A stretch of DNA of 64,000 bases, from contig NZ_FYDE01000005.1 in the NCBI RefSeq assembly GCF_900186535.1, forward strand, positions 1,526,895 through 1,590,894, in the 5' to 3' direction. Shown here piece by piece: positions 1 through 64,000 of this stretch. How positions within the stretch are numbered: the first letter of the stretch is position 1; every line of letters starts with the position of its first letter. The position numbers and the translations under genes are program-made. Source of the DNA: Marasmitruncus massiliensis. GTDB taxonomy: Bacteria > Bacillota > Clostridia > Oscillospirales > Ruminococcaceae. Under the pieces are notes generated by a model. It did no database searches, had not been told where the DNA came from, and saw only the letters and a list, made by a program, of their open reading frames with translations.

Positions 1-325
1 AAAGCTCTCCCAGAAAAACACTGCCTTCGAGATTGTCCGGCAAAACGCCCTGCGCACAGAGCAGTCCGATAAAAATTGGAAGATCGTAAAGGGAACCGGC
101 CTTTTTGATATCGGCAGGCGCAAGGTTTACGACGATTCGTCCGTCCGGAAACGGGTAGTGACAGTGAAAAAACACGGAACGGACACGTTCCCGCGATTCT
201 TTCACCGCAGCGTCCGGCAGGCCCACAATGTCGAACAGCGGCACCATGCGGGCGAGGCTGACTTCCACGGTTACAGGGAACGGCTCAATTCCCGCCAGCC
301 CCAGGCTTTGGATGGTTGACAGCAT
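1..325 (-). CDS. comM: ComM/YifB-family Mg-chelatase-like AAA ATPase, N-terminal part only
   Basis: This is the first 108 codons of a gene that runs off the left edge. The start is the ATG at 325, beginning MLSTIQSLGL. The visible part contains the family's N-terminal fold signatures: the GLPDAAVKESRERVR stretch and the NLAPADIKK stretch, which match the ComM/YifB N-terminal domain (a Lon-S16-like beta-alpha fold). The AAA ATPase and C-terminal parts lie outside the window. In Gram-negative bacteria ComM promotes branch migration during transformation; in Clostridia the role is less clear. A good sigma-A promoter lies just upstream on the minus strand. The family call is firm, the cellular role is inference. 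Confidence 0.88.
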   Translation of the reverse strand, partial: MLSTIQSLGLAGIEPFPVTVEVSLARMVPLFDIVGLPDAAVKESRERVRSVFFHCHYPFPDGRIVVNLAPADIKKAGSLYDLPIFIGLLCAQGVLPDNLEGSVFLGEL

Positions 326-358
326 ACTCCCATCATTCCCTCGTTGTGATATGGGAAA

Positions 359-387
359 ATTATACTGCAATCGTTTGAAAAATGCAA
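359..387 (-). promoter_or_regulatory. Promoter of comM
   Basis: On the minus strand TTGCAT (387-382) and a perfect TATAAT (364-359) are separated by 17 bases. The ATG of comM is about 34 bases downstream of the -10 box. Confidence 0.7.
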
Positions 388-412
388 TTCGGGCTTCTTA
401 CAGTTGGCTTTA

Positions 413-985
413 TCAAAGGCCAAAGGTGTGCTCAATGAAAATTTTGAGCCCGATTGCAACAAGAATGATGCCGCCCAAAACCTCCGCGCGCTTCCCAAGC
501 ACCAGGCCAAACCGATGCCCGAGGAAAGCCCCGACAAGACAGCATAGAAACGTGATGACGCCGACAAAAGCGGCTGCCTGAAGGATCGCGACCTGCATGA
601 CCGCAAAACCGATGCCGACGGCAAGCGCGTCAATGCTTGTGGCGACTGCCTGCAAAAACAGCACGCGGAAGGTAAAACATCGCTGGGCCGGACAGGAATC
701 GGGACGCCGGAGTTCCAAAATACCGTCATAAATCATCTTACCGCCGATGGCGCCTAACAGAATCAATGCAATCCAATGGTCGAGGAAGCTGATTGCATTG
801 CTGAAAGTACGGCCTGCAAAATAGCCGATCATCGGCATCAGCATCTGAAACAAGCCGAATGAAAACGCGGCCGCGAAGATTTGTTTGATGCCGAAGTTGC
901 GAAAGCACATCCCGTTGGAAACGGATACGGCGAAAGCATCCATCGAAAGCCCCAATGCGATCAGAAAAAGTGTAGCGGTGCCCAA
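413..985 (-). CDS. mntP: MntP-family manganese efflux pump
   Basis: The 190-residue protein is a polytopic membrane protein of the size usual for MntP (about 185-190). It begins with a hydrophobic helix carrying the family motif GLSMDAFAVSVSNG and repeats a related motif, ATSIDALAVGIG, in the second half, as expected of the two internally repeated three-helix units; the Asp residues in the two motifs are the likely metal-path residues. MntP exports Mn2+ and protects against manganese excess. The gene is preceded by a yybP-ykoY type leader and its own promoter, so its expression very probably rises when intracellular Mn2+ is high. The neighbouring comM is separately transcribed. Confidence 0.93.
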   Translation of the reverse strand: MGTATLFLIALGLSMDAFAVSVSNGMCFRNFGIKQIFAAAFSFGLFQMLMPMIGYFAGRTFSNAISFLDHWIALILLGAIGGKMIYDGILELRRPDSCPAQRCFTFRVLFLQAVATSIDALAVGIGFAVMQVAILQAAAFVGVITFLCCLVGAFLGHRFGLVLGKRAEVLGGIILVAIGLKIFIEHTFGL

Positions 986-1045
986 TAAAATTCCTCCTGC
1001 CCAGCTGCCGGAAAGCAGCTATCTAACATTATGTCCTGTATTCAT

Positions 1046-1170
1046 ATGAAAAGACCCATGAATACCCAAAAAGGGCATCCATGGGTCTTGTTCTTTCAGA
1101 CAGGCCAGACCATTCGGTCATCGTGTTGACATGCCACGCAAAGATGCGCAAACTACTCCCCCACGCATAT
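1046..1170 (-). promoter_or_regulatory. yybP-ykoY manganese riboswitch upstream of mntP
   Basis: Reading the minus strand from 1167, the leader shows the conserved elements of the yybP-ykoY class in order: GGGGAGUAG, then GUCAACA, then CUGGCCUGU and CAAGACC. It ends in a long hairpin. The class is known to bind Mn2+ and to control mntP and related exporters. The element is identified from these consensus pieces and its position; the full fold was not computed. Confidence 0.85.
1048..1089 (-). terminator. Terminator hairpin (expression platform) of the mntP riboswitch
   Basis: On the minus strand arms AAGACCCATGGATGCCC and GGGTATTCATGGGTCTT enclose a TTTTT loop and are followed by a short T run. 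The 5' arm includes the CAAGACC part of the aptamer, so ligand-stabilised aptamer and terminator should be mutually exclusive. The U-tract is short. Confidence 0.7.
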
Positions 1171-1178
1171 TGTTTTAT

Positions 1179-1207
1179 ATTATAACATAGATTATCATAG
1201 ACTGCAA
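1179..1207 (-). promoter_or_regulatory. Promoter of the mntP leader
   Basis: On the minus strand TTGCAG (1207-1202) and TATAAT (1184-1179) are 17 bases apart. Transcription would begin just before the GGGGAGUAG element of the riboswitch. Confidence 0.75.
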
Positions 1208-1254
1208 GCCTGTCCCCACGGTTTTTACGGATTTTTTATGCGCTGCCGATATGA

Positions 1255-1283
1255 TTGACTTTGACCGGCCAAAACGCTATCAT
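1255..1283 (+). promoter_or_regulatory. Promoter of pgcA
   Basis: TTGACT (1255-1260) and TATCAT (1278-1283) are spaced by 17 bases. The promoter lies where an upstream in-frame extension of pgcA would begin, which supports the downstream start at 1330. Confidence 0.7.
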
Positions 1284-1329
1284 GGAGATAAGAAACAGGA
1301 TCAGTTTTCAATACAGGAGGGTGCATGTA

Positions 1330-3039
1330 ATGGATACAAAAGCACTTTTTGAACGGTGGTTGAACACCTCTATGGACGACCCCGACCTTACCGATGAACT
1401 TAACGCGGTCAGAGGCAGGGAAGACGAGATTTTTGACCGCTTTTACCGTGATCTGGAATTCGGAACCGCCGGGCTGCGCGGAGTGATCGGCGCGGGTACA
1501 AATCGCATGAATATCTATACCATCCGCCGCGCGACACAGGGGCTTGCCGATTACCTCAATGGAAAAAACAGCCGGCCGTCGGTTGCGATTTCCTACGATA
1601 GCCGGATCAAATCGGATGTATTTTCAAAAGAAGCCGCAAATGTTTTAGCGGCAAATGGAATTCAGGTCTTTTTATATAAGGAACTGATGCCGGTGCCCGC
1701 GCTTTCCTTCGCGACCCGCGAACTGCATTGCGACGCCGGAATTATGGTGACTGCTTCCCATAACCCTGCGAAATACAACGGCTATAAGGTATATGGCGGG
1801 GACGGCTGCCAAATGACGGAAACAGCCGCGGATGCCGTTCTTGCACAGATCAATCAGCTGGATATTTTTGAGGATGTCCGCCGTTCGGATTTTGATCAGG
1901 CGGTCCGGAACGGGAAAATCGAATGGATTTCAGAGGCCCTGATTGATCGCTTTATCGCCGCGGTTCTGGCCCAGCAGGTCAATCCCGGTGTTTGCGCCGG
2001 CGCAGGGTTAAAACTGGTCTATTCTCCGCTCAATGGCGCGGGGAATAAGCCTGTCCGCCGGGTACTGAAAGAAATTGGCGTAACGGATATTACAGTGGTT
2101 CCCGAGCAGGAATATCCGGACGGGCATTTCCCGACCTGCCCGTTCCCGAACCCTGAAATTAAGGAGGCGCTCGCTAAGGGCCTGGAACTTTCCCAAAAAA
2201 TCGGCGCGGACCTGCTGCTTGCCACCGACCCGGACTGTGATCGAGTCGGAATTGCGGTCAAAGCCAGGAAAGAGTATCGGCTTCTGACCGGAAATCAGGT
2301 CGGGGCGCTGCTGATGGATTACATCTGCGCAAACCGCATTGCAAAAGGAACGATGCCGAAAGACCCGGTTGCCGTCAAGACGATTGTTTCGACGAAACTG
2401 GTTGACGCCATTGGAAAGGGATACGGAGTTGAAGTACGCAATGTGCTGACCGGCTTCAAATATATCGGCGAACAGATTGCCGAGATGGAATCGCAGGGGC
2501 ATCCGGAGCGCTTTATTTTCGGATTTGAGGAAAGCTATGGCTATCTGGCCGGTACGCATGTCCGCGACAAGGACGCCGTGGTAGGCTCGATGCTGATTGT
2601 CGAGATGGCGTCCTGGTATAAAACGAAGGGCATGAGCCTTGTTGACGCGCTGAACGCGCTGTACAGGAAATTTGGCCTTTACTGCGAGAGCGTTGCAAAC
2701 TTCCAGTTTGAGGGCGCGCAGGGGATGAAACTGATGGCTGACATGATGGACAGCCTGCGCGAAAACCCGCCCAAAACAATCGCGGGCTGCGAAGTGGTCA
2801 GTGTGAGCGACTACAAAAAGTCAATGACCGTTACCAAAGAGGGGACAGCGCAGATTCATCTTCCGAAATCCAATGTGCTGGAGTATCACCTCGATAACGG
2901 CTGCGGCGCGATTGTCCGCCCGTCCGGTACAGAGCCCAAAATCAAGCTGTATCTTTCCGTGATCGGCAGCGATATGGACGAAATCAATGACCGCGCGGCC
3001 AAAATCGGCGCGGATGTTCAAAAAAGGCTCGGAGTTTGA
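1330..3039 (+). CDS. pgcA: Phosphoglucomutase/phosphomannomutase (alpha-D-phosphohexomutase)
   Basis: The enzyme interconverts hexose 1- and 6-phosphates in the cytoplasm, feeding glycogen, wall polymer and nucleotide-sugar synthesis. The protein is 569 residues, typical of the long Bacillota PgcA type. The phosphoserine loop TASHNP is at residues 141-146 (Ser143), the metal-binding loop DPDCDR at 300-305, and the phosphate-binding loop RPSGTEPK near 530. The start at 1330 is chosen because AGGAGGG sits ten bases upstream; an in-frame extension back to 1255 would overlap the promoter. The gene appears monocistronic. Whether glucose or mannose phosphate is preferred cannot be told from sequence. 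Confidence 0.93.
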   Translation: MDTKALFERWLNTSMDDPDLTDELNAVRGREDEIFDRFYRDLEFGTAGLRGVIGAGTNRMNIYTIRRATQGLADYLNGKNSRPSVAISYDSRIKSDVFSKEAANVLAANGIQVFLYKELMPVPALSFATRELHCDAGIMVTASHNPAKYNGYKVYGGDGCQMTETAADAVLAQINQLDIFEDVRRSDFDQAVRNGKIEWISEALIDRFIAAVLAQQVNPGVCAGAGLKLVYSPLNGAGNKPVRRVLKEIGVTDITVVPEQEYPDGHFPTCPFPNPEIKEALAKGLELSQKIGADLLLATDPDCDRVGIAVKARKEYRLLTGNQVGALLMDYICANRIAKGTMPKDPVAVKTIVSTKLVDAIGKGYGVEVRNVLTGFKYIGEQIAEMESQGHPERFIFGFEESYGYLAGTHVRDKDAVVGSMLIVEMASWYKTKGMSLVDALNALYRKFGLYCESVANFQFEGAQGMKLMADMMDSLRENPPKTIAGCEVVSVSDYKKSMTVTKEGTAQIHLPKSNVLEYHLDNGCGAIVRPSGTEPKIKLYLSVIGSDMDEINDRAAKIGADVQKRLGV

Positions 3040-3057
3040 CAGAATTTCAGAAAAAGC

Positions 3058-3086
3058 TTGCTTTTACGAATGAACTGTGCTAAAAT
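3058..3086 (+). promoter_or_regulatory. Promoter of rpmE
   Basis: TTGCTT (3058-3063) and TAAAAT (3081-3086) are separated by 17 bases, with TGTGC just before the -10 box giving an extended -10. Confidence 0.65.
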
Positions 3087-3140
3087 TCAAATGTTACATT
3101 TATGGTATCTAGTATCGATGCCAGAGAGAGGTGAAACGAA

Positions 3141-3344
3141 ATGAAACAGGGAATTCATCCGGACTACAAAGAAACGACAATCACCTGCGCCTGCGGTGAA
3201 GTGATTCATACCCGTTCTACAAAAGAGAATATCCGCGTTGAAATCTGCTCCAAATGCCATCCCTTCTTCACCGGCCGTCAGAAGCTGGTTGACTCGGGCG
3301 GCCGTGTCGACAGATTCAAAAAGCGGTTTGGAATGGATAAGTAA
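3141..3344 (+). CDS. rpmE: Large-subunit ribosomal protein bL31, zinc-binding form
   Basis: The 67-residue protein starts MKQGIHPDY and has Cys16, Cys18, Cys36 and Cys39, the zinc-binding C+ form of bL31. It contains the family signature FTGRQK. bL31 bridges the ribosomal subunits, and zinc-form L31 also acts as a zinc store in many bacteria. A GAGAGAGGTG ribosome site precedes the ATG. It has its own promoter and a strong terminator directly after it, so it is a single-gene transcript. Confidence 0.97.
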
Positions 3345-3360
3345 TCTTTGCAGACACATA

Positions 3361-3390
3361 ACGCAGCCGCAAATGCGGCTGCGTTTTTGC
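3361..3390 (+). terminator. Terminator after rpmE
   Basis: ACGCAGCCGC and GCGGCTGCGT form a perfect ten-base stem with an AAAT loop followed by TTTT. Confidence 0.88.
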
Positions 3391-3422
3391 GTATCATCTC
3401 ATATACAGGAAAGGCGGAAAAA

Positions 3423-3614
3423 ATGATGCAAAAGAGCACTCTGATTCTTACTGCGATGGTTTGTTTTTTGAGCGGGATCATTCTCGGGTTTTTAATGGCG
3501 CCGGCGAAAAAAGGAATCTACTGCGGCAACAATAACGGCAATGTCTATGGAACCGGGAAAGAGTCTGAAGAAGACTGTAAAGATGTCTGCTCAGAGGATG
3601 ACCTGCCGTTTTGA
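3423..3614 (+). CDS. Small single-pass membrane protein of unknown function
   Basis: The 63-residue product has one predicted transmembrane segment (about residues 5-27, ending GFLMAPAKKG) and a short tail rich in Gly, Asn and acidic residues with three Cys. A GGAAAGGCGG site precedes two adjacent ATG codons; the first is used here. Its stop overlaps the start of the following pseudouridine synthase, so the two genes are translationally coupled. The helix-then-APxKKG pattern resembles YtxH-like small membrane proteins, but the similarity is too short for a family call. Function unknown. Confidence 0.65.
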   Translation: MMQKSTLILTAMVCFLSGIILGFLMAPAKKGIYCGNNNGNVYGTGKESEEDCKDVCSEDDLPF

Positions 3615-4489
3615 GACGGCTGGATTATCTTGTGCCGCCTGCTTATGACGGGCGCAAAGTGCTTCACTTTCTGCGGGGAGGCGCGGGATGTTCCTATACG
3701 CTTGTGCGGTCGCTCAAGGTGTTTCCCGACGGGATTTTGCTCAATGGCGTTCGTGTCCGCACAATCGACCCGGTGCATACGGGGGATATTGTTTCAATTA
3801 CCCTGCATGACCGGAAGAATGAATCTTTATACAGTGACATACACGTGCCCATCCTCTATGAAGACGAAGATCTGATGGTTTATAACAAACCTGCCGGGAT
3901 GGCATGCCACCAGGTCAAGCAAAAACAGCAGGGAACGCTGGCGAATGTGTTTGCGGTCCACTGTGCGGAGCAGGGAAAATCAATGCCCTGCCGCATCCTT
4001 AACCGTCTGGACAAGGATACCACGGGCGCGGTGTTGATTGCGAAAAATGCTTTTGCAGCCGCGGCTCTGACCGGGCATGTGGACAAGCTGTACCTTGCGG
4101 CTGTTTCAGGCGGGCTGACGCCGCCGGACGGCTTGATTGACGTGCCGATTGGCCAGCCGGACCGCACCGACCCGCGCCGGTGTGTCTGTGAAGGCGGCCA
4201 ACGCGCTGTTACCCAATACGAAACAGCGGCTTGCGGCAGTGGCTATTCACTTGTTCGCTGCATCCTGCATACGGGGCGCACCCATCAGATACGGGTTCAT
4301 ATGAGTTATATGGGCCATCCGCTTTTAGGCGACCGGCTGTACGGCGGCGATTATGGGCGTATTGAACGGCAGGCGCTTCATTGCGTCAGCTTGTCGTTTA
4401 TGCATCCTGTTACCGAAAAACGAATGAAAATTCAGGCTGTTCTTCCTCAAGATATGCAAAAGTTAACGCATAATTGTGTAAAAAGATAG
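3611..4489 (+). CDS. RluA-family pseudouridine synthase
   Basis: This enzyme isomerises uridine to pseudouridine in rRNA or tRNA. The 292-residue protein has an S4-like N-terminal region (about residues 10-75) and a catalytic domain with YNKPAGM, the catalytic motif RLDKDTTG (Asp134), and HTGRTHQIRVHM plus DRLYGG further on. The usual HRLD is NRLD here. The start is a TTG at 3611 that overlaps the stop of the preceding small membrane gene by four bases; no good independent ribosome site is visible, so coupling is likely. Which of RluA, RluC or RluD it matches functionally cannot be decided by eye. Confidence 0.9.
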   Translation: MRRLDYLVPPAYDGRKVLHFLRGGAGCSYTLVRSLKVFPDGILLNGVRVRTIDPVHTGDIVSITLHDRKNESLYSDIHVPILYEDEDLMVYNKPAGMACHQVKQKQQGTLANVFAVHCAEQGKSMPCRILNRLDKDTTGAVLIAKNAFAAAALTGHVDKLYLAAVSGGLTPPDGLIDVPIGQPDRTDPRRCVCEGGQRAVTQYETAACGSGYSLVRCILHTGRTHQIRVHMSYMGHPLLGDRLYGGDYGRIERQALHCVSLSFMHPVTEKRMKIQAVLPQDMQKLTHNCVKR

Positions 4490-4538
4490 TAAAAGCGTAT
4501 AAATATTAGTGTGTGCGAATATTTTTTCATTTCAAGGG

Positions 4539-4566
4539 TTGCTTTTATCCAGTATTTATGTATAAT
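4539..4566 (+). promoter_or_regulatory. Promoter of the first amino-acid binding lipoprotein
   Basis: TTGCTT (4539-4544) and a perfect TATAAT (4561-4566) are spaced by 16 bases. Confidence 0.65.
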
Positions 4567-4630
4567 CATACTTATTAGTTGCATGTTAATTTGCGTGTAT
4601 GACTTTATGTAAGATCATGGAGGAAGAAAT

Positions 4631-5485
4631 ATGAAAAAATTATTGGCTTTGTCTTTGGCGCTTCTTATGACAGCATCACTTGCGGCCTGCGGCAGTAAGG
4701 CTGAAACCGCTCCGTCCTCATCCGCCGCTTCGAGTGAAGCGGCATCCAGCGAGGCGGCATCTTCGGAGGCTCCGGATGCGACTTCTGAAACCCCTAATAT
4801 TGACCGCATCAAGGCGGCCGGCAAAATTGTCATGTGCACCAACCTTGCGTTCCCGCCGTTTGAATATGTCGGCGCTGACGGAAAGGCCGCGGGCGTTGAC
4901 ATTGACATTTCGCAGGCGATTGCAGACGATCTTGGCGTGCAGCTTGAAGTTGTGGATATGAACTTCGACCTGCTGATTGATTCCGTAAAAGCGGGCAAAG
5001 CGGATTTCTCCGCCGCAGGCATGACCATTAAGCCGGAACGTCTCGAGCAGATTGATTTTTCCGATGAATATGTGAAATCTGCACAGTATATCATCATTAA
5101 AAAGGACAGCGGCGTCACCGCCGATAAACTGGACGGACTGACCATTGCGGTGCAGGAATCCACGACCGGTGACTTCTATGCGACCGATGAAATCAAAGCA
5201 AAAGAGGTTTTGCGCTTTAAGAGCGGAATCGAAGCGGGCGCCGCCCTCTCGGCCGGAAAATGCGATGCGGTGATCATCGATAAACTCCCCGCCGAAAGCA
5301 TTGCGGCCAACAGCAACGGAGTGCTTGAGGTCCTTCCGGATTCCCTGACTGAAGAAAGCTATGCGATCGCAGTGAAAAAAGATTCCCCCGACCTGCTCGC
5401 GGAAATCAACAAGGTCCTGAAGAAACTGGTTGATGAAGGCAAAGTTGACGAGCTCGTCACAAAGCATATGACAGAAGCAAAATAA
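4631..5485 (+). CDS. Amino-acid ABC transporter substrate-binding lipoprotein (copy 1)
   Basis: The 284-residue protein has a lipoprotein signal peptide ending LAAC (Cys20), a Ser/Ala/Glu-rich linker to about residue 55, then a family 3 solute-binding domain with NLAFPPFEY, DFSAAGMTI, the VQESTTGDFYA ligand-loop segment and IIDKLPAE. It should sit on the outer face of the membrane and hand polar amino acids to an ABC permease. A GGAGGAAG ribosome site precedes the ATG. It is closely related over its length to the next gene but has its own promoter and terminator and no permease of its own, so it may share the downstream permease/ATPase (inference). The exact ligand is not predictable. Confidence 0.9.
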   Translation: MKKLLALSLALLMTASLAACGSKAETAPSSSAASSEAASSEAASSEAPDATSETPNIDRIKAAGKIVMCTNLAFPPFEYVGADGKAAGVDIDISQAIADDLGVQLEVVDMNFDLLIDSVKAGKADFSAAGMTIKPERLEQIDFSDEYVKSAQYIIIKKDSGVTADKLDGLTIAVQESTTGDFYATDEIKAKEVLRFKSGIEAGAALSAGKCDAVIIDKLPAESIAANSNGVLEVLPDSLTEESYAIAVKKDSPDLLAEINKVLKKLVDEGKVDELVTKHMTEAK

Positions 5486-5491
5486 GAAATG

Positions 5492-5530
5492 AAAACAGCG
5501 GCGGAAACGAAGGTTTCCGCCGCTGTTTTG
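5492..5530 (+). terminator. Terminator after binding lipoprotein copy 1
   Basis: AAAACAGCGGCGGAAAC and GTTTCCGCCGCTGTTTT form a perfect 17-base stem around a four-base loop, separating this gene from its paralogue. Confidence 0.9.
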
Positions 5531-5584
5531 CGTTATGCTCCTTTATAAAAACGATCTGATTTGTATAATCTTGCAGCGTTACCC

Positions 5585-5612
5585 TTGCATTTGGCGGATA
5601 ACTGTGTATAAT
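5585..5612 (+). promoter_or_regulatory. Promoter of the second binding lipoprotein and ABC operon
   Basis: TTGCAT (5585-5590) and TATAAT (5607-5612) are 16 bases apart. This implies a leader of about 160 bases before the coding start at 5780. Confidence 0.65.
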
Positions 5613-5660
5613 ATTGTATGTTACGAATTCAATGTCCTGACATTTTTTGTTGTGTTGGAA

Positions 5661-5692
5661 ATCATTGAAAGTGTAAATTGCTTTCAAATGAT
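5661..5692 (+). promoter_or_regulatory. Inverted repeat in the leader of the amino-acid ABC operon
   Basis: ATCATTGAAAG (5661-5671) and CTTTCAAATGAT (5681-5692) pair with a single bulged base around a nine-base loop. It lies well downstream of the promoter, so it is either an RNA hairpin or an operator. Function unknown. Confidence 0.45.
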
Positions 5693-5779
5693 GGACCGCT
5701 TTTTCCGGCTTATCTATGCTGTGAAAGGCGGAATAGACATTCCCTATGTGTTTACGGGAAAAAGGAGAAAGAAAAAAGA

Positions 5780-6628
5780 ATGAAAAAAATCGTTGCAATC
5801 ATGACGGCGTGTGTGTTGGCGCTGTCTATGGCTGCCTGCGGCAGCAAAAACCCTGACCAGAATGCGTCATCCGAAGCGTCTTCCGCCGCTGTTTCCGAAT
5901 CTTCCGGCGCTGAGGCATCCGCGGCTTCCGGTGAAGCGGGCGGTCTTGACACAATTAAAGCGAACGGCAAACTTGTGATGCTGACAAACGCGACGTTCCC
6001 TCCGTTTGAGTATATTGGCGATGACGGAAGCGTGGCCGGTGTCGACCCCGATGTCGCGGCAGAAATCGCAAAAGACCTCGGTGTTGAGCTGGAAATCCTG
6101 GATATGAATTTTGATCTGCTGATTGAAGCGGTGAAATCCGGCAAAGGCGATTTTGCGGCGGCCGGCATGACCATTACTCCCGAGCGTCAGGAACAGGTGG
6201 ATTTCTCCAAAGAGTATGTGAAATCCGCGCAGTATCTGATTGTTCAGAAGGGAAGCAGTATAACGAAGGATACGCTGGACGGCACCACCATTGCGGTGCA
6301 GGAATCCACAACCGGCGATTTTTATGCTTCCGACGAGGTGCAGGCGAAAGAGGTCATGCGCTTTAAAGGTGCAACCGAAACCGGCGCGGCTTTGATTGCC
6401 GGAAAGTGCGACGCTGTCATTCTGGATAAACTTCCGGCTGAAGCGATTGTTGCCAACAGCAACGGCAAACTGGAACTTCTTCCCGACCCGCTTACAGAGG
6501 AAAGTTATGCGTTTGCAGTGAAAAAAGGCAATGCGGAGCTGCTGGATGCCATCAACGCGACTTTGCAGCGCCTGATGGATGAAGGCAAAATTGACGAACT
6601 TGTAACCGAACATGCGAACGCGGCGTAA
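5780..6628 (+). CDS. Amino-acid ABC transporter substrate-binding lipoprotein (copy 2)
   Basis: The 282-residue lipoprotein (lipobox MAAC, Cys20) has the same layout as the preceding paralogue: signal peptide, Ser/Ala/Glu linker, family 3 binding domain with NATFPPFEY, DFAAAGMTI, VQESTTGDFYA and ILDKLPAE. The start at 5780 is chosen because GGAGAAAG lies just upstream and the signal peptide begins there; a longer in-frame extension to 5678 has no ribosome site. It is followed by permease and ATPase genes and is the dedicated binding protein of that importer. Most differences between the copies lie in the linker and surface positions, which suggests a tandem duplication. Confidence 0.92.
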   Translation: MKKIVAIMTACVLALSMAACGSKNPDQNASSEASSAAVSESSGAEASAASGEAGGLDTIKANGKLVMLTNATFPPFEYIGDDGSVAGVDPDVAAEIAKDLGVELEILDMNFDLLIEAVKSGKGDFAAAGMTITPERQEQVDFSKEYVKSAQYLIVQKGSSITKDTLDGTTIAVQESTTGDFYASDEVQAKEVMRFKGATETGAALIAGKCDAVILDKLPAEAIVANSNGKLELLPDPLTEESYAFAVKKGNAELLDAINATLQRLMDEGKIDELVTEHANAA

Positions 6629-6668
6629 AAACCGGCTTCAAAACACCACCGAAAGCAGGCGATGACAA

Positions 6669-7367
6669 ATGGCGGCATTTTTGCAGCAACATTACAACAA
6701 TCTTTATATTGCTCTATTGGCGGAGGACAGGTGGAAACAGTATGTCGAAGGCCTGGGGCGCACCTTGCTGATTGCCGCCTGCGCTACGCTGATTGGTATT
6801 TTGATCGGTATGATCATTGCTGTTGTCAAGGTGTCGGCGGCGGGCAACCGCAAGCTTCGTTTTCTGGAAATACTGTGCGACCTCTATCTGACGGTCATCC
6901 GCGGAACTCCGGTGGTGGTGCAGCTTCTTATCTTGTATACCGCGGTGTTCACCTCCATGACCAACGGGACGCCCGTCGCGATCATTGGATTTGGACTCAA
7001 CTCCGGCGCCTATGTGGCGGAAATTTTCCGATCGGGCATCATGTCTATCCCTCACGGGCAGACCGAGGCGGGGCGCTCTCTGGGCCTCACCAGCTGGATG
7101 ACAATGCGTCTCATTGTTCTGCCGCAGGCTGTTAAAAATATCCTCCCGGCCCTTTTCAATGAATTTATAACCCTGCTGAAAGAAACCTCTGTCGCCGGTA
7201 TGATCGCGGTACGTGACCTGACCAAGGTGGCTGATGGGATCAAAGGCAGGGCGTTTATCAGCGAACCGCTGTTTGTTGCGGCGCTCATCTATCTGGTGCT
7301 GGTCATTGCAATGACGCAGGTGCAGAAGAGACTGGAAAGGAGGCTGGGCAAAGGTGATCGACGTTAA
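6669..7367 (+). CDS. Amino-acid ABC transporter permease (HisM/GlnP type)
   Basis: The 232-residue membrane protein belongs to the polar amino-acid uptake permeases. It has several predicted membrane helices, the [12 protein letters not shown] segment, and the EAA-type cytoplasmic loop around [14 protein letters not shown], which contacts the ATPase. The N-terminal extension before the first helix is about 25 residues. The ribosome site is weak (AGCAGGCGATG). The gene follows the binding lipoprotein by 40 bases, and its end overlaps the ATPase start by 14 bases. It probably forms a homodimeric channel, since only one permease gene is present. Confidence 0.93.
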
Positions 7368-8076
7368 GAATCTGCAAAAATCCTTTCATGGGAATTTAGT
7401 ACTCAAAGGAATTACCGAGACCATTGAAAAAGGAGAAAAGGTCGTTGTCATCGGGCCTTCCGGTTCCGGGAAGTCCACGTTCCTTCGCTGCCTCAACCTT
7501 CTGGAAGTTCCTACCGGCGGAGAAATCTGGTTTGAAGGCGTGAATATTACCGACAAGAAATGCAATATCAATCAGCTCCGCCAAAAAATGGGGATGGTAT
7601 TCCAGTCGTTCAACCTGTTCGGGCACCTGTCCGTTCAGGAAAATATCACCCTTGCCCCTGTCCGGCTCAGGCTGATGACGCAGGAGCAGGCGGATGCCAA
7701 GGCAAAGCAGCTTTTGGAGCGTATTGGGCTGGTGGACAAGGCAAGCAGCTATCCTTCCCAGCTTTCGGGCGGTCAGCAGCAGCGGATTGCCATTGTCCGC
7801 GCTCTTGCGATGAATCCGGACGTTATGCTGTTCGATGAGCCGACTTCCGCACTTGACCCCGAAATGGTCGGGGAAGTGCTCGAACTGATGAAGCAGCTGG
7901 CGGCGGAAGGCATGACCATGGTGGTGGTTACCCATGAAATGGGATTTGCCCGCGAGGTTGCCACCCGCGTCCTGTTTATGGACGGAGGGCAGATTCTGGA
8001 GCAAAATACCCCGAAAGAATTCTTTTCAAGTCCGAAAAATCCGCGGTTGCAGGATTTTCTGTCGAAGGTCTTATAA
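7354..8076 (+). CDS. Amino-acid ABC transporter ATP-binding protein (GlnQ/HisP type)
   Basis: The 240-residue ATPase drives the importer. Walker [10 protein letters not shown] is at residues 34-42, the signature LSGGQ at 137-141 and Walker B VMLFDEP near 160, followed by the D-loop SALDPE and the switch histidine in VVVTHEMGF. Length and motifs match the polar amino-acid group. The start is a GTG at 7354 inside the permease gene, with GGAAAGGAGG upstream, so the two are translationally coupled. A terminator follows. Confidence 0.95.
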
Positions 8077-8097
8077 TTTCGGAAAAAGTATGATAGA

Positions 8098-8127
8098 ATA
8101 AAGGGCGCACTTCTGTGCGCCCTTTAT
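8098..8127 (+). terminator. Terminator after the amino-acid ABC operon
   Basis: ATAAAGGGCGCAC and GTGCGCCCTTTAT form a perfect stem around TTCT; the T-run is short. Confidence 0.75.
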
Positions 8128-8148
8128 GATTAGATGGTGGTGAACCGG

Positions 8149-8922
8149 TTGAAGCTTTTATTTTTTGGAGACGTGGTAGGCCAGTCGGGTTGTGAAAAGC
8201 TGCGCAGTGAGCTGCCCCGGCTGAAAAAGGATCTGGGTGCGGGGATTGTCATTGCGAACGGTGAAAATTCCGCGGAAGGGAATGGGATTACCCCTCACAG
8301 TGCCCGTTACCTGTTTGACAGCGGTGTCGATGTGATTACGACAGGGAACCATTCCCTGCGCCGGCGCGAGATTTATGAGGTTCTTGAGGAACAAAAGGGA
8401 GTTATCCGCCCCGCCAATTATCATCCGGAAGCGCCCGGCTCCGGCATCTATTTTTATGACCATCCGGCTTTTCCGCTCTGTGTCATCAACCTTCAGGGAA
8501 AAGTGTATATGGAGGGGACTTACCAAAATCCATTTGCCTGCGCGGATGAACTGCTGGCAACCATCAAGTGCCCCAATATTCTGGTTGACTTCCATGCGGA
8601 GGCAACCGCGGAAAAACTCGCGCTGGGACATTATCTGGATGGGCGTGTGTCCGCTGTGATCGGTACGCATACCCATGTGCAGACGGCCGATGAGAGGCTT
8701 CTTCCGAAAGGGACCGCCTACATAACGGATGTGGGAATGTGCGGCGGTCGGGATTCGGTTCTGGGTGTGGAAAAAGACAAGGCAATTGAACGGATGCGCA
8801 CAAATCTGCCGTGCCGTTTTTCCAATGATCCGGAAAACATTGAACTGAATGGGGTTTTGCTGGAGTTCGGCAAATCGGGTGGAAAGGTCGTCGCAGTGAC
8901 ACGAATCCGTACAGGACAATAA
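8149..8922 (+). CDS. ymdB: YmdB-family metallophosphoesterase (2',3'-cyclic nucleotide phosphodiesterase type)
   Basis: The protein matches the TIGR00282/YmdB family: FFGDVVG at the start, NGENSAEGNGIT, TGNHSL, RPANYHPE, VDFHAEATAEKLALG, GTHTHVQTAD and GTAYITDVGM. These are the two-metal binding residues of the calcineurin-like fold. B. subtilis YmdB hydrolyses cyclic nucleotide phosphates and affects biofilm and motility decisions; the same activity is likely here. I choose the TTG at 8149 because GGTGGTGA lies five bases upstream and the family usually begins at this MK-L-FFGD position; an ATG at 8134 is possible but has no ribosome site. Confidence 0.9.
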   Translation: MKLLFFGDVVGQSGCEKLRSELPRLKKDLGAGIVIANGENSAEGNGITPHSARYLFDSGVDVITTGNHSLRRREIYEVLEEQKGVIRPANYHPEAPGSGIYFYDHPAFPLCVINLQGKVYMEGTYQNPFACADELLATIKCPNILVDFHAEATAEKLALGHYLDGRVSAVIGTHTHVQTADERLLPKGTAYITDVGMCGGRDSVLGVEKDKAIERMRTNLPCRFSNDPENIELNGVLLEFGKSGGKVVAVTRIRTGQ

Positions 8923-8950
8923 AAGGCGGGATCAAAATCCCGTCTTTTTA
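8923..8950 (+). terminator. Terminator after ymdB
   Basis: AAGGCGGGAT and ATCCCGTCTT pair (one G-U) around CAAA and run into TTTTT. Confidence 0.8.
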
Positions 8951-8983
8951 CTGCCTGCCGAATCATTTGTTCATATTCTTTCG

Positions 8984-9012
8984 TTGAATTCACACTTTGA
9001 ATGGGGTATAAT
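8984..9012 (+). promoter_or_regulatory. Promoter of the family 5 binding lipoprotein
   Basis: TTGAAT (8984-8989) and TATAAT (9007-9012) are 17 bases apart. The -10 box lies inside the left arm of a palindromic element. Confidence 0.6.
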
Positions 9013-9034
9013 AACCGCAACGCGGTTTATAATG
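9005..9034. repeat. Imperfect palindrome, copy A of a GGTATAATAACC element
   Basis: GGTATAATAACC, seven bases, then GGTTTATAATGC. It resembles the better palindromes at 9045-9075 and 51431-51462 and covers the probable -10 box. Confidence 0.5.
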
Positions 9035-9044
9035 CTGCGGATAT

Positions 9045-9075
9045 GGTATCATAGCCGCAAAGTGGTTATGATACC
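9045..9075. repeat. Palindromic element, copy B
   Basis: GGTATCATAGCC and GGTTATGATACC pair over 12 bases (one G-T) around a seven-base centre, followed by GATGATAGCCA. Nearly the same arms and trailing bases recur at 51431-51475. Confidence 0.65.
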
Positions 9076-9122
9076 GATGATAGCCATCATAAACAAATCA
9101 TTGATAATGCTGGAGATTCAGG

Positions 9123-10652
9123 ATGAAACGCAAACTTTGTGCGCTGGTATTGGCTTTTTCGGCAGCTTTTTCGGGCTGCAGCTCTGTAAATATTGATGAC
9201 CAGCAATTTGATATTCTTCAGCCGGTTGTTTCTTCCGAGCCCGAGTCTGAAAAGCCGTCCGTACAGCCCATCCATGAAGTAAAACTGGGATATACGGCAG
9301 GCGATTCCCTCAATCCTTACCGGATGACGACTCAGATCAACCGGGAACTGGTTCCGCTGCTCTATGACAGCCTGATGCGCCCCGACAAAACTTACCGCCC
9401 TGAAAACCAGCTGGCAACGGAAGTTTTGGTCGAGGGAGCTGTCTGTGTGGTGAAATTCCGGAAGGATGCCAAATTTTCCGATGGTACGATGCTCACGGGC
9501 GCGGATATTGTCTATTCCATCAATACGGCGGCTTCTTCCGATACCAATTGGAAAACGACCCTGCAAAATGTAGCGTCGGCATCGGTGAATGCGGACGGCG
9601 ATGTGGTCATTCAATTAAAACAGCCTGACCTGGATTTTCCCGCGCTGCTGTCTTTCCCGATCATTAAAGACGGCACTAAGGACATGGATTATCCGATCGG
9701 AATCAGTAAATATTTTGTGGGGGGCGCGTGGCTGAACGGCGTGACACTCACCGCCAACCCGCTTTATTATCAGGCGGGAGGCAATATCCAGAAAATCACA
9801 CTGGTCAGCATGGCAGATCCGGACGCGCAGCAGTTCAGCCTGAAAAGCGGAGATATCGACATGGTCTATTCGGACCTCAGCGGCTCCGAAACAGCAGCCA
9901 TGTCCACCTCGAATATTCCAGTGACGCTCAACCGGCTGGTTTATATCGGGCTCAACGGCAACCACGGCCTGCTTCAGAAAGCGGAATTCCGGAAAGCGCT
10001 GTCTACCGCGCTTAACCGCGATGAACTGGTTGCCAAAGCATATGTGACGCGCGCGCGGGCTTCCATGTATCCGTTTAATCCGGAGTTTTACAGGCTGGAT
10101 GGGATGGAGCTTTCCGCCCCCAGAAATCTGACGGAGGCAGACGCGCTTTTGGACGGGATTGGGCTGACGGAGAGGGACGGAAACGGATTCCGCACACTCT
10201 ATCAGTCGCCGGTGACGCTGACGCTGCTGGTAAACAGCGACAATGCCTGCCGCAATGCCGCGGCTTCTCTGATTACGGAACAGCTGTCGCAGATCGGCAT
10301 CCGGGTGATCGTATCCGCCCAGTCGTTTTCCCAGTACGAACAGTCCATCGCGTCCGGGAATTATGACCTTTATCTTGGGGAAGTCCGGCTGATGGATAAT
10401 ATGGACTTTTCGCTGCTTCTGAACGGCGGCAGCCTTGGCTACGCCGTCCCATACAGTCAGGAGGTAGCCGATTTATATAAGCTGTATAAAGAAACAGGCG
10501 CCGGTATCCAGTCGCTCTGCGATACATTTTATAACCAGTCGCCATTCATTCCGGTGGCGTTCCGGCAGGGAGTGATCTCGTTTAACCGTGAATTTCAGGC
10601 GGAAATAGTTGCAACCGAACAGGATATTTTTTATAATATAATGGAATGGTAG
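9123..10652 (+). CDS. Extracellular solute-binding lipoprotein, family 5 (peptide/nickel type)
   Basis: The 509-residue protein has a lipoprotein signal ending FSGC (Cys19) and an SBP_bac_5 fold: LGYTAGDSLNPYRM near the N-terminus, YDSLMRPDKTYRP, FRKDAKFSDGTMLTGADIVYSI, and KALSTALNRDEL in the second half. Members bind oligopeptides, nickel chelates or other solutes for DppBCDF-type importers. No permease or ATPase gene is adjacent, so it is an orphan receptor or serves a distant importer. Its ATG follows GGAGATTCAGG. The upstream region holds two palindromes. The ligand cannot be told from sequence. Confidence 0.88.
   Translation: MKRKLCALVLAFSAAFSGCSSVNIDDQQFDILQPVVSSEPESEKPSVQPIHEVKLGYTAGDSLNPYRMTTQINRELVPLLYDSLMRPDKTYRPENQLATEVLVEGAVCVVKFRKDAKFSDGTMLTGADIVYSINTAASSDTNWKTTLQNVASASVNADGDVVIQLKQPDLDFPALLSFPIIKDGTKDMDYPIGISKYFVGGAWLNGVTLTANPLYYQAGGNIQKITLVSMADPDAQQFSLKSGDIDMVYSDLSGSETAAMSTSNIPVTLNRLVYIGLNGNHGLLQKAEFRKALSTALNRDELVAKAYVTRARASMYPFNPEFYRLDGMELSAPRNLTEADALLDGIGLTERDGNGFRTLYQSPVTLTLLVNSDNACRNAAASLITEQLSQIGIRVIVSAQSFSQYEQSIASGNYDLYLGEVRLMDNMDFSLLLNGGSLGYAVPYSQEVADLYKLYKETGAGIQSLCDTFYNQSPFIPVAFRQGVISFNREFQAEIVATEQDIFYNIMEW
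10609..10637 (+). promoter_or_regulatory. Promoter of the asp23-fakA operon, inside the preceding gene
   Basis: TTGCAA (10609-10614) and TATAAT (10632-10637) are 17 bases apart and lie within the last codons of the upstream lipoprotein gene. Confidence 0.65.
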
Positions 10653-10698
10653 AAATGACTGCGCTTCATACAGTTCGTGATATAAGGAGGTTTTTGTT

Positions 10699-11055
10699 TT
10701 GATCAGCGTGGAAAACCAATATGGAACCATAGAAATTTCGCAGGAATATTTTGCAAAGCTGGTTGGCAAGGCGGCATCCGAATGCTTTGGTGTCGCGGGC
10801 ATGGTGAATTCGCCGGCTCAGGGAATCCGCGCTGCCGTTTCGGGCAGGGACGCCATCGACAAAGGTGTGCGGGTGCGCACTTCCGGCGGTGGATTAGTGA
10901 TCGACCTGCATATCGTAGTGGTTTACGGCATGAATATCTCTGTGATTGTGAAAAGTATTGTGAATAAGGTGCGCTATACGGTGGAACAATCCACCAACCT
11001 TGATGTCGCAAAGGTGAACGTGTTTGTGGATTCCATGAAGACGGAAAACGAATAG
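10699..11055 (+). CDS. Asp23/Gls24-family protein
   Basis: The 118-residue protein is an Asp23/Gls24 (YloU-like) domain from end to end: GTIEISQEYFAKLVGKAASECFGVAGM, then a central GGLVIDLHIVVVYGMNI strand region and VNVFVDSM at the end. These proteins are linked to cell-envelope stress in staphylococci, but the molecular role is not settled. The start is a TTG with AAGGAGG eight bases upstream. It sits directly before a DAK2-domain gene exactly as yloU-yloV do in Bacillus, which supports orthology. Confidence 0.92.
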   Translation: MISVENQYGTIEISQEYFAKLVGKAASECFGVAGMVNSPAQGIRAAVSGRDAIDKGVRVRTSGGGLVIDLHIVVVYGMNISVIVKSIVNKVRYTVEQSTNLDVAKVNVFVDSMKTENE

Positions 11056-11089
11056 AGGACAAAACTGTAAGTATGGGGGTCAAAACATC

Positions 11090-12748
11090 GTGATAACAGG
11101 TAAAATGCTCAAGGATGCATTTATTTCCGGAGCTAACAATATAACCAACCAACGCCAGCGCGTGGACGCGCTGAATGTGTTTCCTGTTCCGGACGGCGAT
11201 ACCGGAACGAACATGTCTATGTCAGCTTCCGCGGCAAAGCGGGAGCTGATGCGCGTCCCGGACGATGCACCCGTTTCCCGGGCTGCTGATGTCTGCGCCG
11301 CCGCACTGCTTCGCGGCGCGCGCGGCAATTCCGGGGTCATTCTTTCTCTGCTGTTCCGCGGCTTTTCCCGCGGGCTGAAAAATCTGGAGGAGGCGGGCGC
11401 CGAGCACCTGGTAATTGCTCTGGAAAACGGAGTGGATTCCGCCTATAAAGCGGTGATGAAGCCCACGGAGGGAACGATCCTCACCGTTGCGCGTGTCGCC
11501 GCGGAAACGGCGAGGGAAGCGCTCAATGCTTCCATGTCCCCGCAGGAAATCTGGTCTGTTATCGTTGATGCCGCGCAAAAAGCGCTGAATGAGACCCCCG
11601 AAATGCTGCCCGTTTTGAAAAAAGCCGGTGTTGTGGATGCCGGCGGACAGGGACTTCTGGTGATTTTTGAAGGGATGAAGCGGGTTTTCGACGGAAAAGA
11701 CGCAGTCCTCCTCGATGAGGAAGAATCCAAACAGTCCTCCTCGATCTATCCGGACCGCAACGCGGCCGGGGAATATGAGGGCGAGATCACCTTTACCTAT
11801 TGCACCGAGTTTATTATCCTGAAAAAGGAAACAGAAGCGGACCCCCAGCCGCTGCGCACCTACCTGGAATCGATCGGCGACTGTGTGGTGGTCGTGGATG
11901 ACGATGAAATTATCAAATGCCATGTGCATACAGACAATCCCGGGAATGCCCTCCAAAAAGCGTTGGAATACGGTATGCTGACCAATATGAAAATTGAGAA
12001 TATGCGTGAACAGCACGCGAACCAGAAAGCCAGCGTGGTGGAGCCTGTCACCGATCAGGCTTTTGCCTATGCCATGGTGGACCCGTCCCGCACGTTCGGG
12101 TTCGTGGCGGTCGCGGCCGGCAACGGGGTTCAGCAGTTGTTTCACGATCTGGGTGTTGACAACATCGTCAGCGGCGGCCAAACCATGAATCCGTCCACCG
12201 ATGACATCCTTTCCGCTGTGCACGCGACCCCCGCAAAGACGGTCTTTGTGCTGCCGAATAATAAGAACATCATCATGGCGGCGGAGCAGGCGGCTAAGCT
12301 GGCCGACCGCAATGTGGTTGTGCTGCCTACCCGCACGATTCCGCAGGGCCTTGCCGCAATGCTGGTATTTGATCATGACGCCGATGCGACGGAAAATATG
12401 ATTGCGATGCAGAAAGCGTTTGAGCGTGTGGGGACCGGCCAGATTACCTATGCCGCCCGTGACAGCGAATTTGACGGGCATAAAATCAAAGAGGGTGAAT
12501 TGCTGGCTCTTGAAAACGGCAAAATAGCGTTTACAGAGCGCGATCTGTCAAAAGCGGTTATCAGACTTACAAAATTGCTGGCACGTAAGGACAGCAGCTT
12601 CATCACCCTGCTTTACGGTGAGGATGTCTCCAGCGAAACTGCCGAGGAAATCCGGAAGGCGGTTGCTGCGAAACTGCCGGAGAACGTGGAAGTTGCTCTG
12701 ATTAACGGCGGTCAGCCTGTCTATTATTTTATGATTTCTGTTGAATAA
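11090..12748 (+). CDS. DAK2-domain kinase, FakA/YloV type
   Basis: The 552-residue protein begins with a DhaK-L/DAK2 kinase domain (NVFPVPDGDTGTNMS near residues 28-42, the Asp residues binding Mg-ATP, and RGARGNSGVILS near 80), followed by a middle domain with the ITFTYCTEFII segment and a C-terminal DegV-like part. FakA phosphorylates fatty acids held by FakB (DegV) proteins so exogenous fatty acids can enter phospholipid synthesis. The GTG start has GGGGG upstream. No fakB is visible nearby. The call rests on domain order and the yloU-yloV gene order. Confidence 0.9.
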   Translation: MITGKMLKDAFISGANNITNQRQRVDALNVFPVPDGDTGTNMSMSASAAKRELMRVPDDAPVSRAADVCAAALLRGARGNSGVILSLLFRGFSRGLKNLEEAGAEHLVIALENGVDSAYKAVMKPTEGTILTVARVAAETAREALNASMSPQEIWSVIVDAAQKALNETPEMLPVLKKAGVVDAGGQGLLVIFEGMKRVFDGKDAVLLDEEESKQSSSIYPDRNAAGEYEGEITFTYCTEFIILKKETEADPQPLRTYLESIGDCVVVVDDDEIIKCHVHTDNPGNALQKALEYGMLTNMKIENMREQHANQKASVVEPVTDQAFAYAMVDPSRTFGFVAVAAGNGVQQLFHDLGVDNIVSGGQTMNPSTDDILSAVHATPAKTVFVLPNNKNIIMAAEQAAKLADRNVVVLPTRTIPQGLAAMLVFDHDADATENMIAMQKAFERVGTGQITYAARDSEFDGHKIKEGELLALENGKIAFTERDLSKAVIRLTKLLARKDSSFITLLYGEDVSSETAEEIRKAVAAKLPENVEVALINGGQPVYYFMISVE

Positions 12749-12770
12749 CCCAACGATAAGAAGGGAAACC

Positions 12771-13349
12771 ATGCTCCAATCTAAAACCGGACAGCTTGTT
12801 GCTGCGGCAATTATGACGCTGCTTTCAGCTGTCCTGGCACAATTATCTAAAAATTTGCCGGTCACCCCGGTTCCGCTTTCAGCCGTTCTGGCGGCGGTCT
12901 TTCTGGCGGGGGCTGTACTGAATCGTAAGTCCGCGCTGCTTTCCCAGGCGGTTTATGTGGCGCTCGGGCTTTTGGGAGCACCGGTGTTTCCGGGGCTTAC
13001 CGGGGGGATTCATGCCCTTGCGGGCCCGACGGGCGGGTTCCTGATCTCCTATCCCCTTGTTGCGGTGCTTGTTGCCTGTATGACGGAAAAATGGGGAAGA
13101 GGATTCTTCAAATATGTCCTCTTTATGGCGCTTTCGCTGCCCGTCTGTTATGTGATCGGCACAGCGCAGTTGCTGACAATCACCAGAGCGGGCTTGCAGA
13201 ACGGGCTGGATATGGCGGTTAAGCCGTTCCTGCTGCCTGATTTGGCTATGTGCGCGGCTGCCGCGGCCGTCGCGGCTGCGGCGGACCGCGTGTTCGGCAG
13301 GATAGCCGCTTCGAAAGGCGCGAAAAGAGTTGACAACCGGCCGGCGTAA
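12771..13349 (+). CDS. bioY: Biotin transporter BioY (ECF S component)
   Basis: The 192-residue protein is a six-helix membrane protein with the BioY signatures VPLSAVLAAVFLAGA, ALGLLGAPVFPGLTGG and GPTGGFLISYP. It captures biotin and works with the shared ECF transporter module (EcfAA'T), which is not in the window. The start at 12771 follows AGAAGGG; an in-frame GTG-type extension to 12741 would overlap the previous gene. It lies 22 bases after the DAK2 gene and is probably cotranscribed with it. No BirA box is evident upstream. The promoter of alaS overlaps its last codons. Confidence 0.93.
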   Translation: MLQSKTGQLVAAAIMTLLSAVLAQLSKNLPVTPVPLSAVLAAVFLAGAVLNRKSALLSQAVYVALGLLGAPVFPGLTGGIHALAGPTGGFLISYPLVAVLVACMTEKWGRGFFKYVLFMALSLPVCYVIGTAQLLTITRAGLQNGLDMAVKPFLLPDLAMCAAAAAVAAAADRVFGRIAASKGAKRVDNRPA

Positions 13350-13358
13350 GTATATACT
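13330..13358 (+). promoter_or_regulatory. Promoter of the alaS T-box leader
   Basis: TTGACA (13330-13335) and TATACT (13353-13358) are 17 bases apart, overlapping the end of bioY. Confidence 0.75.
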
Positions 13359-13364
13359 ACTAAA

Positions 13365-13605
13365 AGATATGGCGTTGATGGGGAAAATTGCTGAAACACA
13401 GCACAGAGAGGCGCATACCGGTGAGAGTGTGCCAAAAAACGCAAAAGCCGCCCCTGAGCTTCCGGTGAAGAGCCGGACGTGGTGTGAGCGTTAATCCTTT
13501 CGAGTGGCGCAATTTACTGCGCAATTTGGGTGGTACCACGGAATGTGTCATGTACGCTTTTCGTCCCAATTTTTTTGGGATGGAAGGCTTTTTTTATTTT
13601 TGTAT
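13365..13605 (+). promoter_or_regulatory. T-box riboswitch leader of alaS
   Basis: The 240-base leader has the T-box hallmarks: GATGGGGAA near the 5' end, AGAGAG in stem I (about 13405-13410), and the conserved GGGTGGTACCACGG at 13528-13541 that pairs with the tRNA acceptor end. It ends with a CGTCCCA/TGGGATG hairpin and a T-run. Uncharged tRNA-Ala should favour the antiterminator. I could not place the Ala specifier codon with confidence. Confidence 0.9.
13562..13602 (+). terminator. T-box terminator before alaS
   Basis: CGTCCCAA and TTGGGATG pair around a T-rich loop, followed by GAAGGC and TTTTTTTATTTTT. It competes with the T-box antiterminator. Confidence 0.75.
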
Positions 13606-13628
13606 CATTTAAAGGAGCGATCAATTAG

Positions 13629-16268
13629 ATGGAATGGACAGGACTTAACGAACTGCGTGAAAAGTTCCTCAGCTTTTATGAGAGTAAGGAGCACCTTCGC
13701 CTTCCGAGTTTTCCTCTGGTTCCGCATAACGATGCCAGCCTGCTGCTGATCAATTCCGGTATGGCGCCGATGAAAAAGTGGTTTCTCGGTCTGGAAACCC
13801 CGCCGAGAAAGCGTGTGACAACCTGTCAGAAGTGCATCCGCACCCCTGACATTGAAAATGTCGGCAAGACTGCGCGCCACGGAACCTATTTCGAAATGCT
13901 CGGCAACTTTTCGTTCGGTGATTATTTTAAGCATGAGGCCACCGCATGGGCGTGGGAATTTATCACCAAGGTGCTGGAGCTGCCGGTAGACCGCCTGTGG
14001 GTATCCGTCTATGAGGACGACGACGAAGCGGTCGAAATCTGGACGAAGGAAGTCGGCGTCGACCCCACGCACATTGTGCGGATGGGTAAGGAGGACAACT
14101 TCTGGGAAATCGGCTCCGGCCCCTGCGGCCCCTGCTCCGAAATCTATTTTGACCGCGGCGAGAAATACGGATGCGGAAGCCCCACCTGCGGCGTGGGATG
14201 CGACTGCGACCGCTATATTGAGTTCTGGAACCTTGTGTTCTCCCAGTTCAATGGCGATGGGGAAGGCAACTATGAGCGTATGGCGCATCCGAATATTGAC
14301 ACCGGAATGGGCCTTGAGCGCCTTGCCTGCATTATGCAGGACGTGGACAACCTGTTTGAAGTGGATACGGTGCAGAACATCATGCGCCACATTTCTAAAA
14401 TCGCGGGCGTTGCCTACCATGATGACGTCAAAAAGGACGTCTCCCTGCGCGTCATTACCGACCACATCCGCTCCACCACCTTCATGGTCGGGGACGGCAT
14501 TCTGCCGCAGAATGAAGGCAGGGGCTATGTCCTGCGCCGTTTGCTGCGCCGTGCCGCCCGCCATGGGCGTCTGCTCGGCATCAACGAGCCGTTCCTCTAT
14601 AAAGTCTGCGAAACCGTGATTCAGGAGAACGCGGCCGCGTATCCAAATCTCGTTGAAAATAAGGATTATATCATTAAAGTCATCAAAGTCGAAGAGGAAC
14701 GCTTTGCACGTACGATTGACCAGGGGCTTGGGCTGCTGAACGCCATGATTGAGAAAATTGAGGGGCAGGACGGGCAGAAAGTCATGAGCGGCGCGGACGC
14801 GTTTAAGCTCTACGATACGTTCGGCTTCCCGGTGGACCTCATCCGTGAAATTCTGGAAGAGCATAAGATCGTGCTGGATGAACAGGAATTTACGAACTAT
14901 ATGAACGAGCAGAAGCGGCGCGCCCGTGAAGCGCGTGCCGCAATGGGCGACTTGGGATGGAAAGAGGATGTCCTCTCCGACATCAAGGAAAAAGGACGCT
15001 TTGTGGGGTATACGGATTCCGAAGCCGAAGCAAAAATTGTGGCAATCGTAAAGGATAATCAGCGGGTGGATATGCTGGCCGACGGCGAGATGGGCGAAGT
15101 TGTGCTCGATCGCACCCCGTTTTACGCGGAAAGCGGCGGTCAGGCCGGTGACGCCGGTACGATCACCGCGGGAGGAAGCGCTTTTGCGGTCTACGACTGC
15201 AAAAAGTCCCAGACCGGTCATTTTGTCCATGTCGGCGAGCTGACGGTTGGTACGCTCAGCGTGGGCGACATCGTCACGGCGGCAATCAATACCGACCGCC
15301 GCCGCGATATCATGCGCAACCATACCTCCTGCCATCTGCTTCAGGCGGCGCTGCGAACAGTGCTTGGCGAACATGTCCATCAGGCGGGCGCGTTTTATGA
15401 CGACAGCATCTGCCGCTTCGATTTTAGCCATTTCAGTGCGGTGACGGCTGAAGAGCTGGAAAAGGTCGAGGAGCTTGTTAACCGCATGATTCTGTCCGCG
15501 ATTGACGTCTCCGTCCACGAAATGCCGATTGAGGAAGCCAAGAAGCTCGGTGCGATGGCGCTGTTCGGTGAGAAATACGGCGACACTGTTCGCGTATGCA
15601 ACGTTGAGGGCGAATCCATTGAATTCTGCGGCGGAACCCATCTGGATAATACCGCCAAGGTCGGCCTGTTTAAAATTGTGAAAGAGTCCTCGGTTGCGGC
15701 GGGTGTACGCCGTATTGAGGCTGTGACAGGCAAAAACGTACTCCGCTATCTGCGTGAGCAGGAAGCGCTGATGAACGAGACCGCCGTCGCGCTGAAAGTC
15801 GGAAATCCCTTGGAGCTGCCCGCGAAGGCGGCCTCCATGACCGGAGAATTGAAAGAATTGCAGCACGCGCTGGAAGCTGCGGAAAATAAGCTGGCGGAGA
15901 GCCGGATGAGCGGTATGTTTGAAAACGCGCGGGAAGTGAACGGCGTGAAGGTCGCCTCCCTCGCTGTCGGCGGCGTGAAACCGGAAGCCCTGCGCTTTAT
16001 GGGCGACCGCGCGAAGGACAGCCATCCCGACTCCGTCTGTGTCTTCACCGCCGCCGGCGACGGAAAAACGTCGATTCTCGTTTCCTGCGGAAAAGAAGCG
16101 GTTGCCAAAGGCGCACATGCAGGAAAGATCGTAAAAGAGCTGACCGCGCTTTGCGGCGGAAGTGGCGGCGGACGTCCGGACAATGCGATGGGCGGCTGCA
16201 CCGAACCGGCGAAACTGGGCGGCGCGCTGGCAAAGCTGCCGGAAATCGTTGCAAATTATGTGAAATAG
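13629..16268 (+). CDS. alaS: Alanine--tRNA ligase
   Basis: The 879-residue enzyme charges tRNA-Ala. It has the class II catalytic domain (RLPSFPLVPHNDASLL near residue 25, TTCQKCIRTPDIENVG near 65, GTYFEMLGNFSFGDYFK near 80), the tRNA-recognition helices, the editing domain with HTSCH at 565-569 and the zinc/editing motif CGGTH at 667-671, and a C-terminal DHHA1 domain ending in GGSGGGRPD and AMGG. All key residues are present and the length is normal. AAAGGAGC precedes the ATG. Expression is governed by the T-box leader. Confidence 0.98.
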   Translation: MEWTGLNELREKFLSFYESKEHLRLPSFPLVPHNDASLLLINSGMAPMKKWFLGLETPPRKRVTTCQKCIRTPDIENVGKTARHGTYFEMLGNFSFGDYFKHEATAWAWEFITKVLELPVDRLWVSVYEDDDEAVEIWTKEVGVDPTHIVRMGKEDNFWEIGSGPCGPCSEIYFDRGEKYGCGSPTCGVGCDCDRYIEFWNLVFSQFNGDGEGNYERMAHPNIDTGMGLERLACIMQDVDNLFEVDTVQNIMRHISKIAGVAYHDDVKKDVSLRVITDHIRSTTFMVGDGILPQNEGRGYVLRRLLRRAARHGRLLGINEPFLYKVCETVIQENAAAYPNLVENKDYIIKVIKVEEERFARTIDQGLGLLNAMIEKIEGQDGQKVMSGADAFKLYDTFGFPVDLIREILEEHKIVLDEQEFTNYMNEQKRRAREARAAMGDLGWKEDVLSDIKEKGRFVGYTDSEAEAKIVAIVKDNQRVDMLADGEMGEVVLDRTPFYAESGGQAGDAGTITAGGSAFAVYDCKKSQTGHFVHVGELTVGTLSVGDIVTAAINTDRRRDIMRNHTSCHLLQAALRTVLGEHVHQAGAFYDDSICRFDFSHFSAVTAEELEKVEELVNRMILSAIDVSVHEMPIEEAKKLGAMALFGEKYGDTVRVCNVEGESIEFCGGTHLDNTAKVGLFKIVKESSVAAGVRRIEAVTGKNVLRYLREQEALMNETAVALKVGNPLELPAKAASMTGELKELQHALEAAENKLAESRMSGMFENAREVNGVKVASLAVGGVKPEALRFMGDRAKDSHPDSVCVFTAAGDGKTSILVSCGKEAVAKGAHAGKIVKELTALCGGSGGGRPDNAMGGCTEPAKLGGALAKLPEIVANYVK

Positions 16269-16312
16269 ACAGGGAAACCTGCCGGATATTTTTGTGGAAA
16301 GGGGGAAATAAC

Positions 16313-16654
16313 ATGGAGGACTGCCTTTTCTGTAAAATTGCTGCCGGAGAGATTCCGAGCAAGAAGATCTACGAGGACGACAGGGTGGTGGCATTTTACG
16401 ACATTGACCCGCAGGCCCCGGTTCACTTTCTGGTAATCCCGCGCGAGCATATTTCCGGCGCGGACAGGATCACCGAGGAGAACAGCGCGATTGTGGGCCA
16501 TATCTTCGCCGTCATTGCGAAGATTACCAAAGACCTTGGCTGCGGCGATGATTTCCGCGTGGTGAATAACTGCGGGGAACTGGCCGGGCAGACGGTAAAG
16601 CATCTGCATTTCCATGTGCTCGCGAAACGCAGCCTGGCGTGGCCTCCCGGCTGA
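16313..16654 (+). CDS. HIT-family nucleotide-binding protein (HinT type)
   Basis: The 113-residue protein carries the histidine triad HLHFHV at 97-102 (His97, His99, His101) and the N-terminal CLFCKIAAGEIP segment typical of HinT-like proteins. The family hydrolyses aminoacyl-AMP and purine phosphoramidates, and its position right after alaS fits a role in removing aminoacyl adenylates (inference). The start at 16313 follows GGGGGAAATAAC. The gene is 44 bases after alaS and probably in the same transcript. Confidence 0.95.
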   Translation: MEDCLFCKIAAGEIPSKKIYEDDRVVAFYDIDPQAPVHFLVIPREHISGADRITEENSAIVGHIFAVIAKITKDLGCGDDFRVVNNCGELAGQTVKHLHFHVLAKRSLAWPPG

Positions 16655-16664
16655 CCGGATTCCC

Positions 16665-16705
16665 AAGGCGGCACGCCGATGCGGTGTGCCGCCTTTCTGC
16701 ATTTT
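16665..16705 (+). terminator. Terminator-like hairpin after the HIT gene
   Basis: AGGCGGCAC and TGTGCCGCCT form the stem, followed by TTCTGCATTTT. The U-tract is interrupted, so termination is likely partial. Confidence 0.65.
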
Positions 16706-16725
16706 AAACAGGCAAGGAGAACCCT

Positions 16726-17601
16726 ATGACGATTAAAAAACCGGTGCTGGCGGCATCCGGGATTGCCGTGCTGGCGGCTTTTTCCTACTGGCAGAATAAT
16801 GGAATTCAAACATCCCGGTTTACTGTGGAAAGCGAAAAGGTGCCGCCCGCTTTCGAGGGCTTTCGGATTGCCCAGATTTCCGACCTCCATGATAAAACCT
16901 TCGGATATCAACAGAAGCGCCTGATCAACGCGCTGTGCGCCACCGCCCCCGACCTGATTGTCATTACAGGGGATCTGTGCGACTGCAAAGCCGACGTTGC
17001 CCTGTCGGTTGTTCGGGGCGCTGTGGAGCTTGCGCCGGTCTGCTATGTCCCGGGAAATCATGAGGCGCGCTCAAGGGTTTACCACAGGTTGCGCAGGGAG
17101 CTTCGCAGTCTGGGTGTGATTCTGCTGGACGGAAGAAAACTGGTGATTCACAAAAACGGGGACCGCCTTTGCATTTATGGCGCGCTCGACCCGGCATTTT
17201 ACCGCAAGCGCACACTCAAGCGCGATACACCCGAATGTGTTGCGAAATTCGCGGACGTGCTGGGGCAGGCAGCCTGCCGAATCAGTCCGCTGGATTTCAA
17301 TATTCTGCTGTCCCACCGTCCGGAGCAGTTTGACTGTTACGTCCGGAATGGGTTTGACTTGGTGTTCTGCGGACATGCGCACGGCGGCCAGTTCCGGTTC
17401 CCCGGGATTCCGGGGCTATATGCGCCGGAACAGGGAATTTTCCCCTGTTATACCGCCGGGCTTTACCGGCAGGGAGCCTGCACCATGGCGGTCAGCCGCG
17501 GGCTTGGCCCGAGCACGTTTCCCCAGCGGCTCGGGAACCGGCCGGAGCTGGTCTGTGTTACTTTAAAAAGCCGCCGGCCAAATTTTCGTGGAAATTTTTG
17601 A
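16726..17601 (+). CDS. Membrane-anchored calcineurin-like metallophosphoesterase (YkuE type)
   Basis: The 291-residue protein has an N-terminal hydrophobic segment (about residues 8-22) and then the metallophosphoesterase motifs: QISDLHD, ITGDLCD, PGNHEAR, and [11 protein letters not shown] near the end, all with the metal-binding Asp, Asn and His residues intact. YkuE-like enzymes are exported or membrane-attached phosphoesterases; the substrate is unknown. GGCAAGGAGA precedes the ATG. The last four bases overlap an upstream in-frame extension of asnS. Confidence 0.9.
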
Positions 17602-17657
17602 CTGAAAGTGGTATAGTGGAAAAGACGATACGATTTCTTGATAAAGGTGGTCGTGAT

Positions 17658-19052
17658 GTGAAAAGGATCGAACTCAAAAAGCTGTTTGCCGCGGTTGAGG
17701 ATTACACGGGTGCGCCGGTAACCGTATGCGGCTGGGTAAAGACAATCAGGGATTCCAAATCGATCGGATTTATAGAACTCAATGACGGATCTTCCTTTCG
17801 CAATCTGCAGGTTGTGCTGGAACAGTCCAAACTGGAGAATTTTTCGGAAGTCGTGAAGCTGAACGTCGGCAGCGCGATTGTGGTTCGCGGCGATATTGTG
17901 TTGACACCCGACGCGAAACAGCCGTTTGAAGTGCATGCACTTTCGGTGGAGATTGAGGGGATTTCACCTCCCGACTATCCGCTCCAGAAAAAACGCCATT
18001 CCCTGGAGTTTTTGCGCTCCATCGCCCATCTGCGCCCCCGTACCAATACCTTTGCGGCTGTATTCCGTGTCCGTTCGGTCGCCGCGTTCGCGATTCACCG
18101 GTTTTTCAATGAGCGGGGATTTGTTTACGCGCACACGCCGCTGATTACGGGCAGCGACTGCGAGGGCGCCGGAGAAATGTTCCGGGTGACCACGCTGGAC
18201 CCCAAGGCACCGCCGCTGAATGAAGGCGGCTCTGTGGACTATACACAGGATTTCTTCGGGAAGGCCACCAGCCTGACGGTATCGGGGCAGCTGGAAGCCG
18301 AATGCATGGCATTGGCGTTCGGCAGCGTTTATACGTTCGGGCCCACCTTCCGCGCTGAAAATTCCAATACCGCCCGCCACGCGGCCGAATTTTGGATGAT
18401 CGAGCCGGAAATCGCCTTTGCCGATCTGGAAGACGATATGCAGCTCGCGCAGGACATGGTCAAGTATGTGCTGTCCTATGTGCTGGAACAGTGCCCGCAG
18501 GAAATGGAGTTTTTCAATAACTTCTATGACAAGGGCCTGATCGAGCGCCTGAATCATATTATTGATTCTGATTTCGGCCATGTCACCTACACCCAGGCGG
18601 TTGAACTGCTGGAAAAAGTAAAAGACAGGTTCCAATACCCGGTTTACTGGGGCTGCGACCTGCAGACGGAGCATGAACGGTATCTGACCGAGGAAATCAT
18701 GAAAAAGCCTGTTTTTGTGACCGATTATCCGAAAGAGATCAAAGCGTTTTACATGCGTATGAATGATGACAACAAAACAGTTGCAGCGGTGGACCTGCTG
18801 GTTCCCGGCATTGGGGAGATCATCGGCGGAAGCCAGCGCGAGGAGCGTTTGGATAAGCTGCTTGCGCGTATGAAAGAACTGGGGCTGAAAGAGGAAGATT
18901 ATAGCTGGTATCTCGATCTGCGCCGGTTTGGCGGGGCAAAGCACGCGGGGTTCGGTCTCGGATTTGAACGCCTGATTATGTATATCACCGGAATTTCCAA
19001 CATCCGCGATGTGCTGCCGTTCCCGAGGACGACCGGTTCGGCGGAATATTAA
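17658..19052 (+). CDS. asnS: Asparagine--tRNA ligase
   Basis: The 464-residue enzyme charges tRNA-Asn. It has an OB-fold anticodon-binding domain ([24 protein letters not shown] near residues 20-45) and a class II core with [22 protein letters not shown] (motif 2) and GFGLGFERL (motif 3). The SNTARH sequence in motif 2 and the overall length of about 463 favour AsnRS over AspRS. The start is the GTG at 17658, with AAAGGTGG seven bases upstream; an in-frame ATG at 17598 would overlap the upstream gene and give a longer than usual protein. No T-box leader is present. Confidence 0.95.
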
Positions 19053-19073
19053 TTGATTTAAACAAGCCATTAG

Positions 19074-19117
19074 AAAAAACAGGAACAGCCTGTCCGCGGG
19101 CATGTTCCTGTTTTTTC
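19074..19117 (+). terminator. Terminator after asnS
   Basis: AAAAAACAGGAACA and TGTTCCTGTTTTTT are perfect arms around a GC-rich loop. Confidence 0.9.
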
Positions 19118-19171
19118 TGTACTATCCAGATAAAAAGTACTTTCCGTTTTGGCTTTTTTTTCGTATCACTT

Positions 19172-19210
19172 GATGAATTTTGCAAGTTTAAAAAATTCAT
19201 CTTGCAAAAT
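19172..19210. promoter_or_regulatory. Two interlocked inverted repeats at the aminotransferase promoter
   Basis: GATGAATTTT (19172-19181) pairs with AAAATTCATC (19192-19201), and ATTTTGCAAG (19177-19186) pairs with CTTGCAAAAT (19201-19210). Both are perfect ten-base repeats, they share bases and so exclude each other. The second one covers the probable -35 box. Confidence 0.6.
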
Positions 19211-19228
19211 GGAAGTTTATCGTATAAT
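19202..19228 (+). promoter_or_regulatory. Probable promoter of the aminotransferase gene
   Basis: TTGCAA (19202-19207) and TATAAT (19223-19228), spacer 15 bases, which is short. The leader that follows contains GGAAAC/GTTTCC and GGTTTC/GAAAC inverted repeats. Confidence 0.5.
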
Positions 19229-19342
19229 ATAAGTAAGGTGGAAACGGGCACAGGCCAACAGGTTTCCGTAGAATGTGTTGTGAAATTTACAGGGCGGTTT
19301 CAGCAGACTGGAAACGCACCAAATCATTGGGGGTACAAACCT

Positions 19343-20632
19343 ATGTCACAGTATTCGGAACTATCACACGTTGAACTTGAGCATCTGCACCGCGAACTGA
19401 TGCGGCGCTATGAAGACTGGAAGGGCAGGGGGCTTTCCCTCGACATGTCCCGCGGAAAACCCGCCGGGGATCAGTTCGATCTGATCAGCGGCATGCTGGA
19501 TACGCTCGATTCCAAATCTTCCCTCAAATCGGCGGACGGTTCCGATTGCCGCAATTACGGGGATTTTGACGGGATTCCGGAATGTAAGGCGCTTTTCTGT
19601 GAAATGCTGGGCGTCAGCTTTGACGAGCTTTTTGTCTGCGGGAATTCCAGCCTTTCCATTATGTACGACGCAATCGGCAAGATGATACTGCACGGCGTGC
19701 GCAAAGGCGCTGCGCCGTGGTGCAGGCTGGATAAAGTGAAATTCCTCTGCCCTTCGCCGGGTTATGACCGCCATTTCGCGATTACAGAGCGCTACGGTTT
19801 TGAGTTGATTCCGATTGAGATGACTGCGGAAGGCCCCGATATGGACCAGGTGGAACGGCTGGTGGCTTCGGATGAGAGCATTAAGGGAATCTGGTGCGTT
19901 CCGAAATATTCCAATCCGCAGGGCATTACTTACTCCGATGAAACAGTCCGCCGCTTCGCGCGCATGAAAACCGCTGCGAAGGACTTCATGATTATGTGGG
20001 ATAACGCTTATGCCGTTCATGACCTTTATCCCGGCGACCGTGACCAGGTACTTAATATTCTGGACGAATGCAAAAAAGCCGGTGATCCGGACAGAGTCAT
20101 GATTTTTGCCTCAACCTCCAAGATTTCCTATGCCGGCGCCGGAGTTGCCGCATTTGCGTGTTCTGCGGATAACATGCAGCGGATGAAAAAACTGATGAGC
20201 ATCCAGACCATCGGATTTGATAAAATCAACATGCTACGGCATGCGCGGTATTTTGGAAATCTTGACGGCATTATGACGCATATGGACCGGCAGGCACAAC
20301 TGCTCCGTCCGAAATTTAAAACGGTGCTCGACGCATTCGAACGCAGGCTTGCCGGGAAAGGCATTGCCGAATGGGTGAACCCGAAGGGCGGCTATTTCAT
20401 CTCCCTGGATGTCATGGACGGATGCGCGAAGCGCGTGGTGGGCTTGTGTAAATCCGCGGGCGTTGTGCTCACTTCGGCCGGAGCAACCTTCCCTTATGGG
20501 ATTGACCCGCGCGACCGGAATATCCGCGTCGCCCCGACCTATCCCACTGTGCCTGAGCTCGAGCAGGCGGTGGCGCTGCTTTGCCTGTGTACCGAACTGG
20601 CAGCGGTAGAAAAACTGCTGCTTAAAAAGTAA
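19343..20632 (+). CDS. PLP-dependent aminotransferase, aspartate aminotransferase type (Aminotran_MocR-like family)
   Basis: The 429-residue enzyme belongs to the branch of fold-type I aminotransferases annotated as Aminotran_MocR/aspartate aminotransferase subgroup Ic. Recognisable segments are MSRGKPAGDQ, NYGDFDGIPECK, CGNSSLS, FLCPSPGYDRHF, VPKYSNPQG (substrate and PLP contacts), IMWDNAY, and STSKISYAGAG with the PLP lysine. Despite the family name there is no DNA-binding domain. It most likely interconverts aspartate and oxaloacetate. The start at 19343 follows GGGGGTACAAACCT; upstream in-frame codons overlap the promoter and inverted repeats. Confidence 0.9.
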   Translation: MSQYSELSHVELEHLHRELMRRYEDWKGRGLSLDMSRGKPAGDQFDLISGMLDTLDSKSSLKSADGSDCRNYGDFDGIPECKALFCEMLGVSFDELFVCGNSSLSIMYDAIGKMILHGVRKGAAPWCRLDKVKFLCPSPGYDRHFAITERYGFELIPIEMTAEGPDMDQVERLVASDESIKGIWCVPKYSNPQGITYSDETVRRFARMKTAAKDFMIMWDNAYAVHDLYPGDRDQVLNILDECKKAGDPDRVMIFASTSKISYAGAGVAAFACSADNMQRMKKLMSIQTIGFDKINMLRHARYFGNLDGIMTHMDRQAQLLRPKFKTVLDAFERRLAGKGIAEWVNPKGGYFISLDVMDGCAKRVVGLCKSAGVVLTSAGATFPYGIDPRDRNIRVAPTYPTVPELEQAVALLCLCTELAAVEKLLLKK

Positions 20633-20654
20633 AGAAAATCTGGGATTTTTTACA

Positions 20655-20693
20655 AAAAGGGCGGATGATGAGTTTCAATCATCCGCCTTTTGT
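20655..20693 (+). terminator. Terminator after the aminotransferase
   Basis: AAAGGGCGGATGAT and ATCATCCGCCTTTT form the stem. Its 3' arm overlaps the promoter of purB. Confidence 0.8.
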
Positions 20694-20701
20694 GCTATAC
20701 T
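20673..20701 (+). promoter_or_regulatory. Promoter of purB
   Basis: TTTCAA (20673-20678) and TATACT (20696-20701) are 17 bases apart, with TGTGC making an extended -10. It is built into the preceding terminator hairpin. Confidence 0.6.
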
Positions 20702-20801
20702 ATATAAATATGCACAGAGCTGTTGGAACATCGTTTCAACGGCCTCGGCGGCTGATTTTTGCAGGACAGGGGAAGCAGCCCCTGCGGAAAGGTTGATTTT
20801 G

Positions 20802-22241
20802 ATGAGTGACATGCATGACAGGTATGAAAGCCCGTTTTGCACGCGTTATGCCAGCGAGGAGATGCAGTATGTCTTTTCGGCTGACAACAAATTTAAAACG
20901 TGGCGCAGGCTCTGGATTGCGCTCGCCAAGGCGGAGAAACGGCAGGGCCTGCCGATTACGGAAGAGCAGATCGCCCAGATGGAGGCCCATGCCGACGACA
21001 TCAATTATGATGTGGCGGCCGCGCGGGAAAAGGAATGCCGCCATGATGTGATGAGCCATGTATATGCTTATGGGGTGCAGTGCCCGGACGCGAAAGGGAT
21101 CATCCATCTGGGTGCCACCAGCTGTTATGTGGGTGACAATACCGATATCATCGTCATGCGGGAAGGCCTGAACATTGTCCGCAGAAAGCTGATCAATGTC
21201 CTTTCGCTTCTGGCGGATTTTGCCGTCCGCTATAAGGACATGCCTGCGCTTGCCTATACCCATTTGCAGCCTGCGCAGCTGACCACTGTCGGCAAACGCG
21301 CCACATTGTGGCTGAATGAACTGCTGATGGATTTGGAGGAGGCGGAGCACCGTATTGCTTCGCTCAAACTGCTCGGCAGCAAGGGAACAACCGGCACGCA
21401 GGCCAGCTTTATGGAACTGTTTGATGGGGACACCGTGAAAATCAAAGCGGTGGAGGAAGATATTGCGAAGGAAATGGGCTTTTCGGCGGTGGTCCCGGTA
21501 TCCGGACAGACCTATTCCCGCAAGGTCGACAGCTTTGTGGTGAATGTTTTAGCCGGGATCGCGCAGAGCGCCAGCAAGTTCTCCAACGACCTGCGGTTGC
21601 TTGCGAACTTCAAGGAAATGGAAGAGCCGTTTGAAAAGCAGCAGATCGGTTCCTCGGCCATGCCGTATAAGCGCAACCCCATGCGGAGCGAGCGGATTAC
21701 CGCGCTGTCCCGTTACGTCATGGTAAACTCCCTGAATCCGGAATTCACCGCGGCTACCCAGTGGTTTGAACGGACGCTGGATGACAGCGCGAATAAGCGT
21801 ATTGCGGTTGCGGAGGCGTTCCTCGCCGCCGATGCCATCTTAAAGATCATGCTCAACGTCTGTGACGGCCTTGTGGTTTACCCGAAGATCATCCATCAGC
21901 GGGTGATGCGGGAGCTTCCGTTTATGGCGACGGAGGACATCATGATGCAGGCTGTCAAAAAGGGCGGTGACCGGCAGGAACTGCACGAACGCCTGCGCGT
22001 CCATTCGATTGCCGCCGCGAAGGTGGTTAAGGAGGAGGGCGGCGAAAATGACCTGATTTCCCGCATCTGCGCAGACCCCGCTTTCGGGTTGGAACGCGGC
22101 GAGATCGAAGCCATCCTGGACCCTGTCAGATTTACCGGGCGCAGCAGCCAGCAGGTGGATGAATTTATTCGCGATTTCGTGTCGCCGGTGCTGAACGCAA
22201 ATCAGGAAATCCTTGGCGAACGGGCCCAGCTTTCCGTTTAA
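20802..22241 (+). CDS. purB: Adenylosuccinate lyase
   Basis: The 479-residue enzyme splits adenylosuccinate and SAICAR in purine synthesis. It belongs to the fumarase/aspartase fold: the signature GSSAMPYKRNPMRSE lies near residues 281-295, with HLGATSCYVGDNTD near 105 and the THLQPAQ catalytic-His segment near 155. The ATG at 20802 is chosen because GGAAAGG lies nine bases upstream. No other pur gene is adjacent, so it is separate from any main purine operon. Confidence 0.95.
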   Translation: MSDMHDRYESPFCTRYASEEMQYVFSADNKFKTWRRLWIALAKAEKRQGLPITEEQIAQMEAHADDINYDVAAAREKECRHDVMSHVYAYGVQCPDAKGIIHLGATSCYVGDNTDIIVMREGLNIVRRKLINVLSLLADFAVRYKDMPALAYTHLQPAQLTTVGKRATLWLNELLMDLEEAEHRIASLKLLGSKGTTGTQASFMELFDGDTVKIKAVEEDIAKEMGFSAVVPVSGQTYSRKVDSFVVNVLAGIAQSASKFSNDLRLLANFKEMEEPFEKQQIGSSAMPYKRNPMRSERITALSRYVMVNSLNPEFTAATQWFERTLDDSANKRIAVAEAFLAADAILKIMLNVCDGLVVYPKIIHQRVMRELPFMATEDIMMQAVKKGGDRQELHERLRVHSIAAAKVVKEEGGENDLISRICADPAFGLERGEIEAILDPVRFTGRSSQQVDEFIRDFVSPVLNANQEILGERAQLSV

Positions 22242-22292
22242 AAAGCCGTATCCGGTAAAAGCAGCCGGAGTCTTGTTCCAGTAAGAAATGGA

Positions 22293-22321
22293 TTGACTTT
22301 TTGAGTTGATTCCAATATAAT
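22293..22321 (+). promoter_or_regulatory. Promoter of secD-secF
   Basis: TTGACT (22293-22298) and TATAAT (22316-22321) are exactly 17 bases apart, giving a leader of about 125 bases. Confidence 0.75.
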
Positions 22322-22377
22322 TGTAAAAGTGCCGCATTGGGAAAAACAGTGCGCTTTGGCATAAAGAGAACCATAGT

Positions 22378-22411
22378 CAACCGCAGGAAACGGTTCGGAA
22401 ACCTGCGGTTG
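22378..22411 (+). promoter_or_regulatory. Hairpin in the secD leader
   Basis: CAACCGCAGG and CCTGCGGTTG are perfect ten-base arms around a 14-base loop. No T-run follows, so it is not a standard terminator. Confidence 0.55.
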
Positions 22412-22452
22412 TTGGCTGTGTTGGCAGATATGGTTGCAAGGAGGACAAACAG

Positions 22453-23811
22453 ATGAAAAAAGTTGGCAAGTCGATGTTTTTTGTCATTCTGGCATTAATC
22501 ATCGCGCTGACAGCGCTGTCATTCTTCGGACTGTACGCGTCCTACGGAGATGTCACTACGACATACATCAAGGGCGCGGGGGACATCCGCTGGGGAATTG
22601 ACATCCGGGGAGGCGTTGATGTAACGTTCAGCCCGCCGGAAGGATATGATGCCACCGATGACGAAATGGCCGCGGCTGAATCCATAATCAAGGTGAGGCT
22701 GGTTTCCCAGAACATCACGGATTCCGAAGTCTATACCGATTATAACAAGGACAGAATTATTGTCCGTTTCCCGTGGAAAGCGGAGGAAACGAATTTTAAC
22801 CCTGAAAGCGCCGTGAAGGAGCTGGGCGAAACCGCTCTGCTTACGTTCCGTGAAAATCAGGACGGGCCTACCATTCTGGAAGGCAAACAGGTGGAGTCCG
22901 CGACCGCCGTCGTAAACGCTGAGAACGGCGAGTACGCGGTTTCCCTGAAGCTGACCAAGGACGGCGCCGAGGCTTTCTCGGAGGCGACCGGACGCCTGAT
23001 CGGCCAGCAGATTTCCATCTGGATGGACGAGACAATGATTTCCGCTCCGACTGTTAATTCTCAAATTCCGAACGGCGAAGCGCAGATTACCGGAAGGTTT
23101 ACCGCAGAAGAGGCGAAATCCCTTGCGGACAAGATTAACGGCGGCGCATTGCCGTTTAAGCTCCAGACAGAGAACTTCAGTTCCCTTTCTCCGACGCTTG
23201 GCATCGGTGCGCGCGACGCAATGGTGACGGCAGGAATGATCGCGTTTGTGCTGGTAGCCATTTTCATCATTGTTTTGTACAGAGTCCCCGGAATCGTTGC
23301 CTGTATCGCATTGCTTGGACAGATTGCGGGCTCGATTGCCTGTGTTTCCGGATTCTTCCCCAATATTCCTTCGTTTACGCTGACCCTGCCCGGTATCGCG
23401 GGTATTATCCTGTCCATCGGTATGGGTGTTGACGCGAACGTAATTACTTCCGAGCGTATCAAGGAAGAACTGCAGGTTGGCAAAACACTTGACGGAGCAA
23501 TTGATTCCGGTTTCCACAGAACTTTTTCCGCAATCTTTGACGGTAATATCACCATGGTGCTTGTTGCGGCAGTTCTGATGGGCGCGTTCGGACCTCCGGG
23601 ATCTGTGTTTGCAAGAATGTTCACAGCGATCTTCAGGTGGTTCGGGCCTTCTGCAACGGGCGCAATTTATTCCTTTGGCTTTACGCTGATTGTGGGCGTA
23701 ATCTTCAACTTCCTGATGGGAGTTACGGCTTCCCGGCTGATGCTGAAATCAATCTCCAAATTTAAGCCGTTCAAGAAAGCGTGGCTGTACGGAGGTGCAA
23801 AAAATGATTAA
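22453..23811 (+). CDS. secD: Protein translocase subunit SecD
   Basis: The 452-residue membrane protein pulls secreted proteins outward using the proton gradient, in complex with SecF and SecYEG. It has an N-terminal helix (about residues 9-28), the DIRGGVDVTF motif, a large extracytoplasmic P1-type domain shorter than in Proteobacteria, and five C-terminal helices with LTLPGIAGIILSIGMGVDANVI (motif D4/D5) and a final LMLKS segment. A GCAAGGAGG site precedes the ATG. Its stop overlaps the secF start by eight bases, so the two are made in step. Confidence 0.96.
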   Translation: MKKVGKSMFFVILALIIALTALSFFGLYASYGDVTTTYIKGAGDIRWGIDIRGGVDVTFSPPEGYDATDDEMAAAESIIKVRLVSQNITDSEVYTDYNKDRIIVRFPWKAEETNFNPESAVKELGETALLTFRENQDGPTILEGKQVESATAVVNAENGEYAVSLKLTKDGAEAFSEATGRLIGQQISIWMDETMISAPTVNSQIPNGEAQITGRFTAEEAKSLADKINGGALPFKLQTENFSSLSPTLGIGARDAMVTAGMIAFVLVAIFIIVLYRVPGIVACIALLGQIAGSIACVSGFFPNIPSFTLTLPGIAGIILSIGMGVDANVITSERIKEELQVGKTLDGAIDSGFHRTFSAIFDGNITMVLVAAVLMGAFGPPGSVFARMFTAIFRWFGPSATGAIYSFGFTLIVGVIFNFLMGVTASRLMLKSISKFKPFKKAWLYGGAKND

Positions 23812-24724
23812 TATTGTAGGACGTAAAAAGATCTGGTTTGCTATCTCGTCTACAATTATCATCGTCACCCTGCTGGTTGCGCTGATTTTTGGAGTTGAAC
23901 TGGATATCGAGTTTCGCGGCGGTTCTCTTGTGACCTATTCCTTTGACGGTGAAATTCAAAAAGCGGATTTCCAGTCTGTGATTGAAAACAACCTCGGACA
24001 AAGCATTTCCCTGCAGGAGCAGGAGGATGTGGTAACCGGCAAAGTCAACTATGTTGCTACGCTTTCTTCGAAAGAGGGAATTACACCCGAAAAGCAGGAG
24101 GAGATTACAACTGCTCTTCAGCAGAAATATGCGGATCAGAATGTGCAGGTAGTCTCCACGAGCAATGTCGACCCTGCAATCGGGCACGATTTCTTTGTAA
24201 AATGTGTGGTGGCAGTTGCTGCTGCGGCTCTGCTGATGATTATCTATATCGCGTTCCGTTTCCGTAAAATCGGCGGCTGGTCCGCGGGTGTGTTTGCGGT
24301 TTGCGCTCTGCTGCATGATGTGATGTTTGTATTTGCGGTATTTGTCTTTTTCCGAATCCCGATCAGTCAGAACTTTATTGCGGTAGCTCTGACAATCCTG
24401 GGTTATTCGATTAACGCGACGGTTGTCGTCTATGACCGTATCCGTGAAAACAAGCGTCTAATGGGGGCCAAAACTACTCTGAATGAGTTGGTGAATACTT
24501 CCATTAACCAATCACTTACCAGATCCATTAATACAACGGTTTCTACTGTGTTGGCACTTGCCGCAGTCTGCGCTGTTGCATTGCTGTCCCATGTAGAGTC
24601 CATCATTACTTTTGCGTTCCCAATGCTGGTCGGTATGATTGCAGGTGCGTATTCTTCCATCTGCATTGCGGGCCCGCTGTGGGTGACATGGCAGGATCAT
24701 AAAGCAGCAAAAAAGGCCAAGTAA
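23804..24724 (+). CDS. secF: Protein translocase subunit SecF
   Basis: The 306-residue partner of SecD has the matching layout: N-terminal helix, EFRGGSLVTYSF motif, a short periplasmic-type domain and five helices including VALTILGYSINATVVVYDRIRE and the SLTRSINTTVSTVLAL signature. The ATG at 23804 has GGAGG eight bases upstream and overlaps the end of secD; an in-frame GTG at 23795 sits on the ribosome site itself. Confidence 0.96.
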   Translation: MINIVGRKKIWFAISSTIIIVTLLVALIFGVELDIEFRGGSLVTYSFDGEIQKADFQSVIENNLGQSISLQEQEDVVTGKVNYVATLSSKEGITPEKQEEITTALQQKYADQNVQVVSTSNVDPAIGHDFFVKCVVAVAAAALLMIIYIAFRFRKIGGWSAGVFAVCALLHDVMFVFAVFVFFRIPISQNFIAVALTILGYSINATVVVYDRIRENKRLMGAKTTLNELVNTSINQSLTRSINTTVSTVLALAAVCAVALLSHVESIITFAFPMLVGMIAGAYSSICIAGPLWVTWQDHKAAKKAK

Positions 24725-24740
24725 AGAAGAGATGCTAATT

Positions 24741-24776
24741 ACTGAGCCGCCGGTAACACCGGCGGCTCAGTTTTAA
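24741..24776 (+). terminator. Terminator after secF
   Basis: ACTGAGCCGCCGGT and ACCGGCGGCTCAGT form a perfect 14-base stem around AAC, then TTT. Confidence 0.9.
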
Positions 24777-24791
24777 TCAAAAGGGTTCTCG

Positions 24792-24819
24792 TTGTTTTTT
24801 GGGAATCATAAATTATGAT
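24792..24819 (+). promoter_or_regulatory. Possible promoter of the TIM-barrel gene
   Basis: TTGTTT (24792-24797) and TATGAT (24814-24819) are 16 bases apart. The -10 region lies in a small palindrome, ATCATAAATTATGAT (24805-24819). Confidence 0.4.
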
Positions 24820-24843
24820 CAGTAATCAAAAGGAGTAGAGGCT

Positions 24844-25632
24844 ATGCTGGCAGGGATTTCCACCGCTTGTTTTTATCCGGAACTGACAGAACGGGCGCTT
24901 GCCTGCATATCCGAGTTTGGCGCGCAGGCGGCGGAAATTTTTTTTAATGCGCCAAGCGAACTGGAAGACAGCTTTACAAGACAGCTGAAAGCGGTTGCCG
25001 ACGGCAGCGGAACGCAGATTCTGTCTGTGCACCCGTTTACTTCCGGTCTTGAACCGCTTCTTTTTTTCACAGAGTACCGCCGAAGGACTCTGGACGGGCT
25101 GGAACTTTATAAGCGTTATTTTCATGCGGCAAATATGCTCGGCGCCAAAATTTTTGTATTGCATGGCGACCGTCGTGAAGCTACAAAGCCATACCGCCGT
25201 TATTTTGAGATGTTTGAGGAGCTGGCGGAGACGGGAAGATCGATGGGTATCACTGTGGCGCAGGAAAATGTCCCGAGGTGCGCCAGCTATTGCCCTGAGT
25301 TTTTTACCGCAATGGCAAACGCTCTTCCCGATGCGCGGTTTGTACTTGATACAAAGCAGTGTGTCCGCGCCGGCTATTCGGTTACGCAAATGCTGGATGC
25401 AATGGGGGACAGAATTGTTCATCTGCATATCAGTGATCATAATGAGAAGCATGATTGTCTGCCGGTCGGAAAGGGAATTCTGAACCTTGCAGAACTTATT
25501 GCAGGTCTGAAGAGGTATAGGTATGACGGCGGCCTTGTTTTGGAAGTCTATCGGGATAATTACGGAGCCTTCAGCGAACTCAAGGACAGTTATCGGTATC
25601 TTTTTGAAGCGGTCTACACGGCGGACGCATAG
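24844..25632 (+). CDS. Sugar phosphate isomerase/epimerase-like TIM-barrel protein
   Basis: The 262-residue protein has the xylose isomerase-like TIM-barrel pattern shared by sugar epimerases and endonuclease IV: ISTACFYPE at the start, VHPFTSG, VLHGD, AQENVPR (metal-binding Glu), FVLDTKQCVRAG (Asp), HLHISDHNE (His/Asp) and LVLEVYRD near the end. Metal-ligand positions look intact. AAAAGGAGTAGAG precedes the ATG. Nothing around it reveals a substrate, so no specific reaction is assigned. Confidence 0.82.
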   Translation: MLAGISTACFYPELTERALACISEFGAQAAEIFFNAPSELEDSFTRQLKAVADGSGTQILSVHPFTSGLEPLLFFTEYRRRTLDGLELYKRYFHAANMLGAKIFVLHGDRREATKPYRRYFEMFEELAETGRSMGITVAQENVPRCASYCPEFFTAMANALPDARFVLDTKQCVRAGYSVTQMLDAMGDRIVHLHISDHNEKHDCLPVGKGILNLAELIAGLKRYRYDGGLVLEVYRDNYGAFSELKDSYRYLFEAVYTADA

Positions 25633-25640
25633 AATTTACC

Positions 25641-25669
25641 TTGTCATAAGGGAAAAATCATGTTATGAT
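25641..25669 (+). promoter_or_regulatory. Promoter of nrdR
   Basis: TTGTCA (25641-25646) and TATGAT (25664-25669) are 17 bases apart. Confidence 0.65.
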
Positions 25670-25710
25670 GAAACTCAAGAAAGACTACCGAGATTAAAGG
25701 GGAATCATAA

Positions 25711-26169
25711 ATGAAATGCCCGTTTTGTGGTTATGTAGAAAGCAAAGTGATAGACTCCCGTCCGACCGACGAATCTGAACGCATACGCAGACGCCGCGAA
25801 TGCCTGAAGTGTGAGCGGCGGTTTACGACCTATGAAATTATTGAAACCACGCCTCTTGTCGTAATCAAAAAGGATAAATCAAGGGAGGCGTTCGATTCCG
25901 GAAAACTGTTGCGGGGAATGGTACGTGCCTGCGAAAAACGGCCGGTGTCACTTGCCGTGCTGGAAGAAGCGGTTAACGATATCGAGATGAATCTGCAGAA
26001 TTCACTCGATAAAGAGGTTCCGTCCTATAAAATCGGCGAACTGGCAATGGAAAAGCTGAGGACAATTGACGAGGTGGCTTACGTGCGGTTTGCTTCGGTT
26101 TACCGGCAGTTTAAGGATATTGATTCGTTTATGAAAGAGCTGCAGGCGCTTTTGGAGGCGCGCGGTTAG
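25711..26169 (+). CDS. nrdR: Transcriptional repressor NrdR
   Basis: The 152-residue protein has the NrdR zinc ribbon (Cys3, Cys6, Cys31, Cys34) with DSRPTDE and IRRRRECL between the pairs, followed by an ATP-cone domain with [16 protein letters not shown] and the [11 protein letters not shown] segment. NrdR senses ATP/dATP and represses ribonucleotide reductase genes; no nrd gene or clear NrdR box is in view. It has its own promoter and its stop overlaps, tail to tail, that of the following minus-strand gene. Confidence 0.97.
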
Positions 26170-26546
26170 AAAATGTTTTTATATATCGGCATTTGCGATT
26201 CGCAGATATGACGGATCAGATGCTGCAGCCGGTCTATTTCCGCGCTTAGTTCGGAATAGTCCTGATAGCGTGCGAGCGCTTTCAGGCGGGCTACGATTCC
26301 TGTTGCTGTATCCAGTTCGTCGTGATGGATAAACTGCATCAACGTTTTTTCATTTTCTTCCCAATCTTTTTGAAAGTCACCGACCAGGTCAACGACCTGG
26401 TCGGTATTTTGTTGTTCAACAGCCGATGCAATTTGATTCAATGAGGCAGTCAGTTGGTCAGTCACTTTTGTGATTCGGAACAGGCCCCAAATGCAGGCGG
26501 TAATAATTGCAGTGCAGATGACGATAGAAAGAAAAAAACGTTTCAT
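26166..26546 (-). CDS. DUF4363 family protein
   Basis: The 126-residue protein has one N-terminal membrane segment (about residues 5-22) and an extracytoplasmic alpha-helical domain rich in charged residues, consistent with DUF4363, a family often coupled to DUF421 genes in Clostridia. Its ATG overlaps the stop of the DUF421 gene by four bases, so the pair is coupled. Function is not known. Confidence 0.8.
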
Positions 26547-27268
26547 TTGCCGCCCTCCTTATTTTTTTGATTCTTTTTTTCCTTCGGGACAATTAAATAA
26601 TCCGCGCTCCGGTTGCAGGTCATCAGAAAAATCTCCCTGAGCTGATAACCGTTCGCGGCGATTGTCTTGTCAAGCCATTCCCTTTTGAGATTGCAGAAGG
26701 ACAACCCGCTTTCAATCACCACGCCGTCGCTGATAATTACCACCGGTATGTCATTGTCATTTGGTTTGCCCTGAAGCCCGATCATATCCGCTGTCACATT
26801 GCGCGCGTCAAATTTTTGATAGACCGACAGCTGCCCTGTGGTTTCCACAATAGCGAATGCAACCTCCCGAATATCAAAAATATTCTTGCCGCGCAGTTGC
26901 TCCATCATGTCGTCAATTGTAAAGCGCAGCTCATGCAGTTCATTCTGATCGATCACTCCGTCTCTGATGATAACACGCGGCGTGCCGGATATAATCCGGC
27001 GCGCCGCTTTGTATTTGAGCATAATTGCAGAAACAATTACATCGAAACAAACCAGCGACAGGATCGGGACAATACCGCCAAGCAGGGGCACATTCGTATC
27101 CTCAATAGACATGGTTGCTATATTGGAGACGAGTATCGTTACGACCAGTTCTGAAGGCTGGAGCTGCCCAAGCTGATGCTTTCCCATTAATCTTAAGCTG
27201 CCAATAATTAACGTATAAACGATTAAAACACGAATAAAAACGATGAGCATATTCGCGAAAACCTCCAT
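26543..27268 (-). CDS. DUF421 (YetF-family) membrane protein
   Basis: The 241-residue protein has three N-terminal membrane helices, with RLMGKHQLGQLQPSELVVTILVSNIA after the first, then a cytoplasmic YetF-type domain with the conserved RPRVIIRDG-like strand (GTPRVIIRDGVID) and a Lys-rich tail. DUF421 proteins are common in spore formers; one relative (2Duf, encoded on spoVA2mob elements) is known to raise spore heat resistance. It is coupled to the DUF4363 gene. A spore-membrane role is inference from family and neighbourhood (spoIVB, spo0A). Confidence 0.88.
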   Translation of the reverse strand: MEVFANMLIVFIRVLIVYTLIIGSLRLMGKHQLGQLQPSELVVTILVSNIATMSIEDTNVPLLGGIVPILSLVCFDVIVSAIMLKYKAARRIISGTPRVIIRDGVIDQNELHELRFTIDDMMEQLRGKNIFDIREVAFAIVETTGQLSVYQKFDARNVTADMIGLQGKPNDNDIPVVIISDGVVIESGLSFCNLKREWLDKTIAANGYQLREIFLMTCNRSADYLIVPKEKKNQKNKEGGK

Positions 27269-27369
27269 TTCGAGCTTCCTTTATTTTAGCCGAAAGCGAA
27301 ATGGATATTCCCGTCCGTTTTGTGTCAATACTAATCGTTAGGATTGCGGATTGCTGTTGGAACGCGGCC

Positions 27370-27411
27370 AAAAAAATAACGATACGCAGCCAAAAAGGTT
27401 GCGTATCGTTT
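27370..27411 (-). terminator. Terminator of the SLOG-family gene
   Basis: On the minus strand AACGATACGCA and TGCGTATCGTT are perfect 11-base arms, followed by ATTTTTTT. Confidence 0.85.
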
Positions 27412-27764
27412 CAATCAGAGGGAGGATTCAGAGAAATGATCCGGAAAGGTTTGTTTGCCTGAACGCATCGGTTCAACGTATTTGCTGTGCCGCGGGATTT
27501 ATGATCCCAAAACGCCAAAACAAAGTCGGCATATTCTACGATTTGAGAATTGCGGATTAGTGGGGCAAGACGTCCGTTGACCTGATAGTCGGGATAAAAG
27601 ATTTTGATGGGCAAACCTAACCGCTTAGCGGCTTCCTCTGCCATCGTGTCAATTCCGGCGGCGCCTCCGCTTACTAATTCGGAGGTTGCCGGAGGAAGAT
27701 GGGAGATAATTTGTTCAACCGAATATCCGCTTGCCCGGCGTGAACCGACCACTGCAACTTTCAA
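27411..27764 (-). CDS. SLOG-domain (DprA/YspA-like) nucleotide-binding protein
   Basis: The 117-residue protein is a single Rossmann-like SLOG domain: KVAVVGSRRASGY at the N-terminus, LVSGGAAGIDTMAEEAAKRLGL (the GGA-GID loop that binds nucleotides in this superfamily), FYPDYQVNG, and the FVLAFWD strand followed by SRGTANTL. It resembles stand-alone DprA-core/DUF2493-like proteins and lacks the SAM and winged-helix parts of true DprA. The TTG at 27764 is chosen because AAGGGTGG lies eight bases upstream; an in-frame ATG at 27815 has no ribosome site. It may bind a nucleotide signal, but the role is unknown. Confidence 0.75.
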   Translation of the reverse strand: MKVAVVGSRRASGYSVEQIISHLPPATSELVSGGAAGIDTMAEEAAKRLGLPIKIFYPDYQVNGRLAPLIRNSQIVEYADFVLAFWDHKSRGTANTLNRCVQANKPFRIISLNPPSD

Positions 27765-27864
27765 ACGCTTTGCCACCCTTATCAGGTTATTTTTTATAAA
27801 AATATGATAACACATTTAAAAAAAATATGCCATAGAAGGCAGTAAAAAAGTACAAGGTCAGATG

Positions 27865-27912
27865 CTGCGGGCATTTTCGCAGGCTAGTTTTCCATGGCGA
27901 AAATGCTTGCAG
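27865..27912 (+). promoter_or_regulatory. Inverted repeat upstream of spoIVB
   Basis: CTGCGGGCATTTTCGC and GCGAAAATGCTTGCAG pair over 16 bases with two mismatches around a 16-base spacer. No T-run follows. Confidence 0.45.
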
Positions 27913-28001
27913 TTATTCCCCCCGATAATCGCTTTATGCAGTGGAACATTAAAAGCGTGAACTTCATTAAAAATTTTTGTATGTTTAGGGGGACTTATCC
28001 G

Positions 28002-29210
28002 ATGAGAAAGCTATGCAGATATATTGTGGGGCCGATTTCCCTTGCAATTGCCGTTATTCAAGGCTTTGCACTTTATACACAGGCAGTTTTGCCAGATCAT
28101 TATTATGTCGCGGCGGGAGAACTGCTGACGATACATTCTACGGTCCCGATCACACCGCATCCAAGCAATGACAGCCTGCCGCAGGAAGCTTATAATTCGC
28201 CCGGGAACAGCTATAACGTCAATCTAAAATTGCCCGGCGGAGTAAATGTCAAGCAGGTGCAGGTGCAGGTTGTTGACAGGGAGATGGTAATTCCCGGCGG
28301 CAATCCGTTTGGCATTAAAATGTTTACAGAGGGCGTCATTGTTGTTGGAATGAGCGATATCGCCTCCGGCGGAGTATCGCAAAATCCGGCCAAAGCGGCG
28401 GGCATAAAAGTCGGAGATATCATTACTTCCATAAATGGAAAAGCCATGAAGTCCAATGAAGATGTGGGAGAAGTCGTATCATCCTCCGGCGGCCGCGCTG
28501 TCAATGTGGAACTTGAACGTGCGGGCATGCAGATGACATGCGCGATTCAGCCTGTCAAAAGTGACGACGGCGTGTATCGTGCCGGCATTTGGGTGCGCGA
28601 TTCCTCCGCGGGAATTGGCACCATGACTTATTATAACCCGACGACAAACGTATTTGCCGGACTTGGACACGCTATTTGTGACGTCGACACAGGGAATATT
28701 ATGCCGCTTCATTCCGGAGAAATCGTAGATGTAAAAATTACAGGCGTAAATAAAGGAAAAAGCGGGGCGCCCGGTGAATTAAAAGGAAATTTTCTCGGCC
28801 ACAAAACAGGAGATCTGCTGATCAATTCGCCGGTTGGCATTTTTGGAATTGGGACAACTCCGCCGCAGCATGCCGAACCGGTTCCGCTCGCACTCAGATA
28901 TGAGGTTACAGAAGGCCCCGCCACGATCTGGTGTACACTTGATGACGGTGTTACAAGAAACTTTGCGATTCAAATCGAAAATGTCAGTATTGGGGATAAA
29001 AATCCGACTAAAAATATGGTGATTCATGTTGTCGATTCAGAACTTTTGGCAAAATGCGGGGGAATTGTTCAGGGTATGAGCGGCAGTCCGATTATTCAAA
29101 ATGACAAACTAGTAGGTGCTGTAACCCACGTTTTCGTCAACGATCCAACTCGAGGCTATGGAATTTTTGTTGAAAATATGGATAAGATGTCAAAGAATAT
29201 CGAAAGCTGA
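28002..29210 (+). CDS. spoIVB: SpoIVB serine peptidase
   Basis: The 402-residue protein is the forespore-secreted peptidase that triggers processing of pro-sigma-K through SpoIVFA/SpoIVFB. It has an N-terminal membrane anchor (about residues 10-28), a PDZ domain (about 100-170, with AGIKVGDIITSINGK), and an S55 peptidase domain with the catalytic His in GLGHAICD (His223) and Ser in GMSGSPI (Ser362). The start at 28002 is chosen because TAGGGGGA lies eight bases upstream and the family begins with a short MRK segment before the anchor. The gene lies directly before spo0A, the usual order in spore formers. Confidence 0.96.
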   Translation: MRKLCRYIVGPISLAIAVIQGFALYTQAVLPDHYYVAAGELLTIHSTVPITPHPSNDSLPQEAYNSPGNSYNVNLKLPGGVNVKQVQVQVVDREMVIPGGNPFGIKMFTEGVIVVGMSDIASGGVSQNPAKAAGIKVGDIITSINGKAMKSNEDVGEVVSSSGGRAVNVELERAGMQMTCAIQPVKSDDGVYRAGIWVRDSSAGIGTMTYYNPTTNVFAGLGHAICDVDTGNIMPLHSGEIVDVKITGVNKGKSGAPGELKGNFLGHKTGDLLINSPVGIFGIGTTPPQHAEPVPLALRYEVTEGPATIWCTLDDGVTRNFAIQIENVSIGDKNPTKNMVIHVVDSELLAKCGGIVQGMSGSPIIQNDKLVGAVTHVFVNDPTRGYGIFVENMDKMSKNIES

Positions 29211-29288
29211 CAGAAACTCAGTAGAAAATATCTCCAAAGTTAAGTTCAAAAGTTTTCATTATTATCAAAAAAAATTGGTAAAAACAGG

Positions 29289-29317
29289 TTGTATTTAATT
29301 TCAGCAAGTGATAATAT
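29289..29317 (+). promoter_or_regulatory. Promoter of spo0A
   Basis: TTGTAT (29289-29294) and TAATAT (29312-29317) are 17 bases apart, a sigma-A-like pattern. I saw no clear sigma-H site or 0A box (TGTCGAA) here. Confidence 0.55.
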
Positions 29318-29353
29318 AAAATACAGGGAAGCGACAATGGAGGAGAAAGAAGC

Positions 29354-30133
29354 ATGAAAGACCATACAAAAGTGCTGATTGTGGAGGGACCGGGCGATTA
29401 TTGTGGGAAATGTGCGTCACTGCTGAAAACCTATGGCTTTGAGACCGTTATTGCGCCAAGAGATGGTCTTGCTGTAACCCAGCTGATTGGAGAAACGCTT
29501 CCTCAGGTCGTCCTGATGGATGTTTTCATGCCAAGGCTGGATGCAATCGGGGTTATGAATTCAGTAGGGAACATGGGTCTTGCTGTAAAACCCTATTTTA
29601 TGATTACCTCAACATTCAGTAACGCAATGTTGGAAAATGAACTGATGGCCGCGGGCGCCTGTTACTTTTTCTTAATGCCGTTTGATGTCGAAGTGATGGT
29701 AGAGCGTATTGTAAAAATGGCAGGCGCGAGCGGAATGAAGGGGGATGCTGCACGTGAACATATTGTTGGCAGCGAGCCGGATCTTGAATTGATGATTACA
29801 GAAATTATTCATCAAATTGGGGTGCCAGCGCACATCAAAGGCTACCATTATGTGCGGGAGTCTATTATGCTGGCAGTTCGGCAGCCGGAAATTATCAATT
29901 CTGTTACAAAGCAGCTTTATCCCACTGTTGCAAAAAGATTTGAGACTACTGCGTCTCGGGTAGAGCGTGCGATCCGGCATGCAATAGAAGTGGCATGGGA
30001 TCGCGGTGATGTTGATACGCTGAACAGTTATTTTGGTTATACGATTCATAATGGGAGAGGCAAGCCTACAAACAGCGAATTTGTGGCAATGATTGCCGAT
30101 AAATTACGTCTGCGTCTTAAAAATGCAAATTGA
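29354..30133 (+). CDS. spo0A: Sporulation master regulator Spo0A with a degenerate receiver pocket
   Basis: The 259-residue protein has a receiver domain (about 1-125), a short linker and the Spo0A DNA-binding domain (about 140-259) with [29 protein letters not shown] and [17 protein letters not shown], which are nearly invariant in Spo0A. The phosphoacceptor Asp56 in LMDVFMP is kept, but the acidic pair near the N-terminus (Asp-Asp in other Spo0A) is Glu11-Gly12, and the Lys of the KPF motif is Met108 (LMPFD). Thr85 is kept. Phosphorylation control is thus probably altered. GGAGGAGAAAG precedes the ATG. The family call is certain; the effect of the substitutions is inference. Confidence 0.97.
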
Positions 30134-30168
30134 TTACTGATATAAATTACAATTGGACATGAAACTTT

Positions 30169-30211
30169 ACTCCTTTGCTTTTGCAGTTTTATAAAGCAAA
30201 GGAGTTTTTTT
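30169..30211 (+). terminator. Terminator after spo0A
   Basis: ACTCCTTTGCTT and AAGCAAAGGAGT form a perfect stem followed by TTTTTT. Confidence 0.9.
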
Positions 30212-30500
30212 CATAAAAGTGCCGCCTAAGACCAAAAAAGTCATTAAGCGGCATCCGTTAGACATTATTGATTTTTGAGACTTCCATCAGCATCTGATTT
30301 CATCATTTTTTAACAGTGTCACACATTCTCAGATTTAAAGATACTGTGACCTGCATGATTTATTCTCCAACTTCGGGACATCTCCTTTCAATAGTGTCGA
30401 TCTTATCATTTCCTTTGCCTGAAAAAATATGACTGTAAATTTATAGGATAATTATATAAAAATAGCCAAATAGCAGTTGTAAAATTCGGCATAATTCATG
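30212..30500. other. Intergenic stretch without a recognisable gene
   Basis: About 290 bases between the spo0A terminator and the superoxide reductase promoter. It is A+T-rich, has no open frame with a ribosome site, and shows only weak inverted repeats such as GTGCCGC/GCGGCAT near 30220-30257. I see no supported feature. Confidence 0.5.
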
Positions 30501-30529
30501 TTGCAATAAGTATACAAAAATGGTATATT
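30501..30529 (+). promoter_or_regulatory. Promoter of the superoxide reductase gene
   Basis: TTGCAA (30501-30506) and TATATT (30524-30529) are 17 bases apart; the spacer and -10 box contain the GTATAC-type dyad. Confidence 0.7.
30508..30529. promoter_or_regulatory. Putative operator AAGTATAC-N7-GTATATT, copy 1
   Basis: This 22-base dyad lies between and over the -35 and -10 boxes. A copy differing at two positions lies at 32197-32218 before the glutathione peroxidase gene. The shared site suggests one regulator for both genes. Confidence 0.6.
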
Positions 30530-30613
30530 ATAAATTAAGGAAACAAGCTTCCTGGTTAATGAAACAGGTTTCTCCTGTTTTAATGAAAATGATAAAGGAA
30601 AGAAGGAACAGAA

Positions 30614-30988
30614 ATGACAGAAGTTGCTTTTTATCGATGTGAGTTATGTAAGAACGTAGTTTTCAAGGTTCATAACGGAGGAGGAACGCTTTCCTGTTGC
30701 GGGCAGGAGATGACCAAGTTGAATGCAAATTCAACAGATGCCGCGCAGGAAAAACATGTGCCGGAAATCCTCCGGGAAGACGGCAAAATAAAAGTTGCTG
30801 TAGGGTCAACTTTACATCCGATGCTGCCCGAACACCATATTGAATGGATTGCGCTGGTTTCCGGTGACAAAGTGGAGTTTCGGTTCCTGAAACCGGGGAT
30901 TGAACCGAAAGCGGAATTTGATGAGGTGGATTCCGGTACAGTTTACGAATACTGCAACCTCCACGGATTGTGGAAAGCAGATTTTTAA
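30614..30988 (+). CDS. Desulfoferrodoxin (superoxide reductase)
   Basis: The 124-residue protein reduces superoxide to peroxide without making oxygen, a typical anaerobe defence. It has an N-terminal desulforedoxin domain with a Cys4 iron site (Cys9, Cys12, Cys28, Cys29) and a C-terminal superoxide reductase domain with the His4Cys iron site: His48, His68, His74, Cys114 and His117. The Lys before His48 (EKHVP), which helps catalysis, is present. It is a two-centre (class I) form. AAGAAGGAACAG precedes the ATG. It is a single-gene unit with its own promoter and terminator. Confidence 0.96.
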   Translation: MTEVAFYRCELCKNVVFKVHNGGGTLSCCGQEMTKLNANSTDAAQEKHVPEILREDGKIKVAVGSTLHPMLPEHHIEWIALVSGDKVEFRFLKPGIEPKAEFDEVDSGTVYEYCNLHGLWKADF

Positions 30989-30996
30989 ACAGGACG

Positions 30997-31031
30997 AAGG
31001 GAAGAAATCCTATGGGTTTCTTCCCTTTTTA
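30997..31031 (+). terminator. Terminator after the superoxide reductase gene
   Basis: AAGGGAAGAAA and TTTCTTCCCTT form an 11-base stem, then TTT. Confidence 0.85.
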
Positions 31032-31116
31032 AATAGAGTAAGAATGACATTGAATCATAGGCATAATCATGTTCCAAATGTAGAACACTTGAGGATGTAA
31101 TCTGGAGGTGTTAACC

Positions 31117-32070
31117 GTGAAAAATGATAATCGAAAAGTTGCCTTGGTGGGAACCGGGTTTGTTGGTATGAGCTATGCGTATGCCATGCTGAATCAGAAT
31201 GCCTGCGACGAACTCGTACTGATTGACATTGACCGGAAAAAAGCGGAGGGCGAGGCGATGGACCTCAACCATGGGCTTGCTTTTTCAGGTTCCCATATGA
31301 AAATTTATGCCGGCGCTTATGAGGACTGCAAAGACGCCGATATTGTGGCGATTTCGGCTGGTGTCTCCCAGAAGCCGGGGGAATCCCGGTTGGATTTGCT
31401 CCAACGCAACACAGAGGTCTTCCGGTCAATCATAGACCCGGTTGTATCTTCGGGATTCCAGGGGGTTTTTTTAATCGCAACCAACCCGGTGGATATTATG
31501 GCACATATTACCCAGAAGCTCTCCGGTTTTGACAGAAAACATGTAATTGGGACTGGTACCACTCTGGATACCGCACGCCTGCGGTATATGCTTGGAGAAT
31601 ATTTTCAGGTGGATCCGAGAAATGTGCACGCCTATGTAATGGGTGAGCATGGGGACAGCGAATTTGTGCCCTGGTCGCAGGCACTTATCGCGACAAAACC
31701 GGTTTTACAGATTTGCAGAGAAAATGGCGGGAATCAAAATTGTGAGGGCATGGAGCGGATCAGCAAGGATGTGAAAAATGCCGCGCAAAAAATCATTGAA
31801 GCGAAAAAGTCCACCTATTACGGCATCGGCATGGCAATGGTTCGCATTACGAAAGCAATCCTTGGGAATGAAAGCAGCGTTCTGACAGTTTCCGCAATGT
31901 TGGATGGAGAATACGGGCGTCATGATGTCTATGTGGGGGTTCCCTGCATTGTGAACCGCAACGGCATTGAACGGATTATTTCCCTCTCTCTGACGAAAGA
32001 GGAATCGGATCTGTTTAACCATTCGTGTGATCTGTTGCAGCAAACCTATCAGGGCATTCAGTTTGGCTAA
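31117..32070 (+). CDS. ldh: L-lactate dehydrogenase
   Basis: The 317-residue enzyme reduces pyruvate to L-lactate with NADH. It shows the nucleotide-binding motif VALVGTGFVGMSYAYAM at the N-terminus, the ATNPVD segment, the Arg-containing GTGTTLDTARLR substrate segment, and the catalytic His in GEHGDSEF (near residue 178). Presence of Gln rather than Arg in the specificity loop (ISAGVSQKPGESR) favours lactate over malate. The start is the GTG at 31117, eight bases after GGAGG; another GTG at 31108 sits on that site. It has a terminator but I found no Rex-type site. Confidence 0.93.
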   Translation: MKNDNRKVALVGTGFVGMSYAYAMLNQNACDELVLIDIDRKKAEGEAMDLNHGLAFSGSHMKIYAGAYEDCKDADIVAISAGVSQKPGESRLDLLQRNTEVFRSIIDPVVSSGFQGVFLIATNPVDIMAHITQKLSGFDRKHVIGTGTTLDTARLRYMLGEYFQVDPRNVHAYVMGEHGDSEFVPWSQALIATKPVLQICRENGGNQNCEGMERISKDVKNAAQKIIEAKKSTYYGIGMAMVRITKAILGNESSVLTVSAMLDGEYGRHDVYVGVPCIVNRNGIERIISLSLTKEESDLFNHSCDLLQQTYQGIQFG

Positions 32071-32084
32071 ACCTTTGCAAATAA

Positions 32085-32135
32085 AAATAAAGTGGCTGCC
32101 CGAGTTTTGCCGGACTCGGCGCAGCCATTTTTATC
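32085..32135 (+). terminator. Terminator after ldh
   Basis: AAAGTGGCTGC and GCAGCCATTTTT pair, with an inner CCGAG/CTCGG stem. Confidence 0.82.
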
Positions 32136-32166
32136 ATAAAAATATGGAATTGTTTTCTGAATTCTA

Positions 32167-32194
32167 TTGACAACAAAACAAAAGGTGCTATAAT
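32167..32194 (+). promoter_or_regulatory. Promoter of the glutathione peroxidase gene
   Basis: TTGACA (32167-32172) and TATAAT (32189-32194), both perfect, are 16 bases apart. The GTATAC-type dyad begins three bases after the -10 box. Confidence 0.8.
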
Positions 32195-32196
32195 CT

Positions 32197-32218
32197 AAGT
32201 ATACAAAAAAAGTATATT
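32197..32218. promoter_or_regulatory. Putative operator AAGTATAC-N7-GTATATT, copy 2
   Basis: This 22-base site differs from that at 30508-30529 at two central positions and covers the expected transcription start, a classic repressor position. Confidence 0.6.
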
Positions 32219-32251
32219 TTAATGACATAGATCAAGAAAGGATGCTGAAAA

Positions 32252-32797
32252 ATGGCTGTTTATGATTTTAAAGTAAAAAATATCAAAGGGAAAGAAGAGG
32301 CTCTCTCTGATTACGCCGGGAAACTGCTTCTCATCGTCAACACTGCAAGCAAATGCGGCTTTACGCCGCAATATGACGGCCTGGAAAAGCTTTACCAGGA
32401 ATATAAAGGCCGGGGGCTGGTAATCCTTGGGTTCCCCTCCAACCAGTTTCTTGCGCAGGACCCAGGCAGTAACGACGAAATCTCCTCCTTCTGCCGGCTG
32501 AATTACGGAGTAACCTTCCCGCTTTTCTCAAAAACGGATGTACGCGGTGAAACCGCCGATCCCTTATTTAAATTCCTTTCGGATGCCGCACCCTTCCAGG
32601 GCTTCGAACTGGACAAGGAGATGGGCAGGAAAATCCAAAGCGTCGTTAAGGAGCACTATCCTGAAAACCTGGAAGGCAACGGGATCAAGTGGAACTTTAC
32701 AAAGTTCCTGGTGGGCCGTGACGGTGAGGTAAAGGCAAGATTTGAGCCGACCGTTACGCCGGAAGAGCTCAAACCGATCATTGAAGCTGCTCTTTAA
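32252..32797 (+). CDS. Glutathione peroxidase-family thiol peroxidase
   Basis: The 181-residue protein has the family signatures VNTASKCGFTPQY (peroxidatic Cys35, not selenocysteine), GFPSNQF (Gln of the catalytic tetrad) and KWNFTKFLV (Trp and Asn). Bacterial members of this kind usually reduce hydroperoxides using thioredoxin rather than glutathione. AAGGATG precedes the ATG. It probably acts after superoxide reductase, which makes hydrogen peroxide, and shares a promoter-site dyad with it. Confidence 0.95.
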   Translation: MAVYDFKVKNIKGKEEALSDYAGKLLLIVNTASKCGFTPQYDGLEKLYQEYKGRGLVILGFPSNQFLAQDPGSNDEISSFCRLNYGVTFPLFSKTDVRGETADPLFKFLSDAAPFQGFELDKEMGRKIQSVVKEHYPENLEGNGIKWNFTKFLVGRDGEVKARFEPTVTPEELKPIIEAAL

Positions 32798-32806
32798 TCA
32801 ATGCAG

Positions 32807-32852
32807 ACAGGAAAGGCACCCACAAATATGCGGGTGCCTTTCCTGTTTTATA
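32807..32852 (+). terminator. Terminator between the peroxidase and amidase genes
   Basis: ACAGGAAAGGCACCC and GGGTGCCTTTCCTGT form a perfect 15-base stem followed by TTTATATTT on the plus strand. On the minus strand the T-run is poor. Confidence 0.88.
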
Positions 32853-32853
32853 T

Positions 32854-35679
32854 TTATTGGAATAACTTTATTACCGCATCGGCCACGGCATTCGCGTATT
32901 GCTGCATTGCGAAATCGCTGGCGATTTTCTCGTATTCCGAGGGGTTGCAGAGAAAACCGGATTCTACAAGAACAGACGGGCACGCGGTCATCATGGTAAC
33001 GCGGTACCATGATTGTTCCGTGAAACGCAGCTTCCGGCCGGTAAGCTCGGAAAGCCCGGCGCCGATCTGGTCCGCGAAATCCTTCGACTGATCATTATAA
33101 TAAAAGACCTCAATGCCGGCCGCGTTGTTGCCGTCGACGGTTTCGGACAGTGCGTTATGATGGCAGGAGATAAATACATCGGCATCCTGTGCCTGCGTCA
33201 GTTCCATGCGGTCGTTAAGCGTCATGGTTTCGTCTTCCTGCGTCAGGGTGACGGTGGCGCCAAGCGCCTCAAGACGGCTTTGCAGCGCGTAAGCGTTGGC
33301 AAGGTTGAGCGTTTTTTCCCACGGCCCTTCGTGGTATGGAATACCCGCCGCGCCGGGATCGCTTCCGCCATGCCCGGGGTCAATGACTACGGAAACATTG
33401 GACAGCGGCTTCGGGGAATCTGTCTGCAGCTTTGGCTTCTGGCGCAGATAAATCATCATGTCATTGCCCTGAAACTGTACATCCCAGCCGTTCAGTTCTG
33501 TGGTTTCCTTGAGGTGGAACGTCAGCGTGACATTGCCGGATTCCTCGTCAATAGAGCTCTCAATGGAATCACACAGCTGACTTTCCAGCCGCGCCGTATT
33601 CATGTTTTCGAAACCGGCGATGTGGTAAAGGGTAACCGTCAGCGTGTCGTCTGTCAGAGTGCCTGTAAATGCCGGACGCGACGTTCCCGACAGGACAAGG
33701 CGCTCGCCCTTTTCGGCCGCGCTCATAGACATGACGGATACGGTGTTTTCAGCCGTAACGACACCCTCGGAAAGTTCGACCGCGTTTTTCAGCACATATC
33801 CGCCGAAAGAAAGCCTATAGTAGCTGCCGACGTTCTCCAGAATATAGTCCGCACAGCCCTGCTTCAGGATGGTGGCGTACAGCCCGTCGTCCGCCGCATT
33901 CTGGTTCACCGGAACGACAAAGGTCTTCATTTTGGCGACCGGGACGGCCCCTTCGCCGGCCACATACACTTCACCCGACGACTGCTGGGAGTTGTTCATC
34001 CCCGCATAGTTCAGCTGATAGGTGACTGCGCCTACGTTTTTGACCTGTCCGGGGACCGCGACAGAGGAAAGGTCCAGACTTGCCTGATAGGTTGCGGGCA
34101 GCCCGTTCTGTGCCTGGGATACCTGTGTCAGCGCCTGCGTCATTCCCGCGACGGTAGCGGTCACTGTCCCGCCGGACGGTGCGGTGCAGGAAAGTTTCAG
34201 CGACTGCCCGTAGAGGACGGCTTCCGGGTTGGCAGGGTAGGCGGAGGACTTGACGATGGTGTTGATCGGGGTCGCACCGCCCGGCTGTTCCCGTATAATT
34301 GTGGCGGTGTTTGAAACACCGTCCTGTTCAAAGGTATAGGTGTTGGTGCCGTAGGAAACGCGGACCAAAACGCCCCAAAGACCGTTTTCCCCAGTTCTTT
34401 CGACCTCCGTACCGTTGTAATACAGGGGTTTATCTGGGTCGGACGTACCTGTAATAAAGTAAGTTTCCCACGAGGAATCAACCGTAAGAGCCTGTTCCGG
34501 GCGTGCAATGGAAAATGTCCGGCTGTAGCTTAGGTCGGGCACCGCGGATGAACGCACCTGCGCGAAGGTTGCGGCCAGGGAGTACGCGGCTGTACGCTCC
34601 GTTGTATCTAAGGAAGTATAGTGGCTGATAACCGCTCCGGAAGCGCCGGCCTCCCGCTCTAAATAGAGGCTGTCATCAATTTGATGGCTGAAGGCCTGGT
34701 CGTCATCCGCCGAATGTAACGAATAAAAGCGGATGGCGCGGGTATCCGACGACTGCGAAGCACACAGCTCTTTCCATGCACTCAGTTCCGAGAAAAAGGT
34801 GTCAGACCCCGCTTCGCCTGAGGATGCGGCGACAATAAAATCGACATCCCCTTTTCTGACCGGCAGTTCTGCGAGATTCTCCTTGGCAGACAGTATGGAA
34901 CCGCTGTTAACCACGATGCCAAGCCGTTGGACATCCTTGTGCTGAATAGCGTCATGGGCGTGAGCGGCAACCTTTGCAACGGATTCGCTGTAGTGCTCTA
35001 TCGTTTGGTAGGTGCTGTTGTCCACTTCGCTGAGCACCACACCGGCAATGTCATAATTGGAGGTCAGTTCATCGACGACCTTTCCGACCAGTTTCTGCAC
35101 GCCGGGCTCTTCCGGATTTAAAAAACCGTCCGTGACCCATTCCGGGTTTTTTGCGGCGGGGCTTTTGTCGCTGAGCCCGCTTTCAGCAACCGAAAACGGG
35201 TCGATGACTGCGTAAACCTGAATTCCGTATTCTTTGGTGATATCGGTCAGGTAGTTCAGCGGATCAAAAAAGGTGAAAGCACCCTGACTTCCGGTCCAGT
35301 AAGCGCTGGATGGAAGGACGGATGAATGGTAAAACGCATCACATTCGGGGACCGCTTCAAAAAAGATGGCGTTATAGCCATATGTATGTGCAAACAGGGC
35401 CAGTTCGTCCAGTTCCTCTTTCAGCTCTTTTGCGGGCAGGTTCGGAGAACTGGGGAAATCAATATTGTTTTTTGTGCGCACGCTCAGCGCGCGCAATTCC
35501 TCCGCTGCCGCCGGGATCCCCTGCGGGTACGTCTTGATTTCGAGTTTCTCGGAAATTAGGCGGGACACCGCAAATGTGGTGGCGGCAGTTGCAATGATGA
35601 CTGCAAGCGACAGCAGCAAAGTTTGCAGCGCCGCCAGCAAACTACGGTGCTTCATGGGGCGAACATTCCTTTTATTCAT
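32854..35679 (-). CDS. Large cell-wall amidase with an N-terminal glycosidase-like domain
   Basis: The 941-residue secreted or membrane-anchored protein has a signal-anchor helix (about residues 15-38), a family 10-like/YngK-type TIM-barrel region (about 60-430; TYGYNAIFFEAVPECDA, YGIQVYAVIDPF, VVLSEVDN), a beta-rich middle part (about 430-750), and a C-terminal Amidase_3 domain. The amidase has VVIDPGHGGSDPGA (zinc His), EKTLNLANA (zinc Glu), SCHHNA (zinc His) and PSVLVESGFLCN (catalytic Glu). It should cleave N-acetylmuramoyl-L-alanine bonds in peptidoglycan. Whether the first domain is an active glycosidase is unclear. Its ATG overlaps the upstream gene stop (ATGA). Confidence 0.9.
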   Translation of the reverse strand: MNKRNVRPMKHRSLLAALQTLLLSLAVIIATAATTFAVSRLISEKLEIKTYPQGIPAAAEELRALSVRTKNNIDFPSSPNLPAKELKEELDELALFAHTYGYNAIFFEAVPECDAFYHSSVLPSSAYWTGSQGAFTFFDPLNYLTDITKEYGIQVYAVIDPFSVAESGLSDKSPAAKNPEWVTDGFLNPEEPGVQKLVGKVVDELTSNYDIAGVVLSEVDNSTYQTIEHYSESVAKVAAHAHDAIQHKDVQRLGIVVNSGSILSAKENLAELPVRKGDVDFIVAASSGEAGSDTFFSELSAWKELCASQSSDTRAIRFYSLHSADDDQAFSHQIDDSLYLEREAGASGAVISHYTSLDTTERTAAYSLAATFAQVRSSAVPDLSYSRTFSIARPEQALTVDSSWETYFITGTSDPDKPLYYNGTEVERTGENGLWGVLVRVSYGTNTYTFEQDGVSNTATIIREQPGGATPINTIVKSSAYPANPEAVLYGQSLKLSCTAPSGGTVTATVAGMTQALTQVSQAQNGLPATYQASLDLSSVAVPGQVKNVGAVTYQLNYAGMNNSQQSSGEVYVAGEGAVPVAKMKTFVVPVNQNAADDGLYATILKQGCADYILENVGSYYRLSFGGYVLKNAVELSEGVVTAENTVSVMSMSAAEKGERLVLSGTSRPAFTGTLTDDTLTVTLYHIAGFENMNTARLESQLCDSIESSIDEESGNVTLTFHLKETTELNGWDVQFQGNDMMIYLRQKPKLQTDSPKPLSNVSVVIDPGHGGSDPGAAGIPYHEGPWEKTLNLANAYALQSRLEALGATVTLTQEDETMTLNDRMELTQAQDADVFISCHHNALSETVDGNNAAGIEVFYYNDQSKDFADQIGAGLSELTGRKLRFTEQSWYRVTMMTACPSVLVESGFLCNPSEYEKIASDFAMQQYANAVADAVIKLFQ

Positions 35680-35891
35680 AATTCAAAATCCGACTTTTCA
35701 TATTTTGGGAGTACATTCGGGCGTTTTGGAACCCTCTTCAGGGGGGCGTAACGATAGTGGCGGCAGGAATCGTAGGGGGAACAGACCCCTTTTTTTTCAC
35801 ACAGCACAGAACGGCCGTCACGTGTAAGGAATCCGAATTTACAGTAGGTGCAGGCCGGAGAAATTTCACTGGAAAACAATCTCTGCTTCAT
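35676..35891 (-). CDS. Small Cys-rich protein, probable metal binder
   Basis: The 71-residue protein has five Cys in its first 45 residues (CTYCKFG, LCEKKGVC, DSCRHY), a pattern suggesting a zinc ribbon or iron site, and a basic, proline-rich tail. GAGGAGGC lies upstream of the ATG and a promoter precedes it. Its TGA overlaps the ATG of the wall amidase, so they are translationally coupled. No family recognised by eye; function unknown. Confidence 0.7.
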   Translation of the reverse strand: MKQRLFSSEISPACTYCKFGFLTRDGRSVLCEKKGVCSPYDSCRHYRYAPLKRVPKRPNVLPKYEKSDFEL

Positions 35892-35923
35892 TCGTCTGGT
35901 GCCTCCTCAAAGTTTCGGTTTCC

Positions 35924-35952
35924 ATTATACCCTATTTCACCATAGATTTCTA
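35924..35952 (-). promoter_or_regulatory. Promoter of the Cys-rich protein/amidase operon
   Basis: On the minus strand TAGAAA (35952-35947) and TATAAT (35929-35924) are 17 bases apart; the -35 box is weak. Confidence 0.5.
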
Positions 35953-35977
35953 TGGATAATAATAGACAAAGACAAAA

Positions 35978-37099
35978 TCAGCGCGGGCGGTATTTTGGCT
36001 TTTTGGCATACTTGGCAGTCTTCGGAAGATTCAGCACAAGAATCGCGCACATACAGATAAGGCAAGCGGAACTGATCATCATATTGGGCGCCGCCTGCGG
36101 AACGGGCCGCCCGGCGAAAATCATGACCGCCAGTTCTTTTTCCGGCAGCAGGTTCCATCCGAACCAGGCGAGAAGCGCGGTCATCCCGCCGTGAATCAGC
36201 CGGGAAAGGCAGTAAGGCGTAAACCGGATCCCGCAGCCGCCCGGGAAACAGGACTGCACCTGAAAGGAGATGCTCAGGGAGGAAAAAGAAACCAGAAACG
36301 CGCAGAGCACAAATCCGGCTCTTGTATGAAGCGCGGCGGCGGCTTTGCAGCCGCTGGTGACCTCCATAAGGCCGGTAATCAGCGCGGAGAAGAACGGGCT
36401 GTCAAGCTGTGGGAACAGGTATCCAAGGGCCCCGCAGGCCGCGCTCACAAGGCCAAGCGCGTTCAGCAGCGCGGTCAAAGCGGAAAAAGCGGTGATGAAT
36501 GCGCAGATGCCAAGCATGCCGGACGCGGCTCCCCGGACGGCTTCGACAAAGGCGGCGGAGGAGGACGGGGTCCCTTTGACCGGCGGGACAGGTTCCAGCC
36601 TGCGGCGGGATACAAATCCACAGATAATCAGCGCGGAAAGCAGCTGCGCGCCAAGCAGGATCAGTCCCGCGCTAAGGCTGCCGAGCATTGCGGCGCCCAC
36701 CGCTGAAATTACAAAAGATGGTCCCGCGTTTACGCAGAAACACAGCGAATAAGAAGCGGTTTCGCTGTCAATTTGCCGGTGTTCCAGCATGGCCGCGAGC
36801 ATTTTGGCCCCGACCGGGAACCCGCCCACAAAACTCATCAGCAGGACGGCGCCAAGCGCCTCGGGCAGCCCCAGCAGTTTCTTTGTCACAGAGGATACCG
36901 CATGGCTGAGCCGCTCGCCGGCGCTGGTCGAGGCAATCAGGCCGGCTAAAACCATAAAAGGGAACAGGGACGGAATGACTGTCCCCGCGCAGACCGACAG
37001 CCCGGTGCGGACGCCTTCGGCAACTTCCTGTGTCTTCCAGAGCAGTCCTGCGGCAGTGCATACCGCCAGCACAGCCGGAACAGTACCCGTCCTTTTCAT
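35978..37099 (-). CDS. ylbJ: Sporulation integral membrane protein YlbJ
   Basis: The 373-residue polytopic membrane protein has the YlbJ/nucleoside-recognition-like signatures VIPSLFPFMVLAGLIA, MSFVGGFPVGAKM and FCVNAGPSFVISAVG. In Bacillus ylbJ is transcribed by sigma-E in the mother cell and is needed for spore resistance; the transported species is unknown. A CGGAGGAAG site precedes the ATG. It stands alone on the minus strand, back to back with yqfC, so the two sporulation genes share a 90-base divergent region. Confidence 0.9.
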   Translation of the reverse strand: MKRTGTVPAVLAVCTAAGLLWKTQEVAEGVRTGLSVCAGTVIPSLFPFMVLAGLIASTSAGERLSHAVSSVTKKLLGLPEALGAVLLMSFVGGFPVGAKMLAAMLEHRQIDSETASYSLCFCVNAGPSFVISAVGAAMLGSLSAGLILLGAQLLSALIICGFVSRRRLEPVPPVKGTPSSSAAFVEAVRGAASGMLGICAFITAFSALTALLNALGLVSAACGALGYLFPQLDSPFFSALITGLMEVTSGCKAAAALHTRAGFVLCAFLVSFSSLSISFQVQSCFPGGCGIRFTPYCLSRLIHGGMTALLAWFGWNLLPEKELAVMIFAGRPVPQAAPNMMISSACLICMCAILVLNLPKTAKYAKKPKYRPR

Positions 37100-37133
37100 G
37101 GCGCTTCCTCCGTTACATAAAATGGGGACGACT

Positions 37134-37162
37134 ATAATACTTATGTAACTAGGTGCTGTAAA
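37134..37162 (-). promoter_or_regulatory. Possible promoter of ylbJ
   Basis: On the minus strand TTTACA (37162-37157) and TATTAT (37139-37134) are 17 bases apart. A sigma-E promoter would be expected; I could not identify one convincingly. Confidence 0.45.
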
Positions 37163-37190
37163 AATTCATAGGAATAGCGGAGGGGTTTCG

Positions 37191-37487
37191 ATGCGTAAAA
37201 AGCGTAAGGTGCAGGAACGGAAAATATCGGTTCCCGGACTGATTGCACGGTCTTTGGAACTGCCGGTGGATGTGCTGGAAGGGCTTCCTGAAATCGAGCT
37301 TTTAGGGAATCAGGAAGCTGTGATTGAGCATTGCCAGAGCGTGCTCGAATATAACGACCAGGTCGTGCGGATCAGGGCCGGGAGGCTGACCCTGAAATTT
37401 ACCGGACGGGGGCTTCGCCTGCGGACAATGACCGGTGACAGCATTGTTGTGGAAGGATTTTTCACATCAGTGGAATTTGCAGGGTAG
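37191..37487 (+). CDS. yqfC: Sporulation protein YqfC
   Basis: The 98-residue protein matches the YqfC/YabP family, with LELPVDVLEGLPEIELLGNQEAVIEHC and a following set of short beta strands ending VEGFFTSVEF. In Bacillus yqfC is a sigma-E gene made in the mother cell, next to yqfD. The gene sits 11 bases before yqfD and is presumably cotranscribed. The exact activity of the family is unknown. Confidence 0.93.
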   Translation: MRKKRKVQERKISVPGLIARSLELPVDVLEGLPEIELLGNQEAVIEHCQSVLEYNDQVVRIRAGRLTLKFTGRGLRLRTMTGDSIVVEGFFTSVEFAG

Positions 37488-37498
37488 GGGGAAACAAC

Positions 37499-38722
37499 AT
37501 GTTTATCGTCATCTTCCTTCGCTGGCTGCGCGGCTCGGTCAGGTTTCGCGCGGAGTTCGGCTCCGTGGAGAGGCTGATCAGCCTCTGCGCGAAAAATGGC
37601 GTCCCGCTTTGGAACTGCCGCAGGACCGACTATGTTTTTACCGGCTATACGACCGTATTCGGATATCACAGGATGCATCGGCTGGCCCGGAAAGCAGGCG
37701 TACGCACCCGCGTCACAGAGCGTCAGGGCGCACCGTTTTTAGTTCACCGATACCGTAAACGCGTGGGAATTTTGATCGGCGCATTACTGTGCGCCGCCTT
37801 TTTGATAATTATGCAGCAGTTTATCCTGGTAATCGAAGTGCAGGGATGCAAAAACCTGGAACCGCAGCAGATGGTTAACGCGCTGCAGGAACTTGGAGTG
37901 ACACGGGGAACATGGAAGCGTTCGGTGAACCCTTTGGAGGTAAAACGTCAGCTGTTATTAATGGTAAAGGAGCTTTCCTGGGCAACCCTGAATCTTCACG
38001 GCAATACCGCAACTTTGATTGTGCGGGAACGCACAATGCCCCCGCCAAAGATTGATACCGGGGTTCCGGCCAATGTCGTGGCGTCGCGGGATGGACAGAT
38101 CAAGCGCCTGGAAGTGCGCGACGGAATCGCGGTACGCCGCGAGGGCGATACGGTGCGCGCAGGGGAACTGATTGTCAGCGGGGTATTTGAGGACCGGTGG
38201 GGAAGCACCCATTTTGTGCGGGCAAACGCGCAGGCAATCGCGCACGCACCGGAGACGATCACCATTGAAATCCCTCTGGTACAGCAGTCCTGCTGTCTTA
38301 CCGGAAAGGTGGTGAAACGCAGCTATCTGGAAGCGTTCGGTGTAAAGCTTCCGCTGTTCCTTTACAGCAAGCTGGAAGGAAATTATAAGCTGGAAAGCAG
38401 GACACAGGCCCCGGCGCTGTTTGGCTTTGAACTGCCGTTTGAAGTTACCAGCGAAAATTACATATTTTATGAGAAAGAAGAATATACGCTGCGCGAAGAA
38501 TCCGCCCTGCAAATCGCAAAGCGAAAACTGGATGCCCAGGAACGGAAGAATCCGCATGAGAAAGTCCTCAGCAGGTCGGTAGACGCGGTTTGCGAAGACG
38601 GAAAACTGGTGTTAAAGGCAAATTATTTGATCGAAGAAGACATTGCGAAACAAGTGGAAATTCCCATAATTGACCGTGCCCGGGGCGAAGATTCCAAAGA
38701 AGAACGGGAAAGTGGGTACTAA
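37499..38722 (+). CDS. yqfD: Sporulation protein YqfD
   Basis: The 407-residue protein has the YqfD layout: a cytoplasmic N-terminal domain, one membrane helix near residues 88-108 (GILIGALLCAAFLII), then a POTRA-like region (VIEVQGCKNLEPQQMVNALQELGV) and an extracytoplasmic beta-rich part. It is the standard partner of YqfC (SpoIV-type stage IV protein in Bacillus). GGGGGAAACA precedes the ATG. Needed for efficient sporulation in Bacillus, molecular role unknown. Confidence 0.93.
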   Translation: MFIVIFLRWLRGSVRFRAEFGSVERLISLCAKNGVPLWNCRRTDYVFTGYTTVFGYHRMHRLARKAGVRTRVTERQGAPFLVHRYRKRVGILIGALLCAAFLIIMQQFILVIEVQGCKNLEPQQMVNALQELGVTRGTWKRSVNPLEVKRQLLLMVKELSWATLNLHGNTATLIVRERTMPPPKIDTGVPANVVASRDGQIKRLEVRDGIAVRREGDTVRAGELIVSGVFEDRWGSTHFVRANAQAIAHAPETITIEIPLVQQSCCLTGKVVKRSYLEAFGVKLPLFLYSKLEGNYKLESRTQAPALFGFELPFEVTSENYIFYEKEEYTLREESALQIAKRKLDAQERKNPHEKVLSRSVDAVCEDGKLVLKANYLIEEDIAKQVEIPIIDRARGEDSKEERESGY

Positions 38723-38777
38723 ACAGAATGCAACTATCAATATTTCACAAAATTGAGAAAAAAATATGTGAAAACTG

Positions 38778-38805
38778 TTGTGCTTTACAAAAAATGTGCT
38801 ATACT
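38778..38805 (+). promoter_or_regulatory. Promoter of the phoH-ybeY-dgkA-era genes
   Basis: TTGTGC (38778-38783) and TATACT (38800-38805) are 16 bases apart with an extended TGTGC. Confidence 0.6.
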
Positions 38806-38900
38806 AAACATATACAAAGAAAAAGGATTTTTTATAGTGTTTTCGCGGTTGCTGAATAGAGGGGGATATCGGAGCGGGACACTTATAAAAGGATGGATTT

Positions 38901-39872
38901 TTGCGAATGATTGAACAACTTGTCAATATTGACCGCATGGAACACGCACTTGCTTTGTTTGGCAGCTTTGATGAGAACGTCCGGCTGATTGAACAGCAAT
39001 ATAATGTGACAGTTACCTGCCGCGGTACGGAGATCAAGGTTTTTGGCGATGAAGAGGGCGTGTCTTTTGCAGTGAGGGCCATTACAGGGCTGCTTTCCCT
39101 GATCAACAAGGGGGAAGCGATCACCGACCAGAATGTCCGCTATGTCATGACAATGGTGGAGGAAGGCGCGGAGGACAAGGTTGCTTCGCTTTCTGACGAC
39201 GTTATCTGTATCACTACCACCGGAAAGCCGGTGAAGGCGAAAACACTGGGACAGAAAAAATACATTCAGGCGATCCGCGACAGTACCATTTCGATCGGTG
39301 TCGGCCCCGCCGGAACGGGCAAAACCTATCTTGCGGTTGCAATGGCGGTGAGGGCGTTCCGGGCGCACGAGGTCAACCGGATCATCCTGACCCGCCCCGC
39401 TGTGGAGGCCGGCGAAAAGCTGGGTTTTTTACCGGGTGACCTTCAAAACAAGGTGGACCCTTATCTGCGCCCGCTTTACGACGCGCTGTTTGACATGCTG
39501 GGCAGTGAAAATTTTGCCAAATATGTTGAGCGCCAGAACATAGAAGTTGCCCCGCTCGCCTATATGAGAGGCAGGACGCTGGATGACAGTTTTATTATTT
39601 TAGACGAGGCGCAGAACACAACGCACGAACAGATGAAGATGTTTCTGACAAGGCTGGGATTTAATTCCAAAGCGATTATTACCGGCGATGTGACACAGAT
39701 CGACCTGCCGGATCCCAAACGTTCCGGCCTGCTGGAAGCGGTAAAAGTGCTGAAAAACGTGGATGATATTTCGATCATCCATTTCACGGAAAAAGATGTG
39801 GTGCGGCACCGTTTGGTTCAGGAAATTATCAAAGCCTATGAGAAATATTACAATAATAGTCCCCGTAATTAA
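38901..39872 (+). CDS. PhoH-like ATPase
   Basis: The 323-residue protein has a short N-terminal KH-like region and a PhoH ATPase domain: Walker A GPAGTGKT at 135-142, RPAVEAGEKLGFLPGD, Walker B FIILDEAQN and GDVTQIDLP. PhoH proteins next to ybeY are linked to RNA metabolism. The start is the TTG at 38901 (AAAGGA seven bases upstream); an ATG at 38907 is also possible. The gene order phoH-ybeY-dgkA-era is conserved in Bacillota. Confidence 0.94.
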   Translation: MRMIEQLVNIDRMEHALALFGSFDENVRLIEQQYNVTVTCRGTEIKVFGDEEGVSFAVRAITGLLSLINKGEAITDQNVRYVMTMVEEGAEDKVASLSDDVICITTTGKPVKAKTLGQKKYIQAIRDSTISIGVGPAGTGKTYLAVAMAVRAFRAHEVNRIILTRPAVEAGEKLGFLPGDLQNKVDPYLRPLYDALFDMLGSENFAKYVERQNIEVAPLAYMRGRTLDDSFIILDEAQNTTHEQMKMFLTRLGFNSKAIITGDVTQIDLPDPKRSGLLEAVKVLKNVDDISIIHFTEKDVVRHRLVQEIIKAYEKYYNNSPRN

Positions 39873-39912
39873 TCAAAGTTTTGATTGAAAATAATAGGAG
39901 GCAATCATACAA

Positions 39913-40419
39913 ATGGCAGAAAGTGTGAAAGTATTAATTTCAAACCGACAAAAGGAAGTCAAAATCCCCAGCGGGATCCGTCTGTTGATCAGGCGCTGCT
40001 GCCATGCTGTGCTGAATGCAGAAGACTTCAACGACAGCGCTGAGGTAAGCGTCAGCTTTGTAACCAACGAGCAGATACGGCAGCTGAACGCGGAGTTTCG
40101 CGGAAAAGACATGCCCACCGATGTGCTGTCGTTTCCGCTGGGAGAAAACGGCGTTTATGACCGCAATATGGAAACCGGCGCTCTGATGCTTGGAGACATT
40201 GTGATTTCTATTGAAAAGGCAGTGGAGCAGGCGAAAATTTACGGCCATACCCTGCAGCGGGAAATCGGCTTTTTGACCGTGCATTCGATGCTGCACCTGC
40301 TGGGCTATGACCATGAAGCGGGCGGAATTGAGCAGGTCCGTATGCGTGAAAAGGAAGAGAGTGTGCTGACCAGCCTGGGTCTTCGCCGGGACGCCAGTTA
40401 TGTGTTGGATGTGGAATGA
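39913..40419 (+). CDS. ybeY: Endoribonuclease YbeY
   Basis: The 168-residue metalloprotein matures 16S rRNA 3' ends and helps ribosome quality control. It has the zinc-binding motif HSMLHLLGYDH with His124, His128 and His134, and the conserved TDVLSFPLG segment. TAGGAGG lies about ten bases before the ATG. Its stop overlaps the start of dgkA (ATGA). Confidence 0.96.
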   Translation: MAESVKVLISNRQKEVKIPSGIRLLIRRCCHAVLNAEDFNDSAEVSVSFVTNEQIRQLNAEFRGKDMPTDVLSFPLGENGVYDRNMETGALMLGDIVISIEKAVEQAKIYGHTLQREIGFLTVHSMLHLLGYDHEAGGIEQVRMREKEESVLTSLGLRRDASYVLDVE

Positions 40420-40877
40420 AAAAGAGACTGCGCAGCTTTGCTGACAGCTTTCGCTGGGCAGGGCAGGGAATTCTGCTTTGTATCCGCAACGAGCGGAATT
40501 TCAGAATACACCTGGTCATGGCGTTTTACGTAGTCGTACTGGCTGCGTTGCTGAAACTGGACGGGCTCCATTTTGCGGCGCTTTCCATTACGATCGGAAA
40601 CGTTCTTGTCACGGAGTTGCTGAATACCGCTATTGAAGCGGTTGTTGATCTGGCTTCCCCACAAAAACATCCGCTTGCCAAAACAGCGAAAGATGTTGCG
40701 GCAGGCGCTGTTTTGATTTCCGCCATTGTCAGTGTGTCTGTGGGGATTTTTTTGCTGTGGCAGCCGGAAAAGCTGCTGGCACTTGCGGGCGGATTTCTGG
40801 CCTCTCCGTTTTTAATCATTCTGCTGGCAGTTTCCGCCGCGCTGTCACTTTGGTTTATATTCGGATTGGAAAAATAG
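40416..40877 (+). CDS. dgkA: Diacylglycerol/undecaprenol kinase family protein
   Basis: The 153-residue membrane protein has the DgkA motifs NERNFRIHLVMA and ELLNTAIEAVVDL with the catalytic Glu, and about three to four membrane helices; it is longer at the C-terminus than E. coli DgkA by a further helix. In Gram-positive bacteria the enzyme phosphorylates undecaprenol, feeding the wall lipid carrier. The ATG overlaps the ybeY stop by four bases. Confidence 0.93.
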   Translation: MKKRLRSFADSFRWAGQGILLCIRNERNFRIHLVMAFYVVVLAALLKLDGLHFAALSITIGNVLVTELLNTAIEAVVDLASPQKHPLAKTAKDVAAGAVLISAIVSVSVGIFLLWQPEKLLALAGGFLASPFLIILLAVSAALSLWFIFGLEK

Positions 40878-40914
40878 AATGCATTTAAATTGTTCAAAAT
40901 CATAAGGAGACCAT

Positions 40915-41826
40915 ATGAATTTAGAAAAACCCGATTATGGCACAAAGTCAGCATTTATCGCAATTGTGGGCCGTCCGAATGTGGGGAAATCCAGCCTGCT
41001 GAACGCGCTGCTGGGGGAAAAGATCGCAATTGTGTCCAATAAGCCCCAGACCACGAGGACCCGGATTACCGGTGTGCTGACCCGCGGCGAAACCCAGCTT
41101 GTATTTATTGACACGCCGGGCCTTCATAAACCGCGAACAAAACTGTCTGAGTATATGGTGAAGCAGGTGACCGACAGCGTCGCCGATGTGGACGCGGCGA
41201 TTCTTGTCGTTGAGCCGGAGGGGGAAATCCGCAAAGCGGAGCAGGAATTGCTGGCGTCGTTTCGCGCGCAGGGGATTCCGGCAATTCTGGCGATCAATAA
41301 GATTGATACGCTTGACGCGAAGGAAAAGCTCATGGCACAGATCCTTTTGTATACGCAGGCGTTTGATTTTGACGCAGTTGTGCCCATTTCCGCGCTGAAA
41401 GGCGACGGCGTCCGCGACCTCCTCGAAGAACTCGAGAAATTTGCCGAACCGTCCCCGTTCTTTTTTGATGCCGATACGCTTACCGACCAGCCTGAACGCG
41501 TGATCGTTGCGGAAATCGTGCGTGAAAAACTGCTGCGCTCGCTTTATGATGAAATTCCTCATGGAACCGCGGTGGCCGTAGAACGGATGAAGGAGCGGGA
41601 AGGGCAGGATATTCTGGATATCGAAGTGCAGATTTACTGTGAACGCGAATCGCATAAAGGCATGATCATCGGCAAAGGCGGAGAAATGCTGAAAAAAATC
41701 GGCACACAGTCCCGTCAGGATATAGAGCGGTTTTTGAACTGCAAGGTGAACCTGCAATGCTGGGTCAAGGTGCGGGAAGACTGGCGCAACCGCGAAAATA
41801 TTATCAAATCATTTGGCTATAATTAA
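40915..41826 (+). CDS. era: GTPase Era
   Basis: The 303-residue GTPase helps assemble the 30S subunit. G1 GRPNVGKS is at 19-26, followed by TTRTR (G2), DTPG (G3) and NKID (G4), and a C-terminal KH domain with IGKGGEMLKKIG that binds the 16S rRNA 3' end. It follows YbeY, which acts in the same process. TAAGGAGACC precedes the ATG. Confidence 0.98.
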   Translation: MNLEKPDYGTKSAFIAIVGRPNVGKSSLLNALLGEKIAIVSNKPQTTRTRITGVLTRGETQLVFIDTPGLHKPRTKLSEYMVKQVTDSVADVDAAILVVEPEGEIRKAEQELLASFRAQGIPAILAINKIDTLDAKEKLMAQILLYTQAFDFDAVVPISALKGDGVRDLLEELEKFAEPSPFFFDADTLTDQPERVIVAEIVREKLLRSLYDEIPHGTAVAVERMKEREGQDILDIEVQIYCERESHKGMIIGKGGEMLKKIGTQSRQDIERFLNCKVNLQCWVKVREDWRNRENIIKSFGYN

Positions 41827-41837
41827 TTCTTGAGCAC

Positions 41838-41879
41838 AAAAAACTCCTCCGGCATGATGATCATGCAGAGGAGTTTTTC
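41838..41879. terminator. Bidirectional terminator between era and the diguanylate cyclase
   Basis: AAAAAACTCCTC and GAGGAGTTTTT form the stem with T-runs on both strands. Confidence 0.85.
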
Positions 41880-41898
41880 AATGCAGTGCAAACACTTG

Positions 41899-43461
41899 TT
41901 AATATTTTTTTGATCCGATCCCGCAGCGAAGCACGTTTTCCTCTTCAACCTTTTCGCAATAAGCCGCAAACTGGTTTTTGCCATGGTTTTTAGCAAAATA
42001 AAGTGCAATATCCGCCTTGTCGAACAGTTCGGGATAGTTATCCGCATCTTTGGGATAAAACGCGACCCCGATGCTGCCGGTCATTTGATAGTTCACATTC
42101 GTCTGCGCAAATGCGTGGCGGAAAATTTCGGTGATGTTGCCCGCCTTTTTATAGACAGTGTTCTCATCTGAAATTTGTTCCAGAAATACGACGAATTCAT
42201 CCCCGCCGATTCTCCCGATTACGTCGCTGCTTCTGAACAGGGATTTGACGGCATAAGCAATTTCTTTCAGCGCCGCATCCCCGTAAAGATGCCCTAACGT
42301 GTCGTTGACCCGTTTGAAATTATCGATATCAATGATAAACAGCGCGGCAGGCGCCTTTTTCTGTTCTATGTAAGCCCGGATGCGGCTTTCCGTAGCGCCC
42401 TTGTTATACAGTCCTGTCAGCGAATCTTTTTGGGCATATTCCTTGGCGGTCTGCAGAACCTGCCGCTGCGCGTCAATATCGGACAGGATGCCGACCGCCT
42501 TATAGGCTTTTCCGTCCTGGTCAAGGATAGCGGTAGCGGACACGGAGCACCACAGGAAACTGCCGTCCGCTTTTTTTACGCGAAACTCGCCTGTAGCAAA
42601 CTTTTCCCCGTTTATCAGTTGACGGCCGATCTTTCGGAAAGACTCCAGATCGCCTTTGAAAATATTGTCGTGCTGCTCGATGCATTCCGGAAAGTTGGAG
42701 GTGCTGGGCTCGTACCCGAACTTTTTATAAAAATTTTTAGAGAAATAAGCGGTATTTTCGAGGATATTCCACTCAAAAACAGTGTCCTGCGTCTGATCGA
42801 GCACGATTTCATAGAGACGCTGGTTGACCATCATCTGTTCCTGCGTTTCTTTCATCGGCGTAATATCTGTGAAGGTACAGTAAAAGCTCTTTTCCCCCGT
42901 GGCGTCTTCAACCAGTTCCGTATTCAGCCATACCCACTTGATAGTCCCGTCTGCGCAGATTACCCGGTATTCATCCGCCAAAACGGAACCGAACGTCAAA
43001 AGGAACGAACGGTTCGCAGATATTTTTCTGTAATCGTCGGGATGGATGATCGAAATCGCCTGATCATGGTAAATTTCGGAGAACTCCTGCTTGGTGCAGC
43101 CTAAAAACCGGAAAAAACCTGTGTTTGCGAAGAGCACAGTCCAGCGGTCATCGTTTTTGCAGCGCAGCACCCCGCCGGGCAGCGTATCGTAAAGTGCCGA
43201 CAGTGCTTTCCGCAGATTCTGCAGTTTCAGGCGGTTTCTGCGCTGCCACACCAGCAGGGTAACCATGATCAATATCAACACGCTGGGCACCACCATGATC
43301 AGATAAACGGATTTACGGAAAACAGAAATGGCATAGGCAATATCGTTTTCTGCAGCAGATTCCAGCTTCCACATAAAGAGAACCGTGGCGAAAGCCATAG
43401 CAGCCGGGATAGAGAGAGCCACTATGATAGTTTGAAAAAAAACTCTGTTTTTCTTTTTCAT
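41899..43461 (-). CDS. Membrane PAS-PAS-GGDEF diguanylate cyclase
   Basis: The 520-residue protein has two N-terminal membrane helices (about residues 9-28 and 50-68), two PAS domains (about 85-205 and 215-335, each with a DG-x-x-KW/W-type core) and a GGDEF domain. The catalytic motif GGDEF is intact at 419-423, and the inhibitory site RSSD lies five residues before it, so it should make c-di-GMP and be inhibited by its product. Only two short extracytoplasmic residues link the helices, so the signal is probably sensed by the cytoplasmic PAS domains. It is the only c-di-GMP gene in view. Confidence 0.94.
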   Translation of the reverse strand: MKKKNRVFFQTIIVALSIPAAMAFATVLFMWKLESAAENDIAYAISVFRKSVYLIMVVPSVLILIMVTLLVWQRRNRLKLQNLRKALSALYDTLPGGVLRCKNDDRWTVLFANTGFFRFLGCTKQEFSEIYHDQAISIIHPDDYRKISANRSFLLTFGSVLADEYRVICADGTIKWVWLNTELVEDATGEKSFYCTFTDITPMKETQEQMMVNQRLYEIVLDQTQDTVFEWNILENTAYFSKNFYKKFGYEPSTSNFPECIEQHDNIFKGDLESFRKIGRQLINGEKFATGEFRVKKADGSFLWCSVSATAILDQDGKAYKAVGILSDIDAQRQVLQTAKEYAQKDSLTGLYNKGATESRIRAYIEQKKAPAALFIIDIDNFKRVNDTLGHLYGDAALKEIAYAVKSLFRSSDVIGRIGGDEFVVFLEQISDENTVYKKAGNITEIFRHAFAQTNVNYQMTGSIGVAFYPKDADNYPELFDKADIALYFAKNHGKNQFAAYCEKVEEENVLRCGIGSKKY

Positions 43462-43509
43462 TCACGGCACACCCCGGGTTGTAAGATAAAATGACACTTC
43501 ATTCAATAT

Positions 43510-43538
43510 ATCATAAAATGATGGCAAAAAATCGTCAA
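43510..43538 (-). promoter_or_regulatory. Promoter of the diguanylate cyclase gene
   Basis: On the minus strand TTGACG (43538-43533) and TATGAT (43515-43510) are 17 bases apart. Confidence 0.65.
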
Positions 43539-43716
43539 AAAAAGGGGAAAGATAGACTAAAATATGTTTGCGCCGTATCAACATTAAATTAATTTAAGCA
43601 TAGCACGCTGAAGAATAAATGTACAGAATTTTTACGGAAGTTGTTTAAAAATTGTTTGAGTTGTAAATACTTGTTAGAACGGTTTTCCCAGAGCGCCGTA
43701 TGAAAAAGCGCGTTGC
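43539..43716. other. Intergenic stretch without a recognisable gene
   Basis: An A+T-rich 178-base stretch between the two divergent promoters. There is no open frame with a ribosome site and no clear repeat or RNA fold. Confidence 0.5.
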
Positions 43717-43745
43717 TTGACGTGCTATTCAGAAAATGATACTAT
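43717..43745 (+). promoter_or_regulatory. Promoter of yqzL-recO-mutS2
   Basis: TTGACG (43717-43722) and TACTAT (43740-43745) are 17 bases apart. Confidence 0.6.
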
Positions 43746-43875
43746 ATCTTTTGATAAAACCTAGTTTTTGTAGTTTGTCAAGTCCTAAACTATTGGAAAT
43801 TCTGAAAGACTTTCCCTGCTATAAATCACTGCCCGGCCGGAAACGATACTACTGAGAATGATGGAGGTGGTAATC

Positions 43876-44052
43876 GTGGAACCGAACGAAATCAGTGCAT
43901 ATAATGCGTTCCTTCAGACAGGGAAAGTTGAAGATTATCTCAAGTACATTCACACTATGCAGGCGGCAGCCCCCACTCAGGGAGCCGCTTTAACAGGAGA
44001 AAGCAGTGCATATCACGACGGACGCGATCGTGCTGCGGGAGCAATCGGTTGA
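43876..44052 (+). CDS. yqzL: YqzL-like small protein
   Basis: The 58-residue product carries the YqzL-type motif FLQTGKVEDYLKY (in Bacillus: F-TG-V-x-YL). It occupies the same place as B. subtilis yqzL, between era and recO. The GTG at 43876 is chosen because GGAGGTGG lies just upstream; an ATG at 43858 is in frame but without a ribosome site. It overlaps recO by 47 bases in another frame. Function unknown. The tail is Ala/Gly-rich and unlike Bacillus YqzL, perhaps a consequence of the overlap. Confidence 0.65.
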   Translation: MEPNEISAYNAFLQTGKVEDYLKYIHTMQAAAPTQGAALTGESSAYHDGRDRAAGAIG

Positions 44053-44761
44053 TGAGTTTGACAGCGTGCTCACCCTTTTGACGAGGGACTGCGGCATTAT
44101 ATCTGCCTACGCACGGGGAGCCAGAAAGCCGCGCGGAACGATGAGAGTTTCCGTGGAACTGCTGAGCTACTCGTGTTTTGTGCTGTTTTGCAATAAAGAT
44201 AAATATACGGTGGACAAGGCCGATCTCAACCATGTATTTATGGGAGTGCGCGCGGACGTTGAAAGGCTGTCTCTGGCCGCTTATTTTTGCCAGCTCGCCG
44301 CAGAGCTGGCTCCGCGGGAGGAAGAGGCGCAGGATTATCTGCGGCTGCTGCTGAACAGCCTTTATCTTCTCGATCAGAACAAGCGCACCTGTACATTCAT
44401 CAAACCTGTTTTTGAACTGCGGCTGATGGCGATGGCGGGCTATATGCCTGATCTTGTGGCCTGCGCGGGCTGCGGCTGCTATGAAGCCGGCCAGATGTTT
44501 TTTATGCCGCTTTCTTCCGGAATTCTCTGCGGCAGCTGTGCCGCAAACCTGCCGGATAACGAGCGGCGTATTCCGGTATCAATAGGAGTATTGGCCGCCA
44601 TGCGGCATATCCTTTATGCGGAGCAGGAAAAACTGTTTCAGTTTTCGCTGCCGCAACCGGCTTTGGAGCGCCTTGGCGAAATTACGCAGCAGTATATTAT
44701 GGTGCAGCTGGATAAGCGCTTTGATACGCTGGATTTCTATTTCAGCATCCGGAAGAGTTGA
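44006..44761 (+). CDS. recO: DNA repair protein RecO
   Basis: The 251-residue protein loads RecA onto SSB-coated single strands with RecR. It has an N-terminal OB fold (VLREQSVDEFDSVLTLLTRDCGIISAYARGARKPRG) and a C-terminal helical domain with a Cys4 zinc site (CAGCGC and CGSC). The GTG start follows AGGAGA by five bases. It overlaps the yqzL gene and precedes mutS2, so a repair operon is likely. Confidence 0.95.
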   Translation: MHITTDAIVLREQSVDEFDSVLTLLTRDCGIISAYARGARKPRGTMRVSVELLSYSCFVLFCNKDKYTVDKADLNHVFMGVRADVERLSLAAYFCQLAAELAPREEEAQDYLRLLLNSLYLLDQNKRTCTFIKPVFELRLMAMAGYMPDLVACAGCGCYEAGQMFFMPLSSGILCGSCAANLPDNERRIPVSIGVLAAMRHILYAEQEKLFQFSLPQPALERLGEITQQYIMVQLDKRFDTLDFYFSIRKS

Positions 44762-44806
44762 AAGCATCGGTTGACAGGACAAGGCGAAAAGATCGACGGA
44801 GGAACT

Positions 44807-47188
44807 ATGGACAAACATTGTAAATCGATAGAACTTGATAAAATCCTTTATATGCTGGCGGGTTTCTGTTCCTGTGCGGACAGCCGCGCAATGGCGCTGG
44901 CGATTGAACCGGAACGCGATATCCGGGATGTCCGTGCCCTGATGCAGCGGACGGTGGACGCAAACACCCTGACCACACGCTACTCCACCCCGTCGGTCGG
45001 CGGCGTGGAGAACTGCTCTGCCGCGCTGAAACGGGCTGAAATCGGCGCGCGCCTGTCGCCGCGCGAATTGCTGGAGGTTGCGCGTGTTTTGCATGCGATT
45101 GACACCATTGAACGCTGGAGAAACCAGCTTGAGGGCGAACCCACCAGCCTGGAGTTCCTGCTGAATTCTGTAATTGCGCTGCCCACGCTTTACCGCAATA
45201 TCTCTTCCGCAATTCTTTCGGAAGAGGAAATCGCGGATAACGCGAGTCCGGAGCTGGCCGAAATACGGCGCAAGATTCGGCAGGCCGGCTCAAAGGCGCG
45301 GGAAGTGCTGGACAAAATGGTTCGATCCGCAACTTACCAGAAGTATCTGCAGGAAAATATTATTACCCAGCGAGACGGGCGTTTTGTCGTGCCGGTTAAA
45401 ATCGAATACCGCAATGAGATCAAGGGGCTGGTGCACGATACTTCCGCGTCTGGTTCCACCATTTTTGTGGAGCCGATTGCGGTGGTGGAAGCAAATAACG
45501 AAATCCGGATTCTGCAGGGGAAAGAGCAGACTGAAATTGACCGTATCCTGTATGAGTTGTCCGCACAAGTGGGCGGCTGCGCGGACAGTATCCGGGGAAG
45601 CTATGAAGCAATCGTGGAACTGGACCTGTACTTTGCCAAAAGCCGCATGGCGGATGCCATGCGCGCCACTGTTCCGGCCATTAATGCGGACGGGATTGTG
45701 AATTTAAAGAAAGCGCGCCACCCGCTGCTGGATAAAGAAAAAGCAGTGCCCATTGACCTGCGCCTCGGCAGTGAATTTGATACGCTTGTTGTTACCGGCC
45801 CCAATACCGGCGGTAAAACGGTGGCAATCAAAACGCTTGGCCTGTTGGTCATGATGGCGCAGTGCGGGCTGATGCTGCCGGTTGCAGACGGCAGCACGGT
45901 ACCTGTTTATGAAAAAGTTCTGGTCGACATCGGGGATGAACAGAGCATTGAGCAGAGCCTGTCTACCTTTTCAGCGCATATGACCAATATTATCCGCATT
46001 TTGCAGGAGGCGAACGGCCGTTCGCTGGTTCTGCTGGATGAGCTTGGTGCCGGCACCGACCCTGTGGAGGGGGCGGCGCTTGCCGTCGCGATTATCGAGC
46101 GGCTTCGGGAACAGCGCGCAAAGGTAGTGGCTACCACACATTATGCGGAAATAAAAATGTATGCGCTTAATACACCGGGCGTCGAAAACGCCTGCTGCGA
46201 ATTTGATGTGGCGACCCTGCGGCCGACCTACCGGCTGCTGATCGGCGTACCCGGCCGCTCCAATGCCTTTGCGATCAGTGAGCGTCTGGGGCTCCCGCAT
46301 GATCTGATCGAACACGCCAAATCCCACGTATCCGGGGAAAATACGCGGTTTGAAGATGTCGTGTCCCAGTTGGAATCCACCCGCCAGGAACTGGAGCGGG
46401 AACGGGAGCTTGCGCAGACCAAGCGCGTGGAGGCGCAGCGTACCAGCAAGGAGGCCGACGAACTGCGCCGTACGATGGAAGCCGAGCGGGAACGGGAACT
46501 GGAGAGGGCGCGTGTGCAGGCGCGCGGCATCGTTGAACAGGTGAACGCGCAGGCGGAAAAACTGCTCAGTGAACTGGATGAACTGCGAAAAGAAAAGGAA
46601 AGCGCACAGTTTGCCGACAGGCTTTCCCAGACCAAGGTATCCTTTAAAGCGGATATGCGCAGGCTGCGTGATCTGGCTGATCCTGTTACCCGCAAGAACC
46701 CGGACAACTACCAGCCGGAGCGCCCGCTGAAACGCGGGGATACCGTCCGTCTGGTCTCCATGAACACCGAAGGGGTGCTGCTTTCGGCGCCGGACGGGCA
46801 GGGCTTCGTCAATGTCCAGGCGGGAATCATCAAGACAAAGATTCATCAGTCGGAAGTGCGGCTGGTTGACCGCAAAGAGAAACGCGTCACTTTGAGCAAC
46901 TCGAGGATTTCCATGAAGGATGTGACGTCCCGCTCCAAGCGCGACGTGAAAACGGAGCTTGACCTGCGCGGGATGACCAGCGGCGAGGCAATCGTCGAGC
47001 TGGACCGCTATATTGACAGCAGCGTTCTTTCCGGAGTGGGCACGATCACGGTCATACACGGCAAGGGGACCGGCGCGCTCCGTGCCGCGATTCAGGAACA
47101 CCTGAAATCGCACAGGAGTGTAAAAACCTTTCGCTTGGGCGTTTACGGCGAAGGGGAATCCGGTGTGACAGTGATTGAGTTAAAATAA
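44807..47188 (+). CDS. mutS2: Endonuclease MutS2 (ribosome-splitting/recombination factor)
   Basis: The 793-residue protein has the MutS2 layout: lever and clamp helices (1-300), the MutS-type ATPase with Walker A GPNTGGKT at 331-338 and Walker B LVLLDELGAGTDP, a long coiled-coil segment rich in Glu/Arg (about 520-640), a KOW-like region (LKRGDTVRLVSMNTEGVLL) and a C-terminal Smr domain with LDLRGM near 718 and HGKGTG near 760. The family suppresses recombination in some species and rescues stalled ribosomes in Bacillus. The ATG at 44807 follows GGAGG; an upstream GTG-type extension to 44771 lacks one. Confidence 0.96.
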   Translation: MDKHCKSIELDKILYMLAGFCSCADSRAMALAIEPERDIRDVRALMQRTVDANTLTTRYSTPSVGGVENCSAALKRAEIGARLSPRELLEVARVLHAIDTIERWRNQLEGEPTSLEFLLNSVIALPTLYRNISSAILSEEEIADNASPELAEIRRKIRQAGSKAREVLDKMVRSATYQKYLQENIITQRDGRFVVPVKIEYRNEIKGLVHDTSASGSTIFVEPIAVVEANNEIRILQGKEQTEIDRILYELSAQVGGCADSIRGSYEAIVELDLYFAKSRMADAMRATVPAINADGIVNLKKARHPLLDKEKAVPIDLRLGSEFDTLVVTGPNTGGKTVAIKTLGLLVMMAQCGLMLPVADGSTVPVYEKVLVDIGDEQSIEQSLSTFSAHMTNIIRILQEANGRSLVLLDELGAGTDPVEGAALAVAIIERLREQRAKVVATTHYAEIKMYALNTPGVENACCEFDVATLRPTYRLLIGVPGRSNAFAISERLGLPHDLIEHAKSHVSGENTRFEDVVSQLESTRQELERERELAQTKRVEAQRTSKEADELRRTMEAERERELERARVQARGIVEQVNAQAEKLLSELDELRKEKESAQFADRLSQTKVSFKADMRRLRDLADPVTRKNPDNYQPERPLKRGDTVRLVSMNTEGVLLSAPDGQGFVNVQAGIIKTKIHQSEVRLVDRKEKRVTLSNSRISMKDVTSRSKRDVKTELDLRGMTSGEAIVELDRYIDSSVLSGVGTITVIHGKGTGALRAAIQEHLKSHRSVKTFRLGVYGEGESGVTVIELK

Positions 47189-47203
47189 ACAAATTTACTC
47201 TAC

Positions 47204-47232
47204 TTTACATGTTGAATACTTTATGTTATCAT
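47204..47232 (+). promoter_or_regulatory. Promoter of the hypothetical gene at 47279
   Basis: TTTACA (47204-47209) and TATCAT (47227-47232) are 17 bases apart. Confidence 0.6.
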
Positions 47233-47278
47233 AAAAATAGTATAAAATAAAATTTCATATAGATTGTGAGCTGATATT

Positions 47279-47575
47279 GTGGAAACAAAAAAGAAACCAG
47301 GTTCCCTCACATTTAAGGGCAGACCGCTTATACGCAGCGGAAAAACAATTTACTACGGGGATATGGGCGACAAGTATGTTGCGATGCTTCAGATTTTAAA
47401 TGAAGTTCCGTTTAAGGATACGATGGTTCCGAACCGTGTCGCGGTTCAGATCTGGTCAACCGATGATGAACTCCGGCCGCGCGACCGTGTTGTGAAAAAG
47501 ACGGAAAAGACGACTTTGTATGATGCGCTGAGTATCGCTTCCATCTGGCTGGAAAGGCAGCTTTCGGAAAAATAA
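47279..47575 (+). CDS. Conserved hypothetical protein
   Basis: The 98-residue protein starts at a GTG with a weak ribosome site. It reads like a small beta-rich folded domain (FKGRPLIRSGKTIYYGDMGDKYVAMLQIL, then a strand VAVQIWSTD) ending in a helix, with no signal peptide or membrane segment. I recall similar short proteins in Ruminococcaceae, but no function is known to me. It has its own promoter and terminator. Confidence 0.75.
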   Translation: METKKKPGSLTFKGRPLIRSGKTIYYGDMGDKYVAMLQILNEVPFKDTMVPNRVAVQIWSTDDELRPRDRVVKKTEKTTLYDALSIASIWLERQLSEK

Positions 47576-47606
47576 GCCTTACCGTTTCACTCATTCTATT
47601 CAGATG

Positions 47607-47648
47607 AAACCGCTATGCCGGCGAAACGCCGGTTTTGGCGGTTTTTTG
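47607..47648 (+). terminator. Terminator after the hypothetical gene
   Basis: AAACCGC and GGCGGTTT enclose an inner GCCGGC/GCCGG stem, then TTTTT. Confidence 0.8.
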
Positions 47649-47699
47649 TTTCTTGTAGCGGACGCATAAGTCACACATGCCGAATTTACAAACGGTTCA

Positions 47700-47728
47700 T
47701 TGTGAAAATGGGCAAACTATGCTATACT
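47700..47728 (+). promoter_or_regulatory. Promoter of the cyclophilin lipoprotein gene
   Basis: TTGTGA (47700-47705) and TATACT (47723-47728) are 17 bases apart with an extended TGC. Confidence 0.7.
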
Positions 47729-47771
47729 CATATCCTGTTCGGATTTTAAATTATTTGGAGGATATCAATCT

Positions 47772-48719
47772 ATGAAACGAACTGTTGCATTATTTATGGC
47801 GCTGCTGACCGCTGCGTCTCTTACCGCCTGCGGAGCTAAAGGAGATTCGGAGTCGTCTTCCGCAGACGCTTCGTCCCAGTCTTCCGCGCAGGATACGGCG
47901 CCTTCCGAAGCGGCTTCGTCTGAAGAAGCCTCGGAGCCGGTGGATGTCGAAGCGTTTAAAGCCGAAATGGAGGCGCTTTATGCCGGGACGGGAGATTATG
48001 CGGATCTTCCCGTGGCCGTTATGGAAACCAGCGAAGGGACGATCAAAATCCGTCTGTTCCCCGAACAGGCCCCAAAGGCTGTGGAAAATTTCATCGGGCT
48101 TGCGAAAAAAGGCTACTATGACGGCCTGACCTTCCACCGTGTCATCAGTGACTTCATGATTCAGGGCGGTGACCCGAAAGGTGACGGAACGGGCGGAGAG
48201 AGCTTCTGGAACAAGCCGTTCGAGGATGAGTTCTCGGATCTTCTGCATAATTTCAGGGGTTCCCTTTCTATGGCAAATGCCGGGGCTGATACAAACGGCA
48301 GCCAGTTTTTCATTGTTCAGAACAAAACGGCGTTTACGGATGATTCCGAACAGTCCCAGTACCTGCTGCAGATGTATATGAACAAGGAAGTGTACGAAGC
48401 CACGAAGCAGCTCGAGGAAGCCCAGAAGGCCGGAAAGTCCGAGGAAGACCTCAATAAAATGATCGATGAGCTGAATCAAGCCCTGAGCGCAAAACAGGCC
48501 GCGGGTGTTCCGCAGGATTATTCGGAAAAGATGGATCCGGTCATGGCCATGTATCAGCAGGAAGGCGGAACCCCCCATCTGGATAATAAGCATACGGTGT
48601 TCGGCTTTGTATTTGAAGGGATGGACGTGGTAGATAAAATTGCCGCTGTTGAAACCGATGAAAATGATAAACCGGTTCAGAGCGTTTTGATCAACAAAGT
48701 GGCCATTGAGGAAAAATAA
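47772..48719 (+). CDS. Cyclophilin-type peptidyl-prolyl isomerase lipoprotein
   Basis: The 315-residue lipoprotein (lipobox LTAC, Cys20) has a Ser/Glu-rich linker and a cyclophilin domain: IRLFPEQAPKAVENFIGL, YDGLTFHRVISDFMIQGGDPKGDGTGG, FRGSLSMANAGADTNGSQFFI. Catalytic residues are conserved. A highly charged, mostly helical insert of about 70 residues (about 196-270, QLEEAQKAGKSEEDLNKMIDE) separates the middle of the domain from the end piece HTVFGFVFEGMDVVDKI. It likely assists folding of exported proteins at the outer membrane face. GGAGGATATC precedes the ATG. Confidence 0.93.
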   Translation: MKRTVALFMALLTAASLTACGAKGDSESSSADASSQSSAQDTAPSEAASSEEASEPVDVEAFKAEMEALYAGTGDYADLPVAVMETSEGTIKIRLFPEQAPKAVENFIGLAKKGYYDGLTFHRVISDFMIQGGDPKGDGTGGESFWNKPFEDEFSDLLHNFRGSLSMANAGADTNGSQFFIVQNKTAFTDDSEQSQYLLQMYMNKEVYEATKQLEEAQKAGKSEEDLNKMIDELNQALSAKQAAGVPQDYSEKMDPVMAMYQQEGGTPHLDNKHTVFGFVFEGMDVVDKIAAVETDENDKPVQSVLINKVAIEEK

Positions 48720-48724
48720 GAGGA

Positions 48725-48752
48725 CGGCGGGCTTTCAGGCCCGCCTGTTTTC
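48725..48752 (+). terminator. Terminator after the cyclophilin gene
   Basis: GGCGGGC and GCCCGCC pair around a six-base loop, then TGTTTT. Confidence 0.78.
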
Positions 48753-48780
48753 TGCATTTGATTGACAATGAGGGAAAGAC

Positions 48781-50139
48781 ATGAAATTTATGATCAGTGA
48801 AAAAGGCTTTTATAAGATGCTGGCCGCGATTGCCCTGCCGATTGCGCTTCAGAATCTGATTACGGTCATGGTTTCAATGATGGACACGTTAATGATCGGC
48901 CAGCTTGGAGAAACACAGCTGTCCGCCACCTCGATCGCCAACCAGCTTTGGTTTATACTGATGATCATCTGCTTCGGCGTTTCGGGCGGAGCGAATGTGC
49001 TGATTGCGCAGTATTGGGGTAAAAAAGATGTCGAAGTAATCAGGCGGGTGGAAGCGATCACCTATAAGATCGGGTTTGCCGCATCCATCCTTTTTGGAAG
49101 CATTGCGCTGCTGGCGCCGGAGACCTTTATGGGGATTTTTACGACCGAATCCGCCGTAATCGAATATGGTTCGCAGTATCTGCGCATCATCGGCTGGTCG
49201 TATCCGCTTTACGCGGTCGCCAATATTTCGATCATGATGTTGCGCTCGGTCGGAACCGTTAATATTTCGGTGGTGGTCTACCTGACTTCCCTGATCGTCA
49301 ACACTTCCCTCAACTATATGCTGATTTTCGGAAAGTTCGGAGCGCCCGCGCTGGGAATCCGGGGGGGAGCGCTTGCGACCGTCTGCGCCCGCTGCACAGA
49401 ATTTGCAATTGCGGCATATTATGTTTTGTTCAGGGAAACAAAGATTCGTTTCCGGCTGAAAAACCTGCTGACCTGCAACCGGATGCTGTATAAGAAATAC
49501 GGGGCCCTGTCTGCCCCGGTTGTTGGCAATGAGATCATGTGGGGCCTCGGAGCGTCGATGGCGGCGGTCGTTATCGGGCGGATGGGCACCAATTTTGTTG
49601 CCGCAAACAGCATTTATACAGTGCTCAACCAGCTGGTAACGGTCATCATTTTTGGCGTCGGCAATGCTGCGCTTACGATTGTCGGGAATACAATCGGCGC
49701 CGGAGATTACGAGCTTGCAAAGCGGAGATCGCTTAAGCTCTATGTGCTTTCCGTCCTGCTGGGCCTTGTTTCAGCGGGGATCACGCTGCTGGCAAGTCCG
49801 CTGATTGTATCGTTTTATCACTTCGCTCCTGACACCGTCCAAATTGCGCTTTCAATCAATCGTGTAGGCGCGCTGATCGTATTTTTCCAGTCTCTGGCCA
49901 TTGTCGGTATGATCGGGATTCTGCGGGCGGGCGGAGACGCAAAATTTGTTTTGGTTTGCGAGGTCGCGTTCCTATGGGGAGTTGCGGTCCCACTTGGATT
50001 CTTTACAGGATTCGTTCTGCACTGGCCCACATGGGCGGTATTTCTTTGCCTGAAATGTGATGAGATTTTAAAAACCGCAATCTCTACGATCAGAATTCTG
50101 AAGTTTCAGTGGCTAAAAGATATCACGATCCGGGACTGA
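48781..50139 (+). CDS. MATE-family multidrug/Na+ efflux transporter
   Basis: The 452-residue protein has twelve predicted membrane helices and the MATE pattern in both halves: ALPIALQNLITVMVSMMDTLMIGQLGE at the start, GANVLIAQYWGKKD, and a second half starting near GNEIMWGLGASMAAVVIGRMG. It is a NorM-like exporter driven by Na+ or H+. GAGGGAAAG precedes the ATG. The substrate cannot be inferred. Confidence 0.92.
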   Translation: MKFMISEKGFYKMLAAIALPIALQNLITVMVSMMDTLMIGQLGETQLSATSIANQLWFILMIICFGVSGGANVLIAQYWGKKDVEVIRRVEAITYKIGFAASILFGSIALLAPETFMGIFTTESAVIEYGSQYLRIIGWSYPLYAVANISIMMLRSVGTVNISVVVYLTSLIVNTSLNYMLIFGKFGAPALGIRGGALATVCARCTEFAIAAYYVLFRETKIRFRLKNLLTCNRMLYKKYGALSAPVVGNEIMWGLGASMAAVVIGRMGTNFVAANSIYTVLNQLVTVIIFGVGNAALTIVGNTIGAGDYELAKRRSLKLYVLSVLLGLVSAGITLLASPLIVSFYHFAPDTVQIALSINRVGALIVFFQSLAIVGMIGILRAGGDAKFVLVCEVAFLWGVAVPLGFFTGFVLHWPTWAVFLCLKCDEILKTAISTIRILKFQWLKDITIRD

Positions 50140-50194
50140 ATATGGAAAAATTCACAAAAAAAACGGGAATCAACGCCTGATTTTTAAAAATATC

Positions 50195-50223
50195 TTGACA
50201 AAATCATGTTTAATCGCTATACT
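50195..50223 (+). promoter_or_regulatory. Promoter of the sigH-like gene
   Basis: TTGACA (50195-50200) and TATACT (50218-50223) are 17 bases apart. Confidence 0.78.
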
Positions 50224-50278
50224 AACAGTTGTATCAGTTTAGTTAGTGGCGTTGGTCGCATAGGTCGGGAGAATTTTG

Positions 50279-50890
50279 ATGAATGCATCCTCAAAATCCG
50301 AAATTTTTGAAGAAAAGTCCGATGAGATGCTTGCATTGCTTGCTAAAGAGGGAAGCGACGAGGCATTAACCAATCTGATTCAGCGATATGTTCCTCTGGT
50401 TTATCTAAGAGCGCGTGCCTATGCGAAATCAGGTCTTGATGAGGATGATCTGTTTCAGGAGGGGATGATTGCCCTGCTGAAAGCAGTCCGGAATTATCGC
50501 AGTGATCTGGAAGGCAGCTTCAAGACTTTTGTTGCTGTCTGCATTAATAATAAGCTAAACAGTGCAGTCGCAGCGCATATGAGGGACAAAAACGCCCCCA
50601 TGCGCGGGTATCTTTCTTTGGACGATTCTGAAGTTTCGGAAGAGCAGTTGGCGGATTCTTCTGTCCGGAGCGACCCTGAGTTTCTGGTGATTCAAAGTGA
50701 GGAAGCAGATGCGCGAAACAGGCGCATAGAGAACCTTTTGTCTATCTTCGAGCGGCAGGTCTTAAAACTTTATCTCAGCTCCTATTCCTATGATGAAATG
50801 GCAACTAATCTCGGTTCATCCACGAAAGCTGTTGACAATGCCTTGCAGCGAGTTCGGCGAAAGCTGCGGACGGTGTTTACTTACGAGTAA
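50279..50890 (+). CDS. Sigma-70 family factor, SigH (Spo0H)-like
   Basis: The 203-residue protein has sigma region 2 (LIQRYVPLVYLRARAYAKSGLDEDDLFQEGMIALLKAVRNY, the -10 recognition and core-binding part) and region 4 (YDEMATNLGSSTKAVDNALQRVRRKL) but no region 1.1 or 3. Region 4 closely resembles B. subtilis SigH, which drives early sporulation genes. The ATG at 50279 has GGGAGA six bases upstream. Gene context differs from Bacillus sigH, so orthology is probable but not certain. It has a sigma-A-like promoter. Confidence 0.85.
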   Translation: MNASSKSEIFEEKSDEMLALLAKEGSDEALTNLIQRYVPLVYLRARAYAKSGLDEDDLFQEGMIALLKAVRNYRSDLEGSFKTFVAVCINNKLNSAVAAHMRDKNAPMRGYLSLDDSEVSEEQLADSSVRSDPEFLVIQSEEADARNRRIENLLSIFERQVLKLYLSSYSYDEMATNLGSSTKAVDNALQRVRRKLRTVFTYE

Positions 50891-51027
50891 ACAAACCGCG
50901 TACCTATTTTGTGACAGTCCCGAGAGGGATTGCATATATACCCTTTGGCGCCTTTGGCAGAGCTTGTTTTCAATCTCGGTCCACTCAGTCCAGCGGGTAA
51001 ATCAAAAATTAAGCGAGGTATATCAAA

Positions 51028-51309
51028 ATGTACACAGACAAAACATTAACATGCAAAGAGTGCGGAGCCGAGTTTGTCTTCACCGCTGGTGAACAGGAGT
51101 TCTATGCGGAGAGAGGCTTCGTAAATGAGCCTCAGCGCTGCAAAGCCTGCCGTGATGCGCGCAAGAACAATGCCAGACCCCAGAGAGAAATGTATACCGC
51201 TATCTGCGCGAGCTGCGGCCGCGAAGCAAAGGTTCCTTTCCAGCCTCGCGAAGACCGTCCGGTCTATTGCTCTGAGTGCTTTGCAAAAATGAAGGAATCT
51301 CAGAACTAA
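51028..51309 (+). CDS. Zinc-ribbon protein (CxxCx DNA/RNA-binding type)
   Basis: The 93-residue protein has four CxxC pairs (CKEC, CKAC, CASC, CSEC), enough for two zinc sites. The first half, FVFTAGEQEFYAERGFVNEPQRC, matches the probable zinc-ribbon family PF13451 seen in many Firmicutes, and the second half carries the CASCGREAKVPFQP motif seen in small ribosome- or RNA-associated zinc ribbons. GCGAGGTATATCAAA precedes the ATG. Exact function unknown; a terminator follows. Confidence 0.88.
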   Translation: MYTDKTLTCKECGAEFVFTAGEQEFYAERGFVNEPQRCKACRDARKNNARPQREMYTAICASCGREAKVPFQPREDRPVYCSECFAKMKESQN

Positions 51310-51326
51310 TTTTTTTTAACAAATCA

Positions 51327-51354
51327 GGCCGCCGTTTTATACGGCGGCTTTTTC
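51327..51354 (+). terminator. Terminator after the zinc-ribbon gene
   Basis: GCCGCCGT and ACGGCGGC form a perfect eight-base stem, then TTTTT. Confidence 0.85.
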
Positions 51355-51430
51355 ATCAAGAAAAGGCTATACAGCTTTTTTTGCACGCGAGAAAAATTCA
51401 TAATATGTTGATCATTTCAGCTGAGATTAT

Positions 51431-51462
51431 GGTATAATAACCTTAAGGCGGTTATGATACCG
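51431..51462. repeat. Palindromic element, copy C
   Basis: GGTATAATAACC and GGTTATGATACC pair over 12 bases with one mismatch around a seven-base centre, followed by GAATGATAGCCA. This closely matches 9045-9085. The left arm contains TATAAT. Confidence 0.65.
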
Positions 51463-51484
51463 AATGATAGCCAATTATTCTGCG

Positions 51485-51508
51485 CGTGCTTTGCACGTGT
51501 GGTATAAT
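51485..51508 (+). promoter_or_regulatory. Small hairpin and -10 box before the DUF1858 gene
   Basis: CGTGC and GCACG pair around TTT (51485-51497), followed by TATAAT at 51503-51508. No good -35 box is present. Confidence 0.4.
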
Positions 51509-51562
51509 CAATAAAACAAAAATGTTTTATAAATTACAAAGTTTAAAACAGGGGATGAAGTT

Positions 51563-51766
51563 ATGGTCTATACAAGAGATACGCTGATTGGAGAAGTTCT
51601 GGATTCCGATATGTCCTTAGCGGAATATTTTTTGGACATGGGGATGCATTGCCTGGGTTGTCCGGCTTCCCGCGGCGAAAGCATAGAAGAAGCATGTGAG
51701 GTCCATGGAGTCGATTGTGAGGAACTTCTGGAAAAACTCAACGCATACCAACAGAAAGAAGCCTGA
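51563..51766 (+). CDS. DUF1858 domain protein
   Basis: The 67-residue protein is a single DUF1858 domain (ScdA/RIC N-terminal-like): DTLIGEVLDSDMSLAEYFLDMGMHCLGCPASRGESIEEACEVHGVD. The CLGC motif (near residues 30-33) is the conserved redox or metal-binding pair of the family; members often accompany hybrid-cluster or nitrosative-stress proteins, none of which is adjacent here. The last base of the TGA is the first base of the trmK ATG (TGATG). Confidence 0.9.
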   Translation: MVYTRDTLIGEVLDSDMSLAEYFLDMGMHCLGCPASRGESIEEACEVHGVDCEELLEKLNAYQQKEA

Positions 51767-52476
51767 TGAAAACGCTTCCAAAACTGGATCAGCGCCTGGC
51801 CGCGATTGCGTCCCTGGTGCGTGATGGCGCCTGCTGCGCAGACATTGGAACCGATCATGGGTATTTGATCGCATGGCTTGCCGCAGCCGGCCGAATCCGG
51901 TTCGGCTATGCCTGCGATATTCATGAAAAGCCGCTGAAAAAGGCGGCTTTCACTTTGTCTGCCTGCGGTGTGGCGGACAAAGTGAAACTGCTGCGGTGCG
52001 ACGGACTTTCCGGTTTGCGCCGGGGCGAAGTAGATGACATTGTTATTGCCGGCATGGGCGGGGAACTGATTTGGGACATCATTGATGCCGCCGAATGGAC
52101 GCGCGATCAGAATCTGCATTTTTTGCTTCAGCCGATGACCAAACCGGAACGGCTAAGACAGAGCCTCTACCGGGGCGGGTTTCTGATCAGCAGGGAGCAT
52201 GCTGTTATTTCGGGGGATTTTCCCTATACGGTGATAGAAGCCTGCTATACCGGCACTCCCCGCGAAATTGATACGCTGTTCGCTTATACAGGAGTGCTGC
52301 TTCATCAAAACAGCGAAGACGCAAAAGCGTACCTTGCCAAAACGGCCCGTTCCATCAGGGAAAAGGTGGATGGGCTTTCAAAAGCGGCAGGAAACAGCGA
52401 AGAACTGGTGCAATACCGTCTGCTGCTTGAACGATTGGAAGGAGAGTTGCACAATGACTGTGCAGGATGTATATGA
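51766..52476 (+). CDS. trmK: tRNA (adenine(22)-N(1))-methyltransferase TrmK
   Basis: The 236-residue enzyme methylates A22 of tRNA. It has the SAM-binding motif CADIGTDHGYL near residue 25, the ACDIHEKPLKKA acidic loop, IAGMGGELI and LQPMTKPERLRQSL, all diagnostic of TrmK. It is coupled to the DUF1858 gene by TGATG and overlaps the next gene by 23 bases. The trmK-nif3 pair is conserved across Bacillota. Confidence 0.95.
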   Translation: MKTLPKLDQRLAAIASLVRDGACCADIGTDHGYLIAWLAAAGRIRFGYACDIHEKPLKKAAFTLSACGVADKVKLLRCDGLSGLRRGEVDDIVIAGMGGELIWDIIDAAEWTRDQNLHFLLQPMTKPERLRQSLYRGGFLISREHAVISGDFPYTVIEACYTGTPREIDTLFAYTGVLLHQNSEDAKAYLAKTARSIREKVDGLSKAAGNSEELVQYRLLLERLEGELHNDCAGCI

Positions 52477-53209
52477 CCGAATCCACCGCGCGGCTGATTT
52501 TTCTCTTGCCATGGAGTTTGATAACCCGGGATTACTGGTTGGGGACCCGGCGGCGCAGGTTACGTTTGCGCTGGCGGCGCTTGATGTGACCGACGCGGTG
52601 ATTGCGGAGGCCGCGGCGAGCGGCGCGAACCTGATTATTACCCACCATCCGGTTATTTTCCATCCGATGAAACGGGTGACAGCCGACTCGCTGGTCTGGA
52701 AGCTGATACGGGAAAATATCTCGGTGATCAGCGCCCATACCAACCTCGACCTTGCGAAAGGCGGTGTGAACGATATTCTGGCGCAGAAACTGGCGCTTGG
52801 GAATATTGAACTGCTGGAAAACGGTGAAGGGTTGGGCCGCGTGGGCACCCTCCCGCGCGGAATGACGCCGCCGGAATTTGCATATTATACCAAGCGGATG
52901 CTGGACGCGGACGCGGTGCGGTATTGCGACGGCGGACAGGCGATCGAGCGGGTCGCGGTCTGCGGGGGAAGCGGCGGCAGCCTTTTGGAGGCGGTTGCCG
53001 CCTCCGGCTGCCAGGCATTTGTTACCGGCGATGTAAAACACGATGTCATGCTGGATGCGGTGCACAGGGGAATCACACTGGTTGACGCGGGGCATTTCGG
53101 GACCGAAACGTTTGTGGTGGATTATCTTGCACAACTGGCCGCGGAAGTTTTGGGGAAAGAGGCGGTTGCCGTCGCCCAATCCAATATCCCTGTGGCGGTT
53201 ACCATTTGA
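52454..53209 (+). CDS. Nif3-like dinuclear metal protein (GTP cyclohydrolase I type 2 family)
   Basis: The 251-residue protein has the Nif3/YqfO metal motifs: THHPVIFHP (His-His), AHTNLDLAKGG (His/Asp), and DAGHFGTE (His and Glu) near the end. The length is that of the short form lacking the extra insert of YqfO. The start at 52454 follows GGAAGGAGAG and lies inside trmK. The family is widely conserved but its reaction is not settled. Confidence 0.93.
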   Translation: MTVQDVYDRIHRAADFSLAMEFDNPGLLVGDPAAQVTFALAALDVTDAVIAEAAASGANLIITHHPVIFHPMKRVTADSLVWKLIRENISVISAHTNLDLAKGGVNDILAQKLALGNIELLENGEGLGRVGTLPRGMTPPEFAYYTKRMLDADAVRYCDGGQAIERVAVCGGSGGSLLEAVAASGCQAFVTGDVKHDVMLDAVHRGITLVDAGHFGTETFVVDYLAQLAAEVLGKEAVAVAQSNIPVAVTI

Positions 53210-53237
53210 CCGTCCGCATAAACGGAGGAAATCAGAT

Positions 53238-54125
53238 ATGAAAAAGTCAGTGGTCGCAGGCGCTCCCGGCAAAATCAATCTTTCCCTTGATATTACCGGC
53301 ATCCTGCCGAATGGATATCATGAAATGGATACCGTTTTGCAGGCAATCGACTTGTGCGATACGATCACCGTTAAAAAACGGGCTCAGGACGGAATCCTGA
53401 TCTTCTGTGACCGCCCGCGTGTCCCATGTGATGAAACGAATCATGCTTATATTGCGGCTCTGAAATTTTTTGATACCTTTGGGATTGACGACCGCGGGAT
53501 TGAAATCGATATCTGTAAGAGGGTGCCTGTGCAGGCTGGTCTGGGCGGTGGCAGCGCCGATGCCGCGGGGGTATTGACGGCTTTGAACGTGCTTTATGAG
53601 GTCAATGCAGATTTGGAGACCCTCTGCCGGATTGGCGTAACGGTCGGCGCTGATGTACCGTTCTGCCTCGCGGGGGGAACCAGGAGGGCGCGGGGTATCG
53701 GGGAACAGTTTGAGCAGCTGCCCGATTTACCGGACTGCCTCCTGTTGATCGCACAGCCGGCATCCGGGATTTCAACGCCGGAGAGCTTTCGCCGCTATGA
53801 CCGGCTGGTTGGTGTGCGGCATCCGGATGTAGAGAGCCTTGTCCGCGCCATCAAAGCGGGAAATGTCAAAGAGGCCGCGTCCCATTTGGGCAACGTGCTG
53901 GAGGATACGGCGGGGCTGCGGGAAATACCGGAGCTGAAAAGCATGATGCTGAGCGCGGGAGCGCTGGGTTCTTTGATGAGCGGCAGCGGGTCGGCGGTAT
54001 TTGGAATCTTTGAAAGCCGGTGGCTGGCAAAACGTTGTATGCGAAAGCTTTATAATAAAGCAAATTGTGTGCTGCTTGCACATCCGGTTCCTCATGGGGC
54101 CGAAGTGATACAGGTAGTTGAATAA
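53238..54125 (+). CDS. ispE: 4-(cytidine 5'-diphospho)-2-C-methyl-D-erythritol kinase
   Basis: The 295-residue GHMP kinase acts in the methylerythritol phosphate path to isoprenoids. It has APGKINLSLDI at the N-terminus, the ATP loop VPVQAGLGGGSADAAG at 96-111, ADVPFCLAGG, and GSLMSGSGSAVFGIF near the end, all IspE features. GGAGGAAATCAG precedes the ATG. It lies 28 bases after the nif3-type gene. No other isoprenoid gene is in view. Confidence 0.96.
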   Translation: MKKSVVAGAPGKINLSLDITGILPNGYHEMDTVLQAIDLCDTITVKKRAQDGILIFCDRPRVPCDETNHAYIAALKFFDTFGIDDRGIEIDICKRVPVQAGLGGGSADAAGVLTALNVLYEVNADLETLCRIGVTVGADVPFCLAGGTRRARGIGEQFEQLPDLPDCLLLIAQPASGISTPESFRRYDRLVGVRHPDVESLVRAIKAGNVKEAASHLGNVLEDTAGLREIPELKSMMLSAGALGSLMSGSGSAVFGIFESRWLAKRCMRKLYNKANCVLLAHPVPHGAEVIQVVE

Positions 54126-54135
54126 ATACATAAAA

Positions 54136-54171
54136 AGAGAGCCGGGTCTGCAGCCGCAGACCCGGCTCTCT
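54136..54171 (+). terminator. Strong hairpin after ispE
   Basis: AGAGAGCCGGGTCTGC and GCAGACCCGGCTCTCT are perfect 16-base arms around AGCC. The T-run is short (CTCTTC), but the stem is strong. Confidence 0.75.
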
Positions 54172-54204
54172 TCAGATACAGGCAGAAATTTCGGAATATT
54201 GATG

Positions 54205-54220
54205 TGTGGAATTTTTCACA
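54205..54220. promoter_or_regulatory. Dyad upstream of the acidic surface protein
   Basis: TGTGGAATTTTTCACA is a near-palindrome, flanked by GAATATT on one side and GAATATTC on the other. It lies about 150 bases before the gene; a regulator site is possible. Confidence 0.3.
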
Positions 54221-54367
54221 GAATATTCAGCTGTTTATCACATAGCCCGCAAACGGATATCACATCCAATGAATATACTGTTTACGTTGACAGGAGTTGT
54301 CCGTATGGAGAACGGATATACTCCCGAACAAAACTGATCAAACCAGATTTTAAGGAGGCAAACACCC

Positions 54368-55645
54368 ATGAAAAAAATTCTGTCAACGGCTCTTGCAAGC
54401 GCGCTTGTATTGAGCACAGCGTCCCTGCCCGCATTTGCGGCGGCAAGCAGCAGTGGTGTTGTAAACATGGCAGGCGTTGGAAACGTTTACGACGAGGACG
54501 GCGACGATATTTCCTGGTCGGTAAGCGGCGGTTCTCCTTCCATCAGCGACGGCTCCATCACACTGGACGGTGTAAACCCCAACCAGACCATCTATATTCC
54601 GTTGGGTGCGGATACGAATCTTGACGATGTCACCACATTGAGCGATGGCGGTACGGCGGCAGCGATCGACCTCGGCGACGACGACCTGTTTAAGATTACC
54701 ACAGATAAAGACGGCACAGGAAAATCACTCATTAAAAGTGTTATGCAGGTTTCCAACAAAAAACTCGGAGATCTTGACCGTGGGAGTTATTTAAAGATCG
54801 AACTGGGGGACACCACCACCACGTCCGAATTGAAAGCAACAGCCGATGTCACATTTAAGGCCAAGAAAGATATGGACAGTTCCACTTCTTCCTTGACCCC
54901 CAATAGCGGAAGCGCATTTGACTGGACTTCCGGAGAAACCGCGGACCTGAGCATTACCTTCTGGATCAATAATACAAAAATCACAGGTTCTGACGGCGAC
55001 GCCGACACCGGCGACAGCGTCTACTTCTCTCCGGAGGATAATGAGAACAACACCCTGATTTGGGGCGATGACCGCGCCGCAATCTATTTTTCAAGCGATG
55101 ACGACGCTTCCGATTTCTATGCGAAGCTGTCCACCAAGTCTGACTCCGACATTTATGCCGAATACGGCGATCCTGTCAATGCCGACCTCTGGTTCTTTGA
55201 TTTTGTCGGCAACCCGACCGTTCCCTCCACTTCCCGCGCGACTCTGACACTGGGCATTCCGTGGGATGAGGATGAGGATTATGCTCCCAATCCGGGGGAC
55301 TGCTATATTTACGAAGTGGATTCTGACGGCTATCTGACAGATGTGACCGCTCAGTTCACTTATGACGAAGACAATGACAGCACCACCGGCATCGCGGGCT
55401 GGACCATTAAGACCCGTACTCTGGGCACTTACGTGATTTCCGATACCGAGTTGGATGTCACTTCTTATGACGATGTGGACGAAGAAACTTCCGATGTTCC
55501 GGAAGAATCCGAAGATGCTGCTGTGGATACCGGCAAGGATATCCCGAACACCGGTTCCTCCGACATGGTCGGTGTGGCAGTCGTGGCGGCGGTTGTTTCC
55601 CTTGCCGCGGCCGGTGCAGTTGCTCTCAAAAAAGCATCCAGATAA
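54368..55645 (+). CDS. Secreted acidic protein with sortase-like C-terminal anchor, function unknown
   Basis: The 425-residue protein has a signal peptide (cleavage likely after AFA, residue 24), a beta-rich, very acidic body full of Asp with few Cys, and a C-terminal sorting-like signal: IPNTG at 392-396, a hydrophobic stretch of about 20 residues and KKASR. This fits anchoring to the wall by a sortase, though IPNTG is not the canonical LPxTG. There is a strong AAGGAGG site. No domain recognised. Flanking terminators make it a single-gene unit. Confidence 0.8.
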   Translation: MKKILSTALASALVLSTASLPAFAAASSSGVVNMAGVGNVYDEDGDDISWSVSGGSPSISDGSITLDGVNPNQTIYIPLGADTNLDDVTTLSDGGTAAAIDLGDDDLFKITTDKDGTGKSLIKSVMQVSNKKLGDLDRGSYLKIELGDTTTTSELKATADVTFKAKKDMDSSTSSLTPNSGSAFDWTSGETADLSITFWINNTKITGSDGDADTGDSVYFSPEDNENNTLIWGDDRAAIYFSSDDDASDFYAKLSTKSDSDIYAEYGDPVNADLWFFDFVGNPTVPSTSRATLTLGIPWDEDEDYAPNPGDCYIYEVDSDGYLTDVTAQFTYDEDNDSTTGIAGWTIKTRTLGTYVISDTELDVTSYDDVDEETSDVPEESEDAAVDTGKDIPNTGSSDMVGVAVVAAVVSLAAAGAVALKKASR

Positions 55646-55670
55646 TGCAAATCCTCTTTTTCCACTTTGA

Positions 55671-55701
55671 AGGCCGCCGGATGAATCCGGCGGCCTTTCC
55701 T
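55671..55701 (+). terminator. Terminator after the acidic surface protein
   Basis: GGCCGCCGGAT and ATCCGGCGGCC form the stem around GA, then TTTCC. Confidence 0.8.
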
Positions 55702-55726
55702 ATCTGCTTACTGCCCATATAGAATC

Positions 55727-55757
55727 AAAAAAGCCCGCAGCGGCGGGCTCTTTTCAG
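55727..55757 (-). terminator. Terminator of the PFL-family gene
   Basis: GCCCGC and GCGGGC pair around AGCG; on the minus strand the stem is followed by TTTTTTGATT. Confidence 0.78.
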
Positions 55758-55776
55758 TTGGGGCTGCAAAGTTTGA

Positions 55777-57135
55777 TCAGTTTTTCAGGCTCTGGAGCGG
55801 GGCGGGAATATGTCCGCCGCGGTTGATGAATTTGGCCGGGGACACCTTGCTGACCGGCATGACCGGCGCTGTGCCGAACAAGCCCCCAAATTCAAGCTCC
55901 TCGCCGTCTTTCACCCCGATCGCCGGGATAATGCGGACGGCGGTCGTTTTGTAATTCACCATACCGATTGCCGCTTCATCGGCAATGATTCCGGCAATCA
56001 CTTCGGCGGGCGTATCTCCCGGAACGGCGATCATATCGAGGCCGACTGAGCAGACAGCGGTCATTGCCTCCAGTTTTTCGATGTGCAGCGCGCCGCAGCG
56101 TGCCGCGGCGATCATGCCCGCATCCTCGGAAACCGGGATAAACGCGCCGGAAAGGCCGCCGACAGACGAGGATGCCATGACGCCGCCTTTTTTCACAGCA
56201 TCGTTGAGCATGGCGAGCGCGGCGGTTGTCCCGCAGCCTCCGCAGATGTCAATGCCGATCTCTTCGATGATATGGGCGACGGAATCCCCTACGGCGGGGG
56301 TGGGGGCCAGCGACAGATCCACAATGCCGAACGGAATTCCCAACCGGCGGCTCGCCTCGGTGCCGATCAGCTGGCCGACGCGGGTAATTTTGAAAGCGGT
56401 TTTTTTAATGATTTCAGCAATCGCGGTAATATCCGTATCCTCCGGCGCGGCGGCCAGAGCGGCGCGGACAACGCCGGGGCCGGAAACGCCCACGTTGATG
56501 ACGCAGTCAGGCTCCCCGGCGCCATGGAAGGCGCCCGCCATAAAGGGGTTGTCTTCCGGCGCGTTGCAGAACACTACCAGTTTGGAAGCCGCGACACACT
56601 GGCGGTCGGCGGTGATTTCAGCACAGCGGCGGATGATGTTTCCCATCATTTTTACGGCGTCGAGGTTGATACCGGCCTTTGTGGTGCCGATATTGACGGA
56701 GGAGCAGACATGGGAGGTCTGGGACAGCGCCTCCGGAATCGCGTTGATCAGTGCCTCATCCCCTGCGGCAAACCCTTTGTGCACAAGGGCGGAGAACCCT
56801 CCGATAAAGTTCACGCCGACTTCAATCGCGGCTTTTTCCAGCGTCAGCGCGTACTGAACCGGGTCGCCTCCCGAAGCGGCAATCAGCATCGCGATTGGGG
56901 TAACGGCAATCCGCTTGTTGATAATCGGGATTCCGTATTCTGTTTCCAGCGCTTCGCCGGTTTTGACAAGGTCTTTTGCGCACCGGGTGATCTTTTGATA
57001 AATTTTTTCACAGGACCGGTTGATATCGCCGTCCGCACAGCCCAGCAGGGAAATCCCCATGGTAATGGTGCGGATATCGAGGTTCTGATCCTGTATCATT
57101 CTGATTGTTTCCAGAATGTCACTGGTATTCAGCAT
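55777..57135 (-). CDS. PFL family protein (DUF711/UPF0210)
   Basis: The 452-residue protein matches the DUF711 family: [16 protein letters not shown] near the start, [42 protein letters not shown] and [12 protein letters not shown]. Structures of the family resemble pyruvate formate-lyase barrels but without the radical residues; the reaction is unknown. It lies downstream of an ACT-domain gene in the same operon, a pairing seen in many bacteria, so ligand control by the ACT protein is likely. Confidence 0.93.
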
Positions 57136-57166
57136 ATAGATTAGGCTCCTTTATGTAGAGTAAAGG

Positions 57167-57436
57167 TCAGATGCGGTGCATGGAATTAAAGATATCCTCA
57201 TGCATCACATGAATAGACAGGCCGGATTCCTTGCCCAGTTCGTCCATTTTGGAAACCAGTTCGGACAGTTCACAGTTTACATTGGATATATCGATCATCA
57301 TGATCATGCAGAACAGCTCCTGCAGGACGGTCTGCGTAACTTCAATAATGTTGGCGTTGCAGTCCGCGCATTGATTGGAAACCTTTGCCATAATACCCAC
57401 CCGATCTTTGCCTATGACAGTTAAAACAGCACGCAT
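57167..57436 (-). CDS. ACT-domain protein (UPF0237 family)
   Basis: The 89-residue protein is one ACT domain: RAVLTVIGKDRVGIMAKVSNQCADCNANIIEVTQTVL, then IMMIDISN. Such stand-alone domains bind amino acids or related ligands and act through a partner, here most likely the following PFL-family protein. GGGAGGTAAC precedes the ATG. It is the first gene of a two-gene minus-strand operon divergent from the PHP cluster. Confidence 0.94.
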   Translation of the reverse strand: MRAVLTVIGKDRVGIMAKVSNQCADCNANIIEVTQTVLQELFCMIMMIDISNVNCELSELVSKMDELGKESGLSIHVMHEDIFNSMHRI

Positions 57437-57545
57437 ATTGTGTTACCTCCCAAAAAATTGCACCCCGTTTCGGGTGAATTGACAAAACAACAGAATTAGT
57501 ATAACACGATATTTACAAAAATACTATACTATTTCAAGTAGTTTG

Positions 57546-57554
57546 TGCTATACT
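57546..57554 (+). promoter_or_regulatory. Extended -10 promoter of the PHP-Lrp-aminotransferase cluster
   Basis: TGC followed by TATACT at 57549-57554. No good -35 box is visible; the extended -10 may compensate. Confidence 0.5.
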
Positions 57555-57647
57555 AAAATAACATTTCATACCTTTTCTGGAGGAAGCAGGATTTCTCCTT
57601 ATGGCGGTGCGAGAACAGGTCTTCATGACAGAAGTGAGGGGATAACG

Positions 57648-58466
57648 TTGTTTATTAATCTTTTCGACAGCCATACACATTCCGAAAACTCCTTTGATGC
57701 CAGCCATTCGGTTACCTTTATGTGTGAAAAGGCGATCGAAGCCGGGGTTTCCGGGATTTGCGTTACAGACCACTGTGAATTGAAAGACTACGAAAAAGAC
57801 AGGTATGAGATGAGGATCACACAATCCGTCTTTGATGTCAATAAAGCGAAACGCATTTTTAACGGGCGCCTGGCGGTTATGGCGGGTGTCGAGCTGTCTG
57901 ATGTGCTGTACGACCGGCAGTTTACAGAGCGCGTGCTCAGCCGGTTCCCGTTTGATATGGTTATGGTTTCCCAGCATAATTCTGCCCAGGGGGAAGATAT
58001 TTATTTCAGCAACTTTTCCGAATGGACAGCCGGGGAGATCGACGAATACCTTTCCTGGTATTTTTCCTATCTGCTGCAGGTTGCCGAATGGGGAAATTTC
58101 GATACGGTCGGCCATTTGACCTATCCGCTGCGGTATATTACGGGCACACATAAAATTCAGGTTGGCCTTGGCCGGTACGAGGACCAGATTGATCAAATCC
58201 TGCGTACAGTTGCACAGACAGGGCGTGCAATTGAAATCAATACTTCCGGGCTTTCCCAGCCCCTTGGAGATACCATGCCGGGAATCCGGTACGTCAAACG
58301 ATACCGGGAACTTGGCGGCGAATATATTACGCTCGGCTCCGACGCACATTCCGCGGATGCGGTCGGACGGGGGATCGACGCCGCAATGCAGATGCTTCTG
58401 GACGCCGGGTTTTCTTATTTTACATTTTATAAACAGCGCCAGCCGCTCCAGATGAAAATCATCTGA
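57648..58466 (+). CDS. PHP-domain phosphatase, histidinol-phosphatase type
   Basis: The 272-residue protein has the PHP metal motifs: FDSHTHSENSFDA (His-x-His), VTDHCELKD, GVELSD, VGHLTYP and GSDAHSA. These match the HisJ/HisK-like histidinol-phosphatase group, but no his genes are adjacent, so the substrate may differ. The start is the TTG at 57648, six bases after GAGGGG. Its stop codon lies inside a hairpin that precedes the Lrp gene. Confidence 0.88.
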   Translation: MFINLFDSHTHSENSFDASHSVTFMCEKAIEAGVSGICVTDHCELKDYEKDRYEMRITQSVFDVNKAKRIFNGRLAVMAGVELSDVLYDRQFTERVLSRFPFDMVMVSQHNSAQGEDIYFSNFSEWTAGEIDEYLSWYFSYLLQVAEWGNFDTVGHLTYPLRYITGTHKIQVGLGRYEDQIDQILRTVAQTGRAIEINTSGLSQPLGDTMPGIRYVKRYRELGGEYITLGSDAHSADAVGRGIDAAMQMLLDAGFSYFTFYKQRQPLQMKII

Positions 58467-58477
58467 GACAGCGGCTG
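58440..58477 (+). promoter_or_regulatory. Hairpin spanning the stop codon of the PHP gene
   Basis: CAGCCGCTC and CAGCGGCTG make the base, CAGATGA and TCATCTG the top, around AAA. The TGA of the PHP gene is in the 3' arm. There is no T-run. Confidence 0.5.
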
Positions 58478-58504
58478 CGTAAAAACATAAAGGAGTTGTG
58501 CTTT

Positions 58505-58999
58505 GTGAAAGAACAGGATATTGAAAAAATGCTCAGGCTGCTCGCGGATAATGCGAAGCTTTCGAACGCACAGATAGCAACCATGATCGGGGCTTCCGAG
58601 CAGGAAGTGGCGGATGCCATCGCGGATTGTGAAAAGAAGGGAATCATTAAAGGATATAGGGCGCTGATTGACTGGGATAAAACCGGACGGGATCTGGTCG
58701 GTGCCAGGATTGAACTCAAAGTCATCCCCAACGGCGTGATGGGATTTGAAGAGATTGCCTATACTATTTCGCAGTTCCGCGAGGTGGAAACCTGTTACCT
58801 GATGAGCGGCGGATATGATATCGCGCTGACCATCAGCGGGAAAACGTTTAAAGAGATCGCGCTGTTTGTCGCGCACCGGCTGGCTCCGCTGGAACCGGTC
58901 CAGTCCACATCCACCCATTTTATTCTGCGCAAATATAAAGAGCGCGGGATTATGATGGTGGAGGACAATGAGGACGAGAGGGAGGTCACCTCCCTGTGA
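58505..58999 (+). CDS. Lrp/AsnC-family transcriptional regulator
   Basis: The 164-residue protein has an N-terminal winged helix-turn-helix (LLADNAKLSNAQIATMIGASEQEVADAIADCEKKGIIKGYRALIDWDK) and a C-terminal RAM (ligand-binding) domain with GARIELKV, YLMSGGYDIALTISG and the THFILRKYKERG end. The start is a GTG nine bases after AGGAG. Members sense amino acids. Its TGA overlaps the ATG of the aminotransferase, so it is coupled to that enzyme and may respond to its substrate. Confidence 0.94.
   Translation: MKEQDIEKMLRLLADNAKLSNAQIATMIGASEQEVADAIADCEKKGIIKGYRALIDWDKTGRDLVGARIELKVIPNGVMGFEEIAYTISQFREVETCYLMSGGYDIALTISGKTFKEIALFVAHRLAPLEPVQSTSTHFILRKYKERGIMMVEDNEDEREVTSL
58980..58994 (+). promoter_or_regulatory. 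Ribosome-binding site inside a perfect palindrome
   Basis: GGGAGGTCACCTCCC pairs with itself and contains GGAGG, the only ribosome site for the aminotransferase start. It lies inside the end of the Lrp gene, so ribosomes finishing Lrp would open it. Confidence 0.6.
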
Positions 59000-60174
59000 T
59001 GGATTATTCAAAAGTGCTCAGCCAGCGTGCGGTGCAGCTGAAACCTTCCGGCATCCGCCGCTTTTTTGATATTGCGTCGGAAATGAAGGATGTCATTTCG
59101 CTGGGGGTCGGCGAGCCGGATTTTAAAACGCCGTGGAGCATCCGCCGCGCGGGCATTGAAAGCCTTGAAAAAGGACATACCTGGTATACCGCGAACGCCG
59201 GCCTGATTGCGCTGCGGACGGAGATCTCGAATTATCTGAGCCGCCGCTTTTCTCTGGATTACGACCCGAAGCAGGAGGTGTTCATCACAGTCGGCGGCAG
59301 TGAGGCGATCGACCTTTGTATCCGGGCAATTGTGGAACCCGGCGACGAAGTGCTGGTGGTGGAACCGTCCTTTGTCTGTTACGACCCGATTACCCGGCTG
59401 ACCGGCGGCATACCCGTGCCGATTGCCACAAAGGCGGAGGATTCCTTCCGGCTGACCGCGCAGCAGCTTCAGGCGGCCATTACGCCGAAAACAAAACTCC
59501 TGATCCTGCCGTTCCCCAACAATCCTACCGGCGGTATCATGCGCCGCAGGCATCTGGAAGAGATTGCAGAGGTCCTGCGCGGCACTGATATTATGGTGCT
59601 CTCCGACGAAATTTACGCGGAACTTACTTACGGCGATGAAAGGCATGTGTCTTTCGCGTCGATTGAAGGTATGAAGGAGCGGACCATCGTGGTCAACGGC
59701 TTTTCCAAAGCTTATGCGATGACAGGCTGGCGTCTTGGCTATGCCGCGGGGCCGGAACCGGTGATTAAGCAGATGGTGAAACTGCACCAGTTTGCCATCA
59801 TGTGCGCGCCGACTACCAGCCAGTATGCCGCAATTGAAGCTCTGCGCCACTGCGATCCTGATATTGAGCGGATGCGGGATGAATATGACATGCGCCGCCG
59901 CCTTGTGGTGGAAGGCTTCAACCGCATCGGGATGACCTGTTTTGAGCCTGAAGGCGCATTTTATGTATTTCCGAGCATTCGGAAAACCGGTATGACCAGC
60001 AACGAATTCTGCATGAAGCTGCTGGAAGCGGAGCATGTCGCGGTTGTTCCGGGAGACGCTTTCGGACAAAGCGGCGAAGGGTTTGTCCGTGTGTCCTACT
60101 CCTACTCGGTCAACCATCTGGTGGAGGCTCTGAAACGGATTGAGCGCTTTATTCATACCCTTGAAAACAACTGA
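58999..60174 (+). CDS. Class I/II pyridoxal-phosphate aminotransferase
   Basis: The 391-residue enzyme has the fold-type I landmarks: SLGVGEPDFKTPW, YTANAGLIALR, VGGSEAIDLC, PFPNNPTGG (Asn and Pro), LSDEIYAELTY (Asp, Tyr), NGFSKAYAMTGWRLGY (PLP Lys) and the Arg in FVRVSYSYS. It resembles the broad-range aspartate/aromatic aminotransferases of Bacillota. The ATG at 58999 overlaps the stop of the Lrp gene (TGATG); a GTG at 58996 is also possible. The substrate is not defined. Confidence 0.94.
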   Translation: MDYSKVLSQRAVQLKPSGIRRFFDIASEMKDVISLGVGEPDFKTPWSIRRAGIESLEKGHTWYTANAGLIALRTEISNYLSRRFSLDYDPKQEVFITVGGSEAIDLCIRAIVEPGDEVLVVEPSFVCYDPITRLTGGIPVPIATKAEDSFRLTAQQLQAAITPKTKLLILPFPNNPTGGIMRRRHLEEIAEVLRGTDIMVLSDEIYAELTYGDERHVSFASIEGMKERTIVVNGFSKAYAMTGWRLGYAAGPEPVIKQMVKLHQFAIMCAPTTSQYAAIEALRHCDPDIERMRDEYDMRRRLVVEGFNRIGMTCFEPEGAFYVFPSIRKTGMTSNEFCMKLLEAEHVAVVPGDAFGQSGEGFVRVSYSYSVNHLVEALKRIERFIHTLENN

Positions 60175-60228
60175 TTGATGAAAAGCAGATGAAACTGCTT
60201 TAGCATGAACTGAACACAGGAGAACACT

Positions 60229-61989
60229 ATGCCTTTAGACGGACTCTTTCTGAACCGACTGAAAAACGAACTGACCGGTCTTATCCTGAACGGGCGGGTG
60301 GATAAAATCCATCAGCCCGCAAAGGAAACGATTGTGATTGCGATGCGGGCGCAGGGCGGAAACCACAAACTGCTGATCTCCGCGTCGGCATCCAACCCGC
60401 GGCTGCATTTTACTGCCCAGCCGCAGGACAACCCCAAATCGCCGCCGATGTTCTGCATGCTGATGCGCAAGCATCTTACCGGCGCAAAGCTTGTGGATAT
60501 CCGGCAGGTCGGACTGGACAGAATTCTGCAGTTCGATTTTGAAACGGTGAACGAAATGGGCGACCGGATTGTCATGACGCTTGCCGTCGAAATTATGGGG
60601 CGGCACAGCAATATTATCCTGATCGGCTCTGACCGTCGGATTGTGGATTCTGTAAAGCGTATCAACGACGAGATGTCCCGGGTCCGTCCGATTTTGCCCG
60701 GGATGACGTATACGCTTGTGCCCGCTCAGGACCGGCTGAGCCTCTTTGAGGCGACACCCGCGCAGATGATTGAGCGGGTACAGGCGGGCCCCGATGTGGA
60801 ACTGTCAAAAGCGCTCCTGCAGGCGCTTGAAGGCGTGTCGCCCCTTGTCTGCCGGGAAATTGCGCATCATGCGGCGCGGGGAGCGGAAGTGATCGTTTCA
60901 AAATTGACTGATGAACACTTCATGCGGCTGAAGTTCTATCTGTCGCAGTTGATTGACCAGCTTTCGGCAAACGAAACGCATCCGACGATGCTGGTTGACG
61001 CCGCGGGAAAGCCGAAAGATTTTACGTTTCTTGATATCAACCAGTACGGCCATGCGCTGGTTTGCCGTTCTTACGACACCTACAGTGACTTGCTGGATCA
61101 TTTTTACAATGAGCGCGACCGCATCGACAGGATGCACCAGCGCAGTGCGGACCTCCTCAAACTGCTGGTGAATCTGGCCGACCGGACATCGAGAAAACTT
61201 GCCGCCCAGCGGGAGGAGTTAAAAACTTCTACCGAGCGGGAACAGCTTAAAATTTACGGAGATTTGATAAATTCCAATTTGTATCGTCTGGAAAAAGGCC
61301 AGAAAATCGCATCGCTCGAGAATTTCTATCAGGAGGGAAGCCCTGCTGTTGAAATAGAACTGGACCCAAGGCTGACTCCCTCACAGAACGCGCAGCGGTA
61401 TTATGCACAGTACCGGAAAGCCGATACTGCGGAAAAAAAACTACGCGCCCTAATTGAACAGGGCGAAGCGGAGCAGCAATATTTTGAAAGCGTTTTTGAC
61501 GAACTTTCGCGCGCCTCGCTGGAGAGCGAGCTGACTGCAATCCGTACAGAGCTTGCGGCCGGCGGATACCTGAAAAGAACGGCGAAACGCGGGATGAAAG
61601 AGGAAAAACTTCCTCCGCTTCGCTTTTTGTCGGACGACGGGTTTACCATTTTGTGCGGCAGAAACAATACCCAGAATGATTCTTTAACATTGAAGGAAAG
61701 CCGCAACAGCGATCTTTGGTTCCATACGCAAAAAATTCCGGGTTCGCATGTTATCGTGATAACAGAGGGGCGGAAAGTCCCCGATCGGACATTGGAACAG
61801 GCCTGCGCAATTGCGGCATACCATTCCAAGGCGCGGGAGTCCGGAAAGGTGCTTGTTGACTATACGGAAGTGCGAAATGTATGGAAACATCCTTCCGGAA
61901 AACCCGGTCTGGTGCTCTATGAGCCTTATCAGACCGCAGTGGTGCTCCCTGATGGGGAACTGGTCCAACGTCTGGCGCAAAACAGATAA
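60229..61989 (+). CDS. rqcH: Ribosome quality control protein RqcH (NFACT family)
   Basis: The 586-residue protein has NFACT-N (DGLFLNRLKNELTGLILNGRVDKIHQP and the MGRHSNIILI segment), two helix-rich middle parts (HhH and coiled coil, about 280-460), and NFACT-R with SDLWFHTQKIPGSHVIVI near 485 and HSKARESGKVLVDYTEVRNVWK. RqcH binds 50S subunits carrying stalled peptides and recruits tRNA-Ala to add alanine tails. It is often labelled fibronectin-binding protein. AACACAGGAGAACACT precedes the ATG. Confidence 0.95.
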   Translation: MPLDGLFLNRLKNELTGLILNGRVDKIHQPAKETIVIAMRAQGGNHKLLISASASNPRLHFTAQPQDNPKSPPMFCMLMRKHLTGAKLVDIRQVGLDRILQFDFETVNEMGDRIVMTLAVEIMGRHSNIILIGSDRRIVDSVKRINDEMSRVRPILPGMTYTLVPAQDRLSLFEATPAQMIERVQAGPDVELSKALLQALEGVSPLVCREIAHHAARGAEVIVSKLTDEHFMRLKFYLSQLIDQLSANETHPTMLVDAAGKPKDFTFLDINQYGHALVCRSYDTYSDLLDHFYNERDRIDRMHQRSADLLKLLVNLADRTSRKLAAQREELKTSTEREQLKIYGDLINSNLYRLEKGQKIASLENFYQEGSPAVEIELDPRLTPSQNAQRYYAQYRKADTAEKKLRALIEQGEAEQQYFESVFDELSRASLESELTAIRTELAAGGYLKRTAKRGMKEEKLPPLRFLSDDGFTILCGRNNTQNDSLTLKESRNSDLWFHTQKIPGSHVIVITEGRKVPDRTLEQACAIAAYHSKARESGKVLVDYTEVRNVWKHPSGKPGLVLYEPYQTAVVLPDGELVQRLAQNR

Positions 61990-61995
61990 ACATGG

Positions 61996-62034
61996 AAAGA
62001 CGGACAGGCGATTGCCTGTCCGTCTTTGTTTTTT
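61996..62034 (+). terminator. Terminator after rqcH
   Basis: AAAGACGGACAGGC and GCCTGTCCGTCTTT form a perfect 14-base stem around GATT, then GTTTTTT. Confidence 0.92.
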
Positions 62035-62042
62035 CCATTTAA

Positions 62043-62237
62043 TTATTTAATGGAGTTTTCGTAAGCTTCGATCATTCTCTTGACCATCTGGCCACCGATA
62101 GAACCAGCCTGTCTGGAAGTAAGGTCGCCGTTGTAACCCTGCTTCAGGTTAACGCCCACTTCACTGGCAGCTTCCATTTTGAACTTATTGAGCGCTTCAC
62201 GCGCTTCAGGAACAACGTTTCTGCTAGAGTTAGCCAT
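62043..62237 (-). CDS. Alpha/beta-type small acid-soluble spore protein
   Basis: The 64-residue protein shows the family motifs: ALNKFKMEAASEVG with the GPR cleavage region and GYNGDLTSRQAGSIGGQMVKRMIEAYE. It coats DNA in spores and protects it from UV and heat. GAAGGAGCG precedes the ATG, and a sigma-G-type promoter lies upstream. Confidence 0.97.
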   Translation of the reverse strand: MANSSRNVVPEAREALNKFKMEAASEVGVNLKQGYNGDLTSRQAGSIGGQMVKRMIEAYENSIK

Positions 62238-62295
62238 AAATTTAATTCGCTCCTTCGTTTTTCATTTCAAGTAAATTGTTTTGCGTTTGCAGTAA

Positions 62296-62324
62296 TAGTA
62301 TGGGCACGCTATATTTGATTATCA
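62296..62324 (-). promoter_or_regulatory. Sigma-G-type promoter of the SASP gene
   Basis: On the minus strand TGATAA (62324-62319) and CATACTA (62302-62296) are 16 bases apart. CATACTA is the classic sigma-G -10 box; the -35 box is close to the consensus. Confidence 0.7.
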
Positions 62325-62413
62325 CTGCCAAATACTACACGAAAAACCAGTATTCGCCGTATGGCTACTCGTAAAAAATGTTCATGCCAGAAAAGGGGAT
62401 TATTTATAAAAAT

Positions 62414-62442
62414 TTGCATTATTTTTTGTTTAGGGCTATACT
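62414..62442 (+). promoter_or_regulatory. Promoter of mltG
   Basis: TTGCAT (62414-62419) and TATACT (62437-62442) are 17 bases apart. Confidence 0.7.
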
Positions 62443-62498
62443 GTATGAAACACATAAATGGAATCAGTTGAGGATAAGCCCTTAAGCGAGGTGATATT

Positions 62499-63548
62499 TT
62501 GAAAAGGAGTTTTATCAGAAAAACAATTGCGCTCCTTTTTATTTTTGTGATTTTAGCGGGCTGCGACAGAACATTTTCCCGCCCCGAACCCGAATCGGAG
62601 CCGGTCAGCCCGGCGGTTTCTTCAGACGGCATTCAATCTGAAGACGAGCCGCCAAGCGGCGCACTTTCGTCAGCGTCTTCAGTTTCAGAGACAAAAGACG
62701 AAGCTGTTGCCGTAAGCACAATGGAAAACAGCTCTGCAAGTTCGCAGGCTCAACAGGATGCCGGCGGTTCTGAACCGCAGGATCAGCCTGCATCAGCCGC
62801 TGCCTCGTCGGATTCCGCTGAAAACCAAACTCCGCTGACACAGACCATTACCATTCCGGAAGGATACACGCTGGCACGAATTGGCCTGCTGTTGGAGCAA
62901 AAGGGGATCTGTACGGCAGATGAATTTATCGCGGCAAGCCAAAATGGAGATTTCAGCGAATTCCCGCTTGTGGCGCAGCAACGCTCCAATTCAGGACGCT
63001 GCTTCGAGTTGGAGGGATATTTGTTTCCGGATACCTATGAAATTTATTCCAGTGATCCGCCCGATGCGATTATTCGCAAAATATTGACCCATACAGAACA
63101 GAAAATGAGTGCCGGCCTGCGTACAAAAATACAGGAAAGCGGCTATTCTGTCGATGAAATTATAACGCTTGCTTCCATCATTGAAAAGGAGGCGTTTGGA
63201 CATGACCAGATGCCTTATATCTCATCGGTTCTGCATAACCGGCTGGATGAGGGTATGAAATTACAGTGTGATGTTACCATCAATTACGTGGAAGGTGCAA
63301 TCAAGCCGTTTATTTCGGGGGATAAAAACCGCTATAACAACACATATAATACGTATAAATGCGACGGCCTTCCCGCCGGCGCAATCTGCAATCCCGGGCT
63401 CGATGCAATCAAGGCGGCATTGAATCCTGCGGATACCGATTACTTTTATTTTATAACCGATGCGAATCAGAACTATTATTATGCAGAGACGTGGGAAGAA
63501 CACCTTGAAAATCTTGAAAAAGCAGGAATAAAGAGTGAATCCAAATAG
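62499..63548 (+). CDS. mltG: MltG-family endolytic transglycosylase lipoprotein
   Basis: The 349-residue lipoprotein (lipobox LAGC, Cys22) has a Ser/Glu/Ala-rich linker to about residue 110, a LysM-like segment (TITIPEGYTLARIGLLLEQKGI), then the YceG/MltG catalytic domain: LEGYLFPDTYEI, ASIIEKEA with the catalytic Glu, NRLDEGMKLQCDVTINY, and LPAGAICNPGLDAIKAALNP. The usual LQ[ST]DPT is LQCDVT here. MltG cuts growing glycan strands to set their length. The TTG at 62499 follows GCGAGGTGA. The linker is unusually long for the family. Confidence 0.93.
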   Translation: MKRSFIRKTIALLFIFVILAGCDRTFSRPEPESEPVSPAVSSDGIQSEDEPPSGALSSASSVSETKDEAVAVSTMENSSASSQAQQDAGGSEPQDQPASAAASSDSAENQTPLTQTITIPEGYTLARIGLLLEQKGICTADEFIAASQNGDFSEFPLVAQQRSNSGRCFELEGYLFPDTYEIYSSDPPDAIIRKILTHTEQKMSAGLRTKIQESGYSVDEIITLASIIEKEAFGHDQMPYISSVLHNRLDEGMKLQCDVTINYVEGAIKPFISGDKNRYNNTYNTYKCDGLPAGAICNPGLDAIKAALNPADTDYFYFITDANQNYYYAETWEEHLENLEKAGIKSESK

Positions 63549-63549
63549 T

Positions 63550-64000
63550 CTATCCCTGCAGTTCCCATAATTTACAGTTTATCAGGGGGTTTTTCTTCCC
63601 CAGAAAGCAGAATACGGCGGCGCAGGAGAGCAGTGAAAAAGGTTCCACATGGGTGGAAAAGGATACGGGAAGCTCAAATGGTTCCAGCACAGTACCGTCA
63701 AAAGCCTCGATCTGCCGCTGAAGGGAAATGACCGCGCTGTCCGTGGTAAAAGAGGATAAAGTGAGCGTGTCTACACTGGCGAGCCCGCAGGTCAGCGCTT
63801 TGATATGGTGTTGCGCCACTTGTTCCAGAAGGCTTTGGTCGCTGCTGTCAACAACGGCAACGGCTTGTTCGCAGCAAAATTTTTCGGGCATGCTGCTGTG
63901 TCCGCGTACCAAAAAGACCGCGTTGCGGCAGCTGATTTGTTCAATTTTTTGCCCGGTTACCAAAACCAGATCGGGCTCGTCTCCTAAAAATGCCGCATTC
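63550..64000 (-). CDS. Unrecognised protein, C-terminal part
   Basis: An open frame enters from the right edge and ends at 63550, giving at least 149 residues; the frame stays open to the window edge (reading FLGDEPDLVLVTGQKIEQ at the top), so an in-frame TTG at 63963 is probably not the true start. Segments such as CGLASVDTLTLSSFTTDSAVISLQRQ followed by EPFELPV suggest alternating strands and helices. No signal peptide or membrane helix is visible in this part. I do not recognise the family. It is tail to tail with mltG, one base apart. Confidence 0.6.
   Translation of the reverse strand, partial: NAAFLGDEPDLVLVTGQKIEQISCRNAVFLVRGHSSMPEKFCCEQAVAVVDSSDQSLLEQVAQHHIKALTCGLASVDTLTLSSFTTDSAVISLQRQIEAFDGTVLEPFELPVSFSTHVEPFSLLSCAAVFCFLGKKNPLINCKLWELQG

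Follow-up and report, generated by a model that had tools for sequence, protein, structure and literature searches.

Receiver domains are phosphorylated in a pocket where a metal is held by an acidic pair together with an Asp and where a conserved Lys contacts the phosphoryl group. For spore-forming bacteria, the part of a 2024 review drawn on here (PMC11210211) holds that sporulation is initiated via Spo0A in every endospore former, with activation by phosphorylation at a conserved Asp, that clostridial Spo0A is activated by orphan histidine kinases, and that there is no phosphorelay in Ruminococcaceae. A further point of comparison is offered by the aspartate-less receivers (ALRs) such as RitR, ChxR and FrzS: As described in the portion of the source used here (PMC4395418), they tend to keep the first acid of the pair and to lose the second, the Asp is most commonly replaced by Glu and next by Asn, and 70% of them are basic at the position of the Lys.

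We compared these systems with a Spo0A encoded in a window of 64,000 nucleotides (the whole stretch of DNA that was analysed) from Marasmitruncus massiliensis, in which the following features are found:

27894..29210, forward strand: spoIVB, the gene preceding spo0A (Pfam Peptidase_S55, 270.7 bits, plus PDZ)
29354..30133, forward strand: spo0A, 259 aa (TIGR02875, Spo0A_C, position after spoIVB, single full-length copy)
29369..29728, forward strand: receiver domain with an eroded phosphorylation pocket, aa 6-125 (Response_reg, alignments, predicted fold)
29795..30106, forward strand: Spo0A_C DNA-binding domain, aa 148-251 (Pfam; alignment with 1lq1 and 1fc3; TM-score 0.89-0.94)

The product of 29354-30133 is a genuine Spo0A and the only full-length one found in the genome. 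It combines a receiver with Spo0A_C in a full-length architecture, scores 263.3 bits against the NCBIfam equivalog TIGR02875 (spore_0_A; cut-off 200) and 154 bits, above the cut-off, against Spo0A_C (PF08769), both of its halves have the predicted fold of a Spo0A, and its gene follows spoIVB, which is the usual gene order. The match to Response_reg (PF00072) barely passes (31.8 bits, cut-off 30.2). The DNA-binding half had been called intact in the original prediction and is so: Apart from its Spo0A_C score, it aligns without gaps to the solved Bacillus-type Spo0A-C structures 1lq1 and 1fc3, shares an identical run with solved Spo0A-C in the second recognition segment, and appears, judged from its sequence, to belong to the kind that recognises 0A boxes. 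A second, canonical spo0A elsewhere in the genome, against which the original prediction had been set, was sought genome-wide and none was found, the sole other Spo0A_C match being an ORF of 72 aa.

This short ORF (L002:1489-1707, reverse strand) carries a partial Spo0A_C match only, and several relatives likewise show matches that cover the C-terminal region of Spo0A alone, in some cases in short ORFs. Some genomes of the class have at least two Spo0A-like genes (G160:C170:5197-6852 and others), with one tandem pair in G160. Moreover, 16 phage-labelled records, including MT837510.1, encode Spo0A-like proteins with identities of up to 51% and, in nine of the 16, a coverage of at least 80%; at least eight of the records come from human faecal samples, and these genes may be real phage genes or host DNA.

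The pocket positions of the receiver were set by alignment with the canonical Spo0A proteins of Clostridium tunisiense (L149) and Alkaliphilus pronyensis (L151), which places them as follows:

29384..29389, forward strand: E11-G12 at the acidic-pair position (alignment)
29519..29521, forward strand: D56, the phospho-acceptor position, retained (alignment)
29609..29611, forward strand: S86, the conserved Ser/Thr position (alignment)
29675..29677, forward strand: M108 where the conserved Lys is expected (alignment)

In the translation, VEGPGD corresponds to residues 10-15, the Asp to residue 56 and LMPF to residues 107-110. The residues named in the original prediction were thereby largely recovered: The Glu-Gly at the acidic pair is confirmed by the alignment with both reference proteins, and the retained Asp56 as well as the Met108 at the Lys of the KPF motif are confirmed by translation and alignment alike. 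Only the conserved residue given as Thr85 was one position off, as TSTFSN of this Spo0A aligns to LSAVGQ of the canonical protein and the conserved Ser/Thr is Ser86, which is retained together with D56, E11 and the aromatic F105. Compared with Spo0A as defined by TIGR02875 and PF08769, the protein agrees in its equivalog score, in being full-length and encoded behind spoIVB, in its DNA-binding half and in the 0A boxes at spoIIGA described below, whereas its pocket reads E-G/D/S/M instead of D-D/D/S,T/K; with the same residues it departs from the standard of canonical two-component receivers (D/E-D, D, S/T, K). Since the Asp is kept, this Spo0A is not an ALR, although it resembles the ALRs described in the portion of PMC4395418 used here in having kept the first acid and lost the second; it differs from most of them in having lost the basic residue at the Lys position.

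Within this genome, the erosion of the pocket appears nearly specific to Spo0A. There are 36 receiver matches, 30 of them with loci, and Spo0A is the weakest receiver above the cut-off among the 36, with two more below it. The 27 other receivers that were alignable and scored have the standard pocket in 26 cases, which rules out a genome-wide weakening of receivers. The exception (L178, G000:C3:1806762-1807088, reverse strand) has a second broken pocket, with D, G, N, A and N at the five positions.

Whether Glu-Gly and Met run through the lineage, a point raised with the original prediction, can be answered from a genus set of 11 genomes, the one studied here included. The nearest named genus is Anaerotruncus, and the nearest named relative, Anaerotruncus sp. 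G3(2012), has a Spo0A that is 79% identical. The pocket strings of the genus are EGDSM, EGDAM, ESDSM, EGDSL, ESETL, ESESQ or VEEAM: The Lys is retained in none of the 11 genomes and the second acid in at most one (0 or 1 by alignment), the doubtful case being G007 with Val-Glu in the 240-row alignment and Glu-gap in the genus alignment. Position 11 is Glu in ten genomes (in all 11 in the genus-only alignment), position 15 is Asp or Glu in nine, position 86 is Ser or Thr in nine, and position 56 is Asp in eight and Glu in three. The combination of E-G or E-S with Met is shared by six further genus genomes and by Anaerotruncus sp. G3(2012) (L073), which has the same Spo0A sequence as G002 in the tree alignment; this recurrence in relatives refutes a sequencing, assembly or alignment artefact, a reading to which we attach a vanishingly small probability and for which nothing was found except the alignment-dependent second acid in G007. 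Because DDDSR or DDDSK is retained by the closest sister lineages in the tree (supports 83-93, not starred), the second acid and the Lys were probably lost near the base of the genus.

The AlphaFold2 model of the protein (mean pLDDT 82, pTM 0.49, linker residues 126-141 under 50) contains the receiver residues 11-120 in blocks with a pLDDT of 82-97, and the strands and helices of the receiver alternate in the usual order before the Spo0A_C helices follow. In a Foldseek comparison with the PDB, the C-terminal half matched 1fc3 and 1lq1 with the TM-scores given above (by target length), and the receiver matched two Spo0A receivers, 1qmp in its phosphorylated form (0.78) and 5wq0 (0.82-0.85 among the chains listed). 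From the model and these matches, the overall fold of the eroded receiver is predicted to be that of an ordinary receiver. As synonymous sites are saturated in most comparisons within the genus, only close pairs count for dN/dS: In the three pairs that diverge least at these sites, which alone were used, the receiver has values of 0.035, 0.020 and 0.197 and the DNA-binding half has lower ones of 0, 0.004 and 0.074. By this comparison the receiver is under purifying selection, though evolving faster than the DNA-binding half. A reading of spo0A as a decaying gene or pseudogene is unsupported, given its open frame and a dN/dS far below 1.

The original prediction had framed the erosion as a matter of one odd gene, and in this respect it does not stand, as similar erosion is spread through the order. 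A total of 120 genomes (the own genome and 119 relatives) was searched and Spo0A was scored in 106; the 14 dropped genomes comprise nine without a match better than ~1e-9, three in which the gene is cut or split at a contig end and two with a distant match only, and G037 and G088, which are gapped at the acidic pair, are tallied as non-canonical among the 106. All five pocket positions are canonical in 28 of the 106 Spo0A proteins of the order compared to 45 of the 53 scored class controls from other orders (nominal p 2e-12, uncorrected for relatedness and for how the controls were chosen), a contrast that is partly one of selection since the controls, 54 of 77 class genomes, are biased towards good matches to canonical Spo0A. 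Many relatives in the order deviate at a single pocket position, and certain substitutions are mild (K to R). The 80 named loci, which are the best matches to the window's own Spo0A and whose genomes partly overlap the 106, include 38 with all five canonical positions. One of the named species, Clostridium sporosphaeroides (L080), has an Ile at the Lys position; this species forms spores. The Spo0A frames of the two gapped genomes (L243 on G037:C30 and L266 on G088:C17) contain one in-frame TAG each, and both genomes have spoIVA.

The phospho-Asp itself is replaced in 33 of the 106 proteins, namely by Glu in 20, Asn in 11, and Ser and Gly in one each, which is the same ranking as that given for ALRs in the portion of PMC4395418 used here. 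On a quick tree of 166 rows, computed with the pocket columns excluded, the Asp position must have changed state at least 26 times and the Lys position at least 17 times; 45 of its 160 inner branches are starred, and starred branches carry 12 and 7 independent contrasts for Asp and Lys, respectively. At the level of these sequences, related genera lost the Asp repeatedly. The losses of the Lys, the second acid and D56 are not significantly correlated across the order (p 0.10, 0.52 and 1.0), so that a piecemeal relaxation fits as well as one switch of mechanism. Moreover, spoIVA is present in 29 of the 33 Asp-less genomes and in 27 of the 28 genomes with a canonical pocket: With the gene equally frequent in the latter, pocket loss shows no visible cost there, nor a link.

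Turning to the output of Spo0A, the companion sporulation genes that had been named for the window were recovered in part: spoIVB and yqfD are supported by Pfam, whereas the gene called sigH-like (50276-50890) is, by Pfam, a factor of the sigma-70 family, assigned at family level. Beyond the window, spoIVA and spoIIGA are present in this genome and in all 11 genus genomes. A spoIIE-like gene matching over nearly the whole profile is found in ten of the 11, the miss being G006 (78% complete); the spoIIE-like matches lie below the NCBIfam cut-off in all 11 genus genomes, including the gene of this genome (E 3.8e-123). In seven of 11 genus loci, an exact 0A box falls in the region that runs from 320 bases upstream to 60 bases downstream of the open-frame start of spoIIGA, where ~0.03 are expected per sequence, and an exact single 0A box stands at spo0A in five of 11, with L004 scanned on the wrong strand. 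Before spoIIE, no exact 0A box was found in the ten genus loci scored, and tandem 0A boxes before spoIIG or spoIIE reached p<0.05 against shuffles in one of 21 sequences (L284, spoIIE, 0.035). At spo0A itself there is a candidate tandem site:

29188..29204, forward strand: putative tandem 0A boxes with matches at 12 of 14 positions, within the final spoIVB codons upstream of spo0A (shuffle p 0.005)

This site matches at 11 or more of 14 positions in eight of the ten genus loci scored, L017 being left out and L004, scored on the wrong strand, being one of the two misses; as it lies in the end of spoIVB, its conservation may be caused by coding constraint.

We also surveyed the histidine-kinase-type ATPases of the genome (33 matches to PF02518 and 9 to PF14501), all but eight of which lie within ~5 kb of a receiver gene. 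By NCBIfam or Pfam, seven of the unpaired eight are two SpoIIAB-like anti-sigma factors (one below the cut-off), GyrB, HtpG, MutL, a second GyrB/ParE-like topoisomerase and a protein of 184 aa with an ATPase domain; the eighth is a kinase-like orphan of 404 aa. Among the matches to both profiles, we found no histidine kinase that is unpaired and carries a phosphoacceptor His. The 184-aa protein (L331:739-1290, reverse strand, on G000:C3) consists of a lone histidine-kinase-type ATPase domain and is encoded ~1.5 kb from a SpoIIAB-like gene. The kinase-like orphan is linked to gapA:

L298:1902-3113 = G000:C2:502101-503312, reverse strand: orphan kinase-like protein, 404 aa, beside gapA (HATPase_c, alignment with 5c93)

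The ATP-binding domain of this protein is recognised by Pfam (HATPase_c, 73.2 bits), and its N, G1 and G2 boxes are kept, as in most of 30 homologues, and its C-terminal tail is conserved. In the alignment with the solved kinase 5c93, however, Ser150 stands at the position of the phosphoacceptor His in the H-box, and with this the obvious Spo0A kinase candidate is lost. Of the 120 genomes, 44 have a homologue (E 1e-20); in the 30 loci examined out of 45 matches, a gapA-like gene adjoins the homologue in 29 and the His is present in three. A link between this His and a canonical Spo0A pocket received no support from the 28 genomes in which both were scored: One combines the His with a canonical pocket, one the His with a non-canonical pocket, four have a canonical pocket and no His, and 22 have neither. 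In G023, which has a canonical pocket, the His-less homologue is the only unpaired gene of that size, and one of its larger unpaired genes is a topoisomerase. The gapA-linked protein is reminiscent of DivL, whose structure 4q20 is among its sequence matches: Both have the architecture of a kinase, intact ATP-binding boxes and no phosphoacceptor His, with a Tyr at that position in DivL and a Ser here. Compared with the clostridial Spo0A activated by orphan kinases as outlined in the part of PMC11210211 used here, Spo0A is the output in both systems, whereas the present one has an eroded pocket and a sole unpaired kinase-like gene without the His.

We favour, with a probability of roughly 0.6, a functional Spo0A for which phosphorylation is largely or wholly dispensable and whose receiver is kept for dimerisation, with control exerted by its level or by a partner. 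The receiver would have lost much of the chemistry for efficient phosphotransfer and would have been kept as a regulatory and dimerising module, while activity would probably depend for the most part on how much Spo0A is present and/or on a partner or ligand that binds the receiver, phosphorylation of D56 being weak or unnecessary. Both the weak or absent phosphorylation and the persisting dimerisation are what we infer. The claim of the original prediction that phosphorylation is weakened or gone is thus partly supported, by the Glu56 in three of the 11 genus genomes, the repeated loss of the Asp in related genera and the kinase survey of this genome, which found no unpaired His-bearing kinase, but qualified by the D56 found here and in seven other members and by the acid at position 11. 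These same retained residues, together with the acid at 15, the Ser/Thr at 86 in most of the genus and the F105 of this protein, speak for an alternative that we regard as distinctly less probable though still worth considering, in which D56 is phosphorylated in a remodelled pocket: E11 and D15 would help to hold the metal, the Lys would be replaced or dispensable, and rate or affinity would be lowered while the logic of activation stayed the same. The partial nature of the change, seen against the DDDSR or DDDSK of the sister lineages, and the ordinary fold predicted for the receiver would suit such a pocket, and the phosphoryl group could possibly come from paired kinases by cross-talk or from small phosphodonors; the Glu at 56 in the three genus members and the survey of this genome, which found no unpaired kinase with the His, argue against it.

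It is rather unlikely that sporulation is instead being lost, with Spo0A under relaxed constraint and serving a non-sporulation role or on its way out. Such losses are reported for gut Firmicutes, with a bimodal distribution in Ruminococcaceae, in the portion of PMC8340488 used here, and the faster evolution of the receiver as well as the sub-threshold spoIIE-like matches throughout the genus would be in keeping with them. The presence of spoIVA and spoIIGA in all and of the spoIIE-like gene in nearly all genus genomes, the low dN/dS of the receiver among close pairs, which is well below 1, and the exact 0A box at most spoIIGA loci point the other way. So does C. sporosphaeroides, a spore former that also lacks the Lys. 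We may speculate, at similarly long odds, that a Spo0A whose receiver has turned into a binding domain and the His-less gapA-linked protein form a phosphate-free pair that starts sporulation: Signals would pass between them through binding that depends on ATP or a ligand and not through phosphoryl transfer, perhaps reporting the glycolytic state.

In the open-licence literature searched, we recognised no paper that treats eroded Spo0A receivers in this order, and we regard the protein as a true Spo0A with an atypical receiver. Its significance extends beyond one species: In an order of gut bacteria, 33 of 106 Spo0A proteins are without the Asp and 29 of these 33 genomes have spoIVA, and if such Asp-less proteins work, the trigger of sporulation has changed more than once. 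As the erosion is common to many relatives, spore formation there may be triggered differently, and the control of sporulation in such bacteria should not be predicted from Bacillus or Clostridioides.
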